Assembly: GCA_017474235.1 (NCBI GenBank)
Contig: JAFVIB010000023.1
Location: 1 to 58,174, forward strand
Source of the DNA: Alistipes sp.
GTDB lineage: Bacteria; Bacteroidota; Bacteroidia; Bacteroidales; Rikenellaceae
DNA: 58,174 nt
Direction: 5' to 3'
The notes under the pieces are model-generated. The model was not told the DNA's origin. It was given only the letters and a program-made list of their open reading frames with translations, and made no database searches. Numbering within the stretch: the first letter of the stretch is position 1; each line of letters begins with the position of its first letter. Of this stretch, positions 1 to 58,174 are shown piece by piece. The position numbers and the translations under genes were made by a program.

Positions 1-16
1 GTAATTGCTTGGGTTG

Positions 17-119
17 CCGAATCGCTTGCAGAGCGAGTTTTGTTTTTGAGTTATATTGAGCTTGCTCAAATTGAACTATAAAACAAAACCACTCAAAGAG
101 ATTTCTTTGAGTGATTCGG
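17..119. other. Multi-hairpin structure next to tRNA-Arg
   Basis: Complementary 7-base arms CCGAATC (17-23) and GATTCGG (113-119) enclose three hairpins: CGCT/AGCG (23-35), a long imperfect hairpin (37-89) with GTTTTGTTTT facing AAAACAAAAC and loop CTTG, and ACTCAAAGA/TCTTTGAGT (91-112). It lies just 3' of the minus-strand tRNA-Arg gene. The hairpin at 91-112 is probably its terminator. The role of the other stems is unknown. Confidence 0.5.
80..112 (-). terminator. Intrinsic terminator of tRNA-Arg
   Basis: On the minus strand a perfect 9-bp stem (TCTTTGAGT/ACTCAAAGA read on plus, loop GATT at 100-103) is followed by a T-rich run, GGTTTTGTTTT. It begins 10 bases beyond the tRNA 3' end, the usual place for a tRNA terminator. 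Confidence 0.75.
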
Positions 120-121
120 AG

Positions 122-193
122 TGATTCCGAGCGGATTCGAACCGCTATCGTAAGAACCGGAATCTTATATTCTATCCATTGAACTACGGAACC
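122..193 (-). tRNA. tRNA-Arg (anticodon CCG)
   Basis: The reverse complement folds as a complete cloverleaf. The acceptor is GGTTCCG with CGGAATC and one G-U pair, and the discriminator base is A. The D stem is GTTC/GAAT. The anticodon stem is TAAGA/TCTTA around the 7-base loop TTCCGGT, giving anticodon CCG, which reads CGG arginine codons. The T arm is AGCGG-TTCGAAT-CCGCT. The 3' CCA is not encoded. A TAnnTTTG-like box with one mismatch (CATCTTTG on minus, 200-207) lies just upstream. The last bases of the gene (GGAATCAC) recur in slightly altered form (CGAATCAC) immediately downstream. Confidence 0.95.
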
Positions 194-223
194 GCACTGC
201 AAAGATGCAAAAAAAATTGAGAT

Positions 224-856
224 ATGGCAAATATTGGTGTAAATAAGGGTTGGGAAAGGCTCTCTCAGATTATAGAGGAGTCCGGAATGACTATACACTC
301 TTTTGCTATGGCTATTGGTCTGTCGCGCAGTGAGACTCTCTATCAGATTAAGCGAGGTCAGATTGGTATTTCGCACCATATTGCCGAGTTGGTTACATCG
401 CACTATCCGGAGTATAGTAAGGCGTGGTTGCAGACCGGTTATGGGTCGAAGTATGCCGATCCTATATCTGTCAAGGGGCATGTTCCGTTTTATAACTGTG
501 ATTTGTCCCGTCTGCCTGATATAGAGCATATTACACCTGAGTCGTATATCTATATGCCGATGTTGGGCTGTGTAGATTTTGCTATTACCTATCACGGAGA
601 GGATATGTCGCCGTCTGTGCCGAGTGGAACAATACTCATTCTGTCGCAGATAGATGCAAATGCAATTGTGTTTGGTAATGACTATGTTGTAAGCACTGCA
701 CATATTACCACACTGCGTCGTATTCGTGCTACGGAGGATAGTATTCAGTATAGATTGGAGGCAGATGACCCGAGTAGGTTTGATGACCTGTTCATAAGGA
801 GGTCTGACATATCTGCTATATATGCAGTAAAGGCGAGAATAATACTTAAAAATTAA
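224..856 (+). CDS. HTH regulator with LexA/S24-like C-terminal domain, probably not self-cleaving
   Basis: A 210-residue protein with an N-terminal XRE-like helix-turn-helix (about residues 8-60, including SHHIAELV) and a C-terminal S24/LexA-like beta domain (about 85-205). In active S24 proteins the nucleophile is the Ser of a G-x-S-M motif and the base is a later Lys. Here the motif reads GEDM (125-128), so Asp127 replaces Ser, and the Lys region reads TLRRI, without Lys. I infer a transcription regulator that keeps the fold but cannot auto-cleave; the target is unknown. The start is the first ATG, 30 bases beyond the divergent tRNA. The histidine kinase gene begins 5 bases after its stop, so the two are probably co-transcribed. 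Confidence 0.75.
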   Translation: MANIGVNKGWERLSQIIEESGMTIHSFAMAIGLSRSETLYQIKRGQIGISHHIAELVTSHYPEYSKAWLQTGYGSKYADPISVKGHVPFYNCDLSRLPDIEHITPESYIYMPMLGCVDFAITYHGEDMSPSVPSGTILILSQIDANAIVFGNDYVVSTAHITTLRRIRATEDSIQYRLEADDPSRFDDLFIRRSDISAIYAVKARIILKN

Positions 857-861
857 AACCT

Positions 862-1896
862 ATGATAATTAAAACTAAAGAGAGTGCGTCGTGGCTTATT
901 GGTGCGGTAGCAGGAGTTTGTACAGCGGTGGCTATGACTGTTGCCGGAAATGTATGGTGGTTGGTGCTTACGGCATCATTGCTTGTATTTGTCGCAGTTT
1001 CGCTGTTTGCACTGTGGATGATTGTAAAGTATGTAGCTTACAAATTGCGTCCGATATACTCAATGGTGCTTTCTCGTGAGGTGCATACGGGCGATGTTGC
1101 AGCCGAATTGAAGGATAAGAAGGTCGTTGAGGTGTCTGCCGAGCTTAGTAATTGGGCAGATGAGAATGACCGCGAGATAGCTCGCCTGAAGGAGGCTGAG
1201 AAGTTCCGTAAGCAGTATTTGGGCAATGTAGCTCACGAGTTGAAGACCCCTATTTTCAATATTCAGGGTTATATCAGTACACTGCTTGATGGTGGTCTTG
1301 AGGATGAGGTTATCAATCGCAAGTACCTTGAGCGTGCAGAGAAGAGCGTGGAGCGTATGATTAATATTTTGGGCGATTTGGATACAATCTCTCGCCTTGA
1401 TAGTGATATGAATCAGATGCATCCGGAGAGCTTCGATATGGTTGCACTCTGTAAGGAGGTTGCAGAGCAGGCTGAGATGGAGGCTGCTAAGCGCAATATC
1501 ACAATTCAGGTCAAGGGCGCAGATAATCTGCCATCTACCTGTTGGGTGTCGGCTGATAAGTTCTATATCGGTCAAGTGCTTGATAATCTGATTGTTAATT
1601 CTATTCGCTACGGTAAGGAGGGTGGTCTTACCAAGATTACCTGCCGCGATATGCTCGATAAGGTACTTGTAGAGGTTGAGGATGACGGTATCGGTATCGC
1701 AAAGAGCGATCAGCCTCGCGTCTTTGAGCGTTTCTATCGTACAGATAAGGGTCGCTCTCGTGAGCAGGGCGGTACAGGCTTGGGTCTTGCTATCGTTAAG
1801 CATATTATCGAGAACCACGGCGAGAAGGTCTCTGTGCGTAGCGAGATAGGCGAGGGTAGTACATTTACATTTACGCTAAAGAAAGTTAAGTTGTAA
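862..1896 (+). CDS. Membrane sensor histidine kinase (PhoR/WalK type)
   Basis: A 344-residue kinase. Two hydrophobic segments (about 10-30 and 32-58) anchor a short N-terminus with almost no extracytoplasmic loop. A linker follows, then the dimerisation/phosphoacceptor domain with motif VAHELKTP, in which His125 is the predicted phosphorylation site. The catalytic ATPase domain shows the N box (DNLIVNSIRYG), G1 (DDGIGI) and G2 (GGTGLGLAIVKH). It autophosphorylates and passes phosphate to a response regulator, but none is encoded nearby, so it is an orphan within this window. It sits 5 bases after the S24-like regulator and 2 bases before lgt, which suggests a shared transcript. The lack of a sensing loop suggests it reads a membrane or cytoplasmic signal. 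Confidence 0.9.
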   Translation: MIIKTKESASWLIGAVAGVCTAVAMTVAGNVWWLVLTASLLVFVAVSLFALWMIVKYVAYKLRPIYSMVLSREVHTGDVAAELKDKKVVEVSAELSNWADENDREIARLKEAEKFRKQYLGNVAHELKTPIFNIQGYISTLLDGGLEDEVINRKYLERAEKSVERMINILGDLDTISRLDSDMNQMHPESFDMVALCKEVAEQAEMEAAKRNITIQVKGADNLPSTCWVSADKFYIGQVLDNLIVNSIRYGKEGGLTKITCRDMLDKVLVEVEDDGIGIAKSDQPRVFERFYRTDKGRSREQGGTGLGLAIVKHIIENHGEKVSVRSEIGEGSTFTFTLKKVKL

Positions 1897-1898
1897 TT

Positions 1899-2747
1899 AT
1901 GACAAATCTTTTGTCGATAGTTTGGGATTTTAATCCGGTATTTGTTACAATCGGTAGCTTTGAAATCCGCTATTATAGCCTTATGTGGGCTGCGGCACTG
2001 CTTGTAGGTGCGTGGATATTCTCATATTTCTGCAAGAAGGAGGGTCGCCCGCAGTCACTCTCGGATTCGGCATTTCTCTACATCGCTCTCGGTACGATGA
2101 TTGGTGCGCGAGTGGGTCACTGCCTCTTTTATGAGCCGGAGTACTATCTGCTTAAGCCGTGGGCTATTATTACAGAGATTCGTAATGGCGGACTTGCCAG
2201 CCACGGTGCAACTATCGGTATAATTGTATCTATATGGCTCTGCTCGCGTAAAAATAAGGTACCTGTAATGTGGATGACCGACCGCCTTGGTGTCATCGCT
2301 CCAATCAGCGGTGCGCTCATTCGCTTTGGAAACCTCTTTAACTCCGAGATTATCGGACATCAGACCGATATGCCGTGGGGCTTTAAGTTTATGCGACTCC
2401 ATAGAGGTCTGCCTGTTGAGCAGGTACCCGCTTGTCACCCTACACAGCTCTATGAGGCTCTGTGTTACATACTTACCTTCCTCGTACTGTGGTGGATGTA
2501 TAATAAGACGGAGGCTCCGCGTCGCCGAGGATTGATGTTCGGTGTTGCGCTGATAGGCATCTTCTTGACAAGATTCTTTATCGAGTTCGTGAAGATTAAT
2601 CAGGTGGCATTTGAGGAGGGTATGACTCTTAATATGGGTCAGTGGCTTAGCGTGCCGTTTATCATTATCGGCGTAGCGTCGGTGTGGTATGCTCTCAGCC
2701 ATCCGCCTGTTGCAGAGGAGAAGAAATCAAAAACCAATAAAAAATAA
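1899..2747 (+). CDS. lgt: Prolipoprotein diacylglyceryl transferase
   Basis: A 282-residue integral membrane enzyme that moves diacylglycerol from phosphatidylglycerol to the lipobox cysteine of prolipoproteins, the first step of lipoprotein maturation. It has about seven hydrophobic segments. Family motifs are visible: GARVGHCLFYEP (H-x-x-x-Y area), the signature RFGNLFNSEIIG with its essential Arg and Asn, and HPTQLYEAL near the C-terminal part. Length is normal for the family. The basic C-terminal tail (KKSKTNKK) is cytoplasmic. Substrates are plentiful in this window, where many proteins carry lipoboxes. It follows the kinase gene by 2 bases and precedes the SPOR gene by 4. Confidence 0.96.
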   Translation: MTNLLSIVWDFNPVFVTIGSFEIRYYSLMWAAALLVGAWIFSYFCKKEGRPQSLSDSAFLYIALGTMIGARVGHCLFYEPEYYLLKPWAIITEIRNGGLASHGATIGIIVSIWLCSRKNKVPVMWMTDRLGVIAPISGALIRFGNLFNSEIIGHQTDMPWGFKFMRLHRGLPVEQVPACHPTQLYEALCYILTFLVLWWMYNKTEAPRRRGLMFGVALIGIFLTRFFIEFVKINQVAFEEGMTLNMGQWLSVPFIIIGVASVWYALSHPPVAEEKKSKTNKK

Positions 2748-2751
2748 AACT

Positions 2752-3561
2752 ATGATTACAGAAGTTAATAAGTTGATAAGCAACGCTCTCTGTCAAGGAC
2801 AGAGTCTGTCGCTTCCTCAGGTTGGCTCTCTTGCAGTGCGCCGTAGCGCAGCATCTCGTTCAGGTAGCTCAAAGATGACCCCGCCAACACGCTTTGTATC
2901 ATTTACCGGTGAGCAGCGCGGCGAGTCTGTGGTTAATCTTATCGCTAAGACCGCAGAGGTCGATAATGCTCGTGCAGAGGAGATTTATGCACAGTGGTTG
3001 CAGGAGGTAACAAAGGAGAATGGTGTTGTTATCGATGGCGTAGGTATTATCGCTGATAAGAAGTTCCGCGCAGAGCGTGAGTTCTTGGCTCTTCTCAATC
3101 CGGTTGTTGAGAGCGTAGAGATTAAGCCTCGTCGTAATTGGACAGCCTATATCGTCGCTGCAGTTGTTGTTGTCTTGGCAGTCTTGGCAGGTTTGTGGTA
3201 CTACAATAGACCTGAGCCTGCACCTGTACCTGCACCAGCCCCTGTTGTAGAGCCTGCACCTGCTCCAGAGCCGGAGCCTGTAGTTGTTAAAGACCCTGAT
3301 GTGTTGGATATGACCCCGGGCGCAAGCTATGTTGTATGGGGTGTGTTCGAGCAGAAGGCTAATGCACTGAAGTATAAGAGCATTATCGAGCGTAAGTATG
3401 GTAATGTTGTCACTCCGACAATCTATCACCACCGAGGCGATACCCTCTACCTGCTTGCACTTGCCGAGAAATCTACTCGCAATCAGTGCCTTGCCTTTAT
3501 GGAGGAGCTCTATGAGCTTGATGGTCTGTTTGACGATATGTGGATTTTTACAAATAAGTAA
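2752..3561 (+). CDS. HU-like plus SPOR-domain membrane protein
   Basis: A 269-residue protein. Residues 1-125 resemble the HU/CCDC81-type domain of Bacteroidota (ITEVNKLISNALCQGQ, then GVVIDGVGII). A single transmembrane helix follows (about 131-149, AYIVAAVVVVLAVLAG), then a Pro/Glu/Ala-rich spacer and a C-terminal SPOR-like domain (about 185-265, YVVWGVFEQKANA). SPOR domains bind denuded peptidoglycan at division sites, so the protein probably links the cytoplasmic side to septal or periplasmic cell wall. I chose ATG 2752, just after the lgt stop, because a longer open frame runs back inside lgt. It is the last gene of the lgt group before the GtrA gene. Confidence 0.82.
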   Translation: MITEVNKLISNALCQGQSLSLPQVGSLAVRRSAASRSGSSKMTPPTRFVSFTGEQRGESVVNLIAKTAEVDNARAEEIYAQWLQEVTKENGVVIDGVGIIADKKFRAEREFLALLNPVVESVEIKPRRNWTAYIVAAVVVVLAVLAGLWYYNRPEPAPVPAPAPVVEPAPAPEPEPVVVKDPDVLDMTPGASYVVWGVFEQKANALKYKSIIERKYGNVVTPTIYHHRGDTLYLLALAEKSTRNQCLAFMEELYELDGLFDDMWIFTNK

Positions 3562-3573
3562 TAGCCTCATTAA

Positions 3574-4056
3574 ATGAGTCTTGCATCGCTTTTAACAAAA
3601 GCAATAGACCTATTTTACATCCCCGTAGTGCGAAAGTTTGTTTCACAACAGATTTTCCGCTACGGGGCTTGTGGTGCTGCCAATATGACACTTGATGCCG
3701 TTTGGTACTTTATCATCTATAACTTCATTGTCGCCAAACGGTTTGTCGATTTGGGCTTTGTGGTCATCTCGCCACATATCCTCTCTTTGATTATCGTCTT
3801 CCCGATAACATTCTTTACCGGCTTTTGGCTCAATCGCAATGTCGCCTTCCGCACTACTCATATCGAGAGCCGAAAACAACTCCTGCGCTATCTGCTCACC
3901 GTCCTCGGCTCTATCCTTATCAACTACGCCTCGATGAAACTCCTCGTCGAGCACGCCCACCTCTGGGCAACCCCGTCAAAAATTATCACAACCGTAGTTT
4001 CGACTGTCTATAGTTATTTAGCTAGTCGTTACTTCGCATTTGCCACAAAAAGGTAG
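3574..4056 (+). CDS. GtrA-family membrane protein
   Basis: A 160-residue, four-helix membrane protein of the GtrA family, whose members are thought to help flip or supply prenyl-linked sugars for cell-surface glycans. Visible signs are the opening FRYGACGAANMTLDAVWYFI, a middle segment SLIIVFPITFFTGFWLNRNVAF typical of the family, and a C-terminal segment ending SRYFAF. No glycosyltransferase lies next to it, so its specific glycan is unknown. It starts 12 bases after the SPOR gene and may share its transcript. The following gene has its own promoter. Confidence 0.85.
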   Translation: MSLASLLTKAIDLFYIPVVRKFVSQQIFRYGACGAANMTLDAVWYFIIYNFIVAKRFVDLGFVVISPHILSLIIVFPITFFTGFWLNRNVAFRTTHIESRKQLLRYLLTVLGSILINYASMKLLVEHAHLWATPSKIITTVVSTVYSYLASRYFAFATKR

Positions 4057-4075
4057 CATTAACTTCTGTAGAGAG

Positions 4076-4106
4076 TTGCTAGTTTGCTTAACTTTTTCTA
4101 CTTTTG
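4076..4106 (+). promoter_or_regulatory. Promoter of lipoprotein gene 4131
   Basis: TTG at 4076-4078, a 20-base spacer and TACTTTTG at 4099-4106 match the Bacteroidota sigma-A pattern. It lies 24 bases before the ATG at 4131. Confidence 0.7.
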
Positions 4107-4130
4107 TAAAGTATTGTAAATATTGAGAGT

Positions 4131-4949
4131 ATGAAGAATTATTTGTTGACTATTTGTATTATCGTTTCATTATCTCTATTTGTATCGTGTGATAAAGGTG
4201 GATTAAATGCAGATATTGATGATTTGGGTAACAATAAAGAGATTGTAACAAGCCTTATAGGTAATTGGACAGAAGTATATAATCGTACTATTACGAATAT
4301 ACATTTTCTATCGAATGGAGAGGGATATCGCAGAGTTTTATCTTCAGATGAAGGTATTTGGCATAGATATTTTACTTGGAAAGTAGTCGATAATATGTTA
4401 AATATTAACTATCCGGCAGATGAATATAATTATGAGGACTCTGTGGTATATGAAGTATCTATTACATCTGAGGATAATATAGAACTGGTCACTACGCATA
4501 CAGGAGCAGTTAGTAAATATGATAGATTAAGTAAAGACGGTACGACAAATATAGACTATAAAAGTACTCCATTTGAGAGTTTTATCAAGATATATGGAAC
4601 TTACTATGCAATTTCAAAGGTTGTTCAACGCTGTAACCACGGCACAGGTACCAATGCCAATATGAAACATCTGCAGTTCTTTGGTCCAAATGGACAATTA
4701 GAACCTGTTGGAGCGAGATTTATGTATTCTACCCCTTATTACGAGGGAATAGATAGCGAGTGGCATGATGGGACTTATAAGATAGATTCAGATTCGGGAT
4801 ATTGGATATATGGTGGAATGTACTATTACCGCAGTTCAGGGTCATCTCGATGCAATGGTACTCTAAAGATAAAAACTGTAGGTAAGATTAAATACTATGA
4901 TTTTAATTTAGACGGTAGAGATGTTATAGGACATTGTGTGGCACGATAA
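4131..4949 (+). CDS. Hypothetical lipoprotein with lipocalin-like N-terminal region
   Basis: A 272-residue protein with a lipoprotein signal peptide: MKNYLL, a hydrophobic core and LFVSC, with Cys20 as the lipidation site. After the anchor there is a negatively charged stretch (DDLGNN), then a region LIGNWTEVYNR...WKVVDNMLNI that resembles the small lipocalin-like domains of Bacteroidales lipoproteins. The C-terminal half is rich in Tyr and Gly (GMYYYRSSGSSRCNG) and I recognise no family there. The gene is AT-richer than its neighbours. It has its own promoter and is convergent with uvrB, ending 7 bases from the uvrB stop. It is probably a surface or periplasmic protein of unknown role. Confidence 0.7.
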   Translation: MKNYLLTICIIVSLSLFVSCDKGGLNADIDDLGNNKEIVTSLIGNWTEVYNRTITNIHFLSNGEGYRRVLSSDEGIWHRYFTWKVVDNMLNINYPADEYNYEDSVVYEVSITSEDNIELVTTHTGAVSKYDRLSKDGTTNIDYKSTPFESFIKIYGTYYAISKVVQRCNHGTGTNANMKHLQFFGPNGQLEPVGARFMYSTPYYEGIDSEWHDGTYKIDSDSGYWIYGGMYYYRSSGSSRCNGTLKIKTVGKIKYYDFNLDGRDVIGHCVAR

Positions 4950-4956
4950 ATTGTTA

Positions 4957-6987
4957 CTATTTAACAGATAAATCGTCTATACAGTTTGAGATATATTCTT
5001 TTCCCTTATTTGCCTCTTTTTGCTTTTGGAGTTCGTACATCAGGTCGCGGAAGCGGGCGGCGGCAAGGAAGTCGAGCGATTTTGCAGCGCGTTCCATATC
5101 GGAGCGCGCTTGTGCTATGCGGGTGTCGATGTCGGCAGTAGTGTCGTATGGCGATACAACATCGGCGGCGATATTTTGTTCAGCCTGACTATTAGCAAGA
5201 AGTGTTTGTGTGCTACCGCTCTTATGTGCCTGTCGAGGCATCATATTATGTTCCATATTGTAGCGTATCTGCTTATAGCGGCGGCGGTTACTCTCCTCGA
5301 TAGATGTGCGCATAGTCTTTGTAATCTTACCGGCATACATTATCACAAGTCCGTTTTCGTGGCGGGCTGCGCGACCTGCAATCTGAGTAATTGCGCGGAC
5401 ATTGCGGAGCATACCCTCCATATCGGCATCGATGATGGCGACAAGCGACACCTCCGGCAGGTCAAGACCCTCACGGAGCAGGTTTACACCTATAAGCACA
5501 TCGAACATTCCGGCTCGCAAATCCTCAAGTATCTGCACGCGCTCCAAGGTGTCGATATCGGAGTGGATATATCGGCAACGAATACCCATACGCTCAAAAT
5601 ATGTTGCAAGCTCCTCGGCAGAACGCTTTGTGAGGGTGGTGACAATAACCTTCTCATCCTTCTGCGTACGCAGCTCTATCTGTTCGATAAGGTCATCAAT
5701 CTGATTCTCAGAACTACGCACCTCAAGTGGCGGGTCTATAAGACCTGTCGGGCGTATAATCTGCTCAACCACAGCACCTTCAGAGCGGATAATCTCGTAA
5801 TCGGCAGGTGTTGCGCTGACATATAGTGTTCGACCTGTCAGCTCCTCAAACTCCTCAAATCGCAGTGGGCGATTATCCCTTGCTGCGGGGAGTCGGAAGC
5901 CATATTCAACAAGGTTCTCTTTACGCGCTCTATCGCCACCGAACATTGCGCGCACCTGCGGCACAGTCACATGGCTCTCATCGACAATGAGCAGAAAATC
6001 CTCAGGGAAGTAGTCCAACAGACAGAATGGTCGCGTGCCGGCAGCTCGTCCGTCAAAATATCGGGAGTAATTCTCGATACCCGGGCAGTAGCCAAGCTCC
6101 TTAATCATCTCCAAGTCGTACTCTACGCGCTGCTGAATACGCTTTGCCTCCAATGAGCGACCCTCTTTTTCAAAGAAGGCGACCTGCTTGCCCATATCGA
6201 TATAAATTTGGCTCACGGCATCGGCAATGCGCTCTTTTGTCGTTACAAAGAGGTTTGCCGGAAAGATACTAACCTCGTTTAGCGAGGCTATCTTTTGTCC
6301 CGAAAGAGGGTCGATAGAGTATATTGCCTCAATCTCATCATCAAAGAAGAGCAGGCGGTAGCACTGACCACCGAATGCCGCCATAATATCTATCGTCTCG
6401 CCCTTGACACGGAAAGTTGCGGGTGTGAGTTCTAACTCAGTTCGAGTATATAGGGCATCTACAAGGCGGTAGAGAATCTGTTTGTGGTTTATTATCTGCC
6501 CGACCTTGAGTGTAAGCGTGTTGGCGTGAAAGTCGGCAGGATTACCAATGCCGTAAAGACACGACACACTCGATACTACAATAGTATCTCTGCGACCTGA
6601 TAGCAGCGTGGCTGTTGTAGATAGTCGCATCTTCTCAATCTCGTCGTTGATAGAGAGGTCTTTCTCGATATATGTATCGGTCGCCGGCAGATAAGCCTCC
6701 GGCTGATAGTAGTCGTAGTAGGAGACAAAATATTCGACAGCATTGTCGGGAAAGAAGTTGCGAAACTCGCCATACAGCTGTGCTGCAAGGGTTTTGTTGT
6801 GACTCAATACAAGGGTCGGACAGCCAAGTTCCTTGATGACATTTGCCATCGTAAAGGTCTTGCCCGAGCCTGTCACTCCCTGCAGGGTACAGCAATCCAC
6901 GCCACTGCTGAAGGTGTCGAGAATCTGGCGTATAGCCTCCGGTTGATCTCCGGTAGGGGAGTATTGAGAAACTAACTTAAAAATCAT
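4957..6987 (-). CDS. uvrB: UvrABC excinuclease subunit B
   Basis: A 676-residue damage-recognition helicase of nucleotide excision repair; it receives lesions from UvrA and recruits UvrC. Visible features are Walker A GVTGSGKTFTMAN near residue 40, the beta-hairpin segment YYDYYQPEAYLP that threads between DNA strands, the DESHVTVPQ helicase box, motif VSATPADYE, motifs V-VI (GVNLLREGLDLPE and QIAGRAAR) and a C-terminal UVR motif (about 625-660) for UvrC contact. Length is normal. It lies 166 bases downstream of dnaG on the same strand, with an inverted-repeat element in between, so whether it is co-transcribed is uncertain. Confidence 0.98.
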   Translation of the reverse strand: MIFKLVSQYSPTGDQPEAIRQILDTFSSGVDCCTLQGVTGSGKTFTMANVIKELGCPTLVLSHNKTLAAQLYGEFRNFFPDNAVEYFVSYYDYYQPEAYLPATDTYIEKDLSINDEIEKMRLSTTATLLSGRRDTIVVSSVSCLYGIGNPADFHANTLTLKVGQIINHKQILYRLVDALYTRTELELTPATFRVKGETIDIMAAFGGQCYRLLFFDDEIEAIYSIDPLSGQKIASLNEVSIFPANLFVTTKERIADAVSQIYIDMGKQVAFFEKEGRSLEAKRIQQRVEYDLEMIKELGYCPGIENYSRYFDGRAAGTRPFCLLDYFPEDFLLIVDESHVTVPQVRAMFGGDRARKENLVEYGFRLPAARDNRPLRFEEFEELTGRTLYVSATPADYEIIRSEGAVVEQIIRPTGLIDPPLEVRSSENQIDDLIEQIELRTQKDEKVIVTTLTKRSAEELATYFERMGIRCRYIHSDIDTLERVQILEDLRAGMFDVLIGVNLLREGLDLPEVSLVAIIDADMEGMLRNVRAITQIAGRAARHENGLVIMYAGKITKTMRTSIEESNRRRYKQIRYNMEHNMMPRQAHKSGSTQTLLANSQAEQNIAADVVSPYDTTADIDTRIAQARSDMERAAKSLDFLAAARFRDLMYELQKQKEANKGKEYISNCIDDLSVK

Positions 6988-7024
6988 ATTCGATTTGGTA
7001 CAAATCTTGCAACAAATAGGCTGA

Positions 7025-7146
7025 AGGGTGGTCGGTCAAGATAACTGATTCTTTTATCTTTGATATGTTTTACACATCTTTCTGTTTATTTTCTGTTTGC
7101 ACACCGGTATGCGCAGTGATGCGTGTACGCCCCGACCACCCCTTTT
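7025..7146. other. Long-range inverted repeat between dnaG and uvrB
   Basis: GGGTGGTCGG at 7026-7035 is exactly complementary to CCGACCACCC at 7132-7141. The plus strand continues into CTTTTTG, a possible transcript end. Between the arms, 7101-7130 holds a GC-rich imperfect hairpin and 7055-7062 reads TATCTTTG, a perfect plus-strand -7 box. It could be the closing stem of a roughly 120-nt RNA or an attenuator between dnaG and uvrB. It shows no SRP signature. The strand cannot be decided from sequence. Confidence 0.4.
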
Positions 7147-7153
7147 TGTCAAA

Positions 7154-9172
7154 CTATATTATCAGTCGTCCCAAATGGTTTGATAGGGTAACTTTGAGCT
7201 TGTTCATATTGTTTAGCTCCTGCATAATCTCCAACTGCTCATCTTCTGTCTGACACCTCTCTAAGGCTGCATTAAGTTCGGCTATGCGACCCATGACAGT
7301 CTTTGACTTGTAAAGCCAAAAGAGCTTCGGAATACCCGTTGCAAGCATATCCGACTCAGAGAGGGCGCGCATCTCTTTCTGAGACCAAATATTGCTCTCA
7401 ATGTAGTTGTCATCCATCGTAAGTATATCTACGGCAATAGAGCATACAGCCGGATCGGGGTTGTTTACAATCTCTGCCTGACTCGGATACTCGCCTTTGG
7501 CAAGAGCCTCTCGGAAGATGGTGAGAATCTTGTTATATACAGGGTCTTTGAACTCCATGCCGTCATTGTCAAACTGCTCGATAATCTCCTGCGCAACATT
7601 CATCTCAATAATAGTACCGCTCTCCATAACCTCGTAATTATGGTCGCCAAACTTGAGAAGATAGTAGAGAATTTCGCGCTCAAGTGTCTGCGTAGATGCA
7701 ACTAACGGCATCTCGCCAAAACTCTGCTCTGCCTCCTCGGCATTTGTTATCGGCTGCTGACGGTTGTAGCCCCCGTAGCCGTTATTGTAACCTCTGTTCT
7801 CGCGGTTTATCTGTTGCTGTTGGCGATTTATGAACGCCATAGCCTCATTGTCGCCTAACGACATCATACGGTATCGCGCCACCTCGCCAATGAGCATATT
7901 ATTGTCCACATCCATAATCCTCGAACACTCCTTGATAAAGAGTGAACGCTGAATGGCGTCAGGAATTTGAGCTATGGATTGAACCATATCTTTGGTTACG
8001 GCAGAACGCTTTATAGGGTCATTGGCAGCCTCGCGAAGCAGTAACTCAGCCTTGAATGTGATAAAGTTCTGCGCATTCTGCGATATGTAGTTCTGCACCT
8101 CTGCTGCGCTGTGTGAGCGAGCAAATGAGTCGGGGTCATCCCCATCGGGAAGCAGTACTACGCGCACATTCATACCTTCGCGCAGCACAAGGTCGATACC
8201 TCGCAGTGACGCCTTGATACCCGCAGCATCAGAGTCGTAAATAATGGTCAGATTGTTTGTAAAACGGCGAATGAGCCTTATCTGGTCAATGGTGAGCGAT
8301 GTTCCCGAAGAGGCTACAACATTCTCTACGCCCGCTTGGTGCATAGATATAACATCTGTATAGCCCTCGACCATAATGGCGTAGTCGGCTTGCTGAACAG
8401 CCTTCTTGGCAAAGTAGAGTCCGTAAAGCTCGTGAGACTTGTTGTAAACCTCGCTCTCAGGTGAGTTCTGATACTTCGCAACGCTCTTGTCGGTGCGCAT
8501 TGTTCGTCCACCAAAGCCGACAATACGACCCGAAATATTGTGGATAGGGAACATAACCCTTTCGCGGAAACGGTCATAGAGACGCCCGTCACTCTCACGC
8601 TTGATAGTAAGTCCTGTGCCAACCAAAAACTCCTCTTTGTAACCCGCCTTCAGAGCGTCTGTGGTCATCTTGTCGCCCTTGCTCGGACACATACCCAGTC
8701 CGAATTTGCGAATTGTAGCCTGCGAGAAACCGCGACTTGTGCGGAAATAGCTCATACCGACAGCCAAACCCTCCTCCTCATTCTCGTTCATATAACGGAT
8801 AAAGTAGTCGGCAATCCAGCTGTTGAGTGCAAACATACTCTCACGATTGTCATTGCGGCGAACATCCTCCTCGGTCATCTCCTTCTCGCGAACCTCGATG
8901 CCGTACTTCTTGGCAACAATCTTCAGAGCCTCGGGATAAGAGATGCTCTCGTGTTCCATAATGAATGTCACAGCATTGCCCGCCTTGCCACATCCGAAAC
9001 ACTTGAACAACCCCTTTGATGGCGATACGACAAACGATGGCGTCTTCTCGTTATGAAAAGGACAACACGCCTGAAAATTGGCTCCTTTGCGCTTGAGAGT
9101 GATGTAATCACTCACCACCTCGACAATATTGGCAGCCGATAGTATTCGCTCGACAGTATCACGATCAATCAT
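7154..9172 (-). CDS. dnaG: DNA primase
   Basis: A 672-residue primase that makes RNA primers at the replication fork with the DnaB helicase. The N-terminal zinc ribbon is clear (CCPFHNEKTPSF then FKCFGCGKAGN). The catalytic TOPRIM domain shows VEGYTDVISMHQAG and the acidic IYDSDAAGIKA. The C-terminal helicase-binding region (about 450-672) begins after a Gln/Asn/Gly-rich linker. I chose ATG 9172 (MIDRDTVERIL), as in the family, over the upstream GTG at 9190, because the GTG codon lies across the promoter -7 box. The promoter sits only 6 bases from this ATG, so the mRNA is probably leaderless. Confidence 0.97.
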   Translation of the reverse strand: MIDRDTVERILSAANIVEVVSDYITLKRKGANFQACCPFHNEKTPSFVVSPSKGLFKCFGCGKAGNAVTFIMEHESISYPEALKIVAKKYGIEVREKEMTEEDVRRNDNRESMFALNSWIADYFIRYMNENEEEGLAVGMSYFRTSRGFSQATIRKFGLGMCPSKGDKMTTDALKAGYKEEFLVGTGLTIKRESDGRLYDRFRERVMFPIHNISGRIVGFGGRTMRTDKSVAKYQNSPESEVYNKSHELYGLYFAKKAVQQADYAIMVEGYTDVISMHQAGVENVVASSGTSLTIDQIRLIRRFTNNLTIIYDSDAAGIKASLRGIDLVLREGMNVRVVLLPDGDDPDSFARSHSAAEVQNYISQNAQNFITFKAELLLREAANDPIKRSAVTKDMVQSIAQIPDAIQRSLFIKECSRIMDVDNNMLIGEVARYRMMSLGDNEAMAFINRQQQQINRENRGYNNGYGGYNRQQPITNAEEAEQSFGEMPLVASTQTLEREILYYLLKFGDHNYEVMESGTIIEMNVAQEIIEQFDNDGMEFKDPVYNKILTIFREALAKGEYPSQAEIVNNPDPAVCSIAVDILTMDDNYIESNIWSQKEMRALSESDMLATGIPKLFWLYKSKTVMGRIAELNAALERCQTEDEQLEIMQELNNMNKLKVTLSNHLGRLII

Positions 9173-9178
9173 AGTCTG

Positions 9179-9186
9179 CAAAGATA
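9179..9186 (-). promoter_or_regulatory. -7 box of the dnaG promoter
   Basis: TATCTTTG on the minus strand is a perfect TAnnTTTG. The dnaG ATG follows 6 bases later, where transcription would normally begin. No clear -33 TTG is seen. Confidence 0.65.
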
Positions 9187-9293
9187 ACACAAAAAGATGA
9201 AAGATAAAAGCAGTAGCAGAATTTTTGTATTTCGCAAGTCGAGAGATGATGTAGCTTTAGGTGTTGGATAGGTAGTGGAAATGCGGCAGTGTC

Positions 9294-9393
9294 GGATTGG
9301 CTACTACGCAGACAGAGGTCTGCTTCGTGACGCCCATCCATTCGCTGCCGCGGGCGTCCTTGCAAAGATTGAAAGTAGCTCTGCTACTTTTTT
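9294..9393. repeat. Three-hairpin repeat unit, copy 1
   Basis: A roughly 100-bp unit, about 96 percent identical to 9431-9530. It holds three hairpins: GCAGAC-AGAG-GTCTGC (9308-9323), GACGCCC/GGGCGTC (9329-9358, 16-base loop) and AAGTAG-CTCTG-CTACTT followed by a T run (ending 9393). The last resembles a plus-strand terminator. The start of the unit is GGATTGGCTAC. It lies in the dnaG/tRNA-Ser gap and belongs to no gene. Confidence 0.85.
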
Positions 9394-9430
9394 CAAGTCA
9401 TCGAGACAGGTTGTAATAATTAGTTAGCAG

Positions 9431-9530
9431 GGATTGGCTACTTCGCAGACTAAGGTCTGCTTCGTGACGCCCATCCATTCGCTGCCGCGGGCGTCCCTGC
9501 AAAGATTGAAAGTAGCTCTGCTACTTTTTT
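9431..9530. repeat. Three-hairpin repeat unit, copy 2
   Basis: The second copy of the unit at 9294-9393, offset by 137 bases. By eye the copies differ at four positions. Two are in the first hairpin loop (TAAG instead of AGAG) and the others are outside the paired arms, so all three stems are intact in both copies. It ends in CTACTTTTTTT. Confidence 0.85.
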
Positions 9531-9531
9531 T

Positions 9532-9585
9532 ATTTGTTGTAACAGCTCTTTAGTAAACAAGTTTACTCGACCTATTACAACAAAT
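9532..9585. other. Nested hairpin between repeat 2 and the tRNA-Ser terminator
   Basis: ATTTGTTGTAA (9532-9542) is exactly complementary to TTACAACAAAT (9575-9585). Inside it, AGTAAAC-AA-GTTTACT forms a second stem. It overlaps the T tail of the neighbouring repeat and the tail of the tRNA-Ser terminator. Its function is unknown. Confidence 0.6.
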
Positions 9586-9609
9586 AAAGCCTTGCAGATG
9601 CAAGGCTTT
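9580..9609 (-). terminator. Intrinsic terminator of tRNA-Ser
   Basis: On the minus strand AAAGCCTTGCA-TC-TGCAAGGCTTT (9586-9609) is followed by ATTTGTTG. It lies 10 bases beyond the tRNA-Ser 3' end. The trailer between tRNA and hairpin contains GCAAAGATTGAAAG, which also occurs in both repeat units on the other strand. Confidence 0.85.
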
Positions 9610-9618
9610 CAATCTTTG

Positions 9619-9705
9619 CGGAGGATACTGGATTCGAACCAGTGGATACCTTACGATATCGGCAGTTTAGCAAACTGCTGGTTTAAGCCACTCACCCAAC
9701 CCTCC
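9619..9705 (-). tRNA. tRNA-Ser (anticodon GCT)
   Basis: The 87-base minus-strand sequence folds as a type II tRNA. The acceptor is GGAGGGT with ATCCTCC. The anticodon stem is GCAGT/ACTGC around loop TTGCTAA, giving GCT, which reads AGC and AGT serine codons. The long variable arm CGATATCG... is typical of serine tRNAs. The T arm is ACTGG-TTCGAAT-CCAGT. CCA is not encoded. It has its own promoter and terminator. Confidence 0.97.
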
Positions 9706-9729
9706 GTACATCTTATTTTTAAGAGCGTA

Positions 9730-9760
9730 CAAAAGTAGTGGTTTTTTATTAATCTGCAAA
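9730..9760 (-). promoter_or_regulatory. Promoter of tRNA-Ser
   Basis: On the minus strand TTTG (9757-9760), a 19-base spacer and TACTTTTG (9730-9737) form a textbook Bacteroidota promoter about 25 bases before the tRNA 5' end. Confidence 0.85.
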
Positions 9761-9807
9761 ATTATTTGAGAAAAAATTTCAAAAATCCTTGTTGCGCGAT
9801 ATTTGCA

Positions 9808-9849
9808 CCTATTATAAATAGGAAATTTCAATAAGAATTTGTAACTTTG
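9808..9849 (+). promoter_or_regulatory. suf promoter with overlapping dyad
   Basis: TAACTTTG at 9842-9849 is a perfect -7 box 15 bases before the sufB ATG. No TTG is found at the -33 position; instead the palindrome CCTATT-ATA-AATAGG (9808-9822) sits there. The dyad is a candidate operator for an iron- or Fe-S-responsive regulator, which is inference only. Confidence 0.6.
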
Positions 9850-9864
9850 CACGAATTTACGACT

Positions 9865-11310
9865 ATGAAAGAGAATAATAACGATATTATAACTTCACTC
9901 GAATCAAAAGAGTACGAATACGGCTTTACTACCGACATTGAGACCGAAACTTTGCCAAAGGGTCTTAATGAGGGCATTGTGCGTGCCATTTCAGAGAAAA
10001 AGGGCGAGCCGGAGTGGATGATGGAGTACCGTCTGAAGGCTTTTCGCCATTGGCAGACTATGTCTCTGCCCACTTGGGCGCACCTCGATATTCCGGATAT
10101 TGATTTTCAGGATATTATCTACTATGCAGAGCCAAAGCCGAAGAAGAAACTCGGCTCTATGGACGAGGTTGATCCGGAGCTTAAACGCACATTTGACAAG
10201 CTCGGTATTCCTTTGGAGGAGCAGATGGCTCTTGCCGGTGTTGCGGTAGATGCTGTGATGGACTCAGTCTCTGTCAAGACCACTTTTCGTGAGACACTTG
10301 CCGAGAAGGGTATTATATTTTGCTCTATTTCGGAGGCTATTCGTGAGTATCCGGAGCTTGTTCGCAAATATTTAGGCTCGGTGGTTAGTTATGCCGACAA
10401 TTTCTACTCGGCACTCAATGCTGCTGTCTTTTCGGATGGTTCATTCTGTTATATCCCGAAGGGTGTGCGTTGCCCGATGGAGCTATCGACCTATTTCCGT
10501 ATCAATGCCAAGGGTACAGGTCAGTTTGAGCGCACACTTATTGTGGCAGATGAGGGCTCTTATGTGAGCTATCTTGAGGGTTGTACAGCCCCACAGCGCG
10601 ATGAAAATCAGCTCCACGCCGCAGTTGTTGAGATTGTTGTCGAGAATAATGCCGAGGTGAAGTACTCGACAGTGCAGAATTGGTACCCGGGCGATAAAGA
10701 GGGTAAGGGTGGAGTGTATAACTTTGTGACAAAGCGTGGTCTGTGTCGAGAGAATGCACGACTCTCGTGGACACAGGTAGAGACCGGCTCGGCAATTACT
10801 TGGAAATATCCGAGTTGTGTGCTTGCGGGCGATAACTCGGTGGGCGAGTTCTACTCTGTGGCTATGACAAATAACTATCAGCAGGCAGATACGGGTACGA
10901 AGATGATACATCTGGGTCGCAATACACGCTCGCGTATCGTCTCAAAGGGTATCTCGGCAGGTCGTAGCCAAAACTCATACAGAGGTCTTGTCAAGATTGC
11001 TCCGAAGGCTGAAAATGCCCGTAACTATTCGCAGTGTGACTCGCTGCTTATAGGCGATAAGTGCGGTGCTCATACCTTCCCGCATATTGATTGTCGCAAT
11101 AAGACGGCTATGCTGGAGCATGAGGCTACAACTTCGAAAATATCGGAGGATCAGCTCTTCTACTGCAATCAGCGCGGTATATCTACGGAGGATGCTGTGG
11201 GTCTGATTGTAAACGGATATGCCAAGGAGGTGCTGGCAAAGCTGCCGATGGAGTTTGCGGTAGAGGCTCAGAAACTTTTGGCAATTTCTCTTGAAGGTAG
11301 TGTCGGTTAG
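9865..11310 (+). CDS. sufB: Fe-S cluster assembly scaffold SufB
   Basis: A 481-residue core subunit of the SufBCD scaffold on which iron-sulfur clusters are built. The parallel beta-helix core includes [13 protein letters not shown] and [20 protein letters not shown]. The C-terminal region has [17 protein letters not shown] with the conserved Cys used for sulfur acceptance, and FYCNQRGIS near the end. Length is normal. I chose ATG 9865 because the open frame before it overlaps the -7 box. It is the first gene of the sufBCDS operon; no sufE, sufU or sufA is nearby. Confidence 0.97.
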
Positions 11311-11343
11311 CCTTTTGTTAAATTGGAAAAAATAGAACGATAT

Positions 11344-12096
11344 ATGTTAAAGGTTGAAAATTTACACGCCTCAGTTGGCGATAAAGAGATACTTCGAGGT
11401 ATAAACCTTGAGGTTAAGGCGGGTGAGGTACACGCTATAATGGGACCAAACGGTTCAGGAAAGAGTACGCTGGCATCCGTACTTGCGGGCAATGAGAAGT
11501 TTACGGTAACAGCCGGCGAGGTTACTTTTATGGGGGAGAATCTGCTTGAGCTTCCTATTGAGGAGCGCGCTCGCAAGGGTCTTTTCCTCGGCTTTCAGTA
11601 TCCGGTAGAGATTCCGGGTGTCTCGATGGCAAACTTTATGAAGATTGCCGTAAATGAGAAGCGTAAATATGAGGGTCTTGAGCCACTTACAGCAGCGGAG
11701 TTCCTGCGCCTTATGCGAGAGAAGAGTGCTGTAGTAGAGCTTGACAGCAAACTCACTGCGCGTGCAGTAAACGAGGGTTTCTCGGGTGGTGAGAAGAAGA
11801 AGAACGAGATTTTCCAGATGGCTATGCTTGAGCCTAAACTCTCTATTCTCGATGAGACCGATTCGGGTCTTGATATTGACGCGCTGAGAATAGTTGCTAC
11901 GGGCGTTACAAGACTCAAAACTGCCGAGAATGCAACGGTTGTGATTACCCACTATCAGCGTCTGCTTGACTATATTGTTCCTGACTTTGTGCATGTGCTT
12001 TACAAGGGCAGAATAATCTATTCGGGAGATAAGTCGCTGGCTCTCAAGCTCGAGAAGGAGGGTTACGATTGGCTGATTAACGATTATAAGGAGTAG
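11344..12096 (+). CDS. sufC: Fe-S assembly ATPase SufC
   Basis: A 250-residue ABC-type ATPase that energises the SufBCD scaffold in the cytoplasm. Walker A is GPNGSGKST, the signature is FSGGEKKKNEI, and Walker B plus catalytic Glu appear as LSILDETDSGLD, all typical of SufC. I chose ATG 11344 (MLKVENLHAS); an upstream TTG at 11323 would add seven residues that the family lacks. It starts 33 bases after sufB and is followed after 1 base by sufD. Confidence 0.97.
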   Translation: MLKVENLHASVGDKEILRGINLEVKAGEVHAIMGPNGSGKSTLASVLAGNEKFTVTAGEVTFMGENLLELPIEERARKGLFLGFQYPVEIPGVSMANFMKIAVNEKRKYEGLEPLTAAEFLRLMREKSAVVELDSKLTARAVNEGFSGGEKKKNEIFQMAMLEPKLSILDETDSGLDIDALRIVATGVTRLKTAENATVVITHYQRLLDYIVPDFVHVLYKGRIIYSGDKSLALKLEKEGYDWLINDYKE

Positions 12097-12097
12097 T

Positions 12098-12919
12098 ATG
12101 ACTATCGAACAGATGATAGAGTCGGGGGCTTTGAGGCTCTTTGAGGGTGGTGTGATAGATGGTAGTGTCGATACATCACTGCCGCTTATTGCGCTCAATG
12201 CAAAACGCCTCAATGCAAAGGTTGCAGAGGGTCTGTCTGTGCGACTTGTTGTTGCATATACAGAGTCTTGTCAGTCGGTTGTGGAGATAGATATTGCTCA
12301 AGGTGCATCGGTAGAGATTGTAGAGGTATATTTGGCAGATAGTTATGCCAATATCACAATAAATCAGGCTGAGGACTCTCAATGTAAGACCCTCTCGGCT
12401 CTGTTGAGTAGCTCAAATGCTACATACACATATCAGCTGAATGGTCGCAATGCCTCAAATACCTTTGATGGGCTGTTTATAGCAATAGGAGCTGACCACG
12501 CAACACTAAATCTCACTACGCGCCATCTTGTGTCGGACTGTGCAAGTCGCTCGCTCATTAAGGGTGTCTCGGCAGACCGTGCTACGGGAGAGTTCCACGG
12601 GCTTGTATATGTTGCACCGGATGCGCAGCGAACAGATGCACAGCAGCAGAATCGAAATATAGAGTTAGATAACTCTCATATTGTTGCACTGCCGCAGTTG
12701 GAGATATATGCCGATGATGTTCGTTGTTCACACGGCTCTACGGTTGGCTATTCAGATGCAGAGGCTATATTCTATATGCGTCAGAGGGGCATTAGTGAGG
12801 CTGATGCTCGTCGTTTGCAGATTGAGGGCTTTGTGCAGGATGTGGTGTCGCGTTGCAATGTAGAGCCTGTATGTTGCCTTGTTGCGGAGGCTGTAACAGA
12901 TAAATTGTCAAAGATATAA
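12098..12919 (+). CDS. sufD: Fe-S assembly protein SufD, short form
   Basis: A 273-residue SufD, the partner of SufB in the SufBC2D scaffold. The beta-helix core and C-terminal part are recognisable: TGEFHGLVYVAPDAQRTDAQQQ, then ADDVRCSHGSTVG with the conserved His of the SufB-SufD cluster interface, then FYMRQRGIS. The family is usually about 400-450 residues, so this copy lacks most of the N-terminal helical region and starts close to the beta-helix. Its frame is intact and its operon place is normal, so it is probably functional. Its stop TAA shares a base with the sufS ATG, which suggests translational coupling. Confidence 0.9.
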   Translation: MTIEQMIESGALRLFEGGVIDGSVDTSLPLIALNAKRLNAKVAEGLSVRLVVAYTESCQSVVEIDIAQGASVEIVEVYLADSYANITINQAEDSQCKTLSALLSSSNATYTYQLNGRNASNTFDGLFIAIGADHATLNLTTRHLVSDCASRSLIKGVSADRATGEFHGLVYVAPDAQRTDAQQQNRNIELDNSHIVALPQLEIYADDVRCSHGSTVGYSDAEAIFYMRQRGISEADARRLQIEGFVQDVVSRCNVEPVCCLVAEAVTDKLSKI

Positions 12920-14139
12920 TGGCTTTTGATGTAGAAAATATCCGTAGAGATTTTCCTCTACTTACCCAAACGGTCTATGGTAAGCCGCTTGTATATCTTG
13001 ATAGCGGAGCTACGGCGCAGAAACCGTTGTCTGTCATCGAGCGTGAGGCGGAGCTTTACAAGAGCCTCAATGCCAATATTCACAGGGGAGTACACCACCT
13101 CTCTGACCGTATGACGGCTCTCTATGAGCAGGCAAGAGTTGCTGTGCGTGAATTTATCGGTGCAGCAAAGAGTGAGGAGATTATCTTTACGGCAGGAGCA
13201 ACTGCATCTATAAATCTTGTGGCTTATAGTTGGTCAGAACGCTTCCTTAGCAGTGGCGATAATATCGTTATAAGCCACATTGAGCACCACTCCAATATCG
13301 TGCCGTGGCAGCTTGCAGCCCAGCGTAAGGGGGCAGAGCTGCGTGTGATTCCGGTAGATGATAGCGGAGAGTTGATGCTCGATGCTCTCGATACAATTAT
13401 CGACAGCCGAACAAAGATGGTCGCTGTTACTCAGGCATCAAATACACTCGGCACGCGTCCCGACTTGAAACGAATTATTGCAGCAGCGCACGCTGTGGGT
13501 GCAGTGGTGCTGGTTGATGGATGTCAAGGCGTGGTACACGGTGGGGTAGATGTTGCAGATTTGGATTGTGATTTTTACGCCTTCTCGGGTCATAAACTCT
13601 ATGCACCAACGGGTATAGGTGTGCTCTATGGCAAGAGTAGTCTGCTCGATGCTATGCCACCATTTATGGGTGGTGGAGATATGGTGGATAAAGTTACATT
13701 TGAAAAGACCACTTTTGCACCTCTGCCACTTAAGTTTGAGGCGGGAACTGCAAACTTTGTGGGGGCTGTGTCGCTCGCTGAGGCTATTGCCTATCTGCGA
13801 CAATTCTCTGAGGAGGATATTGCGAGCCACGAGCATAATTTGCTCACTTATGCAACTGAGCAACTCTCTGCAATAGAGGGTCTTACAATATACGGCACAA
13901 CTGCTGATAAAGCTCCGATTGTCAGCTTCAATGTTGAGGGCTGTGACCACTACGATATAGGAATGATTCTCGATAAGATGGGTATTGCCATCCGTACGGG
14001 TCACCACTGCGCACAGCCTACAATGGAGCGTTTCAGGGTGAATGGTATGTGCCGAGCTTCATTTGGTTTGTATAACACAACTGCCGATATAGATGCTCTT
14101 GCCAAGGGTGTTGAGCGTGCAGTTAAAATGTTGAGATAG
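12919..14139 (+). CDS. sufS: Cysteine desulfurase SufS
   Basis: A 406-residue PLP enzyme that removes sulfur from L-cysteine as a persulfide and supplies it to SufB. The PLP lysine lies in FSGHKLYAPTGIG, the catalytic Cys in RTGHHCAQP, and the cofactor-binding His in SHIEHHSNIVPW. The first residues (FDVENIRRDFPLL) match group II desulfurases. A SufE or SufU activator would be expected but is not in this window. It overlaps sufD by one base; tmk begins 2 bases after its stop. Confidence 0.97.
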   Translation: MAFDVENIRRDFPLLTQTVYGKPLVYLDSGATAQKPLSVIEREAELYKSLNANIHRGVHHLSDRMTALYEQARVAVREFIGAAKSEEIIFTAGATASINLVAYSWSERFLSSGDNIVISHIEHHSNIVPWQLAAQRKGAELRVIPVDDSGELMLDALDTIIDSRTKMVAVTQASNTLGTRPDLKRIIAAAHAVGAVVLVDGCQGVVHGGVDVADLDCDFYAFSGHKLYAPTGIGVLYGKSSLLDAMPPFMGGGDMVDKVTFEKTTFAPLPLKFEAGTANFVGAVSLAEAIAYLRQFSEEDIASHEHNLLTYATEQLSAIEGLTIYGTTADKAPIVSFNVEGCDHYDIGMILDKMGIAIRTGHHCAQPTMERFRVNGMCRASFGLYNTTADIDALAKGVERAVKMLR

Positions 14140-14141
14140 AG

Positions 14142-14828
14142 ATGTTTATAGTTCTTGAAGGACTTGATGGTGCAGGTAAGAGTACGCAGATTAAGAGACT
14201 GCGCCAACTACTTGCTGACAGAGGTATTGAGAGTGAGTATGTTCATTTTCCGCGCTTTGACTCGCCGGTATTTGGAGAGCTTATAGCTCGCTTTTTGAGG
14301 GGAGAGTTGGGTAGCGTAGAGAGTGTTGATCCATATATTGTCGCTCTCCTTTTTGCGGGAGATAGAGCAGATATGGCTCCCCAAATTCGTAGCTGGCAGA
14401 GTGAAGGTAAGGTGGTTATTGTCGATAGATATGTCTATTCGAATATCGGCTACCAATGTGCCAAGTTGGCAACCGCTGAAGAGCGTATGCGCCTGAAAGA
14501 GTGGATTTTAGCCACCGAGTATGGCTACTATAATATTCCGAAGCCTGATATATCGCTCTTTTTGGATGTGCCCTTTGCCTTTACAGCCAAGTCGCTCACC
14601 GAGCAGCGCAGTGGCGATGATAGGGCATACCTGAATGGCGAGAAGGATATCCACGAGTCGTCGCTCGATTTGCAACAGATGGTGCGTAGCGTCTATCTTG
14701 AGGCTGCAAAGAGTGATGAGGCACTCAAAGTGATAGATTGCAGCAATGCCGAGGGTGGTATGGATACCCCTGACGGTATTTTTGCCCGCATAGAAGAGGT
14801 TGTAACTCCACTATTGAACAAACTTTAG
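14142..14828 (+). CDS. tmk: Thymidylate kinase
   Basis: A 228-residue kinase that converts dTMP to dTDP for DNA synthesis. The P-loop is GLDGAGKST at about residues 7-15, the DR(Y/H) motif is VDRYVYSNIGYQ, and a lid-like segment follows (TEQRSGDDRAYL). At 228 residues it is a little longer than the E. coli enzyme. The gene is tightly packed between sufS (2 bases) and the BT_3928-like gene (4 bases), so it is probably read from the suf promoter. Confidence 0.93.
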   Translation: MFIVLEGLDGAGKSTQIKRLRQLLADRGIESEYVHFPRFDSPVFGELIARFLRGELGSVESVDPYIVALLFAGDRADMAPQIRSWQSEGKVVIVDRYVYSNIGYQCAKLATAEERMRLKEWILATEYGYYNIPKPDISLFLDVPFAFTAKSLTEQRSGDDRAYLNGEKDIHESSLDLQQMVRSVYLEAAKSDEALKVIDCSNAEGGMDTPDGIFARIEEVVTPLLNKL

Positions 14829-14832
14829 TCAG

Positions 14833-15954
14833 ATGAACAACATCCCACTTAGAAACCGCCGCTCATTTCGCCTATTTACACACTTCTGTCGTGTAATAGT
14901 TGCTATTACATTTATCTTCTCCGGAGCCGTAAAGTCTATGGATCCGTGGGGCACGGCACTTAGTGTGAATAACTATCTGGTAACATACGGTCTTGAGTTC
15001 TTCAAGCCGATTGTTATGATATTCTCTATATGGCTGTGTGGTGCGGAGCTGATGATGGGTTGTATGCTCCTCTTCAAGGTCCGAATTCGTATGTGTTCGA
15101 CCTTTGCCACCGTGTCGATGATATTCTTTACCATCCTCACCTTCTTAAGTGCAACGGTTATGCCTGTGGAGGATTGCGGATGCTTTGGCGATGTTATCAA
15201 ACTTACGCCGATGCAGTCGTTTATCAAAAATCTGATACTCCTGCCACTTATCCTTGTCGTTTGGTGGCGTTATAAGCCGGATAGAATGTTTGCCTTCTCG
15301 CGCTTGGAGTTCGCCCTCGCAGTCCTCTTCTGCTGCTTCAGTATGGGCGTGGGTACATACTGCTACTACCACTTGCCTCCTGTGGATTTGCTCCCCTATA
15401 AGGTGGGTACAAATATCGCACACGCAATGGATGAGGCGCGTAACCGCCAACAGCAGAGCGAGGTGGTGCTTGTCTATCGTAATCGCCGCACCGGTAAGCT
15501 GCGCGAGTTCTCACTCGACGATAAGGCGTGGCATAACGAGAACCGCTGGGAGTGGGTCGATACCCGTGTATTGTCTGATAATGCCGACCGCGTAGAGCCG
15601 ATGATTTTGGAGTTCTATATCTCCGATGAACAGGGTGAGGTTACAGATAGCCTCCTCTCTATCAAAGGCAACCTCTATATCCTCTGCGTAACCAACCGCA
15701 ATAAAATCAGCCATAAGTGCGAGCAACGCCTACGCTCGGTAGTGGAGCGGGCAGCCGAGGAGCAGGCACCTGTTATCTGCCTTACCCCTGAGCCTATCAC
15801 CCGCCCAACATACCATTCGTTTGCCGACAGCAAGCAAGTCCGTTGTTACAATATCGATTCCAAAACCCTGAAAACAATGCTTCGCGCGAATACGGGACTT
15901 GTGGTTCTTACTGACGGCATAATTACGCGAAAATCTAACTGCACAGATATTTGA
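14833..15954 (+). CDS. BT_3928-like DoxX/MauE-type membrane protein
   Basis: A 373-residue protein. Residues 1-150 form four hydrophobic segments of the DoxX/MauE type, including FSGAVKSMDPWGTA and a cysteine motif EDCGCFGD at the end of a helix. A short fifth hydrophobic segment (about 158-178) leads to a C-terminal periplasmic domain (about 185-373) without a clear catalytic motif. Such proteins are widespread in Bacteroidales. The Cys-Gly-Cys site suggests a redox or disulfide task, which is inference. It is the last gene of the suf-tmk run, and its stop codon lies inside the left arm of the giant hairpin element at 15949. Confidence 0.75.
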   Translation: MNNIPLRNRRSFRLFTHFCRVIVAITFIFSGAVKSMDPWGTALSVNNYLVTYGLEFFKPIVMIFSIWLCGAELMMGCMLLFKVRIRMCSTFATVSMIFFTILTFLSATVMPVEDCGCFGDVIKLTPMQSFIKNLILLPLILVVWWRYKPDRMFAFSRLEFALAVLFCCFSMGVGTYCYYHLPPVDLLPYKVGTNIAHAMDEARNRQQQSEVVLVYRNRRTGKLREFSLDDKAWHNENRWEWVDTRVLSDNADRVEPMILEFYISDEQGEVTDSLLSIKGNLYILCVTNRNKISHKCEQRLRSVVERAAEEQAPVICLTPEPITRPTYHSFADSKQVRCYNIDSKTLKTMLRANTGLVVLTDGIITRKSNCTDI

Positions 15955-16073
15955 TGTGATAGTTGCGTATTTCCTGCCGCTAACGACAACCTCGTCAATG
16001 GGCAGTACAAGTAGTACAGCCCATCGACTCGCTTATCGCCGAGCGTTGTAAATACACAACTCTGACATCAAAT
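15949..16073 (+). repeat. Giant hairpin element, site A
   Basis: A 125-bp imperfect palindrome. Outer arm ATTTGATGT (15949-15957) faces ACATCAAAT (16065-16073). Next come the unpaired GAT (15958-15960) and CTG (16062-16064), then helix AGTTGCGTATTT facing AAATACACAACT with one mismatch, motif CCGCTAAC (15977-15984) facing GCCGAGCG (16038-16045), a weaker helix, and the core ATGGGCAGTAC (15998-16008), loop AAGTA, GTACAGCCCAT (16014-16024). The stop codon of the upstream gene (15952-15954) is inside the left arm. The same plan with different helix sequences occurs at 54653-54779. Confidence 0.85.
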
Positions 16074-16452
16074 ATTTTGTTGTGTATAAGGTCGTATTCT
16101 CTGCCGCTAACCTTTTTCTCGACAATGGGCAGTACGCTCAGTACAGCCCATCGCCTCAAAAAACGCCGAGCGTTGTAAATACACAACTCTGACATCAAAT
16201 ATTTTGTTGTGTATAGGTCGTATTCTCTTCCGCTAACCTTTTTCTTGTCAATGGGAAATACCTTTAGTATGTCCCATCGCCTCAAAAAATGCCGAGCGTT
16301 ATAAATACACAACTCTGACATCAAATATTTTGTTGTGTATAGGTCGTATTCTCTTCCGCTAACTTTTTTCTCGACAATGGGAAATACCTTTAGTATGTCC
16401 CATCGCCTCAAAAAATGCCGAGCGTTGTAAATACACAACTCTGACATCAAAT
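15949..16452 (+). repeat. Tandem array of the giant hairpin, four cores at about 126-bp spacing
   Basis: GCCGAGCG recurs at 16038, 16165, 16291 and 16417. Units 2-4 share outer arms GTTGTGTAT and ATACACAAC. Cores lie at 15998-16024, 16125-16151, 16251-16277 and 16377-16403. The first two read ATGGGCAGTAC/GTACAGCCCAT and the last two ATGGGAAATAC/GTATGTCCCAT, so changes in one arm are matched in the other. The array fills the gap between the BT_3928-like gene and the OsmC gene. No gene is credible here. Confidence 0.9.
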
Positions 16453-16500
16453 ATGCATTATAAATCACTCGCTAAAATTCAATATCGTTGCTGCTTGTTG

Positions 16501-16908
16501 TTACTCACGACTTTCGATACTGACAATAGAGACCTCGTGCGAGAGTGGTGCTATACGGCGGAGCATTTGGAGCGTTCCGCAGTACTTTTCCGTTGTTAGA
16601 TTTACGGCTCTGCCGACCTTGCTCTGCTCGGCAATGGTGTTGCACTCTATGCGGTAGAGTATGTTGAAAGAGCGGTATATGCTCTTTGCAGCAACCTCCT
16701 CAGTATCAAGCTCTCCCGACATCTCAATCTCCAAAGATTTAGGGCATATATGCTCCTTGTCGAGTATTCCGCGCAGTGTTAGTGCGGCGCAATATCCGGC
16801 AGCATAGATAAGCAACTCTTTGGGATTCATCTCATCCACCTTCTTGTTTACGGGGCATACCTCGCCCTTGCAGTTCATCTCAATTGTAATCTTCACTCTC
16901 ATAGCCAT
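16501..16908 (-). CDS. OsmC/Ohr-family protein
   Basis: A 135-residue protein with the OsmC-like fold: an N-terminal beta region (MRVKITIEMNCKGEV), a central helix with the first conserved cysteine (YAAGYCAALTL) and the second cysteine near the C-terminus (TEKYCGTLQML). Family members reduce organic hydroperoxides with a Cys pair, though many OsmC-like proteins have unknown substrates. I chose ATG 16908 (MAMRV); the open frame extends eight codons further to 16932 but has weak spacing there. It is divergent from the SUMF1 gene, with only 71 bases between the two starts. Confidence 0.8.
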   Translation of the reverse strand: MAMRVKITIEMNCKGEVCPVNKKVDEMNPKELLIYAAGYCAALTLRGILDKEHICPKSLEIEMSGELDTEEVAAKSIYRSFNILYRIECNTIAEQSKVGRAVNLTTEKYCGTLQMLRRIAPLSHEVSIVSIESRE

Positions 16909-16967
16909 TTTTTTATTGTTTATCCACCACAAAGCAAATAGTATTCCAATTTTAAATAATTTCTTAC

Positions 16968-16975
16968 TATATTTG
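16968..16975 (+). promoter_or_regulatory. -7 box of the SUMF1 gene promoter
   Basis: TATATTTG fits TAnnTTTG and ends only 4 bases before the ATG at 16980. Transcription would start at or within the start codon, so the message is probably leaderless. Confidence 0.55.
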
Positions 16976-16979
16976 CATT

Positions 16980-18380
16980 ATGAAACATCTACTAACTCTT
17001 CTTATTGCAGTTTTTATCTCCTTTGCAGCAGTTGCGCAGAGCGAGAAATCTATAGTTATTGAGCAGTCGTCATTCCGCGCGGTGCAGTCAGATGCGCTTA
17101 CAGGTGTGAATATTGACCCGATAGGTGAGGATTCGTCGCGTCGCCCTTGTGCGCGTATCAAGGTCAGAATTAACCGAATGACCAAGGAGGATATCAACGC
17201 TATAGAGGTGCGCATCGCCACAAATAATGAGCTGCGCAAGTGCAAGACTGCCGAGTACGACAATGGATTGATTATCGAGATGACAGCAAAACCTAATAGC
17301 CGTTTTTATGTTTATCATCCGCGCTTAGGCTGTTCTAATGAGGTAAATGTCAATCTTGAGTCAAATAAGGAGTATCGCATAGATGCTTACCTTAATCAAC
17401 TGCTCTCCATTACGGTAATGTCGGATGCTGTAGGTGCTGATGTCTATATCGACGATATGTACCGCGGTCAGATTGGAGCAAATAGTACTCTTGTTGTACA
17501 CGGCATATCGGCAAATAAACACTTTTTAGTGCTGCAATATGCAGATAAAAAGATAGAGCAAGATATAAATGTCAATAGCGAAAACTTCGTCTTTGTTAGC
17601 AATCTGAAATCCTCACAACAACAGCCGATACAGCTTCCTGATGGGGGTAGAATGTATGCTCCACAGCCCAATAAACACACTCCAAACACTACATCAGACA
17701 TTATTGGCGACTTCGATATGGTCTATGTCGAGGGCGGAACATTTACTATGGGCGCGACTTCGGAGCAGGGTAGCGACGCTTATAGCGATGAACGACCTAC
17801 CCACTCTGTCACTGTTTCTGACTTTTATATCGGCAAGTACGAAGTTACGCAAGCTCAGTGGCGCGCAGTTATGGGCAGTAATCCAAGTTATTTTACGGGT
17901 GACAATCTGCCGGTAGAGCAAGTTTCTTGGGATGACATTCAGGAGTTTATCACAAAACTTAACACAATGACCGGTAAAACCTTCCGCCTACCGACCGAGG
18001 CAGAGTGGGAGTACGCGGCACGCGGAGGAGACAAGAGTAAGGGTTATAAATATAGCGGCAGTAATACTTTGGATAATGTAGCTTGGTACACAAACAATTC
18101 AAGCAGCAAAACTCATCCTGTAGGACAAAAGCAACCAAATGAACTCGGACTCTATGATATGAGCGGCAATGTATGGGAGTGGTGTCAGGATTGGTACGGA
18201 AGTTATAGCAGCAGTTCACAGACTAACCCTACAGGTCCAAGCAGTGGCTCTCGCCGCGTGTTGCGTGGGGGTAGCTGTTACAACTTTGCGAGGGACTGTC
18301 GTGTCTCATATCGTGGCAGCGGCGATCCGGACGACCGTTACAACCTCAACGGCTTCCGCCTTGTGTGTCGCTCTAAGTAA
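16980..18380 (+). CDS. Secreted SUMF1/FGE-like protein with PEGA-type domain
   Basis: A 466-residue exported protein: signal peptide MKHLLTLLIAVFISFAAVAQ, a beta-rich region (20-200) with a PEGA-like stretch ADVYIDDMYRGQIG, a linker, and a formylglycine-generating-enzyme-like domain (about 245-466) with VEGGTFTMGATSEQ, RLPTEAEWEYAARGG and GLYDMSGNVWEWCQDWYG. True FGE uses two cysteines near the C-terminus. Here RGGSCYNFARDCRVSYRG has one Cys at the equivalent place and another shifted by two residues, so sulfatase-activating activity is doubtful. No sulfatase gene is nearby. It is probably a periplasmic or surface binding protein. Confidence 0.82.
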   Translation: MKHLLTLLIAVFISFAAVAQSEKSIVIEQSSFRAVQSDALTGVNIDPIGEDSSRRPCARIKVRINRMTKEDINAIEVRIATNNELRKCKTAEYDNGLIIEMTAKPNSRFYVYHPRLGCSNEVNVNLESNKEYRIDAYLNQLLSITVMSDAVGADVYIDDMYRGQIGANSTLVVHGISANKHFLVLQYADKKIEQDINVNSENFVFVSNLKSSQQQPIQLPDGGRMYAPQPNKHTPNTTSDIIGDFDMVYVEGGTFTMGATSEQGSDAYSDERPTHSVTVSDFYIGKYEVTQAQWRAVMGSNPSYFTGDNLPVEQVSWDDIQEFITKLNTMTGKTFRLPTEAEWEYAARGGDKSKGYKYSGSNTLDNVAWYTNNSSSKTHPVGQKQPNELGLYDMSGNVWEWCQDWYGSYSSSSQTNPTGPSSGSRRVLRGGSCYNFARDCRVSYRGSGDPDDRYNLNGFRLVCRSK

Positions 18381-18406
18381 GGCTTAGAGAGAATCATTTT
18401 ACAGAC

Positions 18407-18436
18407 ATAGCGTGGTCGTAAGCCACGCTATTCTAT
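18407..18436 (+). terminator. Terminator after the SUMF1 gene
   Basis: A perfect stem, ATAGCGTGG (18407-18415) with CCACGCTAT (18423-18431) and a 7-base loop, followed by TCTATTATTT. The T run is interrupted, so strength is moderate. Confidence 0.6.
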
Positions 18437-18486
18437 TATTTGGTTTATTTTCCTACGGAAAATTAGGAGGTGTTGTCGGAAATTAC

Positions 18487-18494
18487 TAACTTTG
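18487..18494 (+). promoter_or_regulatory. -7 box upstream of the TPR gene
   Basis: TAACTTTG matches TAnnTTTG and lies 16 bases before the ATG at 18511. No canonical -33 box is seen. Confidence 0.55.
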
Positions 18495-18510
18495 CGCAAA
18501 TTGTATTTGT

Positions 18511-21489
18511 ATGTTTAGAAAATTAACAATAGCGGTTGCACTGCTCTCCGGAGTGTGGGGGTATGCAGTGGCAGATAGTCAGAGTGAGCTGCTGGGCAGG
18601 GCTAAGAGTCTGCTTGAGCATGGGCGTTATGCTGATGCGCGTCACGAGTATTTGCGTCTTAAGCAGGTGGCTCCGGCTGATGATTTGGGTCTGATACAGC
18701 AGGCTGAGTATGGTCTTACGGTATGTGCTGTAGAGCTTGATGACAATGTGGCTGAGCAGCGTATGATAGGCTTCCTTAATCGTTACCCGGGCTCTGTACA
18801 CGCTGCCGATATCCGTTTCCGTCTTGCATTGCACTACTGCGAGACAGAACAGTGGGAGAGCGCAAAACGCGAGTTTGAGGCTGTAAGTTACAAGGCTCTC
18901 AACAGAGCAGATCGTGAGCGTTATGATGTCAGAATGGGTTATATCGAGTTTCTTGCAGGCGAGTATGACAAGGCTGTCAGTTACTTTGACCGTGTACCTG
19001 CGGGCGGAACGGCAAGTGACCACGCTATCTACTACAAGGCGTATATAGCCTATCAGCGTGGCGATATAGATGCGGCATACGATGGTTTCTCGAAACTCAA
19101 GAGTAGCGAGATATACTCATCGCTCATTCCGTTCTATCTTGTGCAGCTTGAGTTTGACCGTGGTAACTATAAGTATGTGACTGATAACTGTGATGCACTG
19201 TTAGAGAAGTCATCGGGCAAGGAGCGTACAGCTGTGCTGCGTCTTGCTGCTGAGGCGTGGTTCCGTCAGGAGGGTTACCGTCGTTCATTGCAGTATATTA
19301 CAGCCTATGCAAAGAGCCTTGAGGGGGCGATGAGTCGTGAGGATAACTATCTGCTCGGCTATACATCTTATCGCACTGCCGACTATGCCGGTGCTGTTGA
19401 GCCACTGAAGGCTGCTTGTAATGGTACCGATAATCTTGCGCAGAATGCCTCTTATCACTTGGCAGACTGCTATATCCGTTTGGGCGATAAGCGCAATGCC
19501 ATCCACGCCTTTGCAATGGCTGCCGATGAGCGTTACAATAACGAGATTGCCGAGGATGCGCTGTTCAACTACGGTAAGTTGATATTTGAGACAGGTAGTG
19601 GAATGTTTAACGAGCCGATAAATATCCTTACCCGATATATCACTCGCTATCCAGACTCGTCACGCACAGCCGAGGCAAAGGAGCTTCTTATCGCAGCTTA
19701 CTACAACTCAAGGGATTATGATATGGCGTACGATGCAATTCGTGCCTTCCCAAATCCTGACGGAAGTATGCGAACAGCCCTGCAAAAGATTGCCTACTAC
19801 AAAGGCATTGAGGCTTTTGATGCGGGTGACTATGACAAGGCTCGCAGTTCGTTGGAGGAGTCACTTGCTGTGGGTGTAAGTCCGAAGTACAACGCTCTGT
19901 GTGCATTTTGGTTGGGCGAGATTGCCTACCAAAGTGGCGATATGGAGCAGGCGGCTACTCAGTATAACTACTATCTTAAGCGCGCTCCGCGAAATGCAAA
20001 GGAGTATAAGATGGCTCTCTATAACCTCGGTTATGTGCAGATTGCTCGCAATAATATCCCTGCGGCAAAGAGCGCTCTTGACGGTTTTATATGGCTCTAC
20101 AAGTCGCGTGATAAGTATCGTGCAGACGGATATAACCGCCTCGGCGATGTGCAGTTCTTGCAGCAGAACTACGCGCAGGCAGTAAAGAGCTATGAGGGTG
20201 CAATTGCTTTGGGTACAGAGCAGAGACACTATGCTCGCTATCGTCGTGCAATATCGTTGGGTCTGCTCGGAAAGCAGTCGCCAAAGATTGAGTCGTTGCA
20301 GAAGATTATCACTGACAATGAGGGCGAATATACAGATGATGCAGCATACGAGTTGGGTAGAACATATGTCTTGGCAGAGCGTTATGCAGAGGGCGCAAAG
20401 GTGCTTGAGGCTCTTGTGGCAGACCATCCGACAACCCCTTATATTACTGCGGCAATGCTCGATTTGGGTCTGATATATTTCAACCTTGGCGATGCAGAGC
20501 GTTCACTGTCGAGCTATGACCGTGTAATATCGGCAGCTCCACAATCTCAGGCGGCAAAGGATGCGATGAACAGCGTGCGCGAGATATATGTGTCAAAGGG
20601 CGATGTGAACTCATATTTTGCCTATGCAGAGCGTACAGGTGTGGAGTGTGACCTGAGTGCAATGACCCGCGACTCACTGAGTTATCGTGCTGCGGAGCAG
20701 ATATATCTTGCAGGGCGTACGGAGCAGTCTATATCTCACTTTGAGGAGTATATAGCTAACAATCCAAAGGGTTACTATATCGATGATGCGCTCTTCTGTC
20801 TGAGCGACAGCTACTTGAAGTGTGACTCGCTCGATAGAGCATTGGAGCGTATGAAGTTGCTCTCTGACCGTCCGACAAACAGATATACAGTGCCTGTGTT
20901 GGAGAAGTTGGCAGAGGTTACAGAGGAGCATAAGATGTACCGAGAGTCAGCTTCGGCTTACCGCCGTCTGTATGATGTTATAGACCAACCGCAGGCGCGT
21001 GTGAAGGTGTCGAAGAGCTATGTGGATATGACTATTCTCAATGCCGAGGATGAGTTGATACTCGCCATGGCAGAGGATGTTGAGACGATGACCGATATTG
21101 AGGAGCAGTCACTGCGCAAGGCTCGATTTGGTAAGGCAAAGGCTCTGTCACGCAAGGGTAGTGGCGATGAGGCTATGGAGATATACCGCGCATTGAGTGG
21201 TAATAAGGGCGATATTGTGGGTGCAGAGAGTGCCTATATCGTTATCAGCCACCACTTTGATAAGGGCGAGCATGAGCAGGCTGAGAAGCTCGTATATGAG
21301 CTTGCCGACAGCAAAACTCCTCATAGTTACTACCTCGGTAAGGCATTTATCCTGCTGGGCGATATATACGCAGCAAAGAGTGATACATTCCAGGCTCGAG
21401 CAACATATCAGAGTATTGTAGATGGTTATACTCCGGTAGATGACGGCGTGGTAGATGAGGCAAAAGAGAGAATTCAAAAATTGTTATAA
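18511..21489 (+). CDS. Large exported TPR-repeat protein
   Basis: A 992-residue protein with a signal peptide (MFRKLTIAVALLSGVWGYAVA) and TPR-type helical repeats along nearly its whole length; repeated signatures include AKSLLEHGRYADARHEYLRL, GEYDKAVSYFDRVPAGG and FNLGDAERSLSSYDRVI. It has no enzymatic domain. Such proteins act as periplasmic scaffolds in Bacteroidota. The downstream beta-barrel gene starts 2 bases after its stop, so the two products probably work together at the outer membrane, which is inference from coupling. The promoter is at 18487. Confidence 0.85.
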   Translation: MFRKLTIAVALLSGVWGYAVADSQSELLGRAKSLLEHGRYADARHEYLRLKQVAPADDLGLIQQAEYGLTVCAVELDDNVAEQRMIGFLNRYPGSVHAADIRFRLALHYCETEQWESAKREFEAVSYKALNRADRERYDVRMGYIEFLAGEYDKAVSYFDRVPAGGTASDHAIYYKAYIAYQRGDIDAAYDGFSKLKSSEIYSSLIPFYLVQLEFDRGNYKYVTDNCDALLEKSSGKERTAVLRLAAEAWFRQEGYRRSLQYITAYAKSLEGAMSREDNYLLGYTSYRTADYAGAVEPLKAACNGTDNLAQNASYHLADCYIRLGDKRNAIHAFAMAADERYNNEIAEDALFNYGKLIFETGSGMFNEPINILTRYITRYPDSSRTAEAKELLIAAYYNSRDYDMAYDAIRAFPNPDGSMRTALQKIAYYKGIEAFDAGDYDKARSSLEESLAVGVSPKYNALCAFWLGEIAYQSGDMEQAATQYNYYLKRAPRNAKEYKMALYNLGYVQIARNNIPAAKSALDGFIWLYKSRDKYRADGYNRLGDVQFLQQNYAQAVKSYEGAIALGTEQRHYARYRRAISLGLLGKQSPKIESLQKIITDNEGEYTDDAAYELGRTYVLAERYAEGAKVLEALVADHPTTPYITAAMLDLGLIYFNLGDAERSLSSYDRVISAAPQSQAAKDAMNSVREIYVSKGDVNSYFAYAERTGVECDLSAMTRDSLSYRAAEQIYLAGRTEQSISHFEEYIANNPKGYYIDDALFCLSDSYLKCDSLDRALERMKLLSDRPTNRYTVPVLEKLAEVTEEHKMYRESASAYRRLYDVIDQPQARVKVSKSYVDMTILNAEDELILAMAEDVETMTDIEEQSLRKARFGKAKALSRKGSGDEAMEIYRALSGNKGDIVGAESAYIVISHHFDKGEHEQAEKLVYELADSKTPHSYYLGKAFILLGDIYAAKSDTFQARATYQSIVDGYTPVDDGVVDEAKERIQKLL

Positions 21490-21491
21490 CG

Positions 21492-23195
21492 ATGAGAAGA
21501 TATATATTGACAATAGCTGCTCTGCTTGTCGCTGTGGCTGCAAGTGCGCAGGTAACACGAGAGGTTGAGGTTACAAAGCAGTATGTTCCAAAGCTGCCGC
21601 CTGCTCATAAGCTCGATATGGTGACAGATAAGCAGGATACGGTGACAATCCGTCCGGAGATTGACTATACAATCGCCCCCAAGTCGTTTGCCTCGGCACT
21701 CAGCACAAGTAAGTTCCGTCCGGCGACGGTTACATATTGGGAGTACAATAAGCGTTATCCATTCTATGTCAAGGTGGGCGCAGGTTATCCGTTGGCAAGT
21801 GAGGTAGATGTATATGCAACGACAAATCGTGCCGATGTGGGTTATATTACGGGTTATGTAAACCATCGCGGTCAGTTCTCGAAGATTAAGGGAGAGACAG
21901 AGCTTGCAAAGGGCGAAGTAGTTCCTTATGACAATAACTCACAGCAGATGACAAACCGCGTAGGTGTGAATGGCGGTAAATATTTTGGTCGTTATACGCT
22001 TGATGGCGATGTGTACTACCAGTCTGACATATACCATCGTTACCCGCAGCAGGTTACTGAGACTACTGCCGATGAGGTCAATTTTGAGAATATAGCAGCG
22101 CGACTTACCTTCGGCGACTCCTTCTCGGATTTGTCAAAGTTCAACTTCGGCATCTATGCTGCGGCAGATTACTATAATGATAAGTCGGAGCATCTTCTTG
22201 AGGCGGATCAGACTCTCAAGTTGCAGCAGTTTTCACTCTCTGCGGGTGTTAAGGCGGCGCGTAAGTTGGCTGAGCGTGCAGAGTTGATGATTTCGGCAGA
22301 CTACAACGGCTATTATGGCTCAAAGTCGCTTGAGAACTATACCGATAATATAGTGTCGGCTACGGCTCTGTTTGGCTATCACGCAAAGCGAATCTTCGAT
22401 ATGAAGCTCGGCGTGACATACAGTTTTGATAATAACACTGTACTCGATAAGAGCCAGCACCATATCTTGCCATACCTCTATGCCGGTGCAGATGCACTTG
22501 AGAATGGAGCAGTAGTGCCGTATGTAGAGTTTGATAGTAAGCTGATTAACAACTCATATCAGCAGTTGCAGCGCATAAACCCTTATATTGCTATGCCGGC
22601 AGAGGTCTCTCTGCTGCCAAATACGGTGGAGTATAATGCCCGTGTGGGTGTGAGTGGTCATGTGGGGGGTAATAAGTTTGCATATCGCCTCTATGGAAAT
22701 ATGGGACTGATTAAAAATGCCCTCTATTGGTACAGCCCGACTCCGGCATATTTTGATGCAGAGGTTGCCGACCAAACGGTCTTCTCTCTTGAGGCGTCAT
22801 TGGAGTATAAGCCTATGTCTCAGCTCTATATTGCAGCCTCGGCAAAGGGTATGATTTATAAGACACCACAGAGCGTTGAGGTGGAGAATTGCAAGCCTTC
22901 GATATTGGGAAATCTCAGCATACGATATACCCATAGCAAGTTTGCCATTGGCGCATCTGCCGATGTTGTGGGTGCGACAAAGTGGACGGTATATCTTACT
23001 CAGGATAGAAGCAGCAGTGCTGTTGTCAGCTATCCTACATATGTCAATCTAAAGGCTACTTTCGATTGGTTTATCAGCAAGCAGTGTACGCTCTACCTCG
23101 AGGGTCGCAACTTGACAAACTCAAAGATTCATAATTGGGCACTCTATAAGGAGTATGGTGCCGGTGGTGTTGTGGGTGTGAAGGTTCAGTTCTAA
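21492..23195 (+). CDS. Outer-membrane beta-barrel (TonB-receptor-like) protein
   Basis: A 567-residue protein with signal peptide MRRYILTIAALLVAVAASAQ, a short Pro-rich N-terminal segment (KQYVPKLPPAHKLD) and then repeated amphipathic beta strands with aromatic girdles, ending in an aromatic C-terminal strand (VVGVKVQF) typical of outer-membrane barrels. It resembles the barrel part of TonB-dependent receptors, but at this length there is no room for a full plug domain and I see no SusC-like carboxypeptidase-fold domain. It is coupled to the TPR gene before it and to the PH-like gene after it (2 bases). Its cargo is unknown. Confidence 0.75.
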   Translation: MRRYILTIAALLVAVAASAQVTREVEVTKQYVPKLPPAHKLDMVTDKQDTVTIRPEIDYTIAPKSFASALSTSKFRPATVTYWEYNKRYPFYVKVGAGYPLASEVDVYATTNRADVGYITGYVNHRGQFSKIKGETELAKGEVVPYDNNSQQMTNRVGVNGGKYFGRYTLDGDVYYQSDIYHRYPQQVTETTADEVNFENIAARLTFGDSFSDLSKFNFGIYAAADYYNDKSEHLLEADQTLKLQQFSLSAGVKAARKLAERAELMISADYNGYYGSKSLENYTDNIVSATALFGYHAKRIFDMKLGVTYSFDNNTVLDKSQHHILPYLYAGADALENGAVVPYVEFDSKLINNSYQQLQRINPYIAMPAEVSLLPNTVEYNARVGVSGHVGGNKFAYRLYGNMGLIKNALYWYSPTPAYFDAEVADQTVFSLEASLEYKPMSQLYIAASAKGMIYKTPQSVEVENCKPSILGNLSIRYTHSKFAIGASADVVGATKWTVYLTQDRSSSAVVSYPTYVNLKATFDWFISKQCTLYLEGRNLTNSKIHNWALYKEYGAGGVVGVKVQF

Positions 23196-23197
23196 AG

Positions 23198-23716
23198 ATG
23201 ACACAGAGCAGAGTATATACACTCTCCTTTCCGTGGAGCAAAAAGGTGTGGGCGATAACGGCTCTATACTTTGTCGTCGCTCTTGCCATTATAGCCGAGT
23301 TGGTCTATATCTGGGTAATGGGCGCGGTTGTGGCGGCAGTTGTGGGTCTTATGGTGTCGCTGCCTATACTACTCGGCATTGTGATATACTGCGAGGGATA
23401 CTCGCCACAACGCCTTGAGATAAGCGACGAGCAGATAACTATCCTGCGCCGATATGACAGCATTGCAATTCCTCGCTCGACAATACTCTCTATAACTCCG
23501 ATTGCACATAGCGATATGGCGTGGACAATGACTATGGGAGGTTGTGGCGGTCTGTTTGGCTATTTTGGTAGCTTTAAAAATCGTAAGCTCGGACAATTTA
23601 GAATGTATGCAACGACAATGAGGGGTCTCTATCTTATCTGTACGGCAGATGGTCGTAAGACGGTGATTAGTTGTAGCGAGCCCGAGTTGTTGCAAAAAAT
23701 GGTGTATAAATATTGA
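23198..23716 (+). CDS. PH-domain-like membrane protein
   Basis: A 172-residue protein. Two hydrophobic helices (about 18-37 and 40-65) precede a bacterial PH-like domain beginning GYSPQRLEISDEQITILRR, with a Gly-rich turn GGCGGLFGYFGSF and ending SEPELLQKMVYKY. No catalytic residues are visible. The family is common in Bacteroidota and functionally obscure. It ends the TPR-barrel operon; panC has its own promoter downstream. Confidence 0.7.
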   Translation: MTQSRVYTLSFPWSKKVWAITALYFVVALAIIAELVYIWVMGAVVAAVVGLMVSLPILLGIVIYCEGYSPQRLEISDEQITILRRYDSIAIPRSTILSITPIAHSDMAWTMTMGGCGGLFGYFGSFKNRKLGQFRMYATTMRGLYLICTADGRKTVISCSEPELLQKMVYKY

Positions 23717-23742
23717 CTTTTCTGAATAGTTTTATAACTTTG
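23714..23742 (+). promoter_or_regulatory. panC promoter
   Basis: TTG (23714-23716), an 18-base spacer and TAACTTTG (23735-23742), 20 bases before the panC ATG. The -33 element overlaps the stop codon of the preceding gene. Confidence 0.75.
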
Positions 23743-23762
23743 CGACATAAATTAAAGAGAAG

Positions 23763-24599
23763 ATGAAATCATTTTCGACAGTAAAACAGTTGCGTGAAGC
23801 ACTTAACTTGCACCGTGACAAGACAATAGGTTTTGTGCCAACAATGGGTGCATTGCATCAGGGTCATATATCACTCGTAGAGCGTGCGCGCCGAGAGTGT
23901 GACACTGTTGTTGTCAGCGTATTTGTCAATCCTACACAGTTTAACGATAAGAATGACCTGAAAAATTACCCTCGTACTCCGGAGGCAGATGCCGCGATGC
24001 TTGAGGCAGCAGGGGTGGACTATGTACTCTTCCCGAGTGTTGAAGAGATATATCCGGAGCCTGATACAAGGGTCTTTGATTTCGGTCAGATAGATAAGGT
24101 TATGGAGGGAGCAACCCGCCCGGGTCACTTCAACGGCGTGGCACAGGTGGTAAGCCGACTTTTTGCCATTGTAGAGCCTGATAAGGCATACTTCGGCGAG
24201 AAGGACTTCCAGCAGATTGCAGTTATCCGCGCAATGGTGGCGCAGTTGGGGCTGAAACTCGAGATTGTCGATTGTCCGATTGTGCGCGACACTGACGGTC
24301 TTGCCCGCTCATCGAGAAATACGCTGCTTACAGTTGAGCATCGAGCTGCCGCACCTCATATCTATCAGGTACTCAGTGCAGCTCAATCAAAACTTACGGA
24401 GATGACTCCGCAGGCTCTTACAGAGTGGGTTGTGGCTGAGGTTGAGCGTGAACCATTACTCAAAGTTATATATTTTCAGGCTGTAGATGCACTTTCGCTT
24501 CAGCAGGTTAGCAGTTGGGAGGAGTCAGAGCGTATTCAGGGCTGTATAGCTGTGCAGGCTGGAGAGATTAGACTTATAGATAATATTAAACTCAAATAA
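23763..24599 (+). CDS. panC: Pantothenate synthetase
   Basis: A 278-residue enzyme joining pantoate and beta-alanine with ATP to give pantothenate, the coenzyme A precursor. The HIGH-type nucleotide motif is GALHQGHISLV, preceded by VPTMG. Other family motifs are VSVFVNPTQF, the pantoate-binding GVAQVVSRLF and the KMSKS-like RDTDGLARSSRN. Length is normal. It is directly followed by panD, which makes its beta-alanine substrate. Confidence 0.98.
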   Translation: MKSFSTVKQLREALNLHRDKTIGFVPTMGALHQGHISLVERARRECDTVVVSVFVNPTQFNDKNDLKNYPRTPEADAAMLEAAGVDYVLFPSVEEIYPEPDTRVFDFGQIDKVMEGATRPGHFNGVAQVVSRLFAIVEPDKAYFGEKDFQQIAVIRAMVAQLGLKLEIVDCPIVRDTDGLARSSRNTLLTVEHRAAAPHIYQVLSAAQSKLTEMTPQALTEWVVAEVEREPLLKVIYFQAVDALSLQQVSSWEESERIQGCIAVQAGEIRLIDNIKLK

Positions 24600-24602
24600 G
24601 AG

Positions 24603-24956
24603 ATGGTAATAGAGGTTTTGAAGTCCAAGATTCATCGTGTGACAGTCACTGAGGCGAATGTGGACTATGTGGGTAGCATTACTATTGATAAGGAGTTGAT
24701 GGATGCCGCAAATATCATTGTCGGCGAGAAAGTTCAAGTGGTTAATGTTACAAACGGAGAGCGTCTTGAAACCTACGCTATCGCAGGCGAGGCGGGCAGT
24801 GGTGTGGTATGCCTTAATGGAGCTGCTGCACACAAAGCATCGGTGGGCGATGTGGTAATAATTATCTCATACGCGGCAATGGAGTTCGAGGAGGCAAAGA
24901 GCTTCAAGCCGTGGGTAATATTTCCCGAGACAGCAACAAATAGAGTTGTAAAATAG
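24603..24956 (+). CDS. panD: Aspartate 1-decarboxylase precursor
   Basis: A 117-residue pyruvoyl enzyme that makes beta-alanine from aspartate. Self-processing occurs at the Gly-Ser bond in DYVGSITID (Gly24-Ser25). The catalytic Lys9 (LKSKIHR) and Tyr region ([10 protein letters not shown]) are present, as is [12 protein letters not shown]. It starts 3 bases after panC, and its TAG shares one base with the GTG start of the next gene. Confidence 0.97.
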
Positions 24957-25468
24957 TGGATATACTACTCTCAATACTCGCGCTACTCTTTATAGTAGTC
25001 GGCATTATCGGTTGCATAGTTCCTGTGCTGCCCGGTGTGGCTCTTGCCTATGTGGGCTACTTGTGTTGCTACTTCTGCTCCTTCTCGGCTATATCAACAA
25101 CGGCAGTGTGGGTCTATCTTGCCCTTACGATTGCGGTCTCTATTGCCGACTATGTGCTGCCGGCATATATGACAAAACTGTCGGGTGGCAGTAAGGCTGG
25201 CGAGCGTGGTGCTACGGCGGGTCTTATTGTAGGTATGCTCTTAGGCAGTATTGTGGGTGCTATTATCGGTCCGTTTGTGGGTGCTGTGATAGGGGAGCTG
25301 ATGCAAAATCCGTCAGATAAGAGCCGTGCCTTCAAGGTTGGTTTGGGTTCGTTCTTCTCGTTTATTGTCGGTACGGGTTTGAAGGTTATTCTGAGCTTTG
25401 TGATGCTGCTGGCGGTGTTCAGAGATATACTGCCCGTAGTGAAAGATTGGTTTGTAAATCTATTTTAA
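24956..25468 (+). CDS. DUF456-type membrane protein
   Basis: A 170-residue protein with four or five hydrophobic segments and a Gly-rich helix pair GLIVGMLLGSIVGAIIGPFVGAVIGE typical in composition of DUF456 proteins. It begins with GTG overlapping the panD stop by one base, which supports that start. Function is unknown. Its place between panD and a protease gene gives no clear clue. Confidence 0.75.
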   Translation: MDILLSILALLFIVVGIIGCIVPVLPGVALAYVGYLCCYFCSFSAISTTAVWVYLALTIAVSIADYVLPAYMTKLSGGSKAGERGATAGLIVGMLLGSIVGAIIGPFVGAVIGELMQNPSDKSRAFKVGLGSFFSFIVGTGLKVILSFVMLLAVFRDILPVVKDWFVNLF

Positions 25469-25479
25469 AATCAAATATT

Positions 25480-28383
25480 ATGAAACAGTTGAGGTTAATT
25501 TTGATGGCAGTTTTGGTTTTAACACTGTCATCTTGTTCGGAGTATAGCTGCGAGAGGGTATCGGGCGATGCGCTCAATACACGCATATACACTTTGGACA
25601 ATGGATTGAAGGTCTATCTGTCTGTCAATAAGGAGCAACCGAGAATACAGACTATAATCTCTGTGCGCGTAGGTGCAAAGAATGACCCTGCGGAGACAAC
25701 AGGTCTTGCTCACTACTTCGAGCATCTGATGTTTAAGGGTACCGATAAGTTCGGTACAAGCAATTACGAGGCAGAGAAGCCGCTGCTTGACCAGATTGAG
25801 CAGCTCTTTGAGCAGTACCGAGCAACGGAGGATGAGAAGGAGCGTAAGGCTATCTATTCTCAGATTGATGCCATATCGCAGCAGGCAGCGGGCTATGCTA
25901 TTCCGAATGAGTACGACAAGCTGGTGCAGAGTATCGGTGGCGATGGCTGCAATGCGTGGACTTCGTATGATGAGACAAGTTATATGTCCGAAATTCCGTC
26001 AAATCAGGTCGAGAATTGGGCAAAGATTGAGTCGGAGCGTTTCAAGAATGCGGTTATTCGTGGCTTCCACACCGAGTTAGAGACCGTTTATGAGGAGTAC
26101 AATATGAGCCTTACTCGCGATAATAATAAGGTTATCGAGAAGTTCTTGGGGCTGATGATGCCAAATCACCCTTACGGTCAGCACTCAGTGCTTGGTAAGC
26201 AGGAGCACCTTAAAAATCCGTCAATCACAAATATCAAGAACTACTACAACACCTACTATGTGCCAAATAATATGGCGGTATGTCTGTCGGGAGACTTTGA
26301 CCCTGATGAGGTTATCAAGATTGTAGATAGATACTTTGGCGATATGGAGCCAAACAACACTCTGCCGGAGAGTGTTGAGGGGGCAATCACCCCTGTTACA
26401 GAGCCTCGTCGTGCAGAGGTGTGGGGTCTTGAGAGCGAGATGCTCTATGCCGGTTGGCTTACAGGCTCGGCAACCAGCGAGGATGCGCTGATGCTCGAGA
26501 TTGTGCCATCTATATTGAGCAATGCCTATTGCGGTATTATCGACCAAAATCTTATACAGACTCAGAAGGTACTCTATGCCGGTGCATCGGGCGACCAACT
26601 CTCTGATGCAGGCTTTATGATGCTCGTAGGTATGCCAAAGGCGGGTCAGACACTTGAGCAGGTTGAGCAGTTGCTCCTTGAGCAGGTGGAGACTCTGAAG
26701 CGTGGTGAGTTTGATGAGAATATGCTGAAGGCTATTATTACAAACTACAAGCGAGACCTTATGACCTCTTATGAGGATAACTTCAGCCGTTGCTATGCTA
26801 TGGCTCTGTCATTTGTCAATGGTCAGAATTGGGAGGATGTTGTGACAAAACTCGACCGAGTAGGCAAGATTACAAAGGCTGATGTTGTGGCGTGGGCTAA
26901 CGAGAAACTCAATCCGGAGTCGCTTGTGACCGTATTTAAGCGTCAGGGCGAGGATAAGAGTCAGAAGAAGATTTCAAAGCCGCAGATTACACCAATTCCG
27001 AGCAACCGTAACTCACAGTCGGAGTTCCTTGCACAGATTGCAGCAAGCGAGGTTACACCTATCGCTCCTCGTTTTACAGACTATGAGCGTGATATGGATA
27101 TTGTAACTATGGAGAATGGTCTGGAGCTGCTCTATAAGCAGAATGAGCTGAACGACCGCTTTGAGTTGGTATATCTCTATGACTTCGGTACAGAGGCTGA
27201 CCCGGCACTCGCCTTTGCAGGTAGATATATGTCTATGCTCGGCACAAAGACAAAGTCTCTCAAGCAGATGCAGCTTGAGCAGTACAACTTGGCGTGTGAC
27301 ATCTCACTCTCGCCATCAAAGACAAATCTATATGTTACAATCTCGGGTCTTGCAGAGAATATGGCGGAGGCTATGGCTCTTGCAGAGGAGTATCTGTCAA
27401 ATGTTCAGGGCGATGAGGCTGTGCTATCTGAGATTAAGCGCGATATACTTAAGGAGCGAGAGAATAATAAAGCCAATCAGCGTGCAAACTACTCGGCTCT
27501 CCAGCGTTACGCAACCTATGGTGGCGACTATGTAGAGCGTACAACCCTCTCTAACGAGGAGTTGGAGGCTTTGACTTCGGACTATCTGATTGATAAAATC
27601 CACAATCTGAAGAACTACCAGCACCGCATCCTCTACTATGGTCCGCAGAGCAAAAAGAGCCTTGTCGGTATGCTGAATAGATATCACGCCGTAGCAGAAA
27701 ATCTGATACCTGTAGAGTATAAGAGTACACCAAATATCCCTGTTACAGAGCCAAAGGTTATCTTTGCGCAGTACGATGCAAAGCAGATTTACTATATGCA
27801 GTACACCTGCGGAAATGATATGTTTGATGTGACATTAGACCCACAGGTGCGCCTCTATAACGAGTACTTCAGTGGTGGTATGAATGCAATTGTCTTCCAA
27901 GAGATGCGCGAGGCTCGCGGTTTGGCTTACTCTTCATACGCATATTTGGGTCAGGGAAACACCTGCAAGGAGCCTTATTACTTCTACGCCTTTATCGCAA
28001 CTCAGAACGATAAGATGCAGCAGGCTATTGAGGCATTTGATGAGATTATCGAGAATATGCCTCAGTCAGAGAAAGCCTTTGAGCTGACAAAGCAGGGTAT
28101 TATCACAAATATGGGTACTGGAAGAACTACAAAGATGGATGTGCTTTGGAAGTATATCGGCGATTTGCGTTTTGGTATAACAGACTTCAACCGTACAGAG
28201 GCTATCTATAACGCTGTTCAGACAATGACCCTTGATGATGTTGTAGCCTTCCAGCAGTCACATATCAAAGACCGCAATTACCTCTACTGCATCCTCGGCG
28301 ATAAGAATGATTTGGATATGAAGTATCTGCGCTCGCTCGGAGAGATTGAGTATGTTACTCCGCGTCAGATATTTGGTTATTAA
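25480..28383 (+). CDS. M16-family zinc metalloprotease lipoprotein
   Basis: A 967-residue lipoprotein. The signal ends in LTLSSCS with Cys19 as the lipid anchor. Two M16 halves follow. The N-terminal half has the inverted zinc motif HYFEH (His78, Glu81, His82) and a downstream Glu (ETVYEEYNMS) as third ligand. The C-terminal half lacks the motif and resembles the inactive partner half (REARGLAYSSYAYLG). It is probably a periplasmic or surface peptidase degrading peptides. I chose ATG 25480, just after the DUF456 stop, because it begins the signal peptide. Confidence 0.9.
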   Translation: MKQLRLILMAVLVLTLSSCSEYSCERVSGDALNTRIYTLDNGLKVYLSVNKEQPRIQTIISVRVGAKNDPAETTGLAHYFEHLMFKGTDKFGTSNYEAEKPLLDQIEQLFEQYRATEDEKERKAIYSQIDAISQQAAGYAIPNEYDKLVQSIGGDGCNAWTSYDETSYMSEIPSNQVENWAKIESERFKNAVIRGFHTELETVYEEYNMSLTRDNNKVIEKFLGLMMPNHPYGQHSVLGKQEHLKNPSITNIKNYYNTYYVPNNMAVCLSGDFDPDEVIKIVDRYFGDMEPNNTLPESVEGAITPVTEPRRAEVWGLESEMLYAGWLTGSATSEDALMLEIVPSILSNAYCGIIDQNLIQTQKVLYAGASGDQLSDAGFMMLVGMPKAGQTLEQVEQLLLEQVETLKRGEFDENMLKAIITNYKRDLMTSYEDNFSRCYAMALSFVNGQNWEDVVTKLDRVGKITKADVVAWANEKLNPESLVTVFKRQGEDKSQKKISKPQITPIPSNRNSQSEFLAQIAASEVTPIAPRFTDYERDMDIVTMENGLELLYKQNELNDRFELVYLYDFGTEADPALAFAGRYMSMLGTKTKSLKQMQLEQYNLACDISLSPSKTNLYVTISGLAENMAEAMALAEEYLSNVQGDEAVLSEIKRDILKERENNKANQRANYSALQRYATYGGDYVERTTLSNEELEALTSDYLIDKIHNLKNYQHRILYYGPQSKKSLVGMLNRYHAVAENLIPVEYKSTPNIPVTEPKVIFAQYDAKQIYYMQYTCGNDMFDVTLDPQVRLYNEYFSGGMNAIVFQEMREARGLAYSSYAYLGQGNTCKEPYYFYAFIATQNDKMQQAIEAFDEIIENMPQSEKAFELTKQGIITNMGTGRTTKMDVLWKYIGDLRFGITDFNRTEAIYNAVQTMTLDDVVAFQQSHIKDRNYLYCILGDKNDLDMKYLRSLGEIEYVTPRQIFGY

Positions 28384-28406
28384 AGGTTGTCTGAAATAAT
28401 TTTGTT

Positions 28407-28439
28407 GGTGTGTTCCAAAATCTGGAACACACCTTTTTT
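28407..28439 (+). terminator. Strong intrinsic terminator after the M16 protease
   Basis: An 11-bp perfect stem, GGTGTGTTCCA (28407-28417) with TGGAACACACC (28423-28433), loop AAATC, followed by six T. It begins 24 bases after the protease stop. Confidence 0.95.
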
Positions 28440-28447
28440 GTAGAGTA

Positions 28448-28477
28448 TTGTCATTTATTAAAAAGTTGTTATCTTTG
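28448..28477 (+). promoter_or_regulatory. Promoter of lipoprotein gene 28496
   Basis: TTG (28448-28450), a 19-base spacer and TATCTTTG (28470-28477). It lies 18 bases before the chosen ATG. Confidence 0.8.
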
Positions 28478-28495
28478 TCCCAAAATATGATATTT

Positions 28496-29257
28496 ATGAA
28501 GAAATTATTTACTATTTTGGTGGTTGCGACCCTTGCAGCGGGTTGCTTGCAGACCGAAACTCGTACAGAGGAGACATTTGAGACAAACTCTACTGTCAAT
28601 GCATATTTCAAGTTTATCCGTATGGTGGAGAATGAGATGCCTGTGCATGGTATTATGGCTGCGGATACAAATACAGAGGAGATGGTGATAATGCTCAGCC
28701 TTGTGGGCGATAATATCGGCTCGGTATATGATGTGATGAATAGCCCAAATGGCGATAAAGCACAGGCGTATAAGGCTGCACAGGAGAAGTATGGCGATTT
28801 TAACCCTAATCCGTCGGTATTCCGTTTCTACGAGAAGCGCAAGGGCGGTGGCGAGTGGAGAATTGAGAGCGGCAACTGTGTTTACTACGCTTTTAGTGAG
28901 AAGGTTGTATCAATATCTATCACAAGTGATAGCGAGTGGACAAAGGATTACCCTGCGGGCAAAGAGCTTGCTCCACTCTTTACAGTTGAGTATCGCACCC
29001 TCGCAGATTATATCAAAGATGGATTTAAGGATGGTACAACGACTGTTCGTCGTGCTATTGTAAGTGAGCTGAAGGCTGAGGATATAAATCCACTACTTGA
29101 GTGTGATTGGAACATCTATGGTGGTACAGATATGTCGTTCCATACAAGTACACTGCCGGAGGATTATTACAAGCATAAGATAACAATTGCCTTTACACTC
29201 GACACGGGCGAGGTTGTCAAATATACTGATACAATAGCCAATATCCTTATTTGGTAG
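28496..29257 (+). CDS. Hypothetical lipoprotein
   Basis: A 253-residue protein with a lipoprotein signal (MKKLFTILVVATLAAGC, Cys17). The mature part begins Thr/Glu-rich, then carries mixed alpha/beta sequence without a motif I recognise; segments such as AYFKFIRMVENEMPVHGI and LAPLFTVEYRTLADY may be useful for family searches. I chose ATG 28496 rather than ATG 28487, because it gives a regular signal peptide. It has its own promoter. The next gene, also a lipoprotein, follows after 40 bases. Confidence 0.65.
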   Translation: MKKLFTILVVATLAAGCLQTETRTEETFETNSTVNAYFKFIRMVENEMPVHGIMAADTNTEEMVIMLSLVGDNIGSVYDVMNSPNGDKAQAYKAAQEKYGDFNPNPSVFRFYEKRKGGGEWRIESGNCVYYAFSEKVVSISITSDSEWTKDYPAGKELAPLFTVEYRTLADYIKDGFKDGTTTVRRAIVSELKAEDINPLLECDWNIYGGTDMSFHTSTLPEDYYKHKITIAFTLDTGEVVKYTDTIANILIW

Positions 29258-29297
29258 AGTATTTGCAATAATCGTCTCGTAACAAAAAATAGTAGTT

Positions 29298-29951
29298 ATG
29301 AGACGATTTTTTTATACCCTTTTACCTCTTCTGTCCCTGACCCTTGTTGGGTGCGACAATGGCGACAGCTGGACTCCGCGACATCAGATTTCGCGCATTA
29401 ATGCCCTTATTGCCGACTATCCGGCTACGACTGACGACTTTCTGCAATTTATCTCGGATATCGAGAATGGTGTGTGGGATATCGACAATTGGGTGACCTA
29501 CCGCAATGGTGACATTTGGAACACCTCATATAGCGGTTTTGTCAATACAGCCTTTGGTCGTGGCAGCCAATTCCTTGACCTTGTTTTCTATGCTAACGGA
29601 ACTTGCCGTCAATGCTACCTATACGCCCCAGCACCGTATAATAATATTCCGTATCCGTTTCTCTACACCACTCTGTTGTGGAGCTTTGACCTTGATAGTC
29701 TTACACTTACATTGACAAATAGCGACTATCAGGCTCTCGGTAGCCCATACTATCAGACATCACTACGGTTGAAATACTACCGTTTTGGCGAGTTTATTAT
29801 GGACGGACTGCAACCCTCGCCTGAGGCTCTGAATGGCTATACAATACGCTATATCGGCGATACGGGCAATGCCGCAGAGAGGGCAGAGTATCAAGAACGC
29901 TATAAAGACGAGCGTATATATTCGACGCTCAACGGCAGTAGTTTCCGATAG
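29298..29951 (+). CDS. Hypothetical lipoprotein
   Basis: A 217-residue protein with signal MRRFFYTLLPLLSLTLVGC, in which Cys19 should be lipidated. The mature part is rich in Tyr, Leu and Asp (LYAPAPYNNIPYPFLYTTLLWSFDLD cut short here as a composition note) and has no motif I recognise. The pattern of a small lipoprotein after another lipoprotein suggests a shared transcript from 28470. Its cellular place is probably the outer-membrane periplasmic face or the surface. Confidence 0.6.
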   Translation: MRRFFYTLLPLLSLTLVGCDNGDSWTPRHQISRINALIADYPATTDDFLQFISDIENGVWDIDNWVTYRNGDIWNTSYSGFVNTAFGRGSQFLDLVFYANGTCRQCYLYAPAPYNNIPYPFLYTTLLWSFDLDSLTLTLTNSDYQALGSPYYQTSLRLKYYRFGEFIMDGLQPSPEALNGYTIRYIGDTGNAAERAEYQERYKDERIYSTLNGSSFR

Positions 29952-30011
29952 GGTAGAGAGTAGTACAGAGCCTCTTATGACCACCTGAGATACGAGAAAA
30001 AACAGTACTCG

Positions 30012-30042
30012 TTGCCATTTCTCAAAAAAGTTGTTATCTTTG
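30012..30042 (+). promoter_or_regulatory. Promoter of the GIN-domain gene
   Basis: TTG (30012-30014), a 20-base spacer and TATCTTTG (30035-30042), 17 bases before the ATG at 30060. Confidence 0.75.
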
Positions 30043-30059
30043 TGGAAAATCGTGGTCAG

Positions 30060-30770
30060 ATGAGAAAGTACATCGTTATTCTGTTCTCGTTGCTCTCTAC
30101 AGTTGCTATGGCTCAGGAGAGTAGTGAGATATCTATGCCAAATACTGAGTGGCTATCGTCCTATACAAAGGTCGTAGTAGAGGGCGATGTGAATGTACTC
30201 TTCAAGCGTGCAGTTAGTGACGAGGGGTTAAAGATTACCTATGACCCTGCTTCGGGTGGCGTCTCTCGCTTCCGCGCGGGGGTTGATAAGGGTGGTGTGC
30301 TGACAATTTCTCAAAGTGACGAGGAGGGACGAAGTGACTCTACTGCGCAAGTTACTGTGTGGTATAACGAGCTGGAACAGATTACCGTTTCGCGTGCTAC
30401 GGTGGCTTTTGAGGGTGTTGTAAAGAGCAATCTGATAGATATGGCTATTCATAGCGGTGCTACGGTAAATATCTCTATAGATGCTATGGATGCGCAGGTA
30501 GAGTGTACGGGTCACAGCCTGATTAATATTGGAGGTAAGGCGCGTTATTTTGCGCTCGATATATCGTCGGCAGTGCTTGACGGAGGTTATTTGCAGACTA
30601 TGGCATCGAATATTGATGCTTCGCACGATTCGGAGGTTACAATTGCTGTATCGGAGCGTTTAGAGGCTATTACAACCACTTCGGCAAAGCTCTACTATCG
30701 AGGTAATCCCTCTATTTTGAGAGTCAGAAACTCGCTCTTTGGTGGCGAAATATCGCAGATTAAGCAGTGA
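30060..30770 (+). CDS. Exported GIN-domain (DUF2807-like) protein
   Basis: A 236-residue protein with signal peptide MRKYIVILFSLLSTVAMAQ and then a repetitive beta-solenoid-like sequence typical of head-GIN proteins: FTKVVVEGDVNVLFK-like opening (YTKVVVEGDVNVLF), then short repeats with Gly and Ser turns (AIHSGATVNISI, GHSLINIGGKARYFAL). These proteins are common in Bacteroidota envelopes and of uncertain role, probably adhesive or structural. I chose ATG 30060 over an upstream in-frame ATG at 30012, because the promoter lies between them. Its TGA overlaps the ATG of the next gene. Confidence 0.8.
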   Translation: MRKYIVILFSLLSTVAMAQESSEISMPNTEWLSSYTKVVVEGDVNVLFKRAVSDEGLKITYDPASGGVSRFRAGVDKGGVLTISQSDEEGRSDSTAQVTVWYNELEQITVSRATVAFEGVVKSNLIDMAIHSGATVNISIDAMDAQVECTGHSLINIGGKARYFALDISSAVLDGGYLQTMASNIDASHDSEVTIAVSERLEAITTTSAKLYYRGNPSILRVRNSLFGGEISQIKQ

Positions 30771-33646
30771 TGAAGAGCTTTCTTACTCAGGTTGCCGAGG
30801 CTCTGTATAGTAAGTATGGTCGCGGTATTGCGGATGTGGTGATGCTATTTCCGTCACAGCGTGCGCGTCTGTTCTTTGCGCAGGCACTATCCGAGGTGGC
30901 TGAGGATGCTGTTTGGTCGCCGCGATATACGACAATCGAGGAGTTGATGTGCCAAATCTCGACACTCCGCACGGCAGACCGCATAAGGCTTGTTTCTGAG
31001 CTATATAGGGTCTATTCGCGCTTTCATAGTGAGGATTTTGACCACTTCTACCATTGGGGCGAGATGCTTATTGCCGATTTCGATATGGTCGATAAGTATA
31101 TGGTCGATGCCGAGGCTCTGTTTTGTAATATTGCCGATATAAAGGATATAGAGGCAGATTTGAGTTACCTTACAGCCGAGCAGGAGGAGTATATCCGTCG
31201 CTTTTGGAACACTCTGAGCAGTAGTATGACTCTCTCGGAACAGAAGCAGTTTTTTCTCAAAATTTGGCACTCTCTGCCACAAATCTACACTCAGTATAAG
31301 GAGCATCTGCGTACTCTGGGTATCGGCTATACAGGTATGATTTACCGTGATGCAGCTGATTCAATCCGCAGTGCTACAACATCACCGCTCGAGCCGTGCC
31401 ATTATGCTGTTGCGGGCTTTAATGCGCTCAGTAGTTGTGAGAAGATACTCTTTGACCACCTCCGAAGCAGCCACAGCGCAGATATGTTTTGGGACTATAA
31501 CGACTACTTCTTCTGTAACGATATGCAGGAGGCGGGTCGCTTTATCCGTGAGAATGTTGCCCGCTATGGAGAGTCGGTTGCGATGAATCATAAGAGCTTT
31601 ACAAAGAGTATTTCGAGTCTTACGGTAGCATCTACGGCAACCTCTGTGGCGCAGTGTAAATATGTGGCACAGATGCTCGAATCGCTTGTTGAGTATGATG
31701 AAGAGGGTAATAGGAAGCCTCTTGGACGCGATACGGCAATAGTCCTTACAGATGAGAGTCTGCTTATGCCACTGCTATACGCCCTGCCCGATTGGGTTAA
31801 GCGAGATGGCGTGAATGTAACGATGGGTTATCCTCTGCGAACAACTCTTGCATACTCGTTTGTTGAGCGACTGCTTGAGTTGCAGAGCCACGCAAGGGTT
31901 AAGGATGGAGGAGCGACATTCTACCACGCCGATATAGATTTTCTACTCACACACCCATATATTGCCGATAGAGATACCGAGGCGATTGACTCTATTCGCC
32001 GACAGATTGTCGAGCATCGAATATATGATGTCCCGCACGCTATGGTCGCGGGGTTGCAGTGCGCTGAGTCGATTTTTAGAGTTGCAGATAGTGCTGAGAG
32101 CCTGCTGCAATATCTTGTAGATGTCTTTAAGTGGTTGCTTGTGCAGTGCAGTGGGGAGGATGTGCTGAAGGTGGAGTATTTGGTGCAGACCGTTAAGGGC
32201 ATTGAGCAGTTAGCAAATATGGTATCAAGCTGCAATATTGAGCTGACAATGCCGCTTATGCGCTCGCTTGTGCGTCGCCATCTTCAGAGTATCAGAATAC
32301 CGTTTGAGGGAGAACCTCTTGAGGGTCTGCAAGTTATGGGTATTCTTGAGACTCGAAATATTGACTTTAAGAATGTCATTGTCCTCTCTATGAGCGACAG
32401 CAACTTCCCGGGTACGCGCATCGTTGATAGTTCTGTAATACCGTATAGCCTGCGCTATGCCTATAATCTGCCTACACAGGAGCATCATCAGGGCGTATAT
32501 GCCTACTACTTCTACCGCCTCATATCGCGTGCCGAGCGAGTGTGGCTGACATACTGCTCTACGGCAGACGAGAAGGGTACGGGCGAGCCGAGCCGTTATA
32601 TTCGTCAGTTGGAGTACGAGTCGGGGTTGAAGATAGAGTCAGTCAAGGTTGGCGCAGAGGTCAATGTGGCGCACCAACAGCCTATTGAGGTGGCTAAAGA
32701 TAGTATGACCCTTGAGCGACTTGCGCGCTATACTACTCACGAGCGAAGACTCTCGCCGACAGCCTTCTCGACCTATGTTCAGTGTCCGATGAGGTTCTTC
32801 TATCGCTATATGGCGTCGATTAAAGTTGAGGATGAGCTGGAGGAGGGTATTGACGATAAGACCTTCGGTAATATATTCCACCGCGCAGCAGAGTTACTCT
32901 ATGGAGGTATTGTAGACGAGGATAATCCGCAGAGACTACTCGAAAGAATTGATAATAAAGCTGTTGCAGAGGCGGTCGATAGGGCAATTGCCGAGGTCTG
33001 CTTTGATAGAGAAACGGTCAGTGAGGAGCAACTGCAAGGCGAACTTACGATTGTCCGACAGATTGTTACAAGTTATCTGTGGGATAACCTTCTCTGTTAC
33101 GACAAGAGTCATACAGGCTTCTCGGTTATGGCATTGGAGGATGTTTTTGATGCCGAGTTTGGATTTACTGTGGCTGGAGAGCGCAAGAGTATTGTTTTTG
33201 AGGGTCGAGCAGACCGTGTAGATAGCCTTCAGAGTGGTGTGCAGAGGATTATTGACTACAAAACGGGTGGTGAACATCTGACCTTCCCGGGCTTTGAGAA
33301 ACTCTTCCACGGCAAAGATTCGCAGAGGATAAGCAATACTATCAATACACTACTCTATGCTATGATTGCCTCTCGTCGTCGTGGATGTGAGGTGCAGCCG
33401 GCACTATACTATCTGCGAGAGATGAATCGTAGCGACTACTCGCCACTGCTCAGGATATTTCAGGGTCGTGGTTGCCCAATGATGACAATAGAGCGTTATT
33501 CTGATATTTCAGAGCAGTTTGAGGGTTATGTAGAGGATACGCTGACAGAGATTTTTAATCCCGATATACCGTTCCGTCAGTCTGAGGACCCATTGAGCTG
33601 TACCTATTGCGACTACGCCCCTATATGCGCCCGCAAGAGGAACTAA
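30770..33646 (+). CDS. AddB-like PD-(D/E)XK nuclease
   Basis: A 958-residue protein resembling the AddB subunit of AddAB-type recombination nucleases. The N-terminus (VVMLFPSQRARLFF) occupies the Walker A place but lacks GKT, as in many inactive AddB helicase parts. The C-terminal nuclease domain shows FGNIFHRAAE, GRADRVD and IIDYKTGG, the D-(D/E)XK core. Four cysteines, one in YVQCPMRFFY and three in CTYCDYAPIC, match an iron-sulfur staple. It probably repairs double-strand breaks with an AddA partner encoded elsewhere. ATG 30770 overlaps the GIN gene stop; a GTG three bases earlier is possible. It overlaps the convergent tsaB by 4 bases. Confidence 0.85.
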   Translation: MKSFLTQVAEALYSKYGRGIADVVMLFPSQRARLFFAQALSEVAEDAVWSPRYTTIEELMCQISTLRTADRIRLVSELYRVYSRFHSEDFDHFYHWGEMLIADFDMVDKYMVDAEALFCNIADIKDIEADLSYLTAEQEEYIRRFWNTLSSSMTLSEQKQFFLKIWHSLPQIYTQYKEHLRTLGIGYTGMIYRDAADSIRSATTSPLEPCHYAVAGFNALSSCEKILFDHLRSSHSADMFWDYNDYFFCNDMQEAGRFIRENVARYGESVAMNHKSFTKSISSLTVASTATSVAQCKYVAQMLESLVEYDEEGNRKPLGRDTAIVLTDESLLMPLLYALPDWVKRDGVNVTMGYPLRTTLAYSFVERLLELQSHARVKDGGATFYHADIDFLLTHPYIADRDTEAIDSIRRQIVEHRIYDVPHAMVAGLQCAESIFRVADSAESLLQYLVDVFKWLLVQCSGEDVLKVEYLVQTVKGIEQLANMVSSCNIELTMPLMRSLVRRHLQSIRIPFEGEPLEGLQVMGILETRNIDFKNVIVLSMSDSNFPGTRIVDSSVIPYSLRYAYNLPTQEHHQGVYAYYFYRLISRAERVWLTYCSTADEKGTGEPSRYIRQLEYESGLKIESVKVGAEVNVAHQQPIEVAKDSMTLERLARYTTHERRLSPTAFSTYVQCPMRFFYRYMASIKVEDELEEGIDDKTFGNIFHRAAELLYGGIVDEDNPQRLLERIDNKAVAEAVDRAIAEVCFDRETVSEEQLQGELTIVRQIVTSYLWDNLLCYDKSHTGFSVMALEDVFDAEFGFTVAGERKSIVFEGRADRVDSLQSGVQRIIDYKTGGEHLTFPGFEKLFHGKDSQRISNTINTLLYAMIASRRRGCEVQPALYYLREMNRSDYSPLLRIFQGRGCPMMTIERYSDISEQFEGYVEDTLTEIFNPDIPFRQSEDPLSCTYCDYAPICARKRN

Positions 33647-34347
33647 AAGAGCTTCTTGCGCGTTGTGGTGACAACAAAATCCTTAAGATAGTATGGCTCA
33701 AAATAGGCAACATCAGCAAAGTCGCCTGCGCAGTACTTCTCCTCGGCAAGGCGTGCCATACCGCGTACAGATGGGACAATATTGATTAGCTCTGCACCCA
33801 AAATCTCCTGACATTTAGCCGCTCCGCTACCAAAAATTACAAAGTGCTTAGTATCTGCCCTCTGTGTAGCAAAAGTCTCGGCAGTGACAACCTCGGCAGT
33901 GACCGCTGTCAGTTGCCTTGCTGTAGTGTCAAAGATGGTTGTATAGACCTCCATACGGCGTGCATCTATCATTGGACAGAGCAGAGTCTCCTCCCAATTG
34001 TCGATGTCGATAATACCCGCCTGATAGTCCTCTATGGCAACTTGTGCAAGAGATGCTAACGAAGATACGGCAATAAGGGGCTTGTTTAGTCCATAGCAGA
34101 GACCTTTGGCAAACGATACGCCAATTCTCAGACCCGTATAAGAGCCCGGACCCTCGCCAACTGCCACAGCATCAATATCAGATGGGTCTAACTCATTCTC
34201 TCGGAGCAGTTCATCGACAAAAACTGCCACACGACCCGCGTGGTCACGACCTGCATCGCTCTCGCGTAGGCTGAGCAGCTCTCCGTCCTTAACAAGACCC
34301 ACAGAACAGATGTCTGTTCCTGTCTCAATACAAAGTATTAATGCCAT
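33643..34347 (-). CDS. tsaB: tRNA threonylcarbamoyladenosine protein TsaB
   Basis: A 234-residue, ASKHA-fold partner of TsaD in the t6A37 tRNA modification complex. The opening LCIETGTDICSVGLV and the family signature GEGPGSYTGLRIGVSFAKGL (about 68-87) are clear. TsaB is enzymatically inactive and acts as a dimer platform. Length is normal. It is the last gene of a minus-strand run rlmB-GNAT-smpB-tsaB, and its 3' end overlaps the AddB-like gene by 4 bases, tail to tail. Confidence 0.95.
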   Translation of the reverse strand: MALILCIETGTDICSVGLVKDGELLSLRESDAGRDHAGRVAVFVDELLRENELDPSDIDAVAVGEGPGSYTGLRIGVSFAKGLCYGLNKPLIAVSSLASLAQVAIEDYQAGIIDIDNWEETLLCPMIDARRMEVYTTIFDTTARQLTAVTAEVVTAETFATQRADTKHFVIFGSGAAKCQEILGAELINIVPSVRGMARLAEEKYCAGDFADVAYFEPYYLKDFVVTTTRKKLF

Positions 34348-34352
34348 ATCTA

Positions 34353-34814
34353 TTATTTATATCGTTTCAGTGCCTGATCCATCTCGCGGCGAGCATCATT
34401 TGCCTTCAGATACTCTCGCTTGTCGTAACTCTTGCGACCACGGGCAAGTCCTATCGCAATCTTCGCCAACCCGCGCTCGTTGAGAAAGAGCCTCAGACCA
34501 ACTACAGTAAGACCCTTATCTTGCAGCTGTCGTGAGAGCTTTGATAACTCCTTGGCGGTAAGCAGTAGCTTGCGGTCGCGCTTTGGGACATGGTTGTTGC
34601 AAGTCCCCCAACTATACTCGGCAATGTTCACTCCGCGAATCCACAACTCGCCCTCCGAGAAGTAGCAGTAGCTATCGACCATCGAGACCTTACCCATTCG
34701 GATAGATTTTATCTCTGTGCCGTATAGTACCACTCCGGCTATGTACTCCTCAAGAATCTCATAGTCGAAGGTCGCGCGCTTGTTGCGAATATTTATATTT
34801 TTGTAGTCTGCCAT
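34353..34814 (-). CDS. smpB: SsrA-binding protein SmpB
   Basis: A 153-residue RNA-binding protein that pairs with tmRNA in trans-translation to rescue stalled ribosomes. Motifs are [39 protein letters not shown] and the C-terminal [19 protein letters not shown] that enters the ribosome A site. Length is normal. Its start overlaps the end of the GNAT gene by 22 bases, which points to coupling. Confidence 0.97.
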
Positions 34815-35305
34815 ATCTTTTCAAATGCAACTCTCTTAGCACCCGAAGTGAGTGTAATCACTCCGCAACGGGCATAACCCAACTTCTCGAGCAGGTGCAG
34901 CATCACTCTGTTATCAGAGTGTGTATCGACTCTAATACAACTATAACCGTTAGCCTCTGCCATAGCTTCGGCATAGCTGAAAAATCGCCTTGCAATACCA
35001 CCTCTGCCACTATCTCTTACCGCTAAACGGTGGATAACACCGTAGGGTATGTCGGCTGACCAACTGCCCTCAATTACCGAGTAGGTCGGCTCGCCTGCAA
35101 AGCTGATTACGGCTGTGGCTATAACCTCACCATCTTCTGTCATCACAAAACTCTCGCCACGCAGAATATCCTGCTCGATAATCTCCCTTGTCGGATAGCC
35201 GTCTTGCCACTGATCGACCCCTACACGAGCCAAAAAGCGTTGCGCATCAGCTATGCAAGCCATTATCGCGTCAATATCAGAGAGTTCTGCCCTGACTATC
35301 TGCAT
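34793..35305 (-). CDS. GNAT-family N-acetyltransferase
   Basis: A 170-residue GNAT enzyme. The acetyl-CoA pyrophosphate loop lies in [18 protein letters not shown], of the R/Q-x-x-G-x-G/A type, and the later strand-helix [27 protein letters not shown] is typical of the fold. The substrate is unknown; it may acetylate an amino acid, antibiotic or protein N-terminus. It lies between rlmB (23 bases) and smpB (overlap), in a run of translation-related genes. Confidence 0.85.
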
Positions 35306-35328
35306 ACTTAGAAATTTTAAACAATTTC

Positions 35329-36066
35329 TTAATCCCCAATTCTCTGACGGACAACCTCAAAGAGCATAATTGCAGCGGCAGCAGAGACATTGAGCGACTC
35401 TATTGCGCCAATCATCGGTATTGCCAACTGCTCGTCACATAGCTTGAGTACCTCCTTTGAAATACCCCTCTCCTCTGAGCCCATAACAATAACTGTCGGA
35501 CGGCGAAGGTCTGCATCGTACATCAACTTACGACTATGCTCTGTCGCTGCAACAACCTGAAAACCATTGAGTTGTAACGACTTGAGAGTATTGCGTACAG
35601 AACCTATACGGGCAACAGGAATACGAGCCAACGCTCCGGCACTCGCCTTCATAGCCTCCGCATTTACAGGCGCAGCACTCTTGAGCGAACAGATTATTCC
35701 GTGCGCACCGGCACACTCTGCACTTCGTGCAATACCGCCAAAGTTACGCACATCTGTCACTCCGTCAAAGAGTACAATAAGTGGAGTCTCATCCTCGGGT
35801 ACGCGCTCTAAAATATCCTCAACCTCGACATAGTCAATCTCGGCAATCTGCGCCACAATACCCTGATGTGAGCCTCGCACAAGACGATTGAGCTTCTCAA
35901 CAGGAACCTCCTGCACACGCAGACGATGACGGAAACAGAGGTCTCTGACCTCGCTCATTAGCTGACCCTCCGCACCACGACGGATAAAAATCTTCTCAAT
36001 CTGCTTGCCTGACTCAATAGCCTCAACCACAGGTCGAATACCAAAAATAATGTTCTCCTTTGCCAT
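35329..36066 (-). CDS. rlmB: TrmH-family 2'-O-ribose methyltransferase, RlmB type
   Basis: A 245-residue SPOUT methyltransferase. The N-terminal L30e-like substrate domain begins NIIFGIRPVVEAIESG. The knotted SAM domain shows LFDGVTDVRNFGGIARSAECAG, then VMGSEERGISKE and IPMIGAIESLNVSAAAAI, the three SPOUT motifs. By similarity it methylates 23S rRNA G2251, though other TrmH targets are possible. It is the first gene of the rlmB-GNAT-smpB-tsaB run, with a -7 box 20 bases upstream. Confidence 0.92.
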   Translation of the reverse strand: MAKENIIFGIRPVVEAIESGKQIEKIFIRRGAEGQLMSEVRDLCFRHRLRVQEVPVEKLNRLVRGSHQGIVAQIAEIDYVEVEDILERVPEDETPLIVLFDGVTDVRNFGGIARSAECAGAHGIICSLKSAAPVNAEAMKASAGALARIPVARIGSVRNTLKSLQLNGFQVVAATEHSRKLMYDADLRRPTVIVMGSEERGISKEVLKLCDEQLAIPMIGAIESLNVSAAAAIMLFEVVRQRIGD

Positions 36067-36086
36067 ATAGAGTATGCTTTATCGCA

Positions 36087-36094
36087 CAAAGATA
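36087..36094 (-). promoter_or_regulatory. -7 box of the rlmB operon promoter
   Basis: TATCTTTG on the minus strand, 20 bases before the rlmB ATG. A -33 TTG is not evident. Confidence 0.6.
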
Positions 36095-36151
36095 TACATT
36101 TTTTTTGATTTTATTATGAAATAGGCTATTGGCAGAGCAATACAGCAACAA

Positions 36152-36178
36152 AAAAGCCGGCAACAAGTACCGGCTTTT
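36152..36178 (-). terminator. Terminator after the DPP III-like gene
   Basis: AAAAGCCGG (36152-36160) and CCGGCTTTT (36170-36178) form a perfect stem around a 9-base loop. On the minus strand the T run continues with TTTTGTTGC. It lies 20 bases beyond the stop of the minus-strand peptidase. Confidence 0.88.
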
Positions 36179-36197
36179 AGTGTTTATAACCTTAAGG

Positions 36198-38189
36198 TTA
36201 GTTTATTGACGGCAGGAATGAGTACTCCTTTGAGTAGTGGAGGTGCTGCTCGGTGTAGTTTGCAGGATAAGAGATAACTACATCAACAATCTGACCATCC
36301 TTCTCAACAATCTGATACTCAGGGTTTACAAAGCCACCGTAAGGCTCAATACCGAGTGCATAGTAACGCTCGCGAACCTGCTTGTGGAGCTCTGGCTCGA
36401 CAGTTACACCATAGTTCTCAACAAGTGCCTTACCAGCCTCATAGTCGCCCTCGCTCTTAATGCGCTGTACCTCATAAAGCATATCGCCGAAGAGCTTGCG
36501 CAGTGCGTCGAAGTCATTGACAACGATATATTTCTTGCCATCCTTCTCTACCCACTCGATAACATTGTTTGCCTTGCCCTTCTCGTAGCACCACTCTGCA
36601 ATCATCTTGCGGTTACGCATATGTGACTCCTCGACATTCTTGCCAAGCTCGATGCGTGAGAGCTGTGTCATCATACCGTTCATAATGTAAGATGCATACT
36701 GAGCCTTTGCAACATCAAGTGTAGGGATAAGACCAATCTCAATGAGTTTCTCATCACCGAGGTAGTAGAGTGCAAAGAGGTCTGCGCGGGTCTCCTCGAG
36801 GGTTGAAGAGTAAGAGCCGAGCTCTGTACCTGTTGTACCCGGAGCGAGCTGACCTGAGCCGTGACCAAGGCACTCGTGAAGATCTGTGTGCAGGTCATCA
36901 GAGAGCTTGCCCCACTGCTTCATACGCTCGCGGTCCTCATCGCGGAGAACGAACTCCTCAGAGAAGCCGTTGCCCTGTGCAGCCTTATTGTATGCGTAGG
37001 TAATGTTGTCGATAGTTACAGACTTTGAGCCGTACTCTTTACGAATCCAATCTGCATTTGGAAGGTTGATGCCGATAGGTGTTGCAGGGTAGCAGTCGCC
37101 ACCGAGCATAGCTACTGTGATAACCTTTGCCGATACACCCTTAACAACAGGCTTGCGGTATGCAGGGTTGATAGGGGAGTGGTCCTCAAACCACTGTGCA
37201 TTCTCAGAGATAATCTTTGTACGCTCACAAGCAGCCTTATCTACAAAGTTTACAACGCTCTCCCAAGAAGCCTTGAAGCCGAGAGGGTCGCCGTATGTCT
37301 CGGTAAAGCCGTTTACAAAGTCGATATTTGACTGAGTATCCTGCACCCAAGAGATATTAAAGGCGTCAAAGTCGCGCAAATCTCCGCTCTTGTAGTACTT
37401 AATCAGCAGACCGATAGTGGTCTTGAGTGGCTCCTCTGCCACAGCCTCAGCCTTCTCGAGCCAATATACAACCTGCTCAAGAGCCTCGGTGTACATACCA
37501 CCGATTTTGTAAGTCTGCTCGAAAATCTTGCCATTCTTCTTCACGAGCTTTGAGTTAAGACCGTAAGAGATTGGGCGTGGGTCTTTAGGGTCAATCATCT
37601 TGTTGTAGAAACGCTCTACCTCCTTCTGTGTAAGACCCTCGTAGTAGTTGCCTGCAGATGATGCAATCATATCTACGCCGGCAGTCTGATTGAGGCGTGA
37701 AGGGTAGAGAGACGGGTTGAAGATAATCTCTACAAGCTCCTCGTGCTTTACAACACCTGTATCTACACCCTTGAGCTGCTCTGCAAACCACTCGCGAGAG
37801 AACTCAGGAGTGAACTTGTCGTTAGAGTAGTGGTGGTGAATACCATTTGCAAACCAAATCTTCTTCAGGTACTTCTCCATAGCTACAAAGTCAGCAGCAC
37901 TCTTGTCGCCCTCGTAAGAGGTGTAGATCTGCTCCAAAGCACGACGGATAGTAAGGTTGTACTTGAAGTTCTGGTCAAACATAATGTCACGACCACACTT
38001 TGCCGACTCGGCAAGGTAGTAAACCAGCAGCTTCTCATTGAGTGGCAGGTTCTCAAACTCAGGTACCTCGTAGCGGATAACCTTGATGTCGTCAAACTTG
38101 TCCACAATCCAAGCCGCCTCCTTTGGCTGCTCTGTGCAAGATGACAGAGTAAGCGCGATAAGTCCCATAGCGGTTACGAATTTTTTCAT
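36198..38189 (-). CDS. Dipeptidyl peptidase III-like (M49) lipoprotein
   Basis: A 663-residue lipoprotein with lipobox LTLSSC (Cys18). The M49 zinc motif HECLGHGSG (His438, Glu439, His443) has the characteristic extra residue relative to HExxH, and the third ligand lies in EETRADLFAL (Glu466). M49 peptidases remove dipeptides from peptide N-termini. The lipid anchor suggests it acts at the cell envelope on imported peptides. It has its own promoter and terminator and so is a single-gene unit. Confidence 0.92.
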   Translation of the reverse strand: MKKFVTAMGLIALTLSSCTEQPKEAAWIVDKFDDIKVIRYEVPEFENLPLNEKLLVYYLAESAKCGRDIMFDQNFKYNLTIRRALEQIYTSYEGDKSAADFVAMEKYLKKIWFANGIHHHYSNDKFTPEFSREWFAEQLKGVDTGVVKHEELVEIIFNPSLYPSRLNQTAGVDMIASSAGNYYEGLTQKEVERFYNKMIDPKDPRPISYGLNSKLVKKNGKIFEQTYKIGGMYTEALEQVVYWLEKAEAVAEEPLKTTIGLLIKYYKSGDLRDFDAFNISWVQDTQSNIDFVNGFTETYGDPLGFKASWESVVNFVDKAACERTKIISENAQWFEDHSPINPAYRKPVVKGVSAKVITVAMLGGDCYPATPIGINLPNADWIRKEYGSKSVTIDNITYAYNKAAQGNGFSEEFVLRDEDRERMKQWGKLSDDLHTDLHECLGHGSGQLAPGTTGTELGSYSSTLEETRADLFALYYLGDEKLIEIGLIPTLDVAKAQYASYIMNGMMTQLSRIELGKNVEESHMRNRKMIAEWCYEKGKANNVIEWVEKDGKKYIVVNDFDALRKLFGDMLYEVQRIKSEGDYEAGKALVENYGVTVEPELHKQVRERYYALGIEPYGGFVNPEYQIVEKDGQIVDVVISYPANYTEQHLHYSKEYSFLPSIN

Positions 38190-38228
38190 TTCTTTAAGTT
38201 TTATATTGCAAAAATTATTCTTTCAGCG

Positions 38229-38260
38229 CAAAGATAGTAATTTATTCAATACTGAACAAA
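38229..38260 (-). promoter_or_regulatory. Promoter of the DPP III-like gene
   Basis: On the minus strand TTTG (38257-38260), a 20-base spacer and TATCTTTG (38229-38236). The -33 part lies inside the end of the nitrilase gene. Confidence 0.8.
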
Positions 38261-39018
38261 TCGGCATCGCGAAGAGTCGGGAACTGCTTACGACGAACTT
38301 TTAGTTCGTCAATATCTATTTGCGCAACTGTAATACACTCCTTTTCGCCGGCATCTGCTATAATCTCGCCGAAGCTATCCCACACAACCGAGCCACCATT
38401 GTAGTTGCAGTATATATCGTCGCCTGTGCGGTTTACAGCCACCACAAAACACTCATTTTCAATGGCTCTTGCAGCCGATAGCGTACGCCAAGCACCCTGC
38501 CGAGCCGTTGGGAACGATGCTACATAGATAATGGCGTCGTACTCATACCCACCCTCTACAAGACGGTTGCGGGCAAATATCGGGAAACGAATATCGTAGC
38601 AGGTCTGCAATAGGAACTTGACCCCTTGCCACTCAACTACTACCCGCTCACTGCCTGCCGTAAAACGCTTTGTCTCTCCGCCAAGACGAAAAAGGTGATG
38701 TTTGTCATATCTGGCAGCAATGCCTTTAGGTGTGACAAAGTAGTGACGGTTGTAGTACTTTCCGCCCTCAGCAATGACAAGCGAGCCTGATAGTGCGCAA
38801 CCTCTTGTACGGGCAGTTCTAACCATCCATCGTAGAGCTTCGCACTCCTCTTCAGTTTGCGCAACATCCTGAGCCTCAATAACAAACCCTGTACTCCACA
38901 TCTCCGGTAAGATGTACAGGTCGGCAGCATCCGAGCTTGCAATAAGCTCCTCTGCACGCGCAATATTTGTGGGTATATCACACCAGGCAATGTTGGTTTG
39001 TACTAATCCAATTTTCAT
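38242..39018 (-). CDS. Nitrilase-superfamily amidase, omega-amidase like
   Basis: A 258-residue carbon-nitrogen hydrolase with the full catalytic set: Glu in YILPEMWSTGF, Lys in RYDKHHLF and Cys in LLQTCYDIRFP. The closest known family by eye is YafV/NIT2 omega-amidase, which hydrolyses alpha-keto-glutaramate and releases ammonia and 2-oxoglutarate. I chose ATG 39018 (MKIGLVQTNI), since the upstream extension would run through the guaA terminator. It lies after guaA on the same strand. An ammonia-releasing enzyme here is interesting beside glutaminase-less GuaA and PurF. Confidence 0.88.
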   Translation of the reverse strand: MKIGLVQTNIAWCDIPTNIARAEELIASSDAADLYILPEMWSTGFVIEAQDVAQTEEECEALRWMVRTARTRGCALSGSLVIAEGGKYYNRHYFVTPKGIAARYDKHHLFRLGGETKRFTAGSERVVVEWQGVKFLLQTCYDIRFPIFARNRLVEGGYEYDAIIYVASFPTARQGAWRTLSAARAIENECFVVAVNRTGDDIYCNYNGGSVVWDSFGEIIADAGEKECITVAQIDIDELKVRRKQFPTLRDADLFSIE

Positions 39019-39030
39019 AGTTGGCAGATG

Positions 39031-39054
39031 AAAAGAGCCGACATTCATCGGCTC
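39031..39054 (-). terminator. Terminator of the guaBA operon
   Basis: On the minus strand GAGCCGA-TGAATG-TCGGCTC (39035-39054) is followed by TTTT. It lies 28 bases after the guaA stop. Confidence 0.85.
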
Positions 39055-39081
39055 TGTTTATTATGTATTACATGTTATAAA

Positions 39082-40389
39082 CTACTCCCACTCAATAGTC
39101 GCATTTGGCTTTGGTGACATATCGTAGCAGACGCGGTTTACATTCTTAACCTCGGCAAGAATACGGTCTGTAATACGGCAGAGAATATCCCAATCAACGC
39201 GCTCGATAGTTGCAGTCATTGCATCTACGGTATTTACGGCACGGATAATTACAGGATACTCGAAAGAACGAGCATTGTCACGCACGCCTACACTCTTGAA
39301 ATCAGGCACAACGGTAAAGTACTGCCAAACCTTCTTGTCAAGACCTGTCTTTGCAAACTCCTCACGAAGAATTGCATCAGCCTCACGCACAGCCTCAAGA
39401 CGCTCGCGGGTAATTGCACCAAGGCAACGAACACCAAGACCCGGACCTGGGAATGGCTGACGATATACCATCTCGTATGGCAGACCAAGCTCAAGACCGC
39501 AAGCACGAACCTCATCTTTGAAGAGCTGACGCAGTGGCTCAACAAGCTCAAACTTCATATCCTCAGGCAGACCACCTACATTGTGGTGTGACTTGACCAT
39601 CTTCGCAGTCTTCGTACCGCTCTCGACAATATCAGGATAGATAGTACCCTGACCGAGGAAGTCGATACCCTCAAGTTTGCGTGCCTCCTCCTCGAATACG
39701 CGGATAAACTCGCCACCGATAATCTTACGCTTCTGCTCAGGGTCGGCAACATTCTCCAACTTCGAAAGGAAACGCTCTGTTGCATCTACATATACAAGGT
39801 TTGCGCAGAGCTGGTTGCGGAATACCTCGACAACATTCTCACTCTCGCCCTTACGCATCAGACCGTGGTTCACATGTACGCAGACAAGGTTGTCGCCAAT
39901 AGCCTTAAGAAGCAGAGCTGCCACAACAGACGAATCTACACCGCCTGAGAGAGCAAGCAACACCTTGCGGTTGCCAACTTGACGGCGGATAAGCTCAATC
40001 TGATCGGCAACGAAGTTGGTCATATTCCAGTTAGCCTCAGCCTTGCAAGTGTCAAATACAAAACTCTTCACAGCCTCCTTGATAGCCTCTACATCATCGG
40101 TAAACTGTGGCAGTTTAACCTCACACAGAGCCTTGTCGTGACCTGCTGCGATTACAGGGAAACCTGCGCTATAAATCTCTGGCAGAACATCAATAGCCAC
40201 GCCATCAATAACATTGTTTGGACCACCATTGATAATTACACCCTTGACATTTGGCAGAGCCTTGAGCTCAGCTGCAGTAATATCGTGCGGGTAGATTTCG
40301 CTATATACACCAAGCGCACGAATGGCACGGGCAAGAACAGTATTCTCGTGGCTGCCCAAGTCCAAAATAACAATCATATCCTGTTTCAT
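39082..40389 (-). CDS. guaA: GMP synthase with degenerate amidotransferase domain
   Basis: A 435-residue enzyme that converts XMP to GMP; the family is usually about 510-525. The ATP-pyrophosphatase domain is intact, with P-loop ALSGGVDSS at about 146-154, and so is the C-terminal dimerisation domain (FPGPGLGVRCLG, TVDAMTATIERVDWD, ending IEWE). The N-terminal class I glutaminase starts normally (VILDLGSHENTVLARAIR, INGGPNNV) but where the catalytic GxCYGxQ should stand it reads AAGHDKALCEV, and then jumps to the VKSFVFDTC end. The catalytic Cys, His and Glu are therefore absent through an in-frame internal deletion of about 80-90 residues. The enzyme probably uses free ammonia. It follows guaB by 35 bases. 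Confidence 0.93.
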   Translation of the reverse strand: MKQDMIVILDLGSHENTVLARAIRALGVYSEIYPHDITAAELKALPNVKGVIINGGPNNVIDGVAIDVLPEIYSAGFPVIAAGHDKALCEVKLPQFTDDVEAIKEAVKSFVFDTCKAEANWNMTNFVADQIELIRRQVGNRKVLLALSGGVDSSVVAALLLKAIGDNLVCVHVNHGLMRKGESENVVEVFRNQLCANLVYVDATERFLSKLENVADPEQKRKIIGGEFIRVFEEEARKLEGIDFLGQGTIYPDIVESGTKTAKMVKSHHNVGGLPEDMKFELVEPLRQLFKDEVRACGLELGLPYEMVYRQPFPGPGLGVRCLGAITRERLEAVREADAILREEFAKTGLDKKVWQYFTVVPDFKSVGVRDNARSFEYPVIIRAVNTVDAMTATIERVDWDILCRITDRILAEVKNVNRVCYDMSPKPNATIEWE

Positions 40390-40424
40390 AACCTCAGAAA
40401 ATATATTTTTAATAACCTAATATC

Positions 40425-41897
40425 TTACTCTCCGCGAGTGTAGTTTGGAGTCTCGCGTGTAATGGTAATATCGTGTGGGTGGTTCTCAATAACACCGCTT
40501 GCAGTTACGCGGATAAAGCGAGCTGTACGCAGTGTTGCAAGGTCCTTAGCACCACAGTAACCCATACCTGAACGGATACCGCCAATGAGCTGATATACAG
40601 TCTCATTAAGCGCACCCTTGAACGGTACACGACCTACAATGCCTTCTGGTACGAGCTTGTTTGTAGCAGTCTCGCCATCCTGGAAATAGCGGTCGGTAGA
40701 GCCAGCCTTCATAGCGTCGATGGAGCCCATACCTCGGTAGGTCTTGAACTTACGACCATTGTAGATAATAGTCTCGCCCGGAGCCTCCTCAGTACCGGCA
40801 AACATTGAGCCGCACATTACGCAGTCGCCACCGGCTGCAAGAGCTTTAACAATATCGCCTGAGTAGCGCAGACCACCGTCAGCAATAACTGCAACATCCA
40901 TATCCTTCACAGCACTTGATACATCAAAGATTGCAGTGAGCTGTGGAACACCGACACCGGCAATAATACGGGTAGTACAGATTGAGCCCGGACCGATACC
41001 TACCTTGATACCGTCAGCACCATTCTCTGCAAGATAACGAGCAGCCTCTGCTGTGGCGATGTTACCTACAACAACATCGAGGTGCGGATACTTCTCCTTG
41101 ATGCGCTTAAGCAGTGTAACGATATTCTTTGAGTGTCCGTGAGCAGAGTCGAGAACAACAGCATCAACACTCTCAGCTACAAGCGCATCTACACGCTCCA
41201 TAGAGTCTGCCGTAACACCTACACCTGCAGCTACACGCAGACGACCCTTGCTGTCTTTACAAGCGTTAGGGTGGTCCTGAACTTTTGTAAGGTCCTTGTA
41301 TGTGATAAGACCAACGAGATGCCCCTCTGCATCTACAACAGGGAGTTTTTCGATTTTATTGCGCAACAGAACATCTGTAACATCCTCAGCCTCCGGATTT
41401 GTGATTGTTACAAGATTCTCTGAGGTCATAACCTCGGCAATCTTACGAGTCATATCCTTTTGGAAACGCAGGTCTCGGTTTGTTACAATACCAACAAGCA
41501 TACGGTTGCTATCCACAACAGGAATACCACCAATCTTGTTCTCGCGCATCAGAGCAAGAGCATCGCCAACACTCTGCTCGCCAGTGATTGTTACAGGGTC
41601 ATAAATCATACCGTTCTCAGCACGCTTTACACGACGAACTTGTGCAGCCTGCTCGGCAATAGACATATTCTTGTGAATAACGCCGATACCTCCCTCACGA
41701 GCAATGGCAATAGCCATAGGAGCCTCGGTAACGGTATCCATAGCCGCTGAAACAATAGGAATATTAAGGGTAATATTACGCGAAAAACGACTCTTGACGC
41801 TAACCTCGCGTGGAAGAACCTCCGAGTATGCTGGGACCAACAATACATCGTCAAAGGTCAAACCCTCTTGCTGAACTCTCTCTGATAAAAACGACAT
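40425..41897 (-). CDS. guaB: IMP dehydrogenase
   Basis: A 490-residue enzyme oxidising IMP to XMP, the first committed step to GMP. The catalytic loop is GPGSICTTR with the active Cys. A CBS-domain pair (about 95-205, [17 protein letters not shown] and [21 protein letters not shown]) interrupts the barrel for nucleotide control. [11 protein letters not shown] and [11 protein letters not shown] are typical. Length is normal. It is first in the guaB-guaA operon and has a structured leader with a terminator just upstream, divergent from the pur operon. Confidence 0.98.
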
Positions 41898-41934
41898 AAC
41901 TCTACTATTTTATTAATTAAACATATACAGCAGT

Positions 41935-41966
41935 AACAAAAAGCGAGGCACAATCGCACCTCGCTT
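41935..41966 (-). terminator. Terminator in the guaB leader
   Basis: On the minus strand AAGCGAGG and CCTCGCTT (41941-41948, 41959-41966) form a perfect stem followed by a T run (TTTGTTAC). It ends 38 bases before the guaB ATG, so it would stop transcription before the gene unless prevented. Confidence 0.85.
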
Positions 41967-42098
41967 ATTTCGCACACACCCCCACAGCTCCGAACATACC
42001 GCACACTCCTTTACCGTAAAGCCCGAGCTGCACACTGCAGATAATCGGACCGTGAAACCAAGGGTGACAATTTGCTCTCATCGGTGGGTGGTTTATAA
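41935..42098 (-). ncRNA. Structured guaB leader RNA or small RNA
   Basis: Between the guaB promoter and the terminator lie about 160 nt with strong pairing. There is an apical hairpin CCGA-TTAT-CTGCA-GTG-TGCAG-C-TCGG, a hairpin CTTTA-CGG-TAAAG, and a long-range closing helix pairing the CACCC near the 5' end with GGGGTG near the 3' end. It is either a guaB attenuator responding to a purine signal or a separate small RNA. I cannot assign it to a known riboswitch, SRP or RNase P family. Confidence 0.6.
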
Positions 42099-42104
42099 TT
42101 TGTG

Positions 42105-42137
42105 CAAAGGTACGAATATTTTTTTGAACAGTGCAAA
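42105..42137 (-). promoter_or_regulatory. guaB promoter
   Basis: On the minus strand TTTG (about 42134-42137), a 21-base spacer and TACCTTTG (42105-42112). Transcription should begin near 42098, about 200 bases before the guaB ATG. Confidence 0.8.
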
Positions 42138-42237
42138 TTTTAGAGCAAATTTTTGATAAAAAATATTATTTGTCAATTTCGTTGAAAAAGTGTTGAAAAA
42201 AGTGCGCTGAAAATTTTTCAGTACCCGCAAAGTTTTA

Positions 42238-42245
42238 TATTTTTG
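42238..42245 (+). promoter_or_regulatory. -7 box of the pur operon promoter
   Basis: TATTTTTG matches TAnnTTTG. Transcription should begin near 42251, about 210 bases before the purE ATG. A -33 TTG is not clear. The AT-rich stretch 42112-42240 holds both divergent promoters. Confidence 0.6.
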
Positions 42246-42250
42246 CCGTA

Positions 42251-42426
42251 TGAAAGTGTTTATGTCGCATTTGGAGTTTTTTGTAGATTCGGGGAGTAGT
42301 CCTCGAAGCAAAAAGTTCGGGTGCGTACATCGCAGAAAGTTCCGCTCACAGAGCGTAGTATGCAGTGTGCAGGAGATAGGTGTGTAAAACAAGCCACTAC
42401 GACAGATATGTTGTGGTGGCTTTTTG
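42251..42426 (+). ncRNA. Structured purE leader RNA
   Basis: A roughly 175-nt leader upstream of the pur operon. Hairpins seen are TTCGGGGA-GTAG-TCCTCGAA (8 bp with one G-U), TGCG-TACAT-CGCA and CGCTC-ACA-GAGCG, then TGCAGTGTGCAG (42361-42372), which is also present in the divergent guaB leader, and finally a terminator. The layout mirrors the guaB leader, so joint purine-responsive attenuation is the simplest idea. The family is unknown to me. Confidence 0.55.
42391..42426 (+). terminator. Terminator in the purE leader
   Basis: AAGCCACTAC (42391-42400) and GTGGTGGCTT (42413-42422) form a 10-bp stem with one G-U pair, followed by TTTG. It stands 36 bases before the purE ATG. Confidence 0.85.
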
Positions 42427-42461
42427 CTTGATATAAAAGTGTAATTTAATTATAGAAAACT

Positions 42462-42929
42462 ATGAAGGTAGCAGTTATTATGGGCTCTACAAGCGACTGG
42501 GGCGTGATGTCGGCAGCGGTTGAGACCCTTGAGCAGTTAGGTATCGAGTACGAAAAGCGAGTAATCAGCGCACATCGTACCCCTCATTTGATGTTTGAGT
42601 ATGCAACCACAGCTCGTGAGCGTGGTATTGGTGCAATTATCGCCGGTGCAGGTGGCGCTGCCCATGTGGCGGGAGTTACAGCAGGTCTTACAACTGTGCC
42701 TGTAATAGGTGTACCTATCAAGACTTCGGCTTTGGGTGGTCTTGACTCTCTGCTCTCTATTGTGCAGATGCCGGGAGGTGTTCCTGTTTCGACAACTGCA
42801 ATCAATGGTGCCAAGAATGCAGCTCTTATTGCTGCGTCAATCTTTGCGCTGACCGACCCAGAGCTTGAGGCTCGATTGATTGAGTATCGTAAGAAGCAGA
42901 CAGAGACTGTACTTGCTTCAGAGTTGTAA
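42462..42929 (+). CDS. purE: N5-carboxyaminoimidazole ribonucleotide mutase
   Basis: A 155-residue class I PurE that moves the carboxyl of N5-CAIR to give CAIR. Typical motifs are VAVIMGSTSDWGVM, SAHRTPHLM, AGAGGAAHVAGV and PVIGVPIKTS. It is the first gene of the pur operon. Class I PurE normally needs PurK to make N5-CAIR, and no purK is in this window; purC is also missing here, so at least part of the pathway lies elsewhere. Confidence 0.96.
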   Translation: MKVAVIMGSTSDWGVMSAAVETLEQLGIEYEKRVISAHRTPHLMFEYATTARERGIGAIIAGAGGAAHVAGVTAGLTTVPVIGVPIKTSALGGLDSLLSIVQMPGGVPVSTTAINGAKNAALIAASIFALTDPELEARLIEYRKKQTETVLASEL

Positions 42930-42941
42930 AAAAGTTGAGAT

Positions 42942-45900
42942 ATGAAGAATTTCAGAATTTTTGTAGAGAAATATGCCGAGTTTCAGGTCGAGGCTCACTC
43001 GTTGCAGAGCGAACTGAATGAAAATCTCGGTCTGAATATCCGCTCACTTCGAGTGCTGAATGTATATGATTTATTCGGCTTTACAGAGGAACTTATTGAG
43101 CGTTGTCGTTACTCGGTATTTGGAGAGATTGTTACCGACCGTGTAACAGACTCTTGCCCGCTTGAAGGTCTGAAGTATTTGGCGGTAGAGTGTCTGCCCG
43201 GTCAGTTTGACCAGCGTGCCTCTTCGGCAGTAGATTGCGTGCGTCTTATTGAGCCGACTGCCGATGTTAGAATTCGCAGCTCAAAGTTGCTTATCTTTGA
43301 TAATGGCGTGAGTGAGGCTGATATTGAGGCTGTAAAGCACTACTATATCAATGCTGTGGAGTCTCGTGAGAAGGATTTGAGCCGTCTGACAGACAATGAG
43401 CAGGCTGAGCGTCGTCCTGTGCCAATCCTTGAGGGCTTTACAGAGATGACCGAGGAGGAGCTTGCTCCATACTGCCGTGAGAATTCACTTGCAATGAATG
43501 CTGACGACCTTCGTGAGGTTGTAAACTACTTCAAGAAGGAGGGTCGCAACCCTTCACAGACAGAGCTTCGTATTCTTGATACATATTGGTCAGACCACTG
43601 CCGTCACACAACTTTTACTACGGAGATTACCGAGATAAAGGTTGATGATTCGTTTATGAAGAGCGAGTTTGAGAGTGCCCTTGCCGAGTTTGGCGTGATG
43701 CGAGCAGAGCTTGGTCGCGAGCATAAGAGCCTCTGCCTTATGGAGATTGCTACAATAGGTGCTCGTTACCTGCGTCACAAGGGTCTTTTGGACGATATGG
43801 AGCAGAGTGAGGAGAATAATGCTTGCAGTATCTTTGTCGATGTCGATGTTGATGGTCAGACAGAGAAGTGGCTGCTCCAATTTAAGAACGAGACCCATAA
43901 CCATCCGACAGAGATTGAGCCGTTTGGTGGTGCTTCTACCTGTCTTGGTGGTGCTATTCGTGACCCACTGTCAGGTCGTGCCTATGTATATCAGGCTATG
44001 CGTGTAACAGGTGCGGGTGACATCTATAAGGGTGTTGCCGAGACTATGGCGGGTAAGTTGCCACAGCGAGTTATCTCTCGTAAGGCTGCTGCCGGATATT
44101 CGAGCTATGGAAACCAGATTGGTCTTGCTACAACACATGTACGCGAGATTTATCACGATAATTATGTAGCAAAGCGTCTTGAGGTCGGTGCTGTTGTCGG
44201 TGCTGTCAAGGCGGAGAATGTGCGCCGTGAGTCTCCTGCTCCGGGCGATGTTGTACTGCTTATGGGTGGTAGAACAGGTCGTGACGGTATTGGCGGAGCA
44301 ACAGGTTCATCAAAGCAGCATACAGCCTCTTCACTTGAGGAGTGTGGCTCGGAGGTGCAGAAGGGTAATGCACCGGAGGAGCGTAAGATTCAGCGTCTGT
44401 TCCGTCGCGCAGATGTTACACGCCTGATTAAGAAGTCGAATGACTTTGGTGCAGGTGGTGTAAGTGTGGCTATCGGCGAGCTGACAGATGGTCTTGATAT
44501 ATACCTCGACAGAGTACCGGTTAAGTATAACGGTCTGAATTCGACAGAGCTTGCAATTAGCGAGTCGCAGGAGCGTATGTCGGTAGTTGTCGAGCGTAAG
44601 GATATGGAGGCGATGATGGCTCTGTGTGCTGAGGAGAATGTTGAGGTAACACACGTTGCTGATGTGACCGATACTCAGCGAATGAGAATGTACTTCAACG
44701 GCGAGCTTATCGTAGATTTGAAGCGAGAGTTTATCGACAGTGCGGGTGCAAAGCACTACACACAAGTAACTATCCCTGCCGTGGAGGAGCGAAATCCGTT
44801 TACTCGTACCGTTGAGGGTAGTACAGCAGCCGAGCAGTTGGTGGTAAATATGCAGGATTGGAATGTCGTTAGTCAGAAGGGTCTTATTGAGATGTTTGAC
44901 TCAACTATCGGCGCTTCGACAGTGCTTATGCCGTTTGGTGGTCGTACACAATCGACCGAGAGTCAGGTATCTGTTCAGACACTGCCTGTACGCCACGGAA
45001 AGACCAATACTGCAAGTATTATGGCATTTGGTTATAACCCGTATATCTCAAGTTGGAGCCCATATCACGGTGCGCAGTATGCTGTAGTTGAGGCTGTGGC
45101 AAAGGTTGTTGCTGCCGGAGCGAGATTTGATAAGATGCGATTCTCTTATCAGGAGTACTTCGAGCGTATGACAGACCGCAACTCGTGGGGTAAGCCTATG
45201 GCGGCTCTGCTGGGTGCGCTGAAGATGCAGCACGCACTCGGTCTGCCATCTATCGGTGGTAAGGACTCTATGAGCGGTACATTTAACGATATTAATGTAC
45301 CTCCGACTCTTATTGCCTTTGGTATTACTACTGTTGATGCACGCAAGGTTATCAGCCCTGAGTTTAAGAGTGCTGGTAGCAAGCTCTACCTTATCAAGCA
45401 CACTCCAAAGGGTGATTATACGCCGGATTGCGATGCTCTGCGTCATAACTTTACACTTGTTACCGACCTTATCGAGCATGGTAGTGTAAAGGCAGCATAC
45501 GCAGTGGGCTTTGGTGGTGTTGCCGAGGCTGTTGCAAAGATGAGTTTCGGAAATGAGATTGGCGCACAGCTTACTATCTCAGGTAGCGAGTTGTTTGACT
45601 ATAACTATGGCTCTATCGTAGTCGAGAGTAGTGTTGATATTGCAGATGCTGCGGCACAGCTTATCGGAGAGACTACGGCTCAGAAGTCTATTACAGTAGA
45701 TGGTCAGAGCGTTGAGATTGAGCAGTTGCTTAAGGCGAATATGGCACGCTTTGAGAGCGTATATCCTTCAAAGGGTCGAGCAGGTGAGCCTTGTCGTGAG
45801 GCAAATTGTAGTACAGCGGCTCCAAAATATAAAGGCGAGAAGGTTGATACTGTAAAGGTATATCTGCCTGTATTCCCGGGTACCAACTGCGACTATGATA

Positions 45901-46649
45901 CCGCTCGTGCATTTGAGCGTGCAGGTGCTCAGACGGAGATTGGTGTATTCTGCAATCTTACATCAGATGCTATTTTTGACTCTATCCGCCGTATGTGCGC
46001 AGCTATTGACAATAGCCATATCTTGGTACTCAGTGGTGGTTTCTCGCTTGGTGATGAGCCGGATGGTAGCGGTAAGTTTATTGCCGGAGTGCTCAATAAT
46101 GCAGATGTGACACGCTCCGTACACGCACTGCTTGATCGTGGAGGTCTTATCCTTGGTATCTGTAACGGTTTCCAGGCTTTGGTTAAGTCGGGTCTGCTCC
46201 CTTATGGTCGATTGGGTATGGTTACAACAGCCTCACCTACACTCTTCCATAACGATATCCATCGCCACATCTCGCAGATGGTAACTACCCGCGTAGGAAC
46301 AACTGCTTCGCCATGGTTGTCATCTTTTAGTGTAGGTGATTTGCACTCTATTGCAGTGAGCCACGGAGAGGGTAAGTTTGTTGTCAGTGAGGAGTTTGCT
46401 GAGGAGTTGTTTGCAAATGGTCAGGTGGCATTCCAATATACGGATGCCGAGGGTAGAGCGACAACTGATGCTCCATTTAATCCTAATGGTTCTTCTTACG
46501 GTATTGAGGGTATTATCAGCCGTGACGGACAGATTTTGGGAAAGATGGGTCATACAGAGCGTTATACAGAGGGATTATTTAAGAATATTGCAGGCGAAAA
46601 GTGTCAGAATATATTTGACAATGCAGTTCGCTATTTTAAAGGGGAATAA
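42942..46649 (+). CDS. purL: Phosphoribosylformylglycinamidine synthase, fused large form
   Basis: A 1235-residue enzyme that turns FGAR into FGAM with ATP and glutamine. The order is an N-terminal PurS-like domain, a linker (YWSDHCRHTTF), two AIRS-like halves (FKNETHNHPTEIEPFGGAST and MSFGGVAEAVAKM-type segments) and a C-terminal class I amidotransferase. The amidotransferase is complete: FPGTNCDYD, LVLSGGFSLGDE, the nucleophile in GICNGFQALV and the His-Glu pair in MGHTERY. It therefore still uses glutamine, unlike PurF and GuaA here. Normal length for the gamma-proteobacterial-type enzyme. Confidence 0.97.
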   Translation: MKNFRIFVEKYAEFQVEAHSLQSELNENLGLNIRSLRVLNVYDLFGFTEELIERCRYSVFGEIVTDRVTDSCPLEGLKYLAVECLPGQFDQRASSAVDCVRLIEPTADVRIRSSKLLIFDNGVSEADIEAVKHYYINAVESREKDLSRLTDNEQAERRPVPILEGFTEMTEEELAPYCRENSLAMNADDLREVVNYFKKEGRNPSQTELRILDTYWSDHCRHTTFTTEITEIKVDDSFMKSEFESALAEFGVMRAELGREHKSLCLMEIATIGARYLRHKGLLDDMEQSEENNACSIFVDVDVDGQTEKWLLQFKNETHNHPTEIEPFGGASTCLGGAIRDPLSGRAYVYQAMRVTGAGDIYKGVAETMAGKLPQRVISRKAAAGYSSYGNQIGLATTHVREIYHDNYVAKRLEVGAVVGAVKAENVRRESPAPGDVVLLMGGRTGRDGIGGATGSSKQHTASSLEECGSEVQKGNAPEERKIQRLFRRADVTRLIKKSNDFGAGGVSVAIGELTDGLDIYLDRVPVKYNGLNSTELAISESQERMSVVVERKDMEAMMALCAEENVEVTHVADVTDTQRMRMYFNGELIVDLKREFIDSAGAKHYTQVTIPAVEERNPFTRTVEGSTAAEQLVVNMQDWNVVSQKGLIEMFDSTIGASTVLMPFGGRTQSTESQVSVQTLPVRHGKTNTASIMAFGYNPYISSWSPYHGAQYAVVEAVAKVVAAGARFDKMRFSYQEYFERMTDRNSWGKPMAALLGALKMQHALGLPSIGGKDSMSGTFNDINVPPTLIAFGITTVDARKVISPEFKSAGSKLYLIKHTPKGDYTPDCDALRHNFTLVTDLIEHGSVKAAYAVGFGGVAEAVAKMSFGNEIGAQLTISGSELFDYNYGSIVVESSVDIADAAAQLIGETTAQKSITVDGQSVEIEQLLKANMARFESVYPSKGRAGEPCREANCSTAAPKYKGEKVDTVKVYLPVFPGTNCDYDTARAFERAGAQTEIGVFCNLTSDAIFDSIRRMCAAIDNSHILVLSGGFSLGDEPDGSGKFIAGVLNNADVTRSVHALLDRGGLILGICNGFQALVKSGLLPYGRLGMVTTASPTLFHNDIHRHISQMVTTRVGTTASPWLSSFSVGDLHSIAVSHGEGKFVVSEEFAEELFANGQVAFQYTDAEGRATTDAPFNPNGSSYGIEGIISRDGQILGKMGHTERYTEGLFKNIAGEKCQNIFDNAVRYFKGE

Positions 46650-46668
46650 CTTATAATATATAGGTATA

Positions 46669-48039
46669 ATGAGTGTTTTAGGAGTTTATGGAGTAGAGCA
46701 CGCCTCGTCACTTATCTACTATGGTCTGCACACTATGCAGCATCGTGGTCAGGAGGGTTGTGGAATGGTCTGTGTAGATGGCAATGGGCAGATGAAACGC
46801 CATCGCGGACTTGGTCTTGTCTCTGAGGTGTTTAATGAACAGAAGATTGCCGCAATGGATGGCACTATGGGTATTGGTCATGTGCTATATACCGGTGCTG
46901 CCTCTCGCGGTTTGGATAATGTACAACCACTCTATTTCCACCACGGGTCGGGGGACTTTGCTTTGGCTCATAATGGAAATGTAGTCAATTCGGAGCTTCT
47001 TACAGACAGCCTTGAGCGTAAAGGCTCGCTGTTTCACTCTCACTCTGACGCAGAGTTGCTTGCGCATCTTATCAAGAAGGATAATCCGGATGAACCGCGT
47101 ATCTTCTCGATTATTGAGGCTCTCAAGCAGTTGGAGGGTGCATACGCCTTTCTGATTATGACAAAAAATCGTATATATGCTTGTCGAGATAAGTATGGAT
47201 TTCATCCTCTCTCTATCGGTAAGTTAGGCGATGGTTATGTGGTAAGTAGCGAGACTTGTGCATTCGATACAATAGGCGCTGAGTTTATCAGAGATGTTCA
47301 GCCCGGGGAGGTTGTAACTATAGATAAGAAGGGTATCCGTTCATCATTCTACACAGAACCGAGTGGTTGCAAGTGTAAGATGTGCGCTATGGAGTATATC
47401 TACTTTGCTCGTCCTGATAGCGATATTGAGGGGTGTAATGTACACGCGTATCGTAAAGAGTCGGGTCGTCGCCTCTACTATGAGGCTCCGGCAGATGCAG
47501 ATATTGTTGTTGGTGTACCTGATTCAAGCCTTAGTGCTGCACAGGGTTATAGCGAGGCAAGTGGTCTGCCGTATGAGATGGGTCTGATAAAGAATAAGTA
47601 TGTCGGTCGTACATTTATCCAGCCATCACAGGCTTTGCGTGAAAAGGGTGTAAGAATGAAACTCTCGCCTGTACGCTCTATTGTGAGCGGTAAGCGCGTG
47701 GTGCTTGTCGATGACTCTATTGTCAGGGGTACTACATCTCGTCGAATTGTTAATATGCTCCGTGAGGCGGGTGCAACAGAGGTGCATGTGCGTATCGCCA
47801 GCCCTACGATGACACACCCTTGCTTCTATGGTGTCGATACCTCTACTCTTGAGGAGTTGATGCTTGCCCGTATGAGTGTAGATGAGGCTTGTAAGGCTAT
47901 TGGTGCAGATTCCCTTGCCTTCCTCTCTTATGGGGCTACATTAGGCTCTGCTGTTGGTAGAACGGATATGTGTTTGGCTTGCTTTGGTGGCGAGTATCCG
48001 ACACCTATCTACCAAAAGATTGAGGATGCAAATAAGTAG
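46669..48039 (+). CDS. purF: Amidophosphoribosyltransferase without glutaminase nucleophile
   Basis: A 456-residue PurF, the first step of purine synthesis, making phosphoribosylamine from PRPP. The phosphoribosyltransferase domain is intact (VVLVDDSIVRGTTS), and the four Fe-S cysteines of Bacillus-type PurF are conserved (CAMEYIYFARPDS, HPCFYG, CLACFGG). The N-terminal Ntn glutaminase is not. Without gaps, Met1 takes the place of the nucleophilic Cys1 (MSVLGVYG), and Leu73 (GHVLY) replaces the glutamine-binding Arg73 of GHVRY. An in-frame stop 5 codons upstream rules out a hidden propeptide. It probably uses ammonia. It starts 19 bases after purL. Confidence 0.93.
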   Translation: MSVLGVYGVEHASSLIYYGLHTMQHRGQEGCGMVCVDGNGQMKRHRGLGLVSEVFNEQKIAAMDGTMGIGHVLYTGAASRGLDNVQPLYFHHGSGDFALAHNGNVVNSELLTDSLERKGSLFHSHSDAELLAHLIKKDNPDEPRIFSIIEALKQLEGAYAFLIMTKNRIYACRDKYGFHPLSIGKLGDGYVVSSETCAFDTIGAEFIRDVQPGEVVTIDKKGIRSSFYTEPSGCKCKMCAMEYIYFARPDSDIEGCNVHAYRKESGRRLYYEAPADADIVVGVPDSSLSAAQGYSEASGLPYEMGLIKNKYVGRTFIQPSQALREKGVRMKLSPVRSIVSGKRVVLVDDSIVRGTTSRRIVNMLREAGATEVHVRIASPTMTHPCFYGVDTSTLEELMLARMSVDEACKAIGADSLAFLSYGATLGSAVGRTDMCLACFGGEYPTPIYQKIEDANK

Positions 48040-48069
48040 AAAAGCGAAAAAAGATAAAACAGATTTAAT

Positions 48070-49095
48070 ATGGCAGTAAATTACGAAAAGGCAGGTGTAA
48101 ACCTGGAGGCGGGCTACGAGGTGGTACGCCGAATTAAGCAGCATGTGGCATCGACTCAGCGTAAGGGTACAATGGGTAATATCGGAGCCTTCGGAGGTAT
48201 GTTTGACTTGGCATCACTCGGTGTTAAGGAGCCTGTTCTTGTCAGCGGTACAGACGGCGTGGGTACAAAGCTCAAGATTGCATTTGCAATGGATAAGCAC
48301 GATACTATCGGTATTGATGCCGTTGCGATGTGTGTGAATGATGTACTTGCACAGGGAGCAGAGCCACTCTTCTTCCTCGACTATGTAGCGTTGGGTCATA
48401 ATATCCCGCAGAAGGTTGAGGCTATCGTTGCAGGTGTCGCAGAGGGTTGCCGTCAGGCAGGTTGCGCACTTATCGGTGGCGAGACTGCCGAGATGCCGGG
48501 TATGTACGAGGGTGGCGACTACGATATTGCAGGCTTTACTTGCGGTGTTGTTGAGAAGTCTCAGCTTATTGACGGTAGCAAAGTAAAGGTGGGCGATGTG
48601 CTTGTAGGTATTGCATCAAGTGGTGTTCACTCAAACGGCTTTAGCCTTGTTCGTAAGGTGGTTGCCGATAACAATCTCGACCTTAATGCCTCTTATGAGG
48701 AGCTTGAGGGTGCAAACCTCGGCGAGACTCTTCTTACACCGACAAAAATCTATGTTCGTCAGGTGCTTGAGGTAATCCGTAACTGTGATGTTCACGGCAT
48801 CTGCCATATTACAGGTGGTGGTTTTGACGAGAATATTCCTCGCGTGCTTCACGAGGGTCAGGGTCTTGAGATTACAGAGGGTACTTGGGAGATTCTTCCT
48901 GTATTCCGTCTGCTTGAGAAGTATGGCAATATCCCTCATCGTGAGATGTTTAACATCTTCAATATGGGTATCGGTATGGTTGTAGTTCTTGACCAAAGTC
49001 AGGCTCAGAAGGCTATCGATATTCTCACTGCGGCAGGCGAGAAGGCATCGGTTATTGGTCGCGTAACAGATACTGAGGGTGTTGTCATAAAATAA
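48070..49095 (+). CDS. purM: AIR synthase
   Basis: A 341-residue enzyme closing the imidazole ring of FGAM to give AIR with ATP. Family motifs are [47 protein letters not shown] and [12 protein letters not shown]. Normal length. It lies in operon order between purF (30 bases) and purN (10 bases). Confidence 0.98.
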
Positions 49096-49105
49096 GGGTC
49101 ATACG

Positions 49106-49666
49106 ATGCATAAGATAGCTGTATTTGCAAGTGGCACAGGCACAAACTTCGAGGCGATAGTTGAGGCGTGCAATAGGGGCGAGTTAGATGCCGAGGTTGT
49201 ACTGCTTGTTTGTGATAAGCCACAGGCAGCAGCAGTAGAAAAGGCTCACAGGTTTGGCATAGAGTGCTTTGCGTTTAATCCGAAAGATTACGCCTCAAAG
49301 GAGGAGTTTGAGAGCCAGATTGTAGAGCTGCTCGATAGGGCAGGGGTAGAGCTTGTCTGCCTTGCCGGTTATATGCGTATTGTGGGCAGTGTGCTCTTGG
49401 GGGCATACGGTGGCAGGATAATTAATATACACCCGTCACTGCTTCCAGCCTTTATGGGCGCAAGAGCGGTAGAGAGAGCTGTGGAGTATGGTGTGAAGGT
49501 GTATGGTATTACTATCCATTGGGTTGATCAGACACTTGATGGCGGAAAAATTATCGCACAGCGAGCCTTTGAATACGACGGCAATGACCCTGAACAGGTG
49601 CATCGTATAGGTCAGCAGATAGAACATAAGTTGTATGTAGAAACGATTAAAAAGATATTAGAATGA
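49106..49666 (+). CDS. purN: GAR transformylase
   Basis: A 186-residue enzyme that transfers a formyl group from 10-formyl-THF to GAR. Visible are VFASGTGTNFEAI, the catalytic Asn-x-His in INIHPSLLPAF and the later Asp in VDQTLDGGKIIAQ. FolD, two genes downstream of purH, supplies the cofactor pool. Its last 4 bases overlap the start of purH (ATGA). Confidence 0.96.
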   Translation: MHKIAVFASGTGTNFEAIVEACNRGELDAEVVLLVCDKPQAAAVEKAHRFGIECFAFNPKDYASKEEFESQIVELLDRAGVELVCLAGYMRIVGSVLLGAYGGRIINIHPSLLPAFMGARAVERAVEYGVKVYGITIHWVDQTLDGGKIIAQRAFEYDGNDPEQVHRIGQQIEHKLYVETIKKILE

Positions 49667-51195
49667 AAAGAGCATTAGTAAGTGTAAGTGACAAGAGCGG
49701 TCTTGTAGAGTTTGTAAAGGGTCTTGAGTCACTCGGTTGGCAGATTATCGCAACAGGCGGAACTCAGCGTCTGTTGGAGCAGAGCGGTGTAAAGACTATC
49801 GGTATTAGCGAGGTTACAGGCTTTCCGGAGATTTGCGACGGTCGTGTTAAGACTCTGCACCCAAAGGTACACGGAGGTCTTTTGGCGCGTCGTGACGAGG
49901 CAAGCCATTTAGAGGCACTCAAAGAGAATGGTATTGAGTTTATCGACCTTGTATGTGTAAACCTCTATCCGTTCCGTCAGACTATCGCAAAGCCTGATGT
50001 TACTATGGAGGATGCTATTGAGAATATCGACATCGGTGGTCCATCTATGCTCCGTAGTGCGGCGAAGAACTATCGTGATGTAACTGTAGTTTGTGACCCT
50101 GCGGACTATGCAGCAGTGCTTGCAGAGATTGCTGAGGGTGGTAATACAAAGGTTGAGACCCGTCTTGCCCTCTCTGCAAAGGCTTATACACATACTGCAC
50201 AGTATGATAGCTGCATCGCTACATTTATGCGTGAGAAGGCTGGTTTGTCAGAGAAACTCTTCCTTGAGTTTGATGTAAAGCAGTCTCTTCGTTATGGCGA
50301 GAACCCTCACCAGAGCGCAAAGTTCTATAGCGATAATCAGACAACTGCATTCTCGCTTGCCTATGCAGAGCAGTTGGGTGGTAAGGAGCTGTCGTACAAC
50401 AATATTCAGGATGCAAATGCAGCTCTTAATATTGTGCGTGAGTTTGACGAGCCATTCTGTGTTGCTCTGAAGCATATGAATCCTTGTGGTGCTGCTATCG
50501 GTAATACTATCGAGGAGGCTTGGACTGCGGCTTACGAGGCAGATAAGGTCTCTATTTATGGCGGTATTGTAGCGGTAAACCGACCTCTCACTGCCGAGGT
50601 GGCTCAGGGTATGAAGCCGATTTTCCTTGAGATTGTTATGGCTCCGGAGTTTACAGCTGAGGCGTTGGAGATTTTGAGTACTAAGAAAAATCTTCGTCTG
50701 CTCAAGGTCGATATGACAAAGAGCGATAAGCCGATTAATCAGTATATCAGCGTCAATGGCGGTCTGCTTGTTCAGCAGCTTGATACAGTTACAAAGAGCG
50801 TTACTGCCGATATGTGCGTGACCGAGACTAAGCCGACAGAGGCACAGCTCGTAGATTTGAACTTCGGTTGGAGAGTTGTTAAGCATGTAAAGTCAAATGC
50901 TATTGCCGTTGTTAAGGATGGTCATACACTCGGCGTTGGTGCAGGTCAGATGAACCGTGTAGGCTCTGCAGAGATTGCACTCAAGCAGGCACAGGCAGCA
51001 GGCTTTACAGAGGGTCTTGTACTTGCATCAGATGGTTTCTTGCCATTTGACGATACAGTAGCATTTGCCGCACAGTATGGCGTAACAGCTATCGTTCAGC
51101 CTGGTGGTAGTATTCGCGATGAGGATTCTATCAAGAAGGCTAATGAGTTGGGTATCACAATGCTCTTTACAGGAATGCGTCACTTCAAACACTAA
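49663..51195 (+). CDS. purH: AICAR transformylase / IMP cyclohydrolase
   Basis: A 510-residue bifunctional enzyme for the last two steps to IMP. The N-terminal MGS-like cyclohydrolase (about 1-195) begins ALVSVSDKSGLVEFVKGL and includes GRVKTLHPKVHGGLL. The C-terminal formyltransferase has KHMNPCGAAIG and NWRVVKHVKSNAI-like segments (NFGWRVVKHVKSNAI), ending MLFTGMRHFKH. Normal length. It overlaps purN by 4 bases. Confidence 0.98.
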   Translation: MKRALVSVSDKSGLVEFVKGLESLGWQIIATGGTQRLLEQSGVKTIGISEVTGFPEICDGRVKTLHPKVHGGLLARRDEASHLEALKENGIEFIDLVCVNLYPFRQTIAKPDVTMEDAIENIDIGGPSMLRSAAKNYRDVTVVCDPADYAAVLAEIAEGGNTKVETRLALSAKAYTHTAQYDSCIATFMREKAGLSEKLFLEFDVKQSLRYGENPHQSAKFYSDNQTTAFSLAYAEQLGGKELSYNNIQDANAALNIVREFDEPFCVALKHMNPCGAAIGNTIEEAWTAAYEADKVSIYGGIVAVNRPLTAEVAQGMKPIFLEIVMAPEFTAEALEILSTKKNLRLLKVDMTKSDKPINQYISVNGGLLVQQLDTVTKSVTADMCVTETKPTEAQLVDLNFGWRVVKHVKSNAIAVVKDGHTLGVGAGQMNRVGSAEIALKQAQAAGFTEGLVLASDGFLPFDDTVAFAAQYGVTAIVQPGGSIRDEDSIKKANELGITMLFTGMRHFKH

Positions 51196-51210
51196 TAGGT
51201 AGTTTCTGAT

Positions 51211-52464
51211 ATGGGTAAGAGAGTATTAGTTGTAGGCTCGGGTGGTCGTGAGCACGCCATTGTTGATGCGCTCAGTCGCTCGCCTCAGGTAGATAAAATA
51301 TATTGTGCTCCCGGAAATGCAGGTATTGCACTTCAGGCTCAGACGGTGGCTATTAAGGATACAGATGTTGAGGCTCTTAAGGCTTTTGCTACCCAGCAGG
51401 GCATTGACCTTACGGTTGTTGGTCCTGAGGCTGCGTTGGCTGCCGGTGTGGTAGATGCGTTCCGCGCAGAGGGTTTGAAGATTTTTGGTCATACAAAGAG
51501 TTCAACCCGCATAGAGTCAAGTAAGGAGTTTGCAAAGCAGTTGATGGTAAAATATAATATTCCGACTGCCACTTACGAGGCGTTTGATAACTATGATGAA
51601 GCCAAGGCGTATGTTGAGCGTACAGATGTACCGACAGTGCTTAAATATGACGGTCTTGCAGCGGGTAAGGGCGTTGTAGTGGCAATGACTGCGGAGGAGG
51701 CTGACGAGGCGTTAAAAGATATGCTTCTTGATGAGAGCTTTGGTCGTGGTCGTGTAGTTATTGAGCAGTACCTCGAGGGTCCGGAGTTTTCGCTGATGTG
51801 CTTTGTTTGTGGCGATAAACTCTATCCTATGCCTGTTGCGCAGGACCACAAGCGCGCTTATGATGGCGATAAGGGTCCGAATACGGGCGGTATGGGTGCA
51901 TATACCTGCCTGCCATTTATCACAGACGAGGATATGGAGTATGCTATGGAGCAGATTATGCGCCCTACGGCAGCTGCAATGGTAGCAGAGGGTTGCCCGC
52001 TTACAGGTGTACTCTATGGTGGTCTGATGAAGACCAAAGAGGGCATTAAGGTTATCGAGTTTAATGCTCGCTTTGGCGATCCGGAGACAGAGGTTGTGCT
52101 GCCGCTTATCTCGAGTGATATTTACGATATTTTCGAGGCTGTGGCAGAGGGTAGAGATGCTCAAGAGCCTACTTGGGAGAGTTGCGCTACGCTCGGAATT
52201 GTGCTTGCATCAAAGGGCTACCCGGGTAGCTATGAGAAGGGTTACGCAATTACAGGTCTTGAGGCTGTTGATGGCGTTGTTTACCATATGGGTACATCAG
52301 CCAAAGAGGGTCAGATTGTAACAGCCGGCGGTCGCGTGATGATTGTGGTCTGCAAGGCTGATACCCTTGCTGCGGCACACGCTAAGGCAAATGCCGAGGT
52401 TGAAAAAATCAAGTGTGATAATTTGTTCCACCGTACCGATATCGGACACAAAGCGTTTAAGTAA
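51211..52464 (+). CDS. purD: GAR synthetase
   Basis: A 417-residue ATP-grasp ligase joining phosphoribosylamine and glycine. Motifs are VVGSGGREHAI, PTVLKYDGLAAGKGV, EGPEFSLM, DHKRAYDGDKGPNTGGMGAY and EFNARFGDPETE. It takes the unstable product of PurF, so channelling between them is expected. It lies 15 bases after purH. Confidence 0.98.
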   Translation: MGKRVLVVGSGGREHAIVDALSRSPQVDKIYCAPGNAGIALQAQTVAIKDTDVEALKAFATQQGIDLTVVGPEAALAAGVVDAFRAEGLKIFGHTKSSTRIESSKEFAKQLMVKYNIPTATYEAFDNYDEAKAYVERTDVPTVLKYDGLAAGKGVVVAMTAEEADEALKDMLLDESFGRGRVVIEQYLEGPEFSLMCFVCGDKLYPMPVAQDHKRAYDGDKGPNTGGMGAYTCLPFITDEDMEYAMEQIMRPTAAAMVAEGCPLTGVLYGGLMKTKEGIKVIEFNARFGDPETEVVLPLISSDIYDIFEAVAEGRDAQEPTWESCATLGIVLASKGYPGSYEKGYAITGLEAVDGVVYHMGTSAKEGQIVTAGGRVMIVVCKADTLAAAHAKANAEVEKIKCDNLFHRTDIGHKAFK

Positions 52465-52493
52465 CTGTATTGAAATATTAAAAATTTCAAAGC

Positions 52494-53345
52494 ATGATTA
52501 TAGATGGAAAACAGCTCTCTGCCAAGCTCAAGGAGCAGATGGCAGAGCAGGTAGTTGAACTGAAAGAGAAGTATGGCATAGTACCTTCGTTGGCGGTAAT
52601 CCTTGTTGGCGAAAACCCTGCATCTCAATCTTATGTTCGCGGAAAGATTAAGGCGTGTGAGGTGTGCGGCTTTGAGAGCATACTTATTACACTGCCTGAG
52701 AGCTGCACTGAGGAGGAGTTGCTCGCTCAGATTGATGCTCTTAATGCGGACGAGAAGGTAGATGGAGTTTTGGTTCAGTTGCCTCTGCCAAAGCATATCA
52801 ACGAGGAGCGTGTTATTGACGCTATTGCTCTTGAGAAGGATGTGGATGGCTTCCACCCTGACAATGTGGCAAATCTGTGGCTCGGTAAGCCTTGCATCAA
52901 GCCTTGTACTCCAAAGGGCGTTATGCGTATGATAGAGGAGTGCGGATTTAATGTTGCAGGTGCAAATGCAGTTGTTGTAGGTCGTAGCAACATTGTTGGT
53001 AAGCCTATGGCAAAGTTACTGCTTGATGCAAATGCAACAGTTACTATTGCTCACTCTCGCACCAAGAACCTTGCTGAGGTTACTCGCGGTGCAGATATTC
53101 TTATCGCTGCCGTTGGTCGCGCTCGTATGATTACATCCGATATGGTTCGCCCGGGTGCTATCGTTATCGATGTGGGCGTAAACCGCGACCAAGCAACCGG
53201 TAAACTCTGTGGCGATGTGGATTTTGAGGGCGTTAAAGATATTGCAGCTCATATCACTCCTGTTCCGGGTGGCGTAGGTCCGATGACTATCACAATGCTT
53301 ATGCAGAACACTATCGAGTGCTTCTTGAACAGAATGAATAAGTAA
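52494..53345 (+). CDS. folD: Methylene-THF dehydrogenase / cyclohydrolase
   Basis: A 283-residue bifunctional enzyme that makes 10-formyl-THF for PurN and PurH. The catalytic Lys is in [12 protein letters not shown]; other motifs are [26 protein letters not shown], the nucleotide-binding [14 protein letters not shown] and [12 protein letters not shown]. Its place in the pur operon couples one-carbon supply to purine output. Confidence 0.97.
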
Positions 53346-53368
53346 TAACACAATAAACCGTATAAAAA

Positions 53369-54658
53369 ATGATTGAAAGATACAGCCGCGAGGTTATGCG
53401 TAATGTATGGACCGAGCAGAATAAGTTTAATGCCTACCTGAAGGTAGAGATTCTTGCATCTGAGGCGTGGAGTACCCTTGGCGTAGTGCCAAAGGAGGAT
53501 GTTGCAAAGCTTTGGGAGAAGGCTTCGTTCTCTATTGACCGTATCAAGGAGATTGAGGAGCAGACCCGCCACGATGTTGTAGCCTTTACCCGTGCCGTGT
53601 CAGAGACTTTGGGCGAGGAGCGTAAGTGGGTACACTACGGATTGACCTCTACAGATGTTGTTGATACTGCAAATGGTTATCTGCTCAAGCAGGCAAATGA
53701 GATTCTTGAGCAGGATTTGATTGAGTTCCTTGAGGTGCTCAAGCGTCGTGCATATGAGTTTAAGAGTACACCTTGCATCGGTCGTACACATGGTATTCAC
53801 GCCGATATTACCTGCTTTGGTCTTAAGTGGGCGTTGTGGTACGAGGAGATGAGCCGCAACCTTGAGCGTTTCCGCACTGCTGCACGCGGTGTAGAGGTTG
53901 GTAAGATGAGCGGTGCTGTGGGTAACTTCGCAAATATCCCTCCTGTAATTCAGGACTATGTCTGCGAGAAACTCGGCATTGATAGCGCAGACATCTCTAC
54001 ACAGGTTATCCAGCGCGACCGCCACGCTTACTATATCGCAACCCTCGCCGTTATCGCATCAACTCTTGAGCAGATGGCTATGGAGGTGCGCAACCTTCAG
54101 CGTACCGAGGTACACGAGGTTGAGGAGTCGTTTGGTAAGGGTCAGAAGGGCTCAAGTGCAATGCCTCATAAGCGTAACCCAATCAGCAGTGAGAATATCT
54201 GTGGCTGCGCTCGCGTGATGCGTGGCTATATGGCTACCGCTTGCGAGAATGTTGCCCTTTGGCACGAGCGCGACATCTCACACTCTGCTACCGAGCGTAT
54301 TATCCTTCCTGATGCAACAGAGCTTCTTGACTATATGCTCTGCCGCTTCAAGGGCATCCTTGATAACCTCGTAGTCTTTGAGGATGTGATGATGGAGAAT
54401 ATCTACCGCACTCGCAAGGTTATCTTCGCACAGCGCGTTATGAACGCACTGATTGATAAGGGTCTTTCTCGCGAGGAGGCTTACGACACCGTACAGCCTG
54501 TAGCTATGCGTGCTATGGCAGAGCGTGCTGACTATCAGGAGCTGCTCGCCGAGAACGAGAAGGTATCGTCACTCCTTACCCGTGAGGAACTTGACTCTTG
54601 CTTTACTCTTGAGTACTATCTTAAGAATGTAGATTATATCTTCAACCGCGTCTTTTAG
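53369..54658 (+). CDS. purB: Adenylosuccinate lyase
   Basis: A 429-residue enzyme of the fumarase/aspartase superfamily that releases fumarate from SAICAR and from adenylosuccinate. The signature [17 protein letters not shown] is complete, with [10 protein letters not shown] and [14 protein letters not shown] as the other conserved blocks. Normal length for the Bacillus-type form. It is the last gene of the operon, and its TAG (54656-54658) lies within the left arm of the giant hairpin element. Confidence 0.98.
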
Positions 54659-54779
54659 CGTGATAGCGGGGCACCTATCTCCGCTAACATATAAATCGAG
54701 CAAAGGGCAGTACGCATAAGTACAGCCCTTCGCTGCTTTATATGCCGAGCGGAGTATCTGCCCCGCTCTGACGCTAAAA
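54653..54779 (+). repeat. Giant hairpin element, site B
   Basis: Outer arm TTTTAGCGT (54653-54661) faces ACGCTAAAA (54771-54779). The unpaired GAT (54662-54664) and CTG (54768-54770) follow, then AGCGGGGCA (54665-54673) facing TGCCCCGCT (54759-54767), motif CCGCTAAC (54681-54688) facing GCCGAGCG (54744-54751), helix ATATAAA/TTTATAT, and the core AAGGGCAGTAC (54703-54713), loop GCATAA, GTACAGCCCTT (54720-54730). The design is the same as at 15949, with different helices. It may double as the purB terminator, although no T tract follows. Confidence 0.85.
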
Positions 54780-54836
54780 TAGTTACTTTAATGACACATT
54801 TTGACGACAAAATGCGGTGTTATTTCCAATTTTGCC

Positions 54837-54844
54837 TATTTTTG
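54837..54844 (+). promoter_or_regulatory. -7 box of the TlpA-like gene promoter
   Basis: TATTTTTG, 27 bases before the ATG at 54872. No clear TTG at the proper distance. Confidence 0.6.
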
Positions 54845-54871
54845 TACAATGAGTAAATAGATAAAATCAAT

Positions 54872-56041
54872 ATGAAACGACTACTGCCTCTTGTTCTTGT
54901 TATTTGTGCCGCTATAGGTTGCACGCCTAAGCATAATCTTGAGATTAGATTAAAAGGTTTTCACAACGACACTCTGATTTTGGGTGTAATGCCATTGTCG
55001 GATTATATTGCCAATAACTATGATAATATGCAGACACAAACCCTTGTGGCTCAAGATGGTGTTATAAAGACAAATATTCCGACAGATGATTCTGCCAAAT
55101 ATTTTCAGCTTATAGCAACTCAATTATCTGTGCGTGAGGGTAGAATGTCTCTTCCGACACCTGCTGGTATAATCAGAAATTTTATTACCTCCAACGACAA
55201 AATCAGAATGGAGGTAACACCATTTGACAAGCATATTGAGGTTGCAGTAAAGCGTGGTTCGCGAGCCAATAGAGATATTGCAGATGTGAGAAATCAATAT
55301 CGCAAACATGCAGCAGACTATTTTGCATTGCTTATCGGAGATAAGGGGCAGCAGTTAAGCAGGGTAGAGCGCGGAGTGGCTATTCAGAATAGTCTAAATG
55401 CTATGGATAACGCGTTAATAGAGAGTATCAAAAGCAATCCGGATAGAGTCTCTTCGCTATTCCTTTTATTCAACCTGACACTATTGCCAGACGATATTGT
55501 TAAATATATAGAACATCTAAAACCTACACTTTTATCTCACGAATGGGAGGATGTCAATGCTCTCTATGAAAAGACAAAACAGATGTGTGCGGTGCGAGAT
55601 AAAGCAAAAAGAATGATAGATGAAAATGGAGCGGCTTTTGACTTCACAAGCAAAGATATTAACGGCAATGAGTTTACTCTTTCATCGCTTCGTGGTAAGT
55701 GGGTTGTCTTGGATTTTTGGGGTAGCTGGTGTGGTCCTTGTATGCGCGGTGTTCCAATGATGAAGAGATATTATGACCGTTATTGTAGTAAGATGGAGAT
55801 TGTCGGCATAGCTTGCAATGATAAACAGGAGCAGTGGCGTAAAGCTGTAGAGAAAAACGAGATGACTTGGATAAATATCTTTCACGATGAGGATACACTA
55901 CCTGCCAATAGCATTATGATGAACTATGCAGTTGCTAATTTTCCTACAAAGGTTATCATCACACCCGAAGGTTGCCTGCACAAGGTGTTTGTCGGTGAGA
56001 CTGAAGATTTCTACACAGAGATAGATGCTATAATGAAATAA
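54872..56041 (+). CDS. TlpA-family thiol-disulfide lipoprotein
   Basis: A 389-residue lipoprotein with signal MKRLLPLVLVICAAIGC (Cys17). Residues 20-245 are a DUF4369-like or helical N-terminal region of the kind found before TlpA domains in Bacteroidales. The C-terminal thioredoxin fold (about 248-389) has FWGSWCGPC with the redox pair and the cis-Pro segment NFPTKVII. It probably reduces or repairs periplasmic disulfides. It has its own promoter. Confidence 0.88.
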   Translation: MKRLLPLVLVICAAIGCTPKHNLEIRLKGFHNDTLILGVMPLSDYIANNYDNMQTQTLVAQDGVIKTNIPTDDSAKYFQLIATQLSVREGRMSLPTPAGIIRNFITSNDKIRMEVTPFDKHIEVAVKRGSRANRDIADVRNQYRKHAADYFALLIGDKGQQLSRVERGVAIQNSLNAMDNALIESIKSNPDRVSSLFLLFNLTLLPDDIVKYIEHLKPTLLSHEWEDVNALYEKTKQMCAVRDKAKRMIDENGAAFDFTSKDINGNEFTLSSLRGKWVVLDFWGSWCGPCMRGVPMMKRYYDRYCSKMEIVGIACNDKQEQWRKAVEKNEMTWINIFHDEDTLPANSIMMNYAVANFPTKVIITPEGCLHKVFVGETEDFYTEIDAIMK

Positions 56042-56065
56042 AACGCGAGTAACTATTATCAGCTG

Positions 56066-56176
56066 TCTAACAAGGAGATTTCTGCGTTACGCTTGCCCTC
56101 AAAATCCTCACATACGCTACAGTATGCTGCGGTTTTTCGGGCTACGCAAGCCTTGAAATCCCTCTTGTTATACAAC
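56066..56176. repeat. Large imperfect palindrome, second type
   Basis: Outer arms TAACAAG-GAGATTTC and GAAATC-CCTCTTGTTA are nearly complementary. Inside, AAAATCC faces GGTTTTT and the centre is CATAC-GCTACA-GTATG. The general plan (helix, internal loop, helix, small palindrome) resembles the giant hairpin elements but the sequences do not. I have a general impression that similar sequences occur as repeats in related genomes, which cannot be checked here. Confidence 0.6.
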
Positions 56177-56188
56177 TTCTAACGAAAA

Positions 56189-56225
56189 TGGAGTGTCTAA
56201 AAAACTTGTTAGACACTCCATTTAT
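56189..56225. terminator. Bidirectional terminator
   Basis: ATGGAGTGTCTAA and TTAGACACTCCAT form a 13-bp perfect stem around AAAACTTG, with A-rich and T-rich flanks. It lies between the convergent TlpA-like and rhodanese-like genes and probably serves both. Confidence 0.85.
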
Positions 56226-56250
56226 TGCTTATTGCGACTGTGGGTTTCTA

Positions 56251-56622
56251 CTATTCTATTTCGCCTTTCCACGAGATAATGCCCTCTGAAAGTTCTGTAA
56301 CATCATAGCCACATCCTACCATTATATCAGCAGCCTCCTTGCTACGACGACCACCACGACAATATACTGCAATAGGGCGAGATTTATCAAGTTCATTGAC
56401 TTTAGCTCTGAAATTCTCATCATCAATATTGATATTTACCGCACCTGGAATATGTCCAGCATTGAACTCCTCAGGAGTGCGAGAATCAATAAGTTGCACC
56501 TGCTCGTTGGCAATAAACTTCGCAAAACTATCGGCATCTACCGAATCATACCCCTTATTACTATTTGTACCACAGCTAACTAATATTGTAGCAGCAAACA
56601 AAATATACAACATCTTTCTCAT
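56251..56622 (-). CDS. Rhodanese-domain lipoprotein
   Basis: A 123-residue protein with a lipoprotein signal (MRKMLYILFAATILVSC, Cys17) and one rhodanese domain: LIDSRTPEEFNAGHIPGAVNI and the active-site loop VYCRGGRRS with the catalytic Cys. It probably carries persulfide sulfur in the periplasm. The small size leaves room for a single domain only. It has its own promoter. Confidence 0.9.
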   Translation of the reverse strand: MRKMLYILFAATILVSCGTNSNKGYDSVDADSFAKFIANEQVQLIDSRTPEEFNAGHIPGAVNINIDDENFRAKVNELDKSRPIAVYCRGGRRSKEAADIMVGCGYDVTELSEGIISWKGEIE

Positions 56623-56655
56623 AGTCTCTCTTTTTTAATAGTTTTAATTCCTATA

Positions 56656-56687
56656 CAAAGGTAATAAATAGGTTATAATGTTGCAAA
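56656..56687 (-). promoter_or_regulatory. Promoter of the rhodanese-like gene
   Basis: On the minus strand TTTG (56684-56687), a 20-base spacer and TACCTTTG (56656-56663), 33 bases before the ATG. Confidence 0.8.
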
Positions 56688-56738
56688 TATTATAAGATAA
56701 AACTATATTGTAATATTTTATGCGGTTATAATTACAAT

Positions 56739-56814
56739 CTATATCTTGGGCTTACCATAGTTTGTTACAATCCAATCCCAAACAGCATCTTTTTCAGGAT
56801 AATGAAGATTTATA
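56739..56814 (-). pseudogene. Short coding remnant
   Basis: The minus strand reads in one frame as a plausible C-terminal tail (INLHYPEKDAVWDWIV, then NYGKPKI and a TAG stop). A stop codon in the same frame lies just upstream and there is no start. It looks like the end of a decayed gene. No family is assigned. The rest of 56664-56958 is AT-rich, with no gene apart from a hairpin at 56862. Confidence 0.4.
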
Positions 56815-56861
56815 GTATATTAACTACTATAATAGTGATAGTATTAAATTGAAATTAAACG

Positions 56862-56892
56862 AAAAAAGTCCGGTTCAATACCGAACTTTTTA
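56862..56892. terminator. Terminator between the remnant and the thioredoxin-like gene
   Basis: AAAAAGT-C-CGGT and ACCG-A-ACTTTTT pair around TCAAT with A and T flanks on both sides. It lies 67 bases beyond the stop of the minus-strand thioredoxin-like gene. Confidence 0.7.
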
Positions 56893-56958
56893 CAAGTAAA
56901 ATTCTTTTATTAATCAGCCCAACTTTTTGGGGTCGGAACATTTCTACACTTTGTTATT

Positions 56959-57768
56959 TTACTTATCTATTTGTCCCTCTACTTGCTCTGCATCAAATCC
57001 CACGGTTTTGAGTACAACTGTTCCACTTCTGTCTATAACAAAACAAGTCGGAGTGGACTGCACACCATACTTTATCTTAAACGGCGAATAATCCGACATC
57101 AATTCAGATATAAATATATAGTCATCGGAATATTGATTGCGAAATTCTTTGAGTTCCTCAAGGGTGCTAACAGAATAATAGACAACTATTGCGAGGCTAT
57201 CCTCGGCATATTCTTCGCGTAGAGTAGCAAGTTCTCTACGACCAAAACGCCCCATACAACCCAAACCGCCATAGATAAGTAGTATGTTTTTATTGCGCTG
57301 TTCATTCCAAGCAAATTTATTCCCATCTGCATCTACAACATCAATAGGGCAGAATTCCATCCCCACTTCAATCTGCTCTGTTGCGATATGCTCTCTAATT
57401 GCTTTGGCGCACTCAGACTTACGAAGGTCGCGAGGAAGATTAGACAAAATATCTTGAAGAGTATCCTTCTCGATATCTAATCTAAGCATAAAACAGCGTC
57501 TAAGCCCACTTGGCGTTGCTGAATACTCAATGGCAAGTTCTTTGTTTTTTCTGTCTGCATAAGCCTCTAATTCCACCGCCTTAATGTACAGGGAATCCTC
57601 ATTTTCTGCGTATAGTTCAGCTAATCTTTCTCCTTCTGCCTCATACTCTGCCCATAAGGTGCTATCAGCCTTTATATACTCTTGTTCGCGCTTTGTATCG
57701 TGTAACTTGGGTGCGCATTGAACGAATACCAATAAGCAAAGAATACTAAATAAATATATATTTTTCAT
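56959..57768 (-). CDS. Thioredoxin-like lipoprotein lacking a CXXC pair
   Basis: A 269-residue protein with a signal segment ending FVQCAPK, a lipobox with an unusual Gln before Cys. A helical Glu-rich region (20-110) precedes a thioredoxin-like fold (about 130-265). Where TlpA proteins have WCxxC this one reads YGGLGCMGRFGRRE, with a single cysteine, while the cis-Pro region QSTPTCFVIDRSG is kept. It may have a one-cysteine or purely binding role. I chose ATG 57768 (MKNIYLF), the usual beginning of the signal; ATG 57777 is possible. Confidence 0.75.
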   Translation of the reverse strand: MKNIYLFSILCLLVFVQCAPKLHDTKREQEYIKADSTLWAEYEAEGERLAELYAENEDSLYIKAVELEAYADRKNKELAIEYSATPSGLRRCFMLRLDIEKDTLQDILSNLPRDLRKSECAKAIREHIATEQIEVGMEFCPIDVVDADGNKFAWNEQRNKNILLIYGGLGCMGRFGRRELATLREEYAEDSLAIVVYYSVSTLEELKEFRNQYSDDYIFISELMSDYSPFKIKYGVQSTPTCFVIDRSGTVVLKTVGFDAEQVEGQIDK

Positions 57769-57809
57769 AGATGTCATTTGTTTCTTTGTTATTATTTGAA
57801 TGGAGTCTG

Positions 57810-57980
57810 TTATTTATACCACTTCGATAGTGTGTTAATATCTTTTACGCCAATAATAGGTTTGGAATAACCGTGTTTTGCGCAACTTATCATTGCTTTG
57901 GCAACCTCCTCGATAGTGTTTGAGAAACCGGGTATCCAAGTGAAGAGCCAATGATACTTGCCCCAACCTTGCAGTCGCCA
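57810..57980 (-). pseudogene. Probable gene fragment, family unknown
   Basis: Between two in-frame stops the minus strand encodes protein-like sequence: WGKYHWLFTWIPGFSNTIEE, then VAKAMISCAKHGYSKPIIG and a C-terminal DINTLSKWYK. There is no start codon in this frame. A different frame just upstream (IEKPNSNGDCKVG) also reads like protein, so a frameshift in a longer gene is likely, either a real mutation or an assembly error. I do not recognise the family. Confidence 0.45.
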
Positions 57981-57999
57981 TTACTGTTTGGTTTTTCGA

Positions 58000-58174
58000 T
58001 TATAAGGCCTTTATCCAATTCGCTATATCATTTAACACCTCTTCTGATATCGTCTCTTCAATTGCTCCATAGTTGAGTGCGGTAGTTGGAGTGCAATGCT
58101 GGAAAAGGTGATTCAAATTATCATACTCTTTTATAACACTCTTCTTATTCTTTGGTAAATTTTCCTTGATAACA
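58000..58174 (-). CDS. Alpha/beta-hydrolase, C-terminal part, cut by the window edge
   Basis: The minus strand encodes about 57 residues up to a TAA at 58000-58002. They include VIKEYDNLNHLFQHC, with a His in the position of the catalytic His of alpha/beta hydrolases, and a final helix EEVLNDIANWIKAL. The pattern resembles the end of secreted alpha/beta hydrolases of Bacteroidales. The start and the catalytic Ser lie outside the window. Confidence 0.6.
   Translation of the reverse strand, partial: VIKENLPKNKKSVIKEYDNLNHLFQHCTPTTALNYGAIEETISEEVLNDIANWIKAL

Follow-up and report, generated by a model that had tools for sequence, protein, structure and literature searches.

MITEs are short, non-autonomous, dispersed elements of DDE transposons with inverted-repeat ends, and integron attC sites are single-strand hairpins that lie just after stop codons and carry asymmetric bulges and RYYYAAC/GTTRRRY end boxes. 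REP sequences are units of 20-40 bp, found for the most part 3' of coding regions where the neighbouring genes are co-directional or convergent, and their ends can supply stop codons (PMC3733652). REPINs consist of inverted REPs that form hairpins with compensatory changes between the arms (PMC3116915).

The window analysed here is a stretch of 58,174 nucleotides from Alistipes sp. (contig JAFVIB010000023.1 of assembly GCA_017474235.1, forward strand) in which long hairpins occupy the 3' ends of genes. These gene-end hairpins are extragenic, present in high copy number and mostly 3' of genes, with a long predicted hairpin and compensatory arm changes, and REPINs are the closest described system. 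The family differs from REPs in size, with a unit of approximately 127-130 bp that carries a CCGCTAAC/GCCGAGCG box, in its strongly sense placement at the stop codon with the conventional terminator mostly missing, and in the end tags and the enzyme, both of which are treated below. Gene-end hairpins are also similar to MITEs, being short, non-autonomous and dispersed with inverted-repeat ends, but they lack a general target-site duplication and no parent element was seen in 1.56 Mb. With intrinsic terminators they share a place after the stop codon, a GC-rich inner hairpin, often with a T-rich 3' base, and the rarity of an ordinary terminator beside them; however, they are far longer, occur as dispersed near-identical modules and have no T run after the full hairpin. 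With attC sites they share asymmetric parts just after a stop codon, whereas the consensus of alignment A1 contains, by inspection, no complementary RYYYAAC/GTTRRRY end boxes.

The family displays a sense bias at the stop codon, turnover of classes, conventional terminators that are usually missing, a modular plan and several inner classes. We consider it slightly better than an even bet that it represents high-copy, non-autonomous, REPIN-like mobile DNA hairpins that replace terminators.

Gene-end hairpins in the window

The window contains five class I copies, of which four are in tandem (15949-16452) and one lies at 54653, together with one divergent copy (56056-56182), and all three sites are 3' of + strand genes. 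The features are as follows:

14833..15954, + strand: MauE-domain gene upstream of the array; its TGA (15952-15954) falls within the left arm of copy 1
15949..16073, + strand: copy 1 of the gene-end hairpin, class I (fold, pattern match and profile E 2e-28, copy 1 being itself a member of the profile's own building set)
15977..15984, + strand: left conserved box CCGCTAAC of copy 1 (pattern search)
16038..16045, + strand: right conserved box GCCGAGCG of copy 1 (pattern search)
16075..16200, + strand: tandem copy 2 (profile E 3.4e-27; direct repeat family D1)
16202..16326, + strand: tandem copy 3 (profile E 6.4e-22; direct repeat family D1)
16328..16452, + strand: tandem copy 4 (profile E 1.1e-23; direct repeat family D1)
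53369..54658, + strand: adenylosuccinate lyase gene; its TAG (54656-54658) is part of the left arm of the 54653 copy
54653..54779, + strand: second site, class I copy at the 3' end of adenylosuccinate lyase (profile E 8.8e-29; fold)
54872..56041, + strand: thioredoxin-like gene upstream of the 56056 copy; its stop lies 14 nt before the edge of that copy
56056..56182, + strand: third site, divergent copy of apical type CTCACATACG..AGTATGCTGCGG (palindrome scan, sequence)

The class I profile was built from 116 copies, those of the window included, and the 56056..56182 copy gave no match to it. An earlier note, made from the letters of the window alone, had described a 125-bp hairpin at 15949 that begins in the stop-codon region and closes on the complement of the gene's end, and folding bore this out: the fold energy is -53.4 kcal/mol for 15940-16085 (z -6.06) and -71.6 kcal/mol for 54645-54785 (z -9.32), and in neither case did any of 200 shuffles do as well. 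At both sites, the left edge lies in the last codons or stop of the gene and the right arm is complementary to those bases. Two of array units 2-4 were tested and gave weaker folds on their own (z -2.39 and -2.53). Copy 1 consists of an outer arm, the GAT/CTG step, a middle stem, the CCGCTAAC/GCCGAGCG box, an inner stem and an apical GGGC-A-GTAC hairpin. The GAT/CTG step, the boxes and the A-A mismatch of the apical stem are common to the 15949 and 54653 sites, as had been claimed, but this plan is too narrow for the family, in which GAA/TTG, TAT/CTA and other mismatches are frequent.

No known family had been recognised at this locus, and none was found: at the gathering score, Rfam returned nothing but two tRNAs in the window, and two sub-threshold matches at the 15949 site were at chance level. 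The literature covered, in which subscription papers were few, contained nothing on such a hairpin family in these bacteria. Elsewhere in the window, a 100-nt repeat adjoining a tRNA-Ser gene is present in two copies that are 96% identical (9294-9393 and 9431-9530), and a further palindrome, TTTATTTGTTGTAA..TTACAACAAATAAA, lies near these repeats at approximately 9529-9588.

Anatomy and apparent exchange of modules

The class I set comprises 119 copies, 114 of them with flanks. Across the 114, mirrored pairing begins at position 3 outside the boxes, continues with gaps to position 29 and drops steeply between positions 29 and 30, and it is this drop that gives the unit length stated above. The outer arm is often of the ATTT-NNN-GT type and is followed by a 3x3 step that reads GAT/CTG, GAA/TTG or TAT/CTA. 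Inward from the step, the middle stem leads to the boxes CCGCTAAC and GCCGAGCG, which enclose an inner stem whose base is AT-rich and an apical hairpin that is commonly GTAC..GTAC, with variable mismatch bases. The invariance of the boxes in alignment A1 is not independent evidence, because they served as the search pattern; a palindrome scan that did not use them recovered related hairpins in which the boxes are CCGCTAGC, CCGCTAAT or of quite another sequence.

Arms of the TTT-NNN-GT type recur at unrelated sites, and each of six inner cores was found joined to at least two different arm pairs, most of them self-complementary and some mixed, so that the arms look like exchangeable modules. 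The earlier suggestion that the outer arms are taken from the host site does not hold generally, given this recurrence and swapping between cores, but some palindromes do run into host bases, at 15949 and at locus L304. At L304, the host GATTAAGT, which holds the stop codon, recurs inverted (ACTTAATC) just past the right end of the copy, an arrangement that would suit either a copy lodged in the loop of an older terminator or a palindrome that has extended into host DNA.

Copy number and distribution

The pattern CCGCTAAC-N40..70-GCCGAGCG had 44 exact matches in the genome from which the window derives (1.97 Mb), against 0 for the same pattern read backwards. Matches were found in 11 of the 61 genomes searched, the source genome included, all 11 of the source genus; the 24 genomes of other families among the 61 had none. 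A covariance model was then built from 57 diverse copies and, at a cut-off of E up to 1e-5, matched 91 of 180 genomes of the genus, often at the ceiling of 19 scored candidates per genome and with 1-6 weak matches in some others. Across the order, the source genome alone among 247 genomes was matched, in a search that scored at most 13 candidates per genome under strict filters and could therefore miss weak or rare copies. The reading in the earlier note had turned on further copies and covarying helices, to be sought with such a model; the further copies are those given here, and the helices do covary (see below).

A pattern for one outer-arm type was present in 31 of 121 genomes of the genus (the source genome not among them), with many inner classes. 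In a scan of genome contigs, 10 of the matches listed were judged real (nine from Alistipes sp. and one from a Rikenellaceae bacterium), two further copies among them looked real (L162 and L164), and most of the others were due to chance. The arms of the family were seen in none of the viral contigs inspected among the matches listed that passed a loose filter. Genomes such as G104, G149, G093 and G147, large ones included, gave weaker matches to the covariance model (best E 5e-9 to 3e-19), which suggests that other clades of the genus carry diverged relatives.

Position and orientation relative to genes

In 1.56 Mb from four genomes, palindrome score and motif orientation identified 86 members of the superfamily, a lower bound given the strict filters, of which 83 were retained after three at piece ends had been dropped; genes in this set were open reading frames picked by length rather than curated. 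The gene on the left was in the sense orientation for 82 of the 83 elements (44 in co-directional gaps and 38 in convergent gaps, where a sense left gene is automatic) and antisense for one. Within co-directional gaps, the counts were thus 44 sense and 1 antisense (binomial p 2.6e-12), and none of the 83 lay in a divergent gap, though such gaps make up 96 of the 410 gaps of at least 100 nt in the four genomes. The left stops of the 82 elements were concentrated at the edge, with 57 within -16 to +19 nt of it and a further 20 at 111-143 nt, which is about one unit further, as with second copies. The stops of convergent right-hand genes showed no focus at the element edge.

A less strict bias was observed for 110 class I copies from more genomes, nine of the 119 having been dropped for short flanks and genes being open reading frames of at least 100 aa. 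The left gene was sense for 96 of the 110, and 72 of the 96 lay within -16 to +22 nt of the stop; co-directional gaps held 50 sense and 4 antisense copies, and 8 copies were between divergent genes. Under a looser rule (open reading frames of at least 70 aa), there were 92 sense copies, 17 antisense and 1 without a left gene. The bias in orientation and position is therefore strong but not absolute, and an absolute orientation lock is contradicted by the 12 of 110 class I copies with an antisense left gene (4 in co-directional and 8 in divergent gaps). L010, L019, L041, L044, L302 and L325 are between divergent genes, some of them no more than approximately 25 nt from an antisense left gene, and are exceptions to the placement at gene ends.

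Terminators beside and inside the copies

Conventional terminators, scanned for as a simple hairpin with a T run in gaps of 100-900 nt, were largely missing beside the copies. A terminator was present in the gap at 4 of 49 gene ends with a copy at the stop, compared with 148 of 357 without one (Fisher p 1.3e-6), and in co-directional gaps the counts were 0 of 29 and 80 of 189, respectively (Fisher p 5.8e-7). Within 110 nt, a terminator was found at 109 of 359 ends without a copy (4 in shuffled sequence) and at 2 of 49 after a copy. One of the four exceptions is inside the window, just to the right of the 56056 copy.

Inside the hairpins, the 3' base of the inner hairpin was T-rich in 79 and A-rich in 13 of the 119 copies, the other 27 being neither, a composition that fits a predicted terminator in most copies, though not in all. 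There was no T run after the whole hairpin. The terminator scan, limited to 13-bp stems, located a site inside 1 of 49 copies in the sense direction and 4 of 49 in the antisense direction.

Turnover at orthologous gene ends

Among 26 orthologs of the adenylosuccinate lyase gene (84.8-100% identity), a hairpin of the same plan is present at the stop codon in at least 10, with several inner classes represented. Other orthologs have an ordinary terminator there, and G003, G006 and G029 have a terminator and no copy. Genomes G064 and G011, whose upstream DNA is 97% identical, differ by an extra class II copy in G064 that lies between the stop codon and an older class I copy and has TAATTT on both sides, as seen in this one genome pair. 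Eleven gene-end sites were compared among G064, G065 and G011 at 84% identity or more, as read from 17 comparisons: a full copy stood against none at 6 sites, the classes differed at 4 and the same first copy was present at 1. At that shared site, G064 and G011 have the same first copy and differ in the second, and strict gene-proximal insertion is contradicted there. For 15 of 110 class I copies, the 300 nt on the downstream side contain right-half remnants of other copies, in some places three in a row. Left-half fragments occur downstream of 6 of the 110, some of them truncated where the stretch ends, and upstream of none.

Presence and absence at orthologous gene ends, together with the turnover of classes, fit the mobile palindrome that the earlier note had offered as one possibility. 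An alternative explanation is that host terminators grew in place, short hairpins having been extended and kept complementary by template switching during replication, without any transposition. This is consistent with the ordinary terminators or short hairpins of relatives at the same place and with the few palindromes that run into host bases, and template switching can create and repair hairpins (PMC8794818). However, identical 70-nt cores are present at unrelated places of the source genome, the extra G064 copy separates a stop codon from an older copy, some copies are between divergent genes, and the copying of one arm cannot make the asymmetric boxes; growth in place appears quite unlikely on these grounds.

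Pairing and covariation

Aligned cells at predicted pairs were paired in 92.9% of cases, compared with 73.8% (sd 0.6) in shuffled alignments, a control that ignores the relatedness of the hairpin copies, which are related; all slid controls were far lower. At 23 of 30 predicted pairs, both sides change in at least one copy. A sense-RNA fold under selection should yield G.U far above A.C, an expectation that is uncalibrated for these genomes. Among 1701 cells from the 57 diverse copies, the non-Watson-Crick combinations included 38 A.C and 28 G.T, and the redundant set gave 367 A.C against 61 G.T, an excess carried by inherited mismatches. Distinct one-step changes numbered 19 for A.C and 12 for G.T (summed over table rows). 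The pairing pattern accordingly shows no RNA-like preference for G.U. The earlier note had taken different helices with kept pairing as a sign of selection on a folded nucleic acid; the covariation is indeed strong, but selection on RNA finds no counterpart in the G.T counts.

These data bear on the possibility that the hairpin is a structured RNA of the mRNA 3' end, with a protective, regulatory or processing role, in which the sense fold is selected and dispersal is secondary. The sense orientation of most copies at a stop codon, the excess of covariation over the shuffled and slid controls and the presence of remnants downstream rather than upstream of intact copies would all be expected from such an RNA. 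Each of the three counts, in which G.U does not exceed A.C, argues against it, as does the occurrence of quite different inner classes at the same stop in neighbouring species, and we regard a structured RNA as unlikely. Pairing may instead be maintained mostly at the DNA level, through module exchange and template switching, with recognition of the asymmetric parts. Template switching during replication is able to create, repair and maintain hairpin pairing (PMC8794818). Derivation of the entire right half by fold-back copying from a single arm was considered and rejected, because it would erase the asymmetric boxes.

Search for a mobilising enzyme

Movement by a REP-associated tyrosine (Y1) transposase, as in a classic REP/REPIN family, would account for the high copy number, extragenic location 3' of genes and compensatory hairpin plan, which REPINs share (PMC3116915), and for stop codons supplied by the element, as REP ends can do (PMC3733652). 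However, the Y1_Tnp domain (PF01797) was not found in the source genome and was present in only 2 of 180 genomes of the genus, neither of which had a covariance model match, so that no Y1 (RAYT) transposase was found in carriers of gene-end hairpins. The end tags of REPs were similarly missing: none of 114 gene-end hairpins had GTAG within its outer 15 nt, and only 1 of 114 had CGTC within 8 nt of an edge. Within the outer 15 nt, CGTC occurred at the right end, on the bottom strand, in 34 of 114 copies and at the left end in 1 of 114. The tag counts and the PF01797 searches largely refute movement by a Y1 transposase, which is now very improbable.

Retro-insertion, with a reverse transcriptase that is primed where genes end, would explain the focus of the left edge on the stop codon and the right-half remnants downstream. 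However, of 15 genomes chosen as carriers, only G003, G006, G064 and G065 showed the RVT_1 domain; it was not found in the other 11, among them the source genome (98.9% complete). As a general present-day mechanism, retro-insertion via RVT_1 is refuted, and we judge retro-insertion primed at gene ends to be extremely improbable. G104, which had been picked as a non-carrier for the RVT_1 comparison, has 19 covariance model matches.

There does not appear to be a general target-site duplication, as direct repeats of at least 3 nt flanked 8 of 93 copies, with 4.9 expected and up to 13 in 200 shuffles. No convincing autonomous copy or parent element with the same ends was seen in the 1.56 Mb of the four genomes; of two wide arm pairs (364 and 4819 nt apart), the first is plainly two separate copies and the second, judged by its ends, is likely to be so as well.

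Proposed mechanism and significance

The position, orientation bias and turnover of the gene-end hairpins and the lack of terminators beside them were observed directly; their movement and the termination of transcription by them are inferred. In the mechanism proposed here, copies would move as hairpin-forming single-stranded or cruciform DNA, and their asymmetric parts would be recognised by a trans-acting enzyme, which is unlikely to be either a Y1 transposase or a reverse transcriptase. Copies would enter mostly where transcription ends and would displace the old terminator, after which the inner hairpin, GC-rich and in most copies T-rich at its 3' base, may end transcription or protect the mRNA 3' end. 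If so, the gene-proximal copy would be kept and downstream copies would decay. Complementarity of the arms would be preserved largely by template switching and exchange between copies, and not only by selection on RNA.

Several observations count against a mobile terminator, namely the antisense and divergent copies, the failure to find a mobiliser or an autonomous copy, the lack of a general duplication and of a T run after the whole hairpin, the 13 of 119 A-rich inner bases, the predicted terminator site inside only 1 of 49 copies on the sense strand and the one site at which renewal was not gene-proximal. The fuller proposal, of a transposable terminator that a hairpin-recognising enzyme inserts mostly in the sense orientation at transcription ends, where it replaces the host terminator and supplies a new one, with many species of a single genus undergoing this again and again, is put forward as a tentative and somewhat doubtful one. 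If a mobile, terminator-replacing hairpin family is the correct reading, then the 3' ends of genes in a common gut genus are being rewritten by a selfish hairpin, genes can gain terminators in the form of mobile modules, and a REPIN-like system exists without its known transposase. The family would also offer a natural test case for separating hairpin covariation that results from DNA replication from that which results from selection on RNA.

Other palindrome families

Two other palindrome families were noted during the analysis. The first, TTTCGGCTTCTTTGAG..CTCAAATAATCTCGAAA, is dispersed, approximately 120-150 bp in length and of a different plan, and was seen at G000:C35 36339, at approximately G000:C24 83566, and at G064:C10 202281 and 205669. 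The second, GCGTTGCGGATTTAGGATAGCC.. and its reverse, is present at G000:C35 224770, 282938 and 304396 and at approximately G000:C24 100438, and at all four places it lies approximately 70-235 nt from gene-end hairpins.
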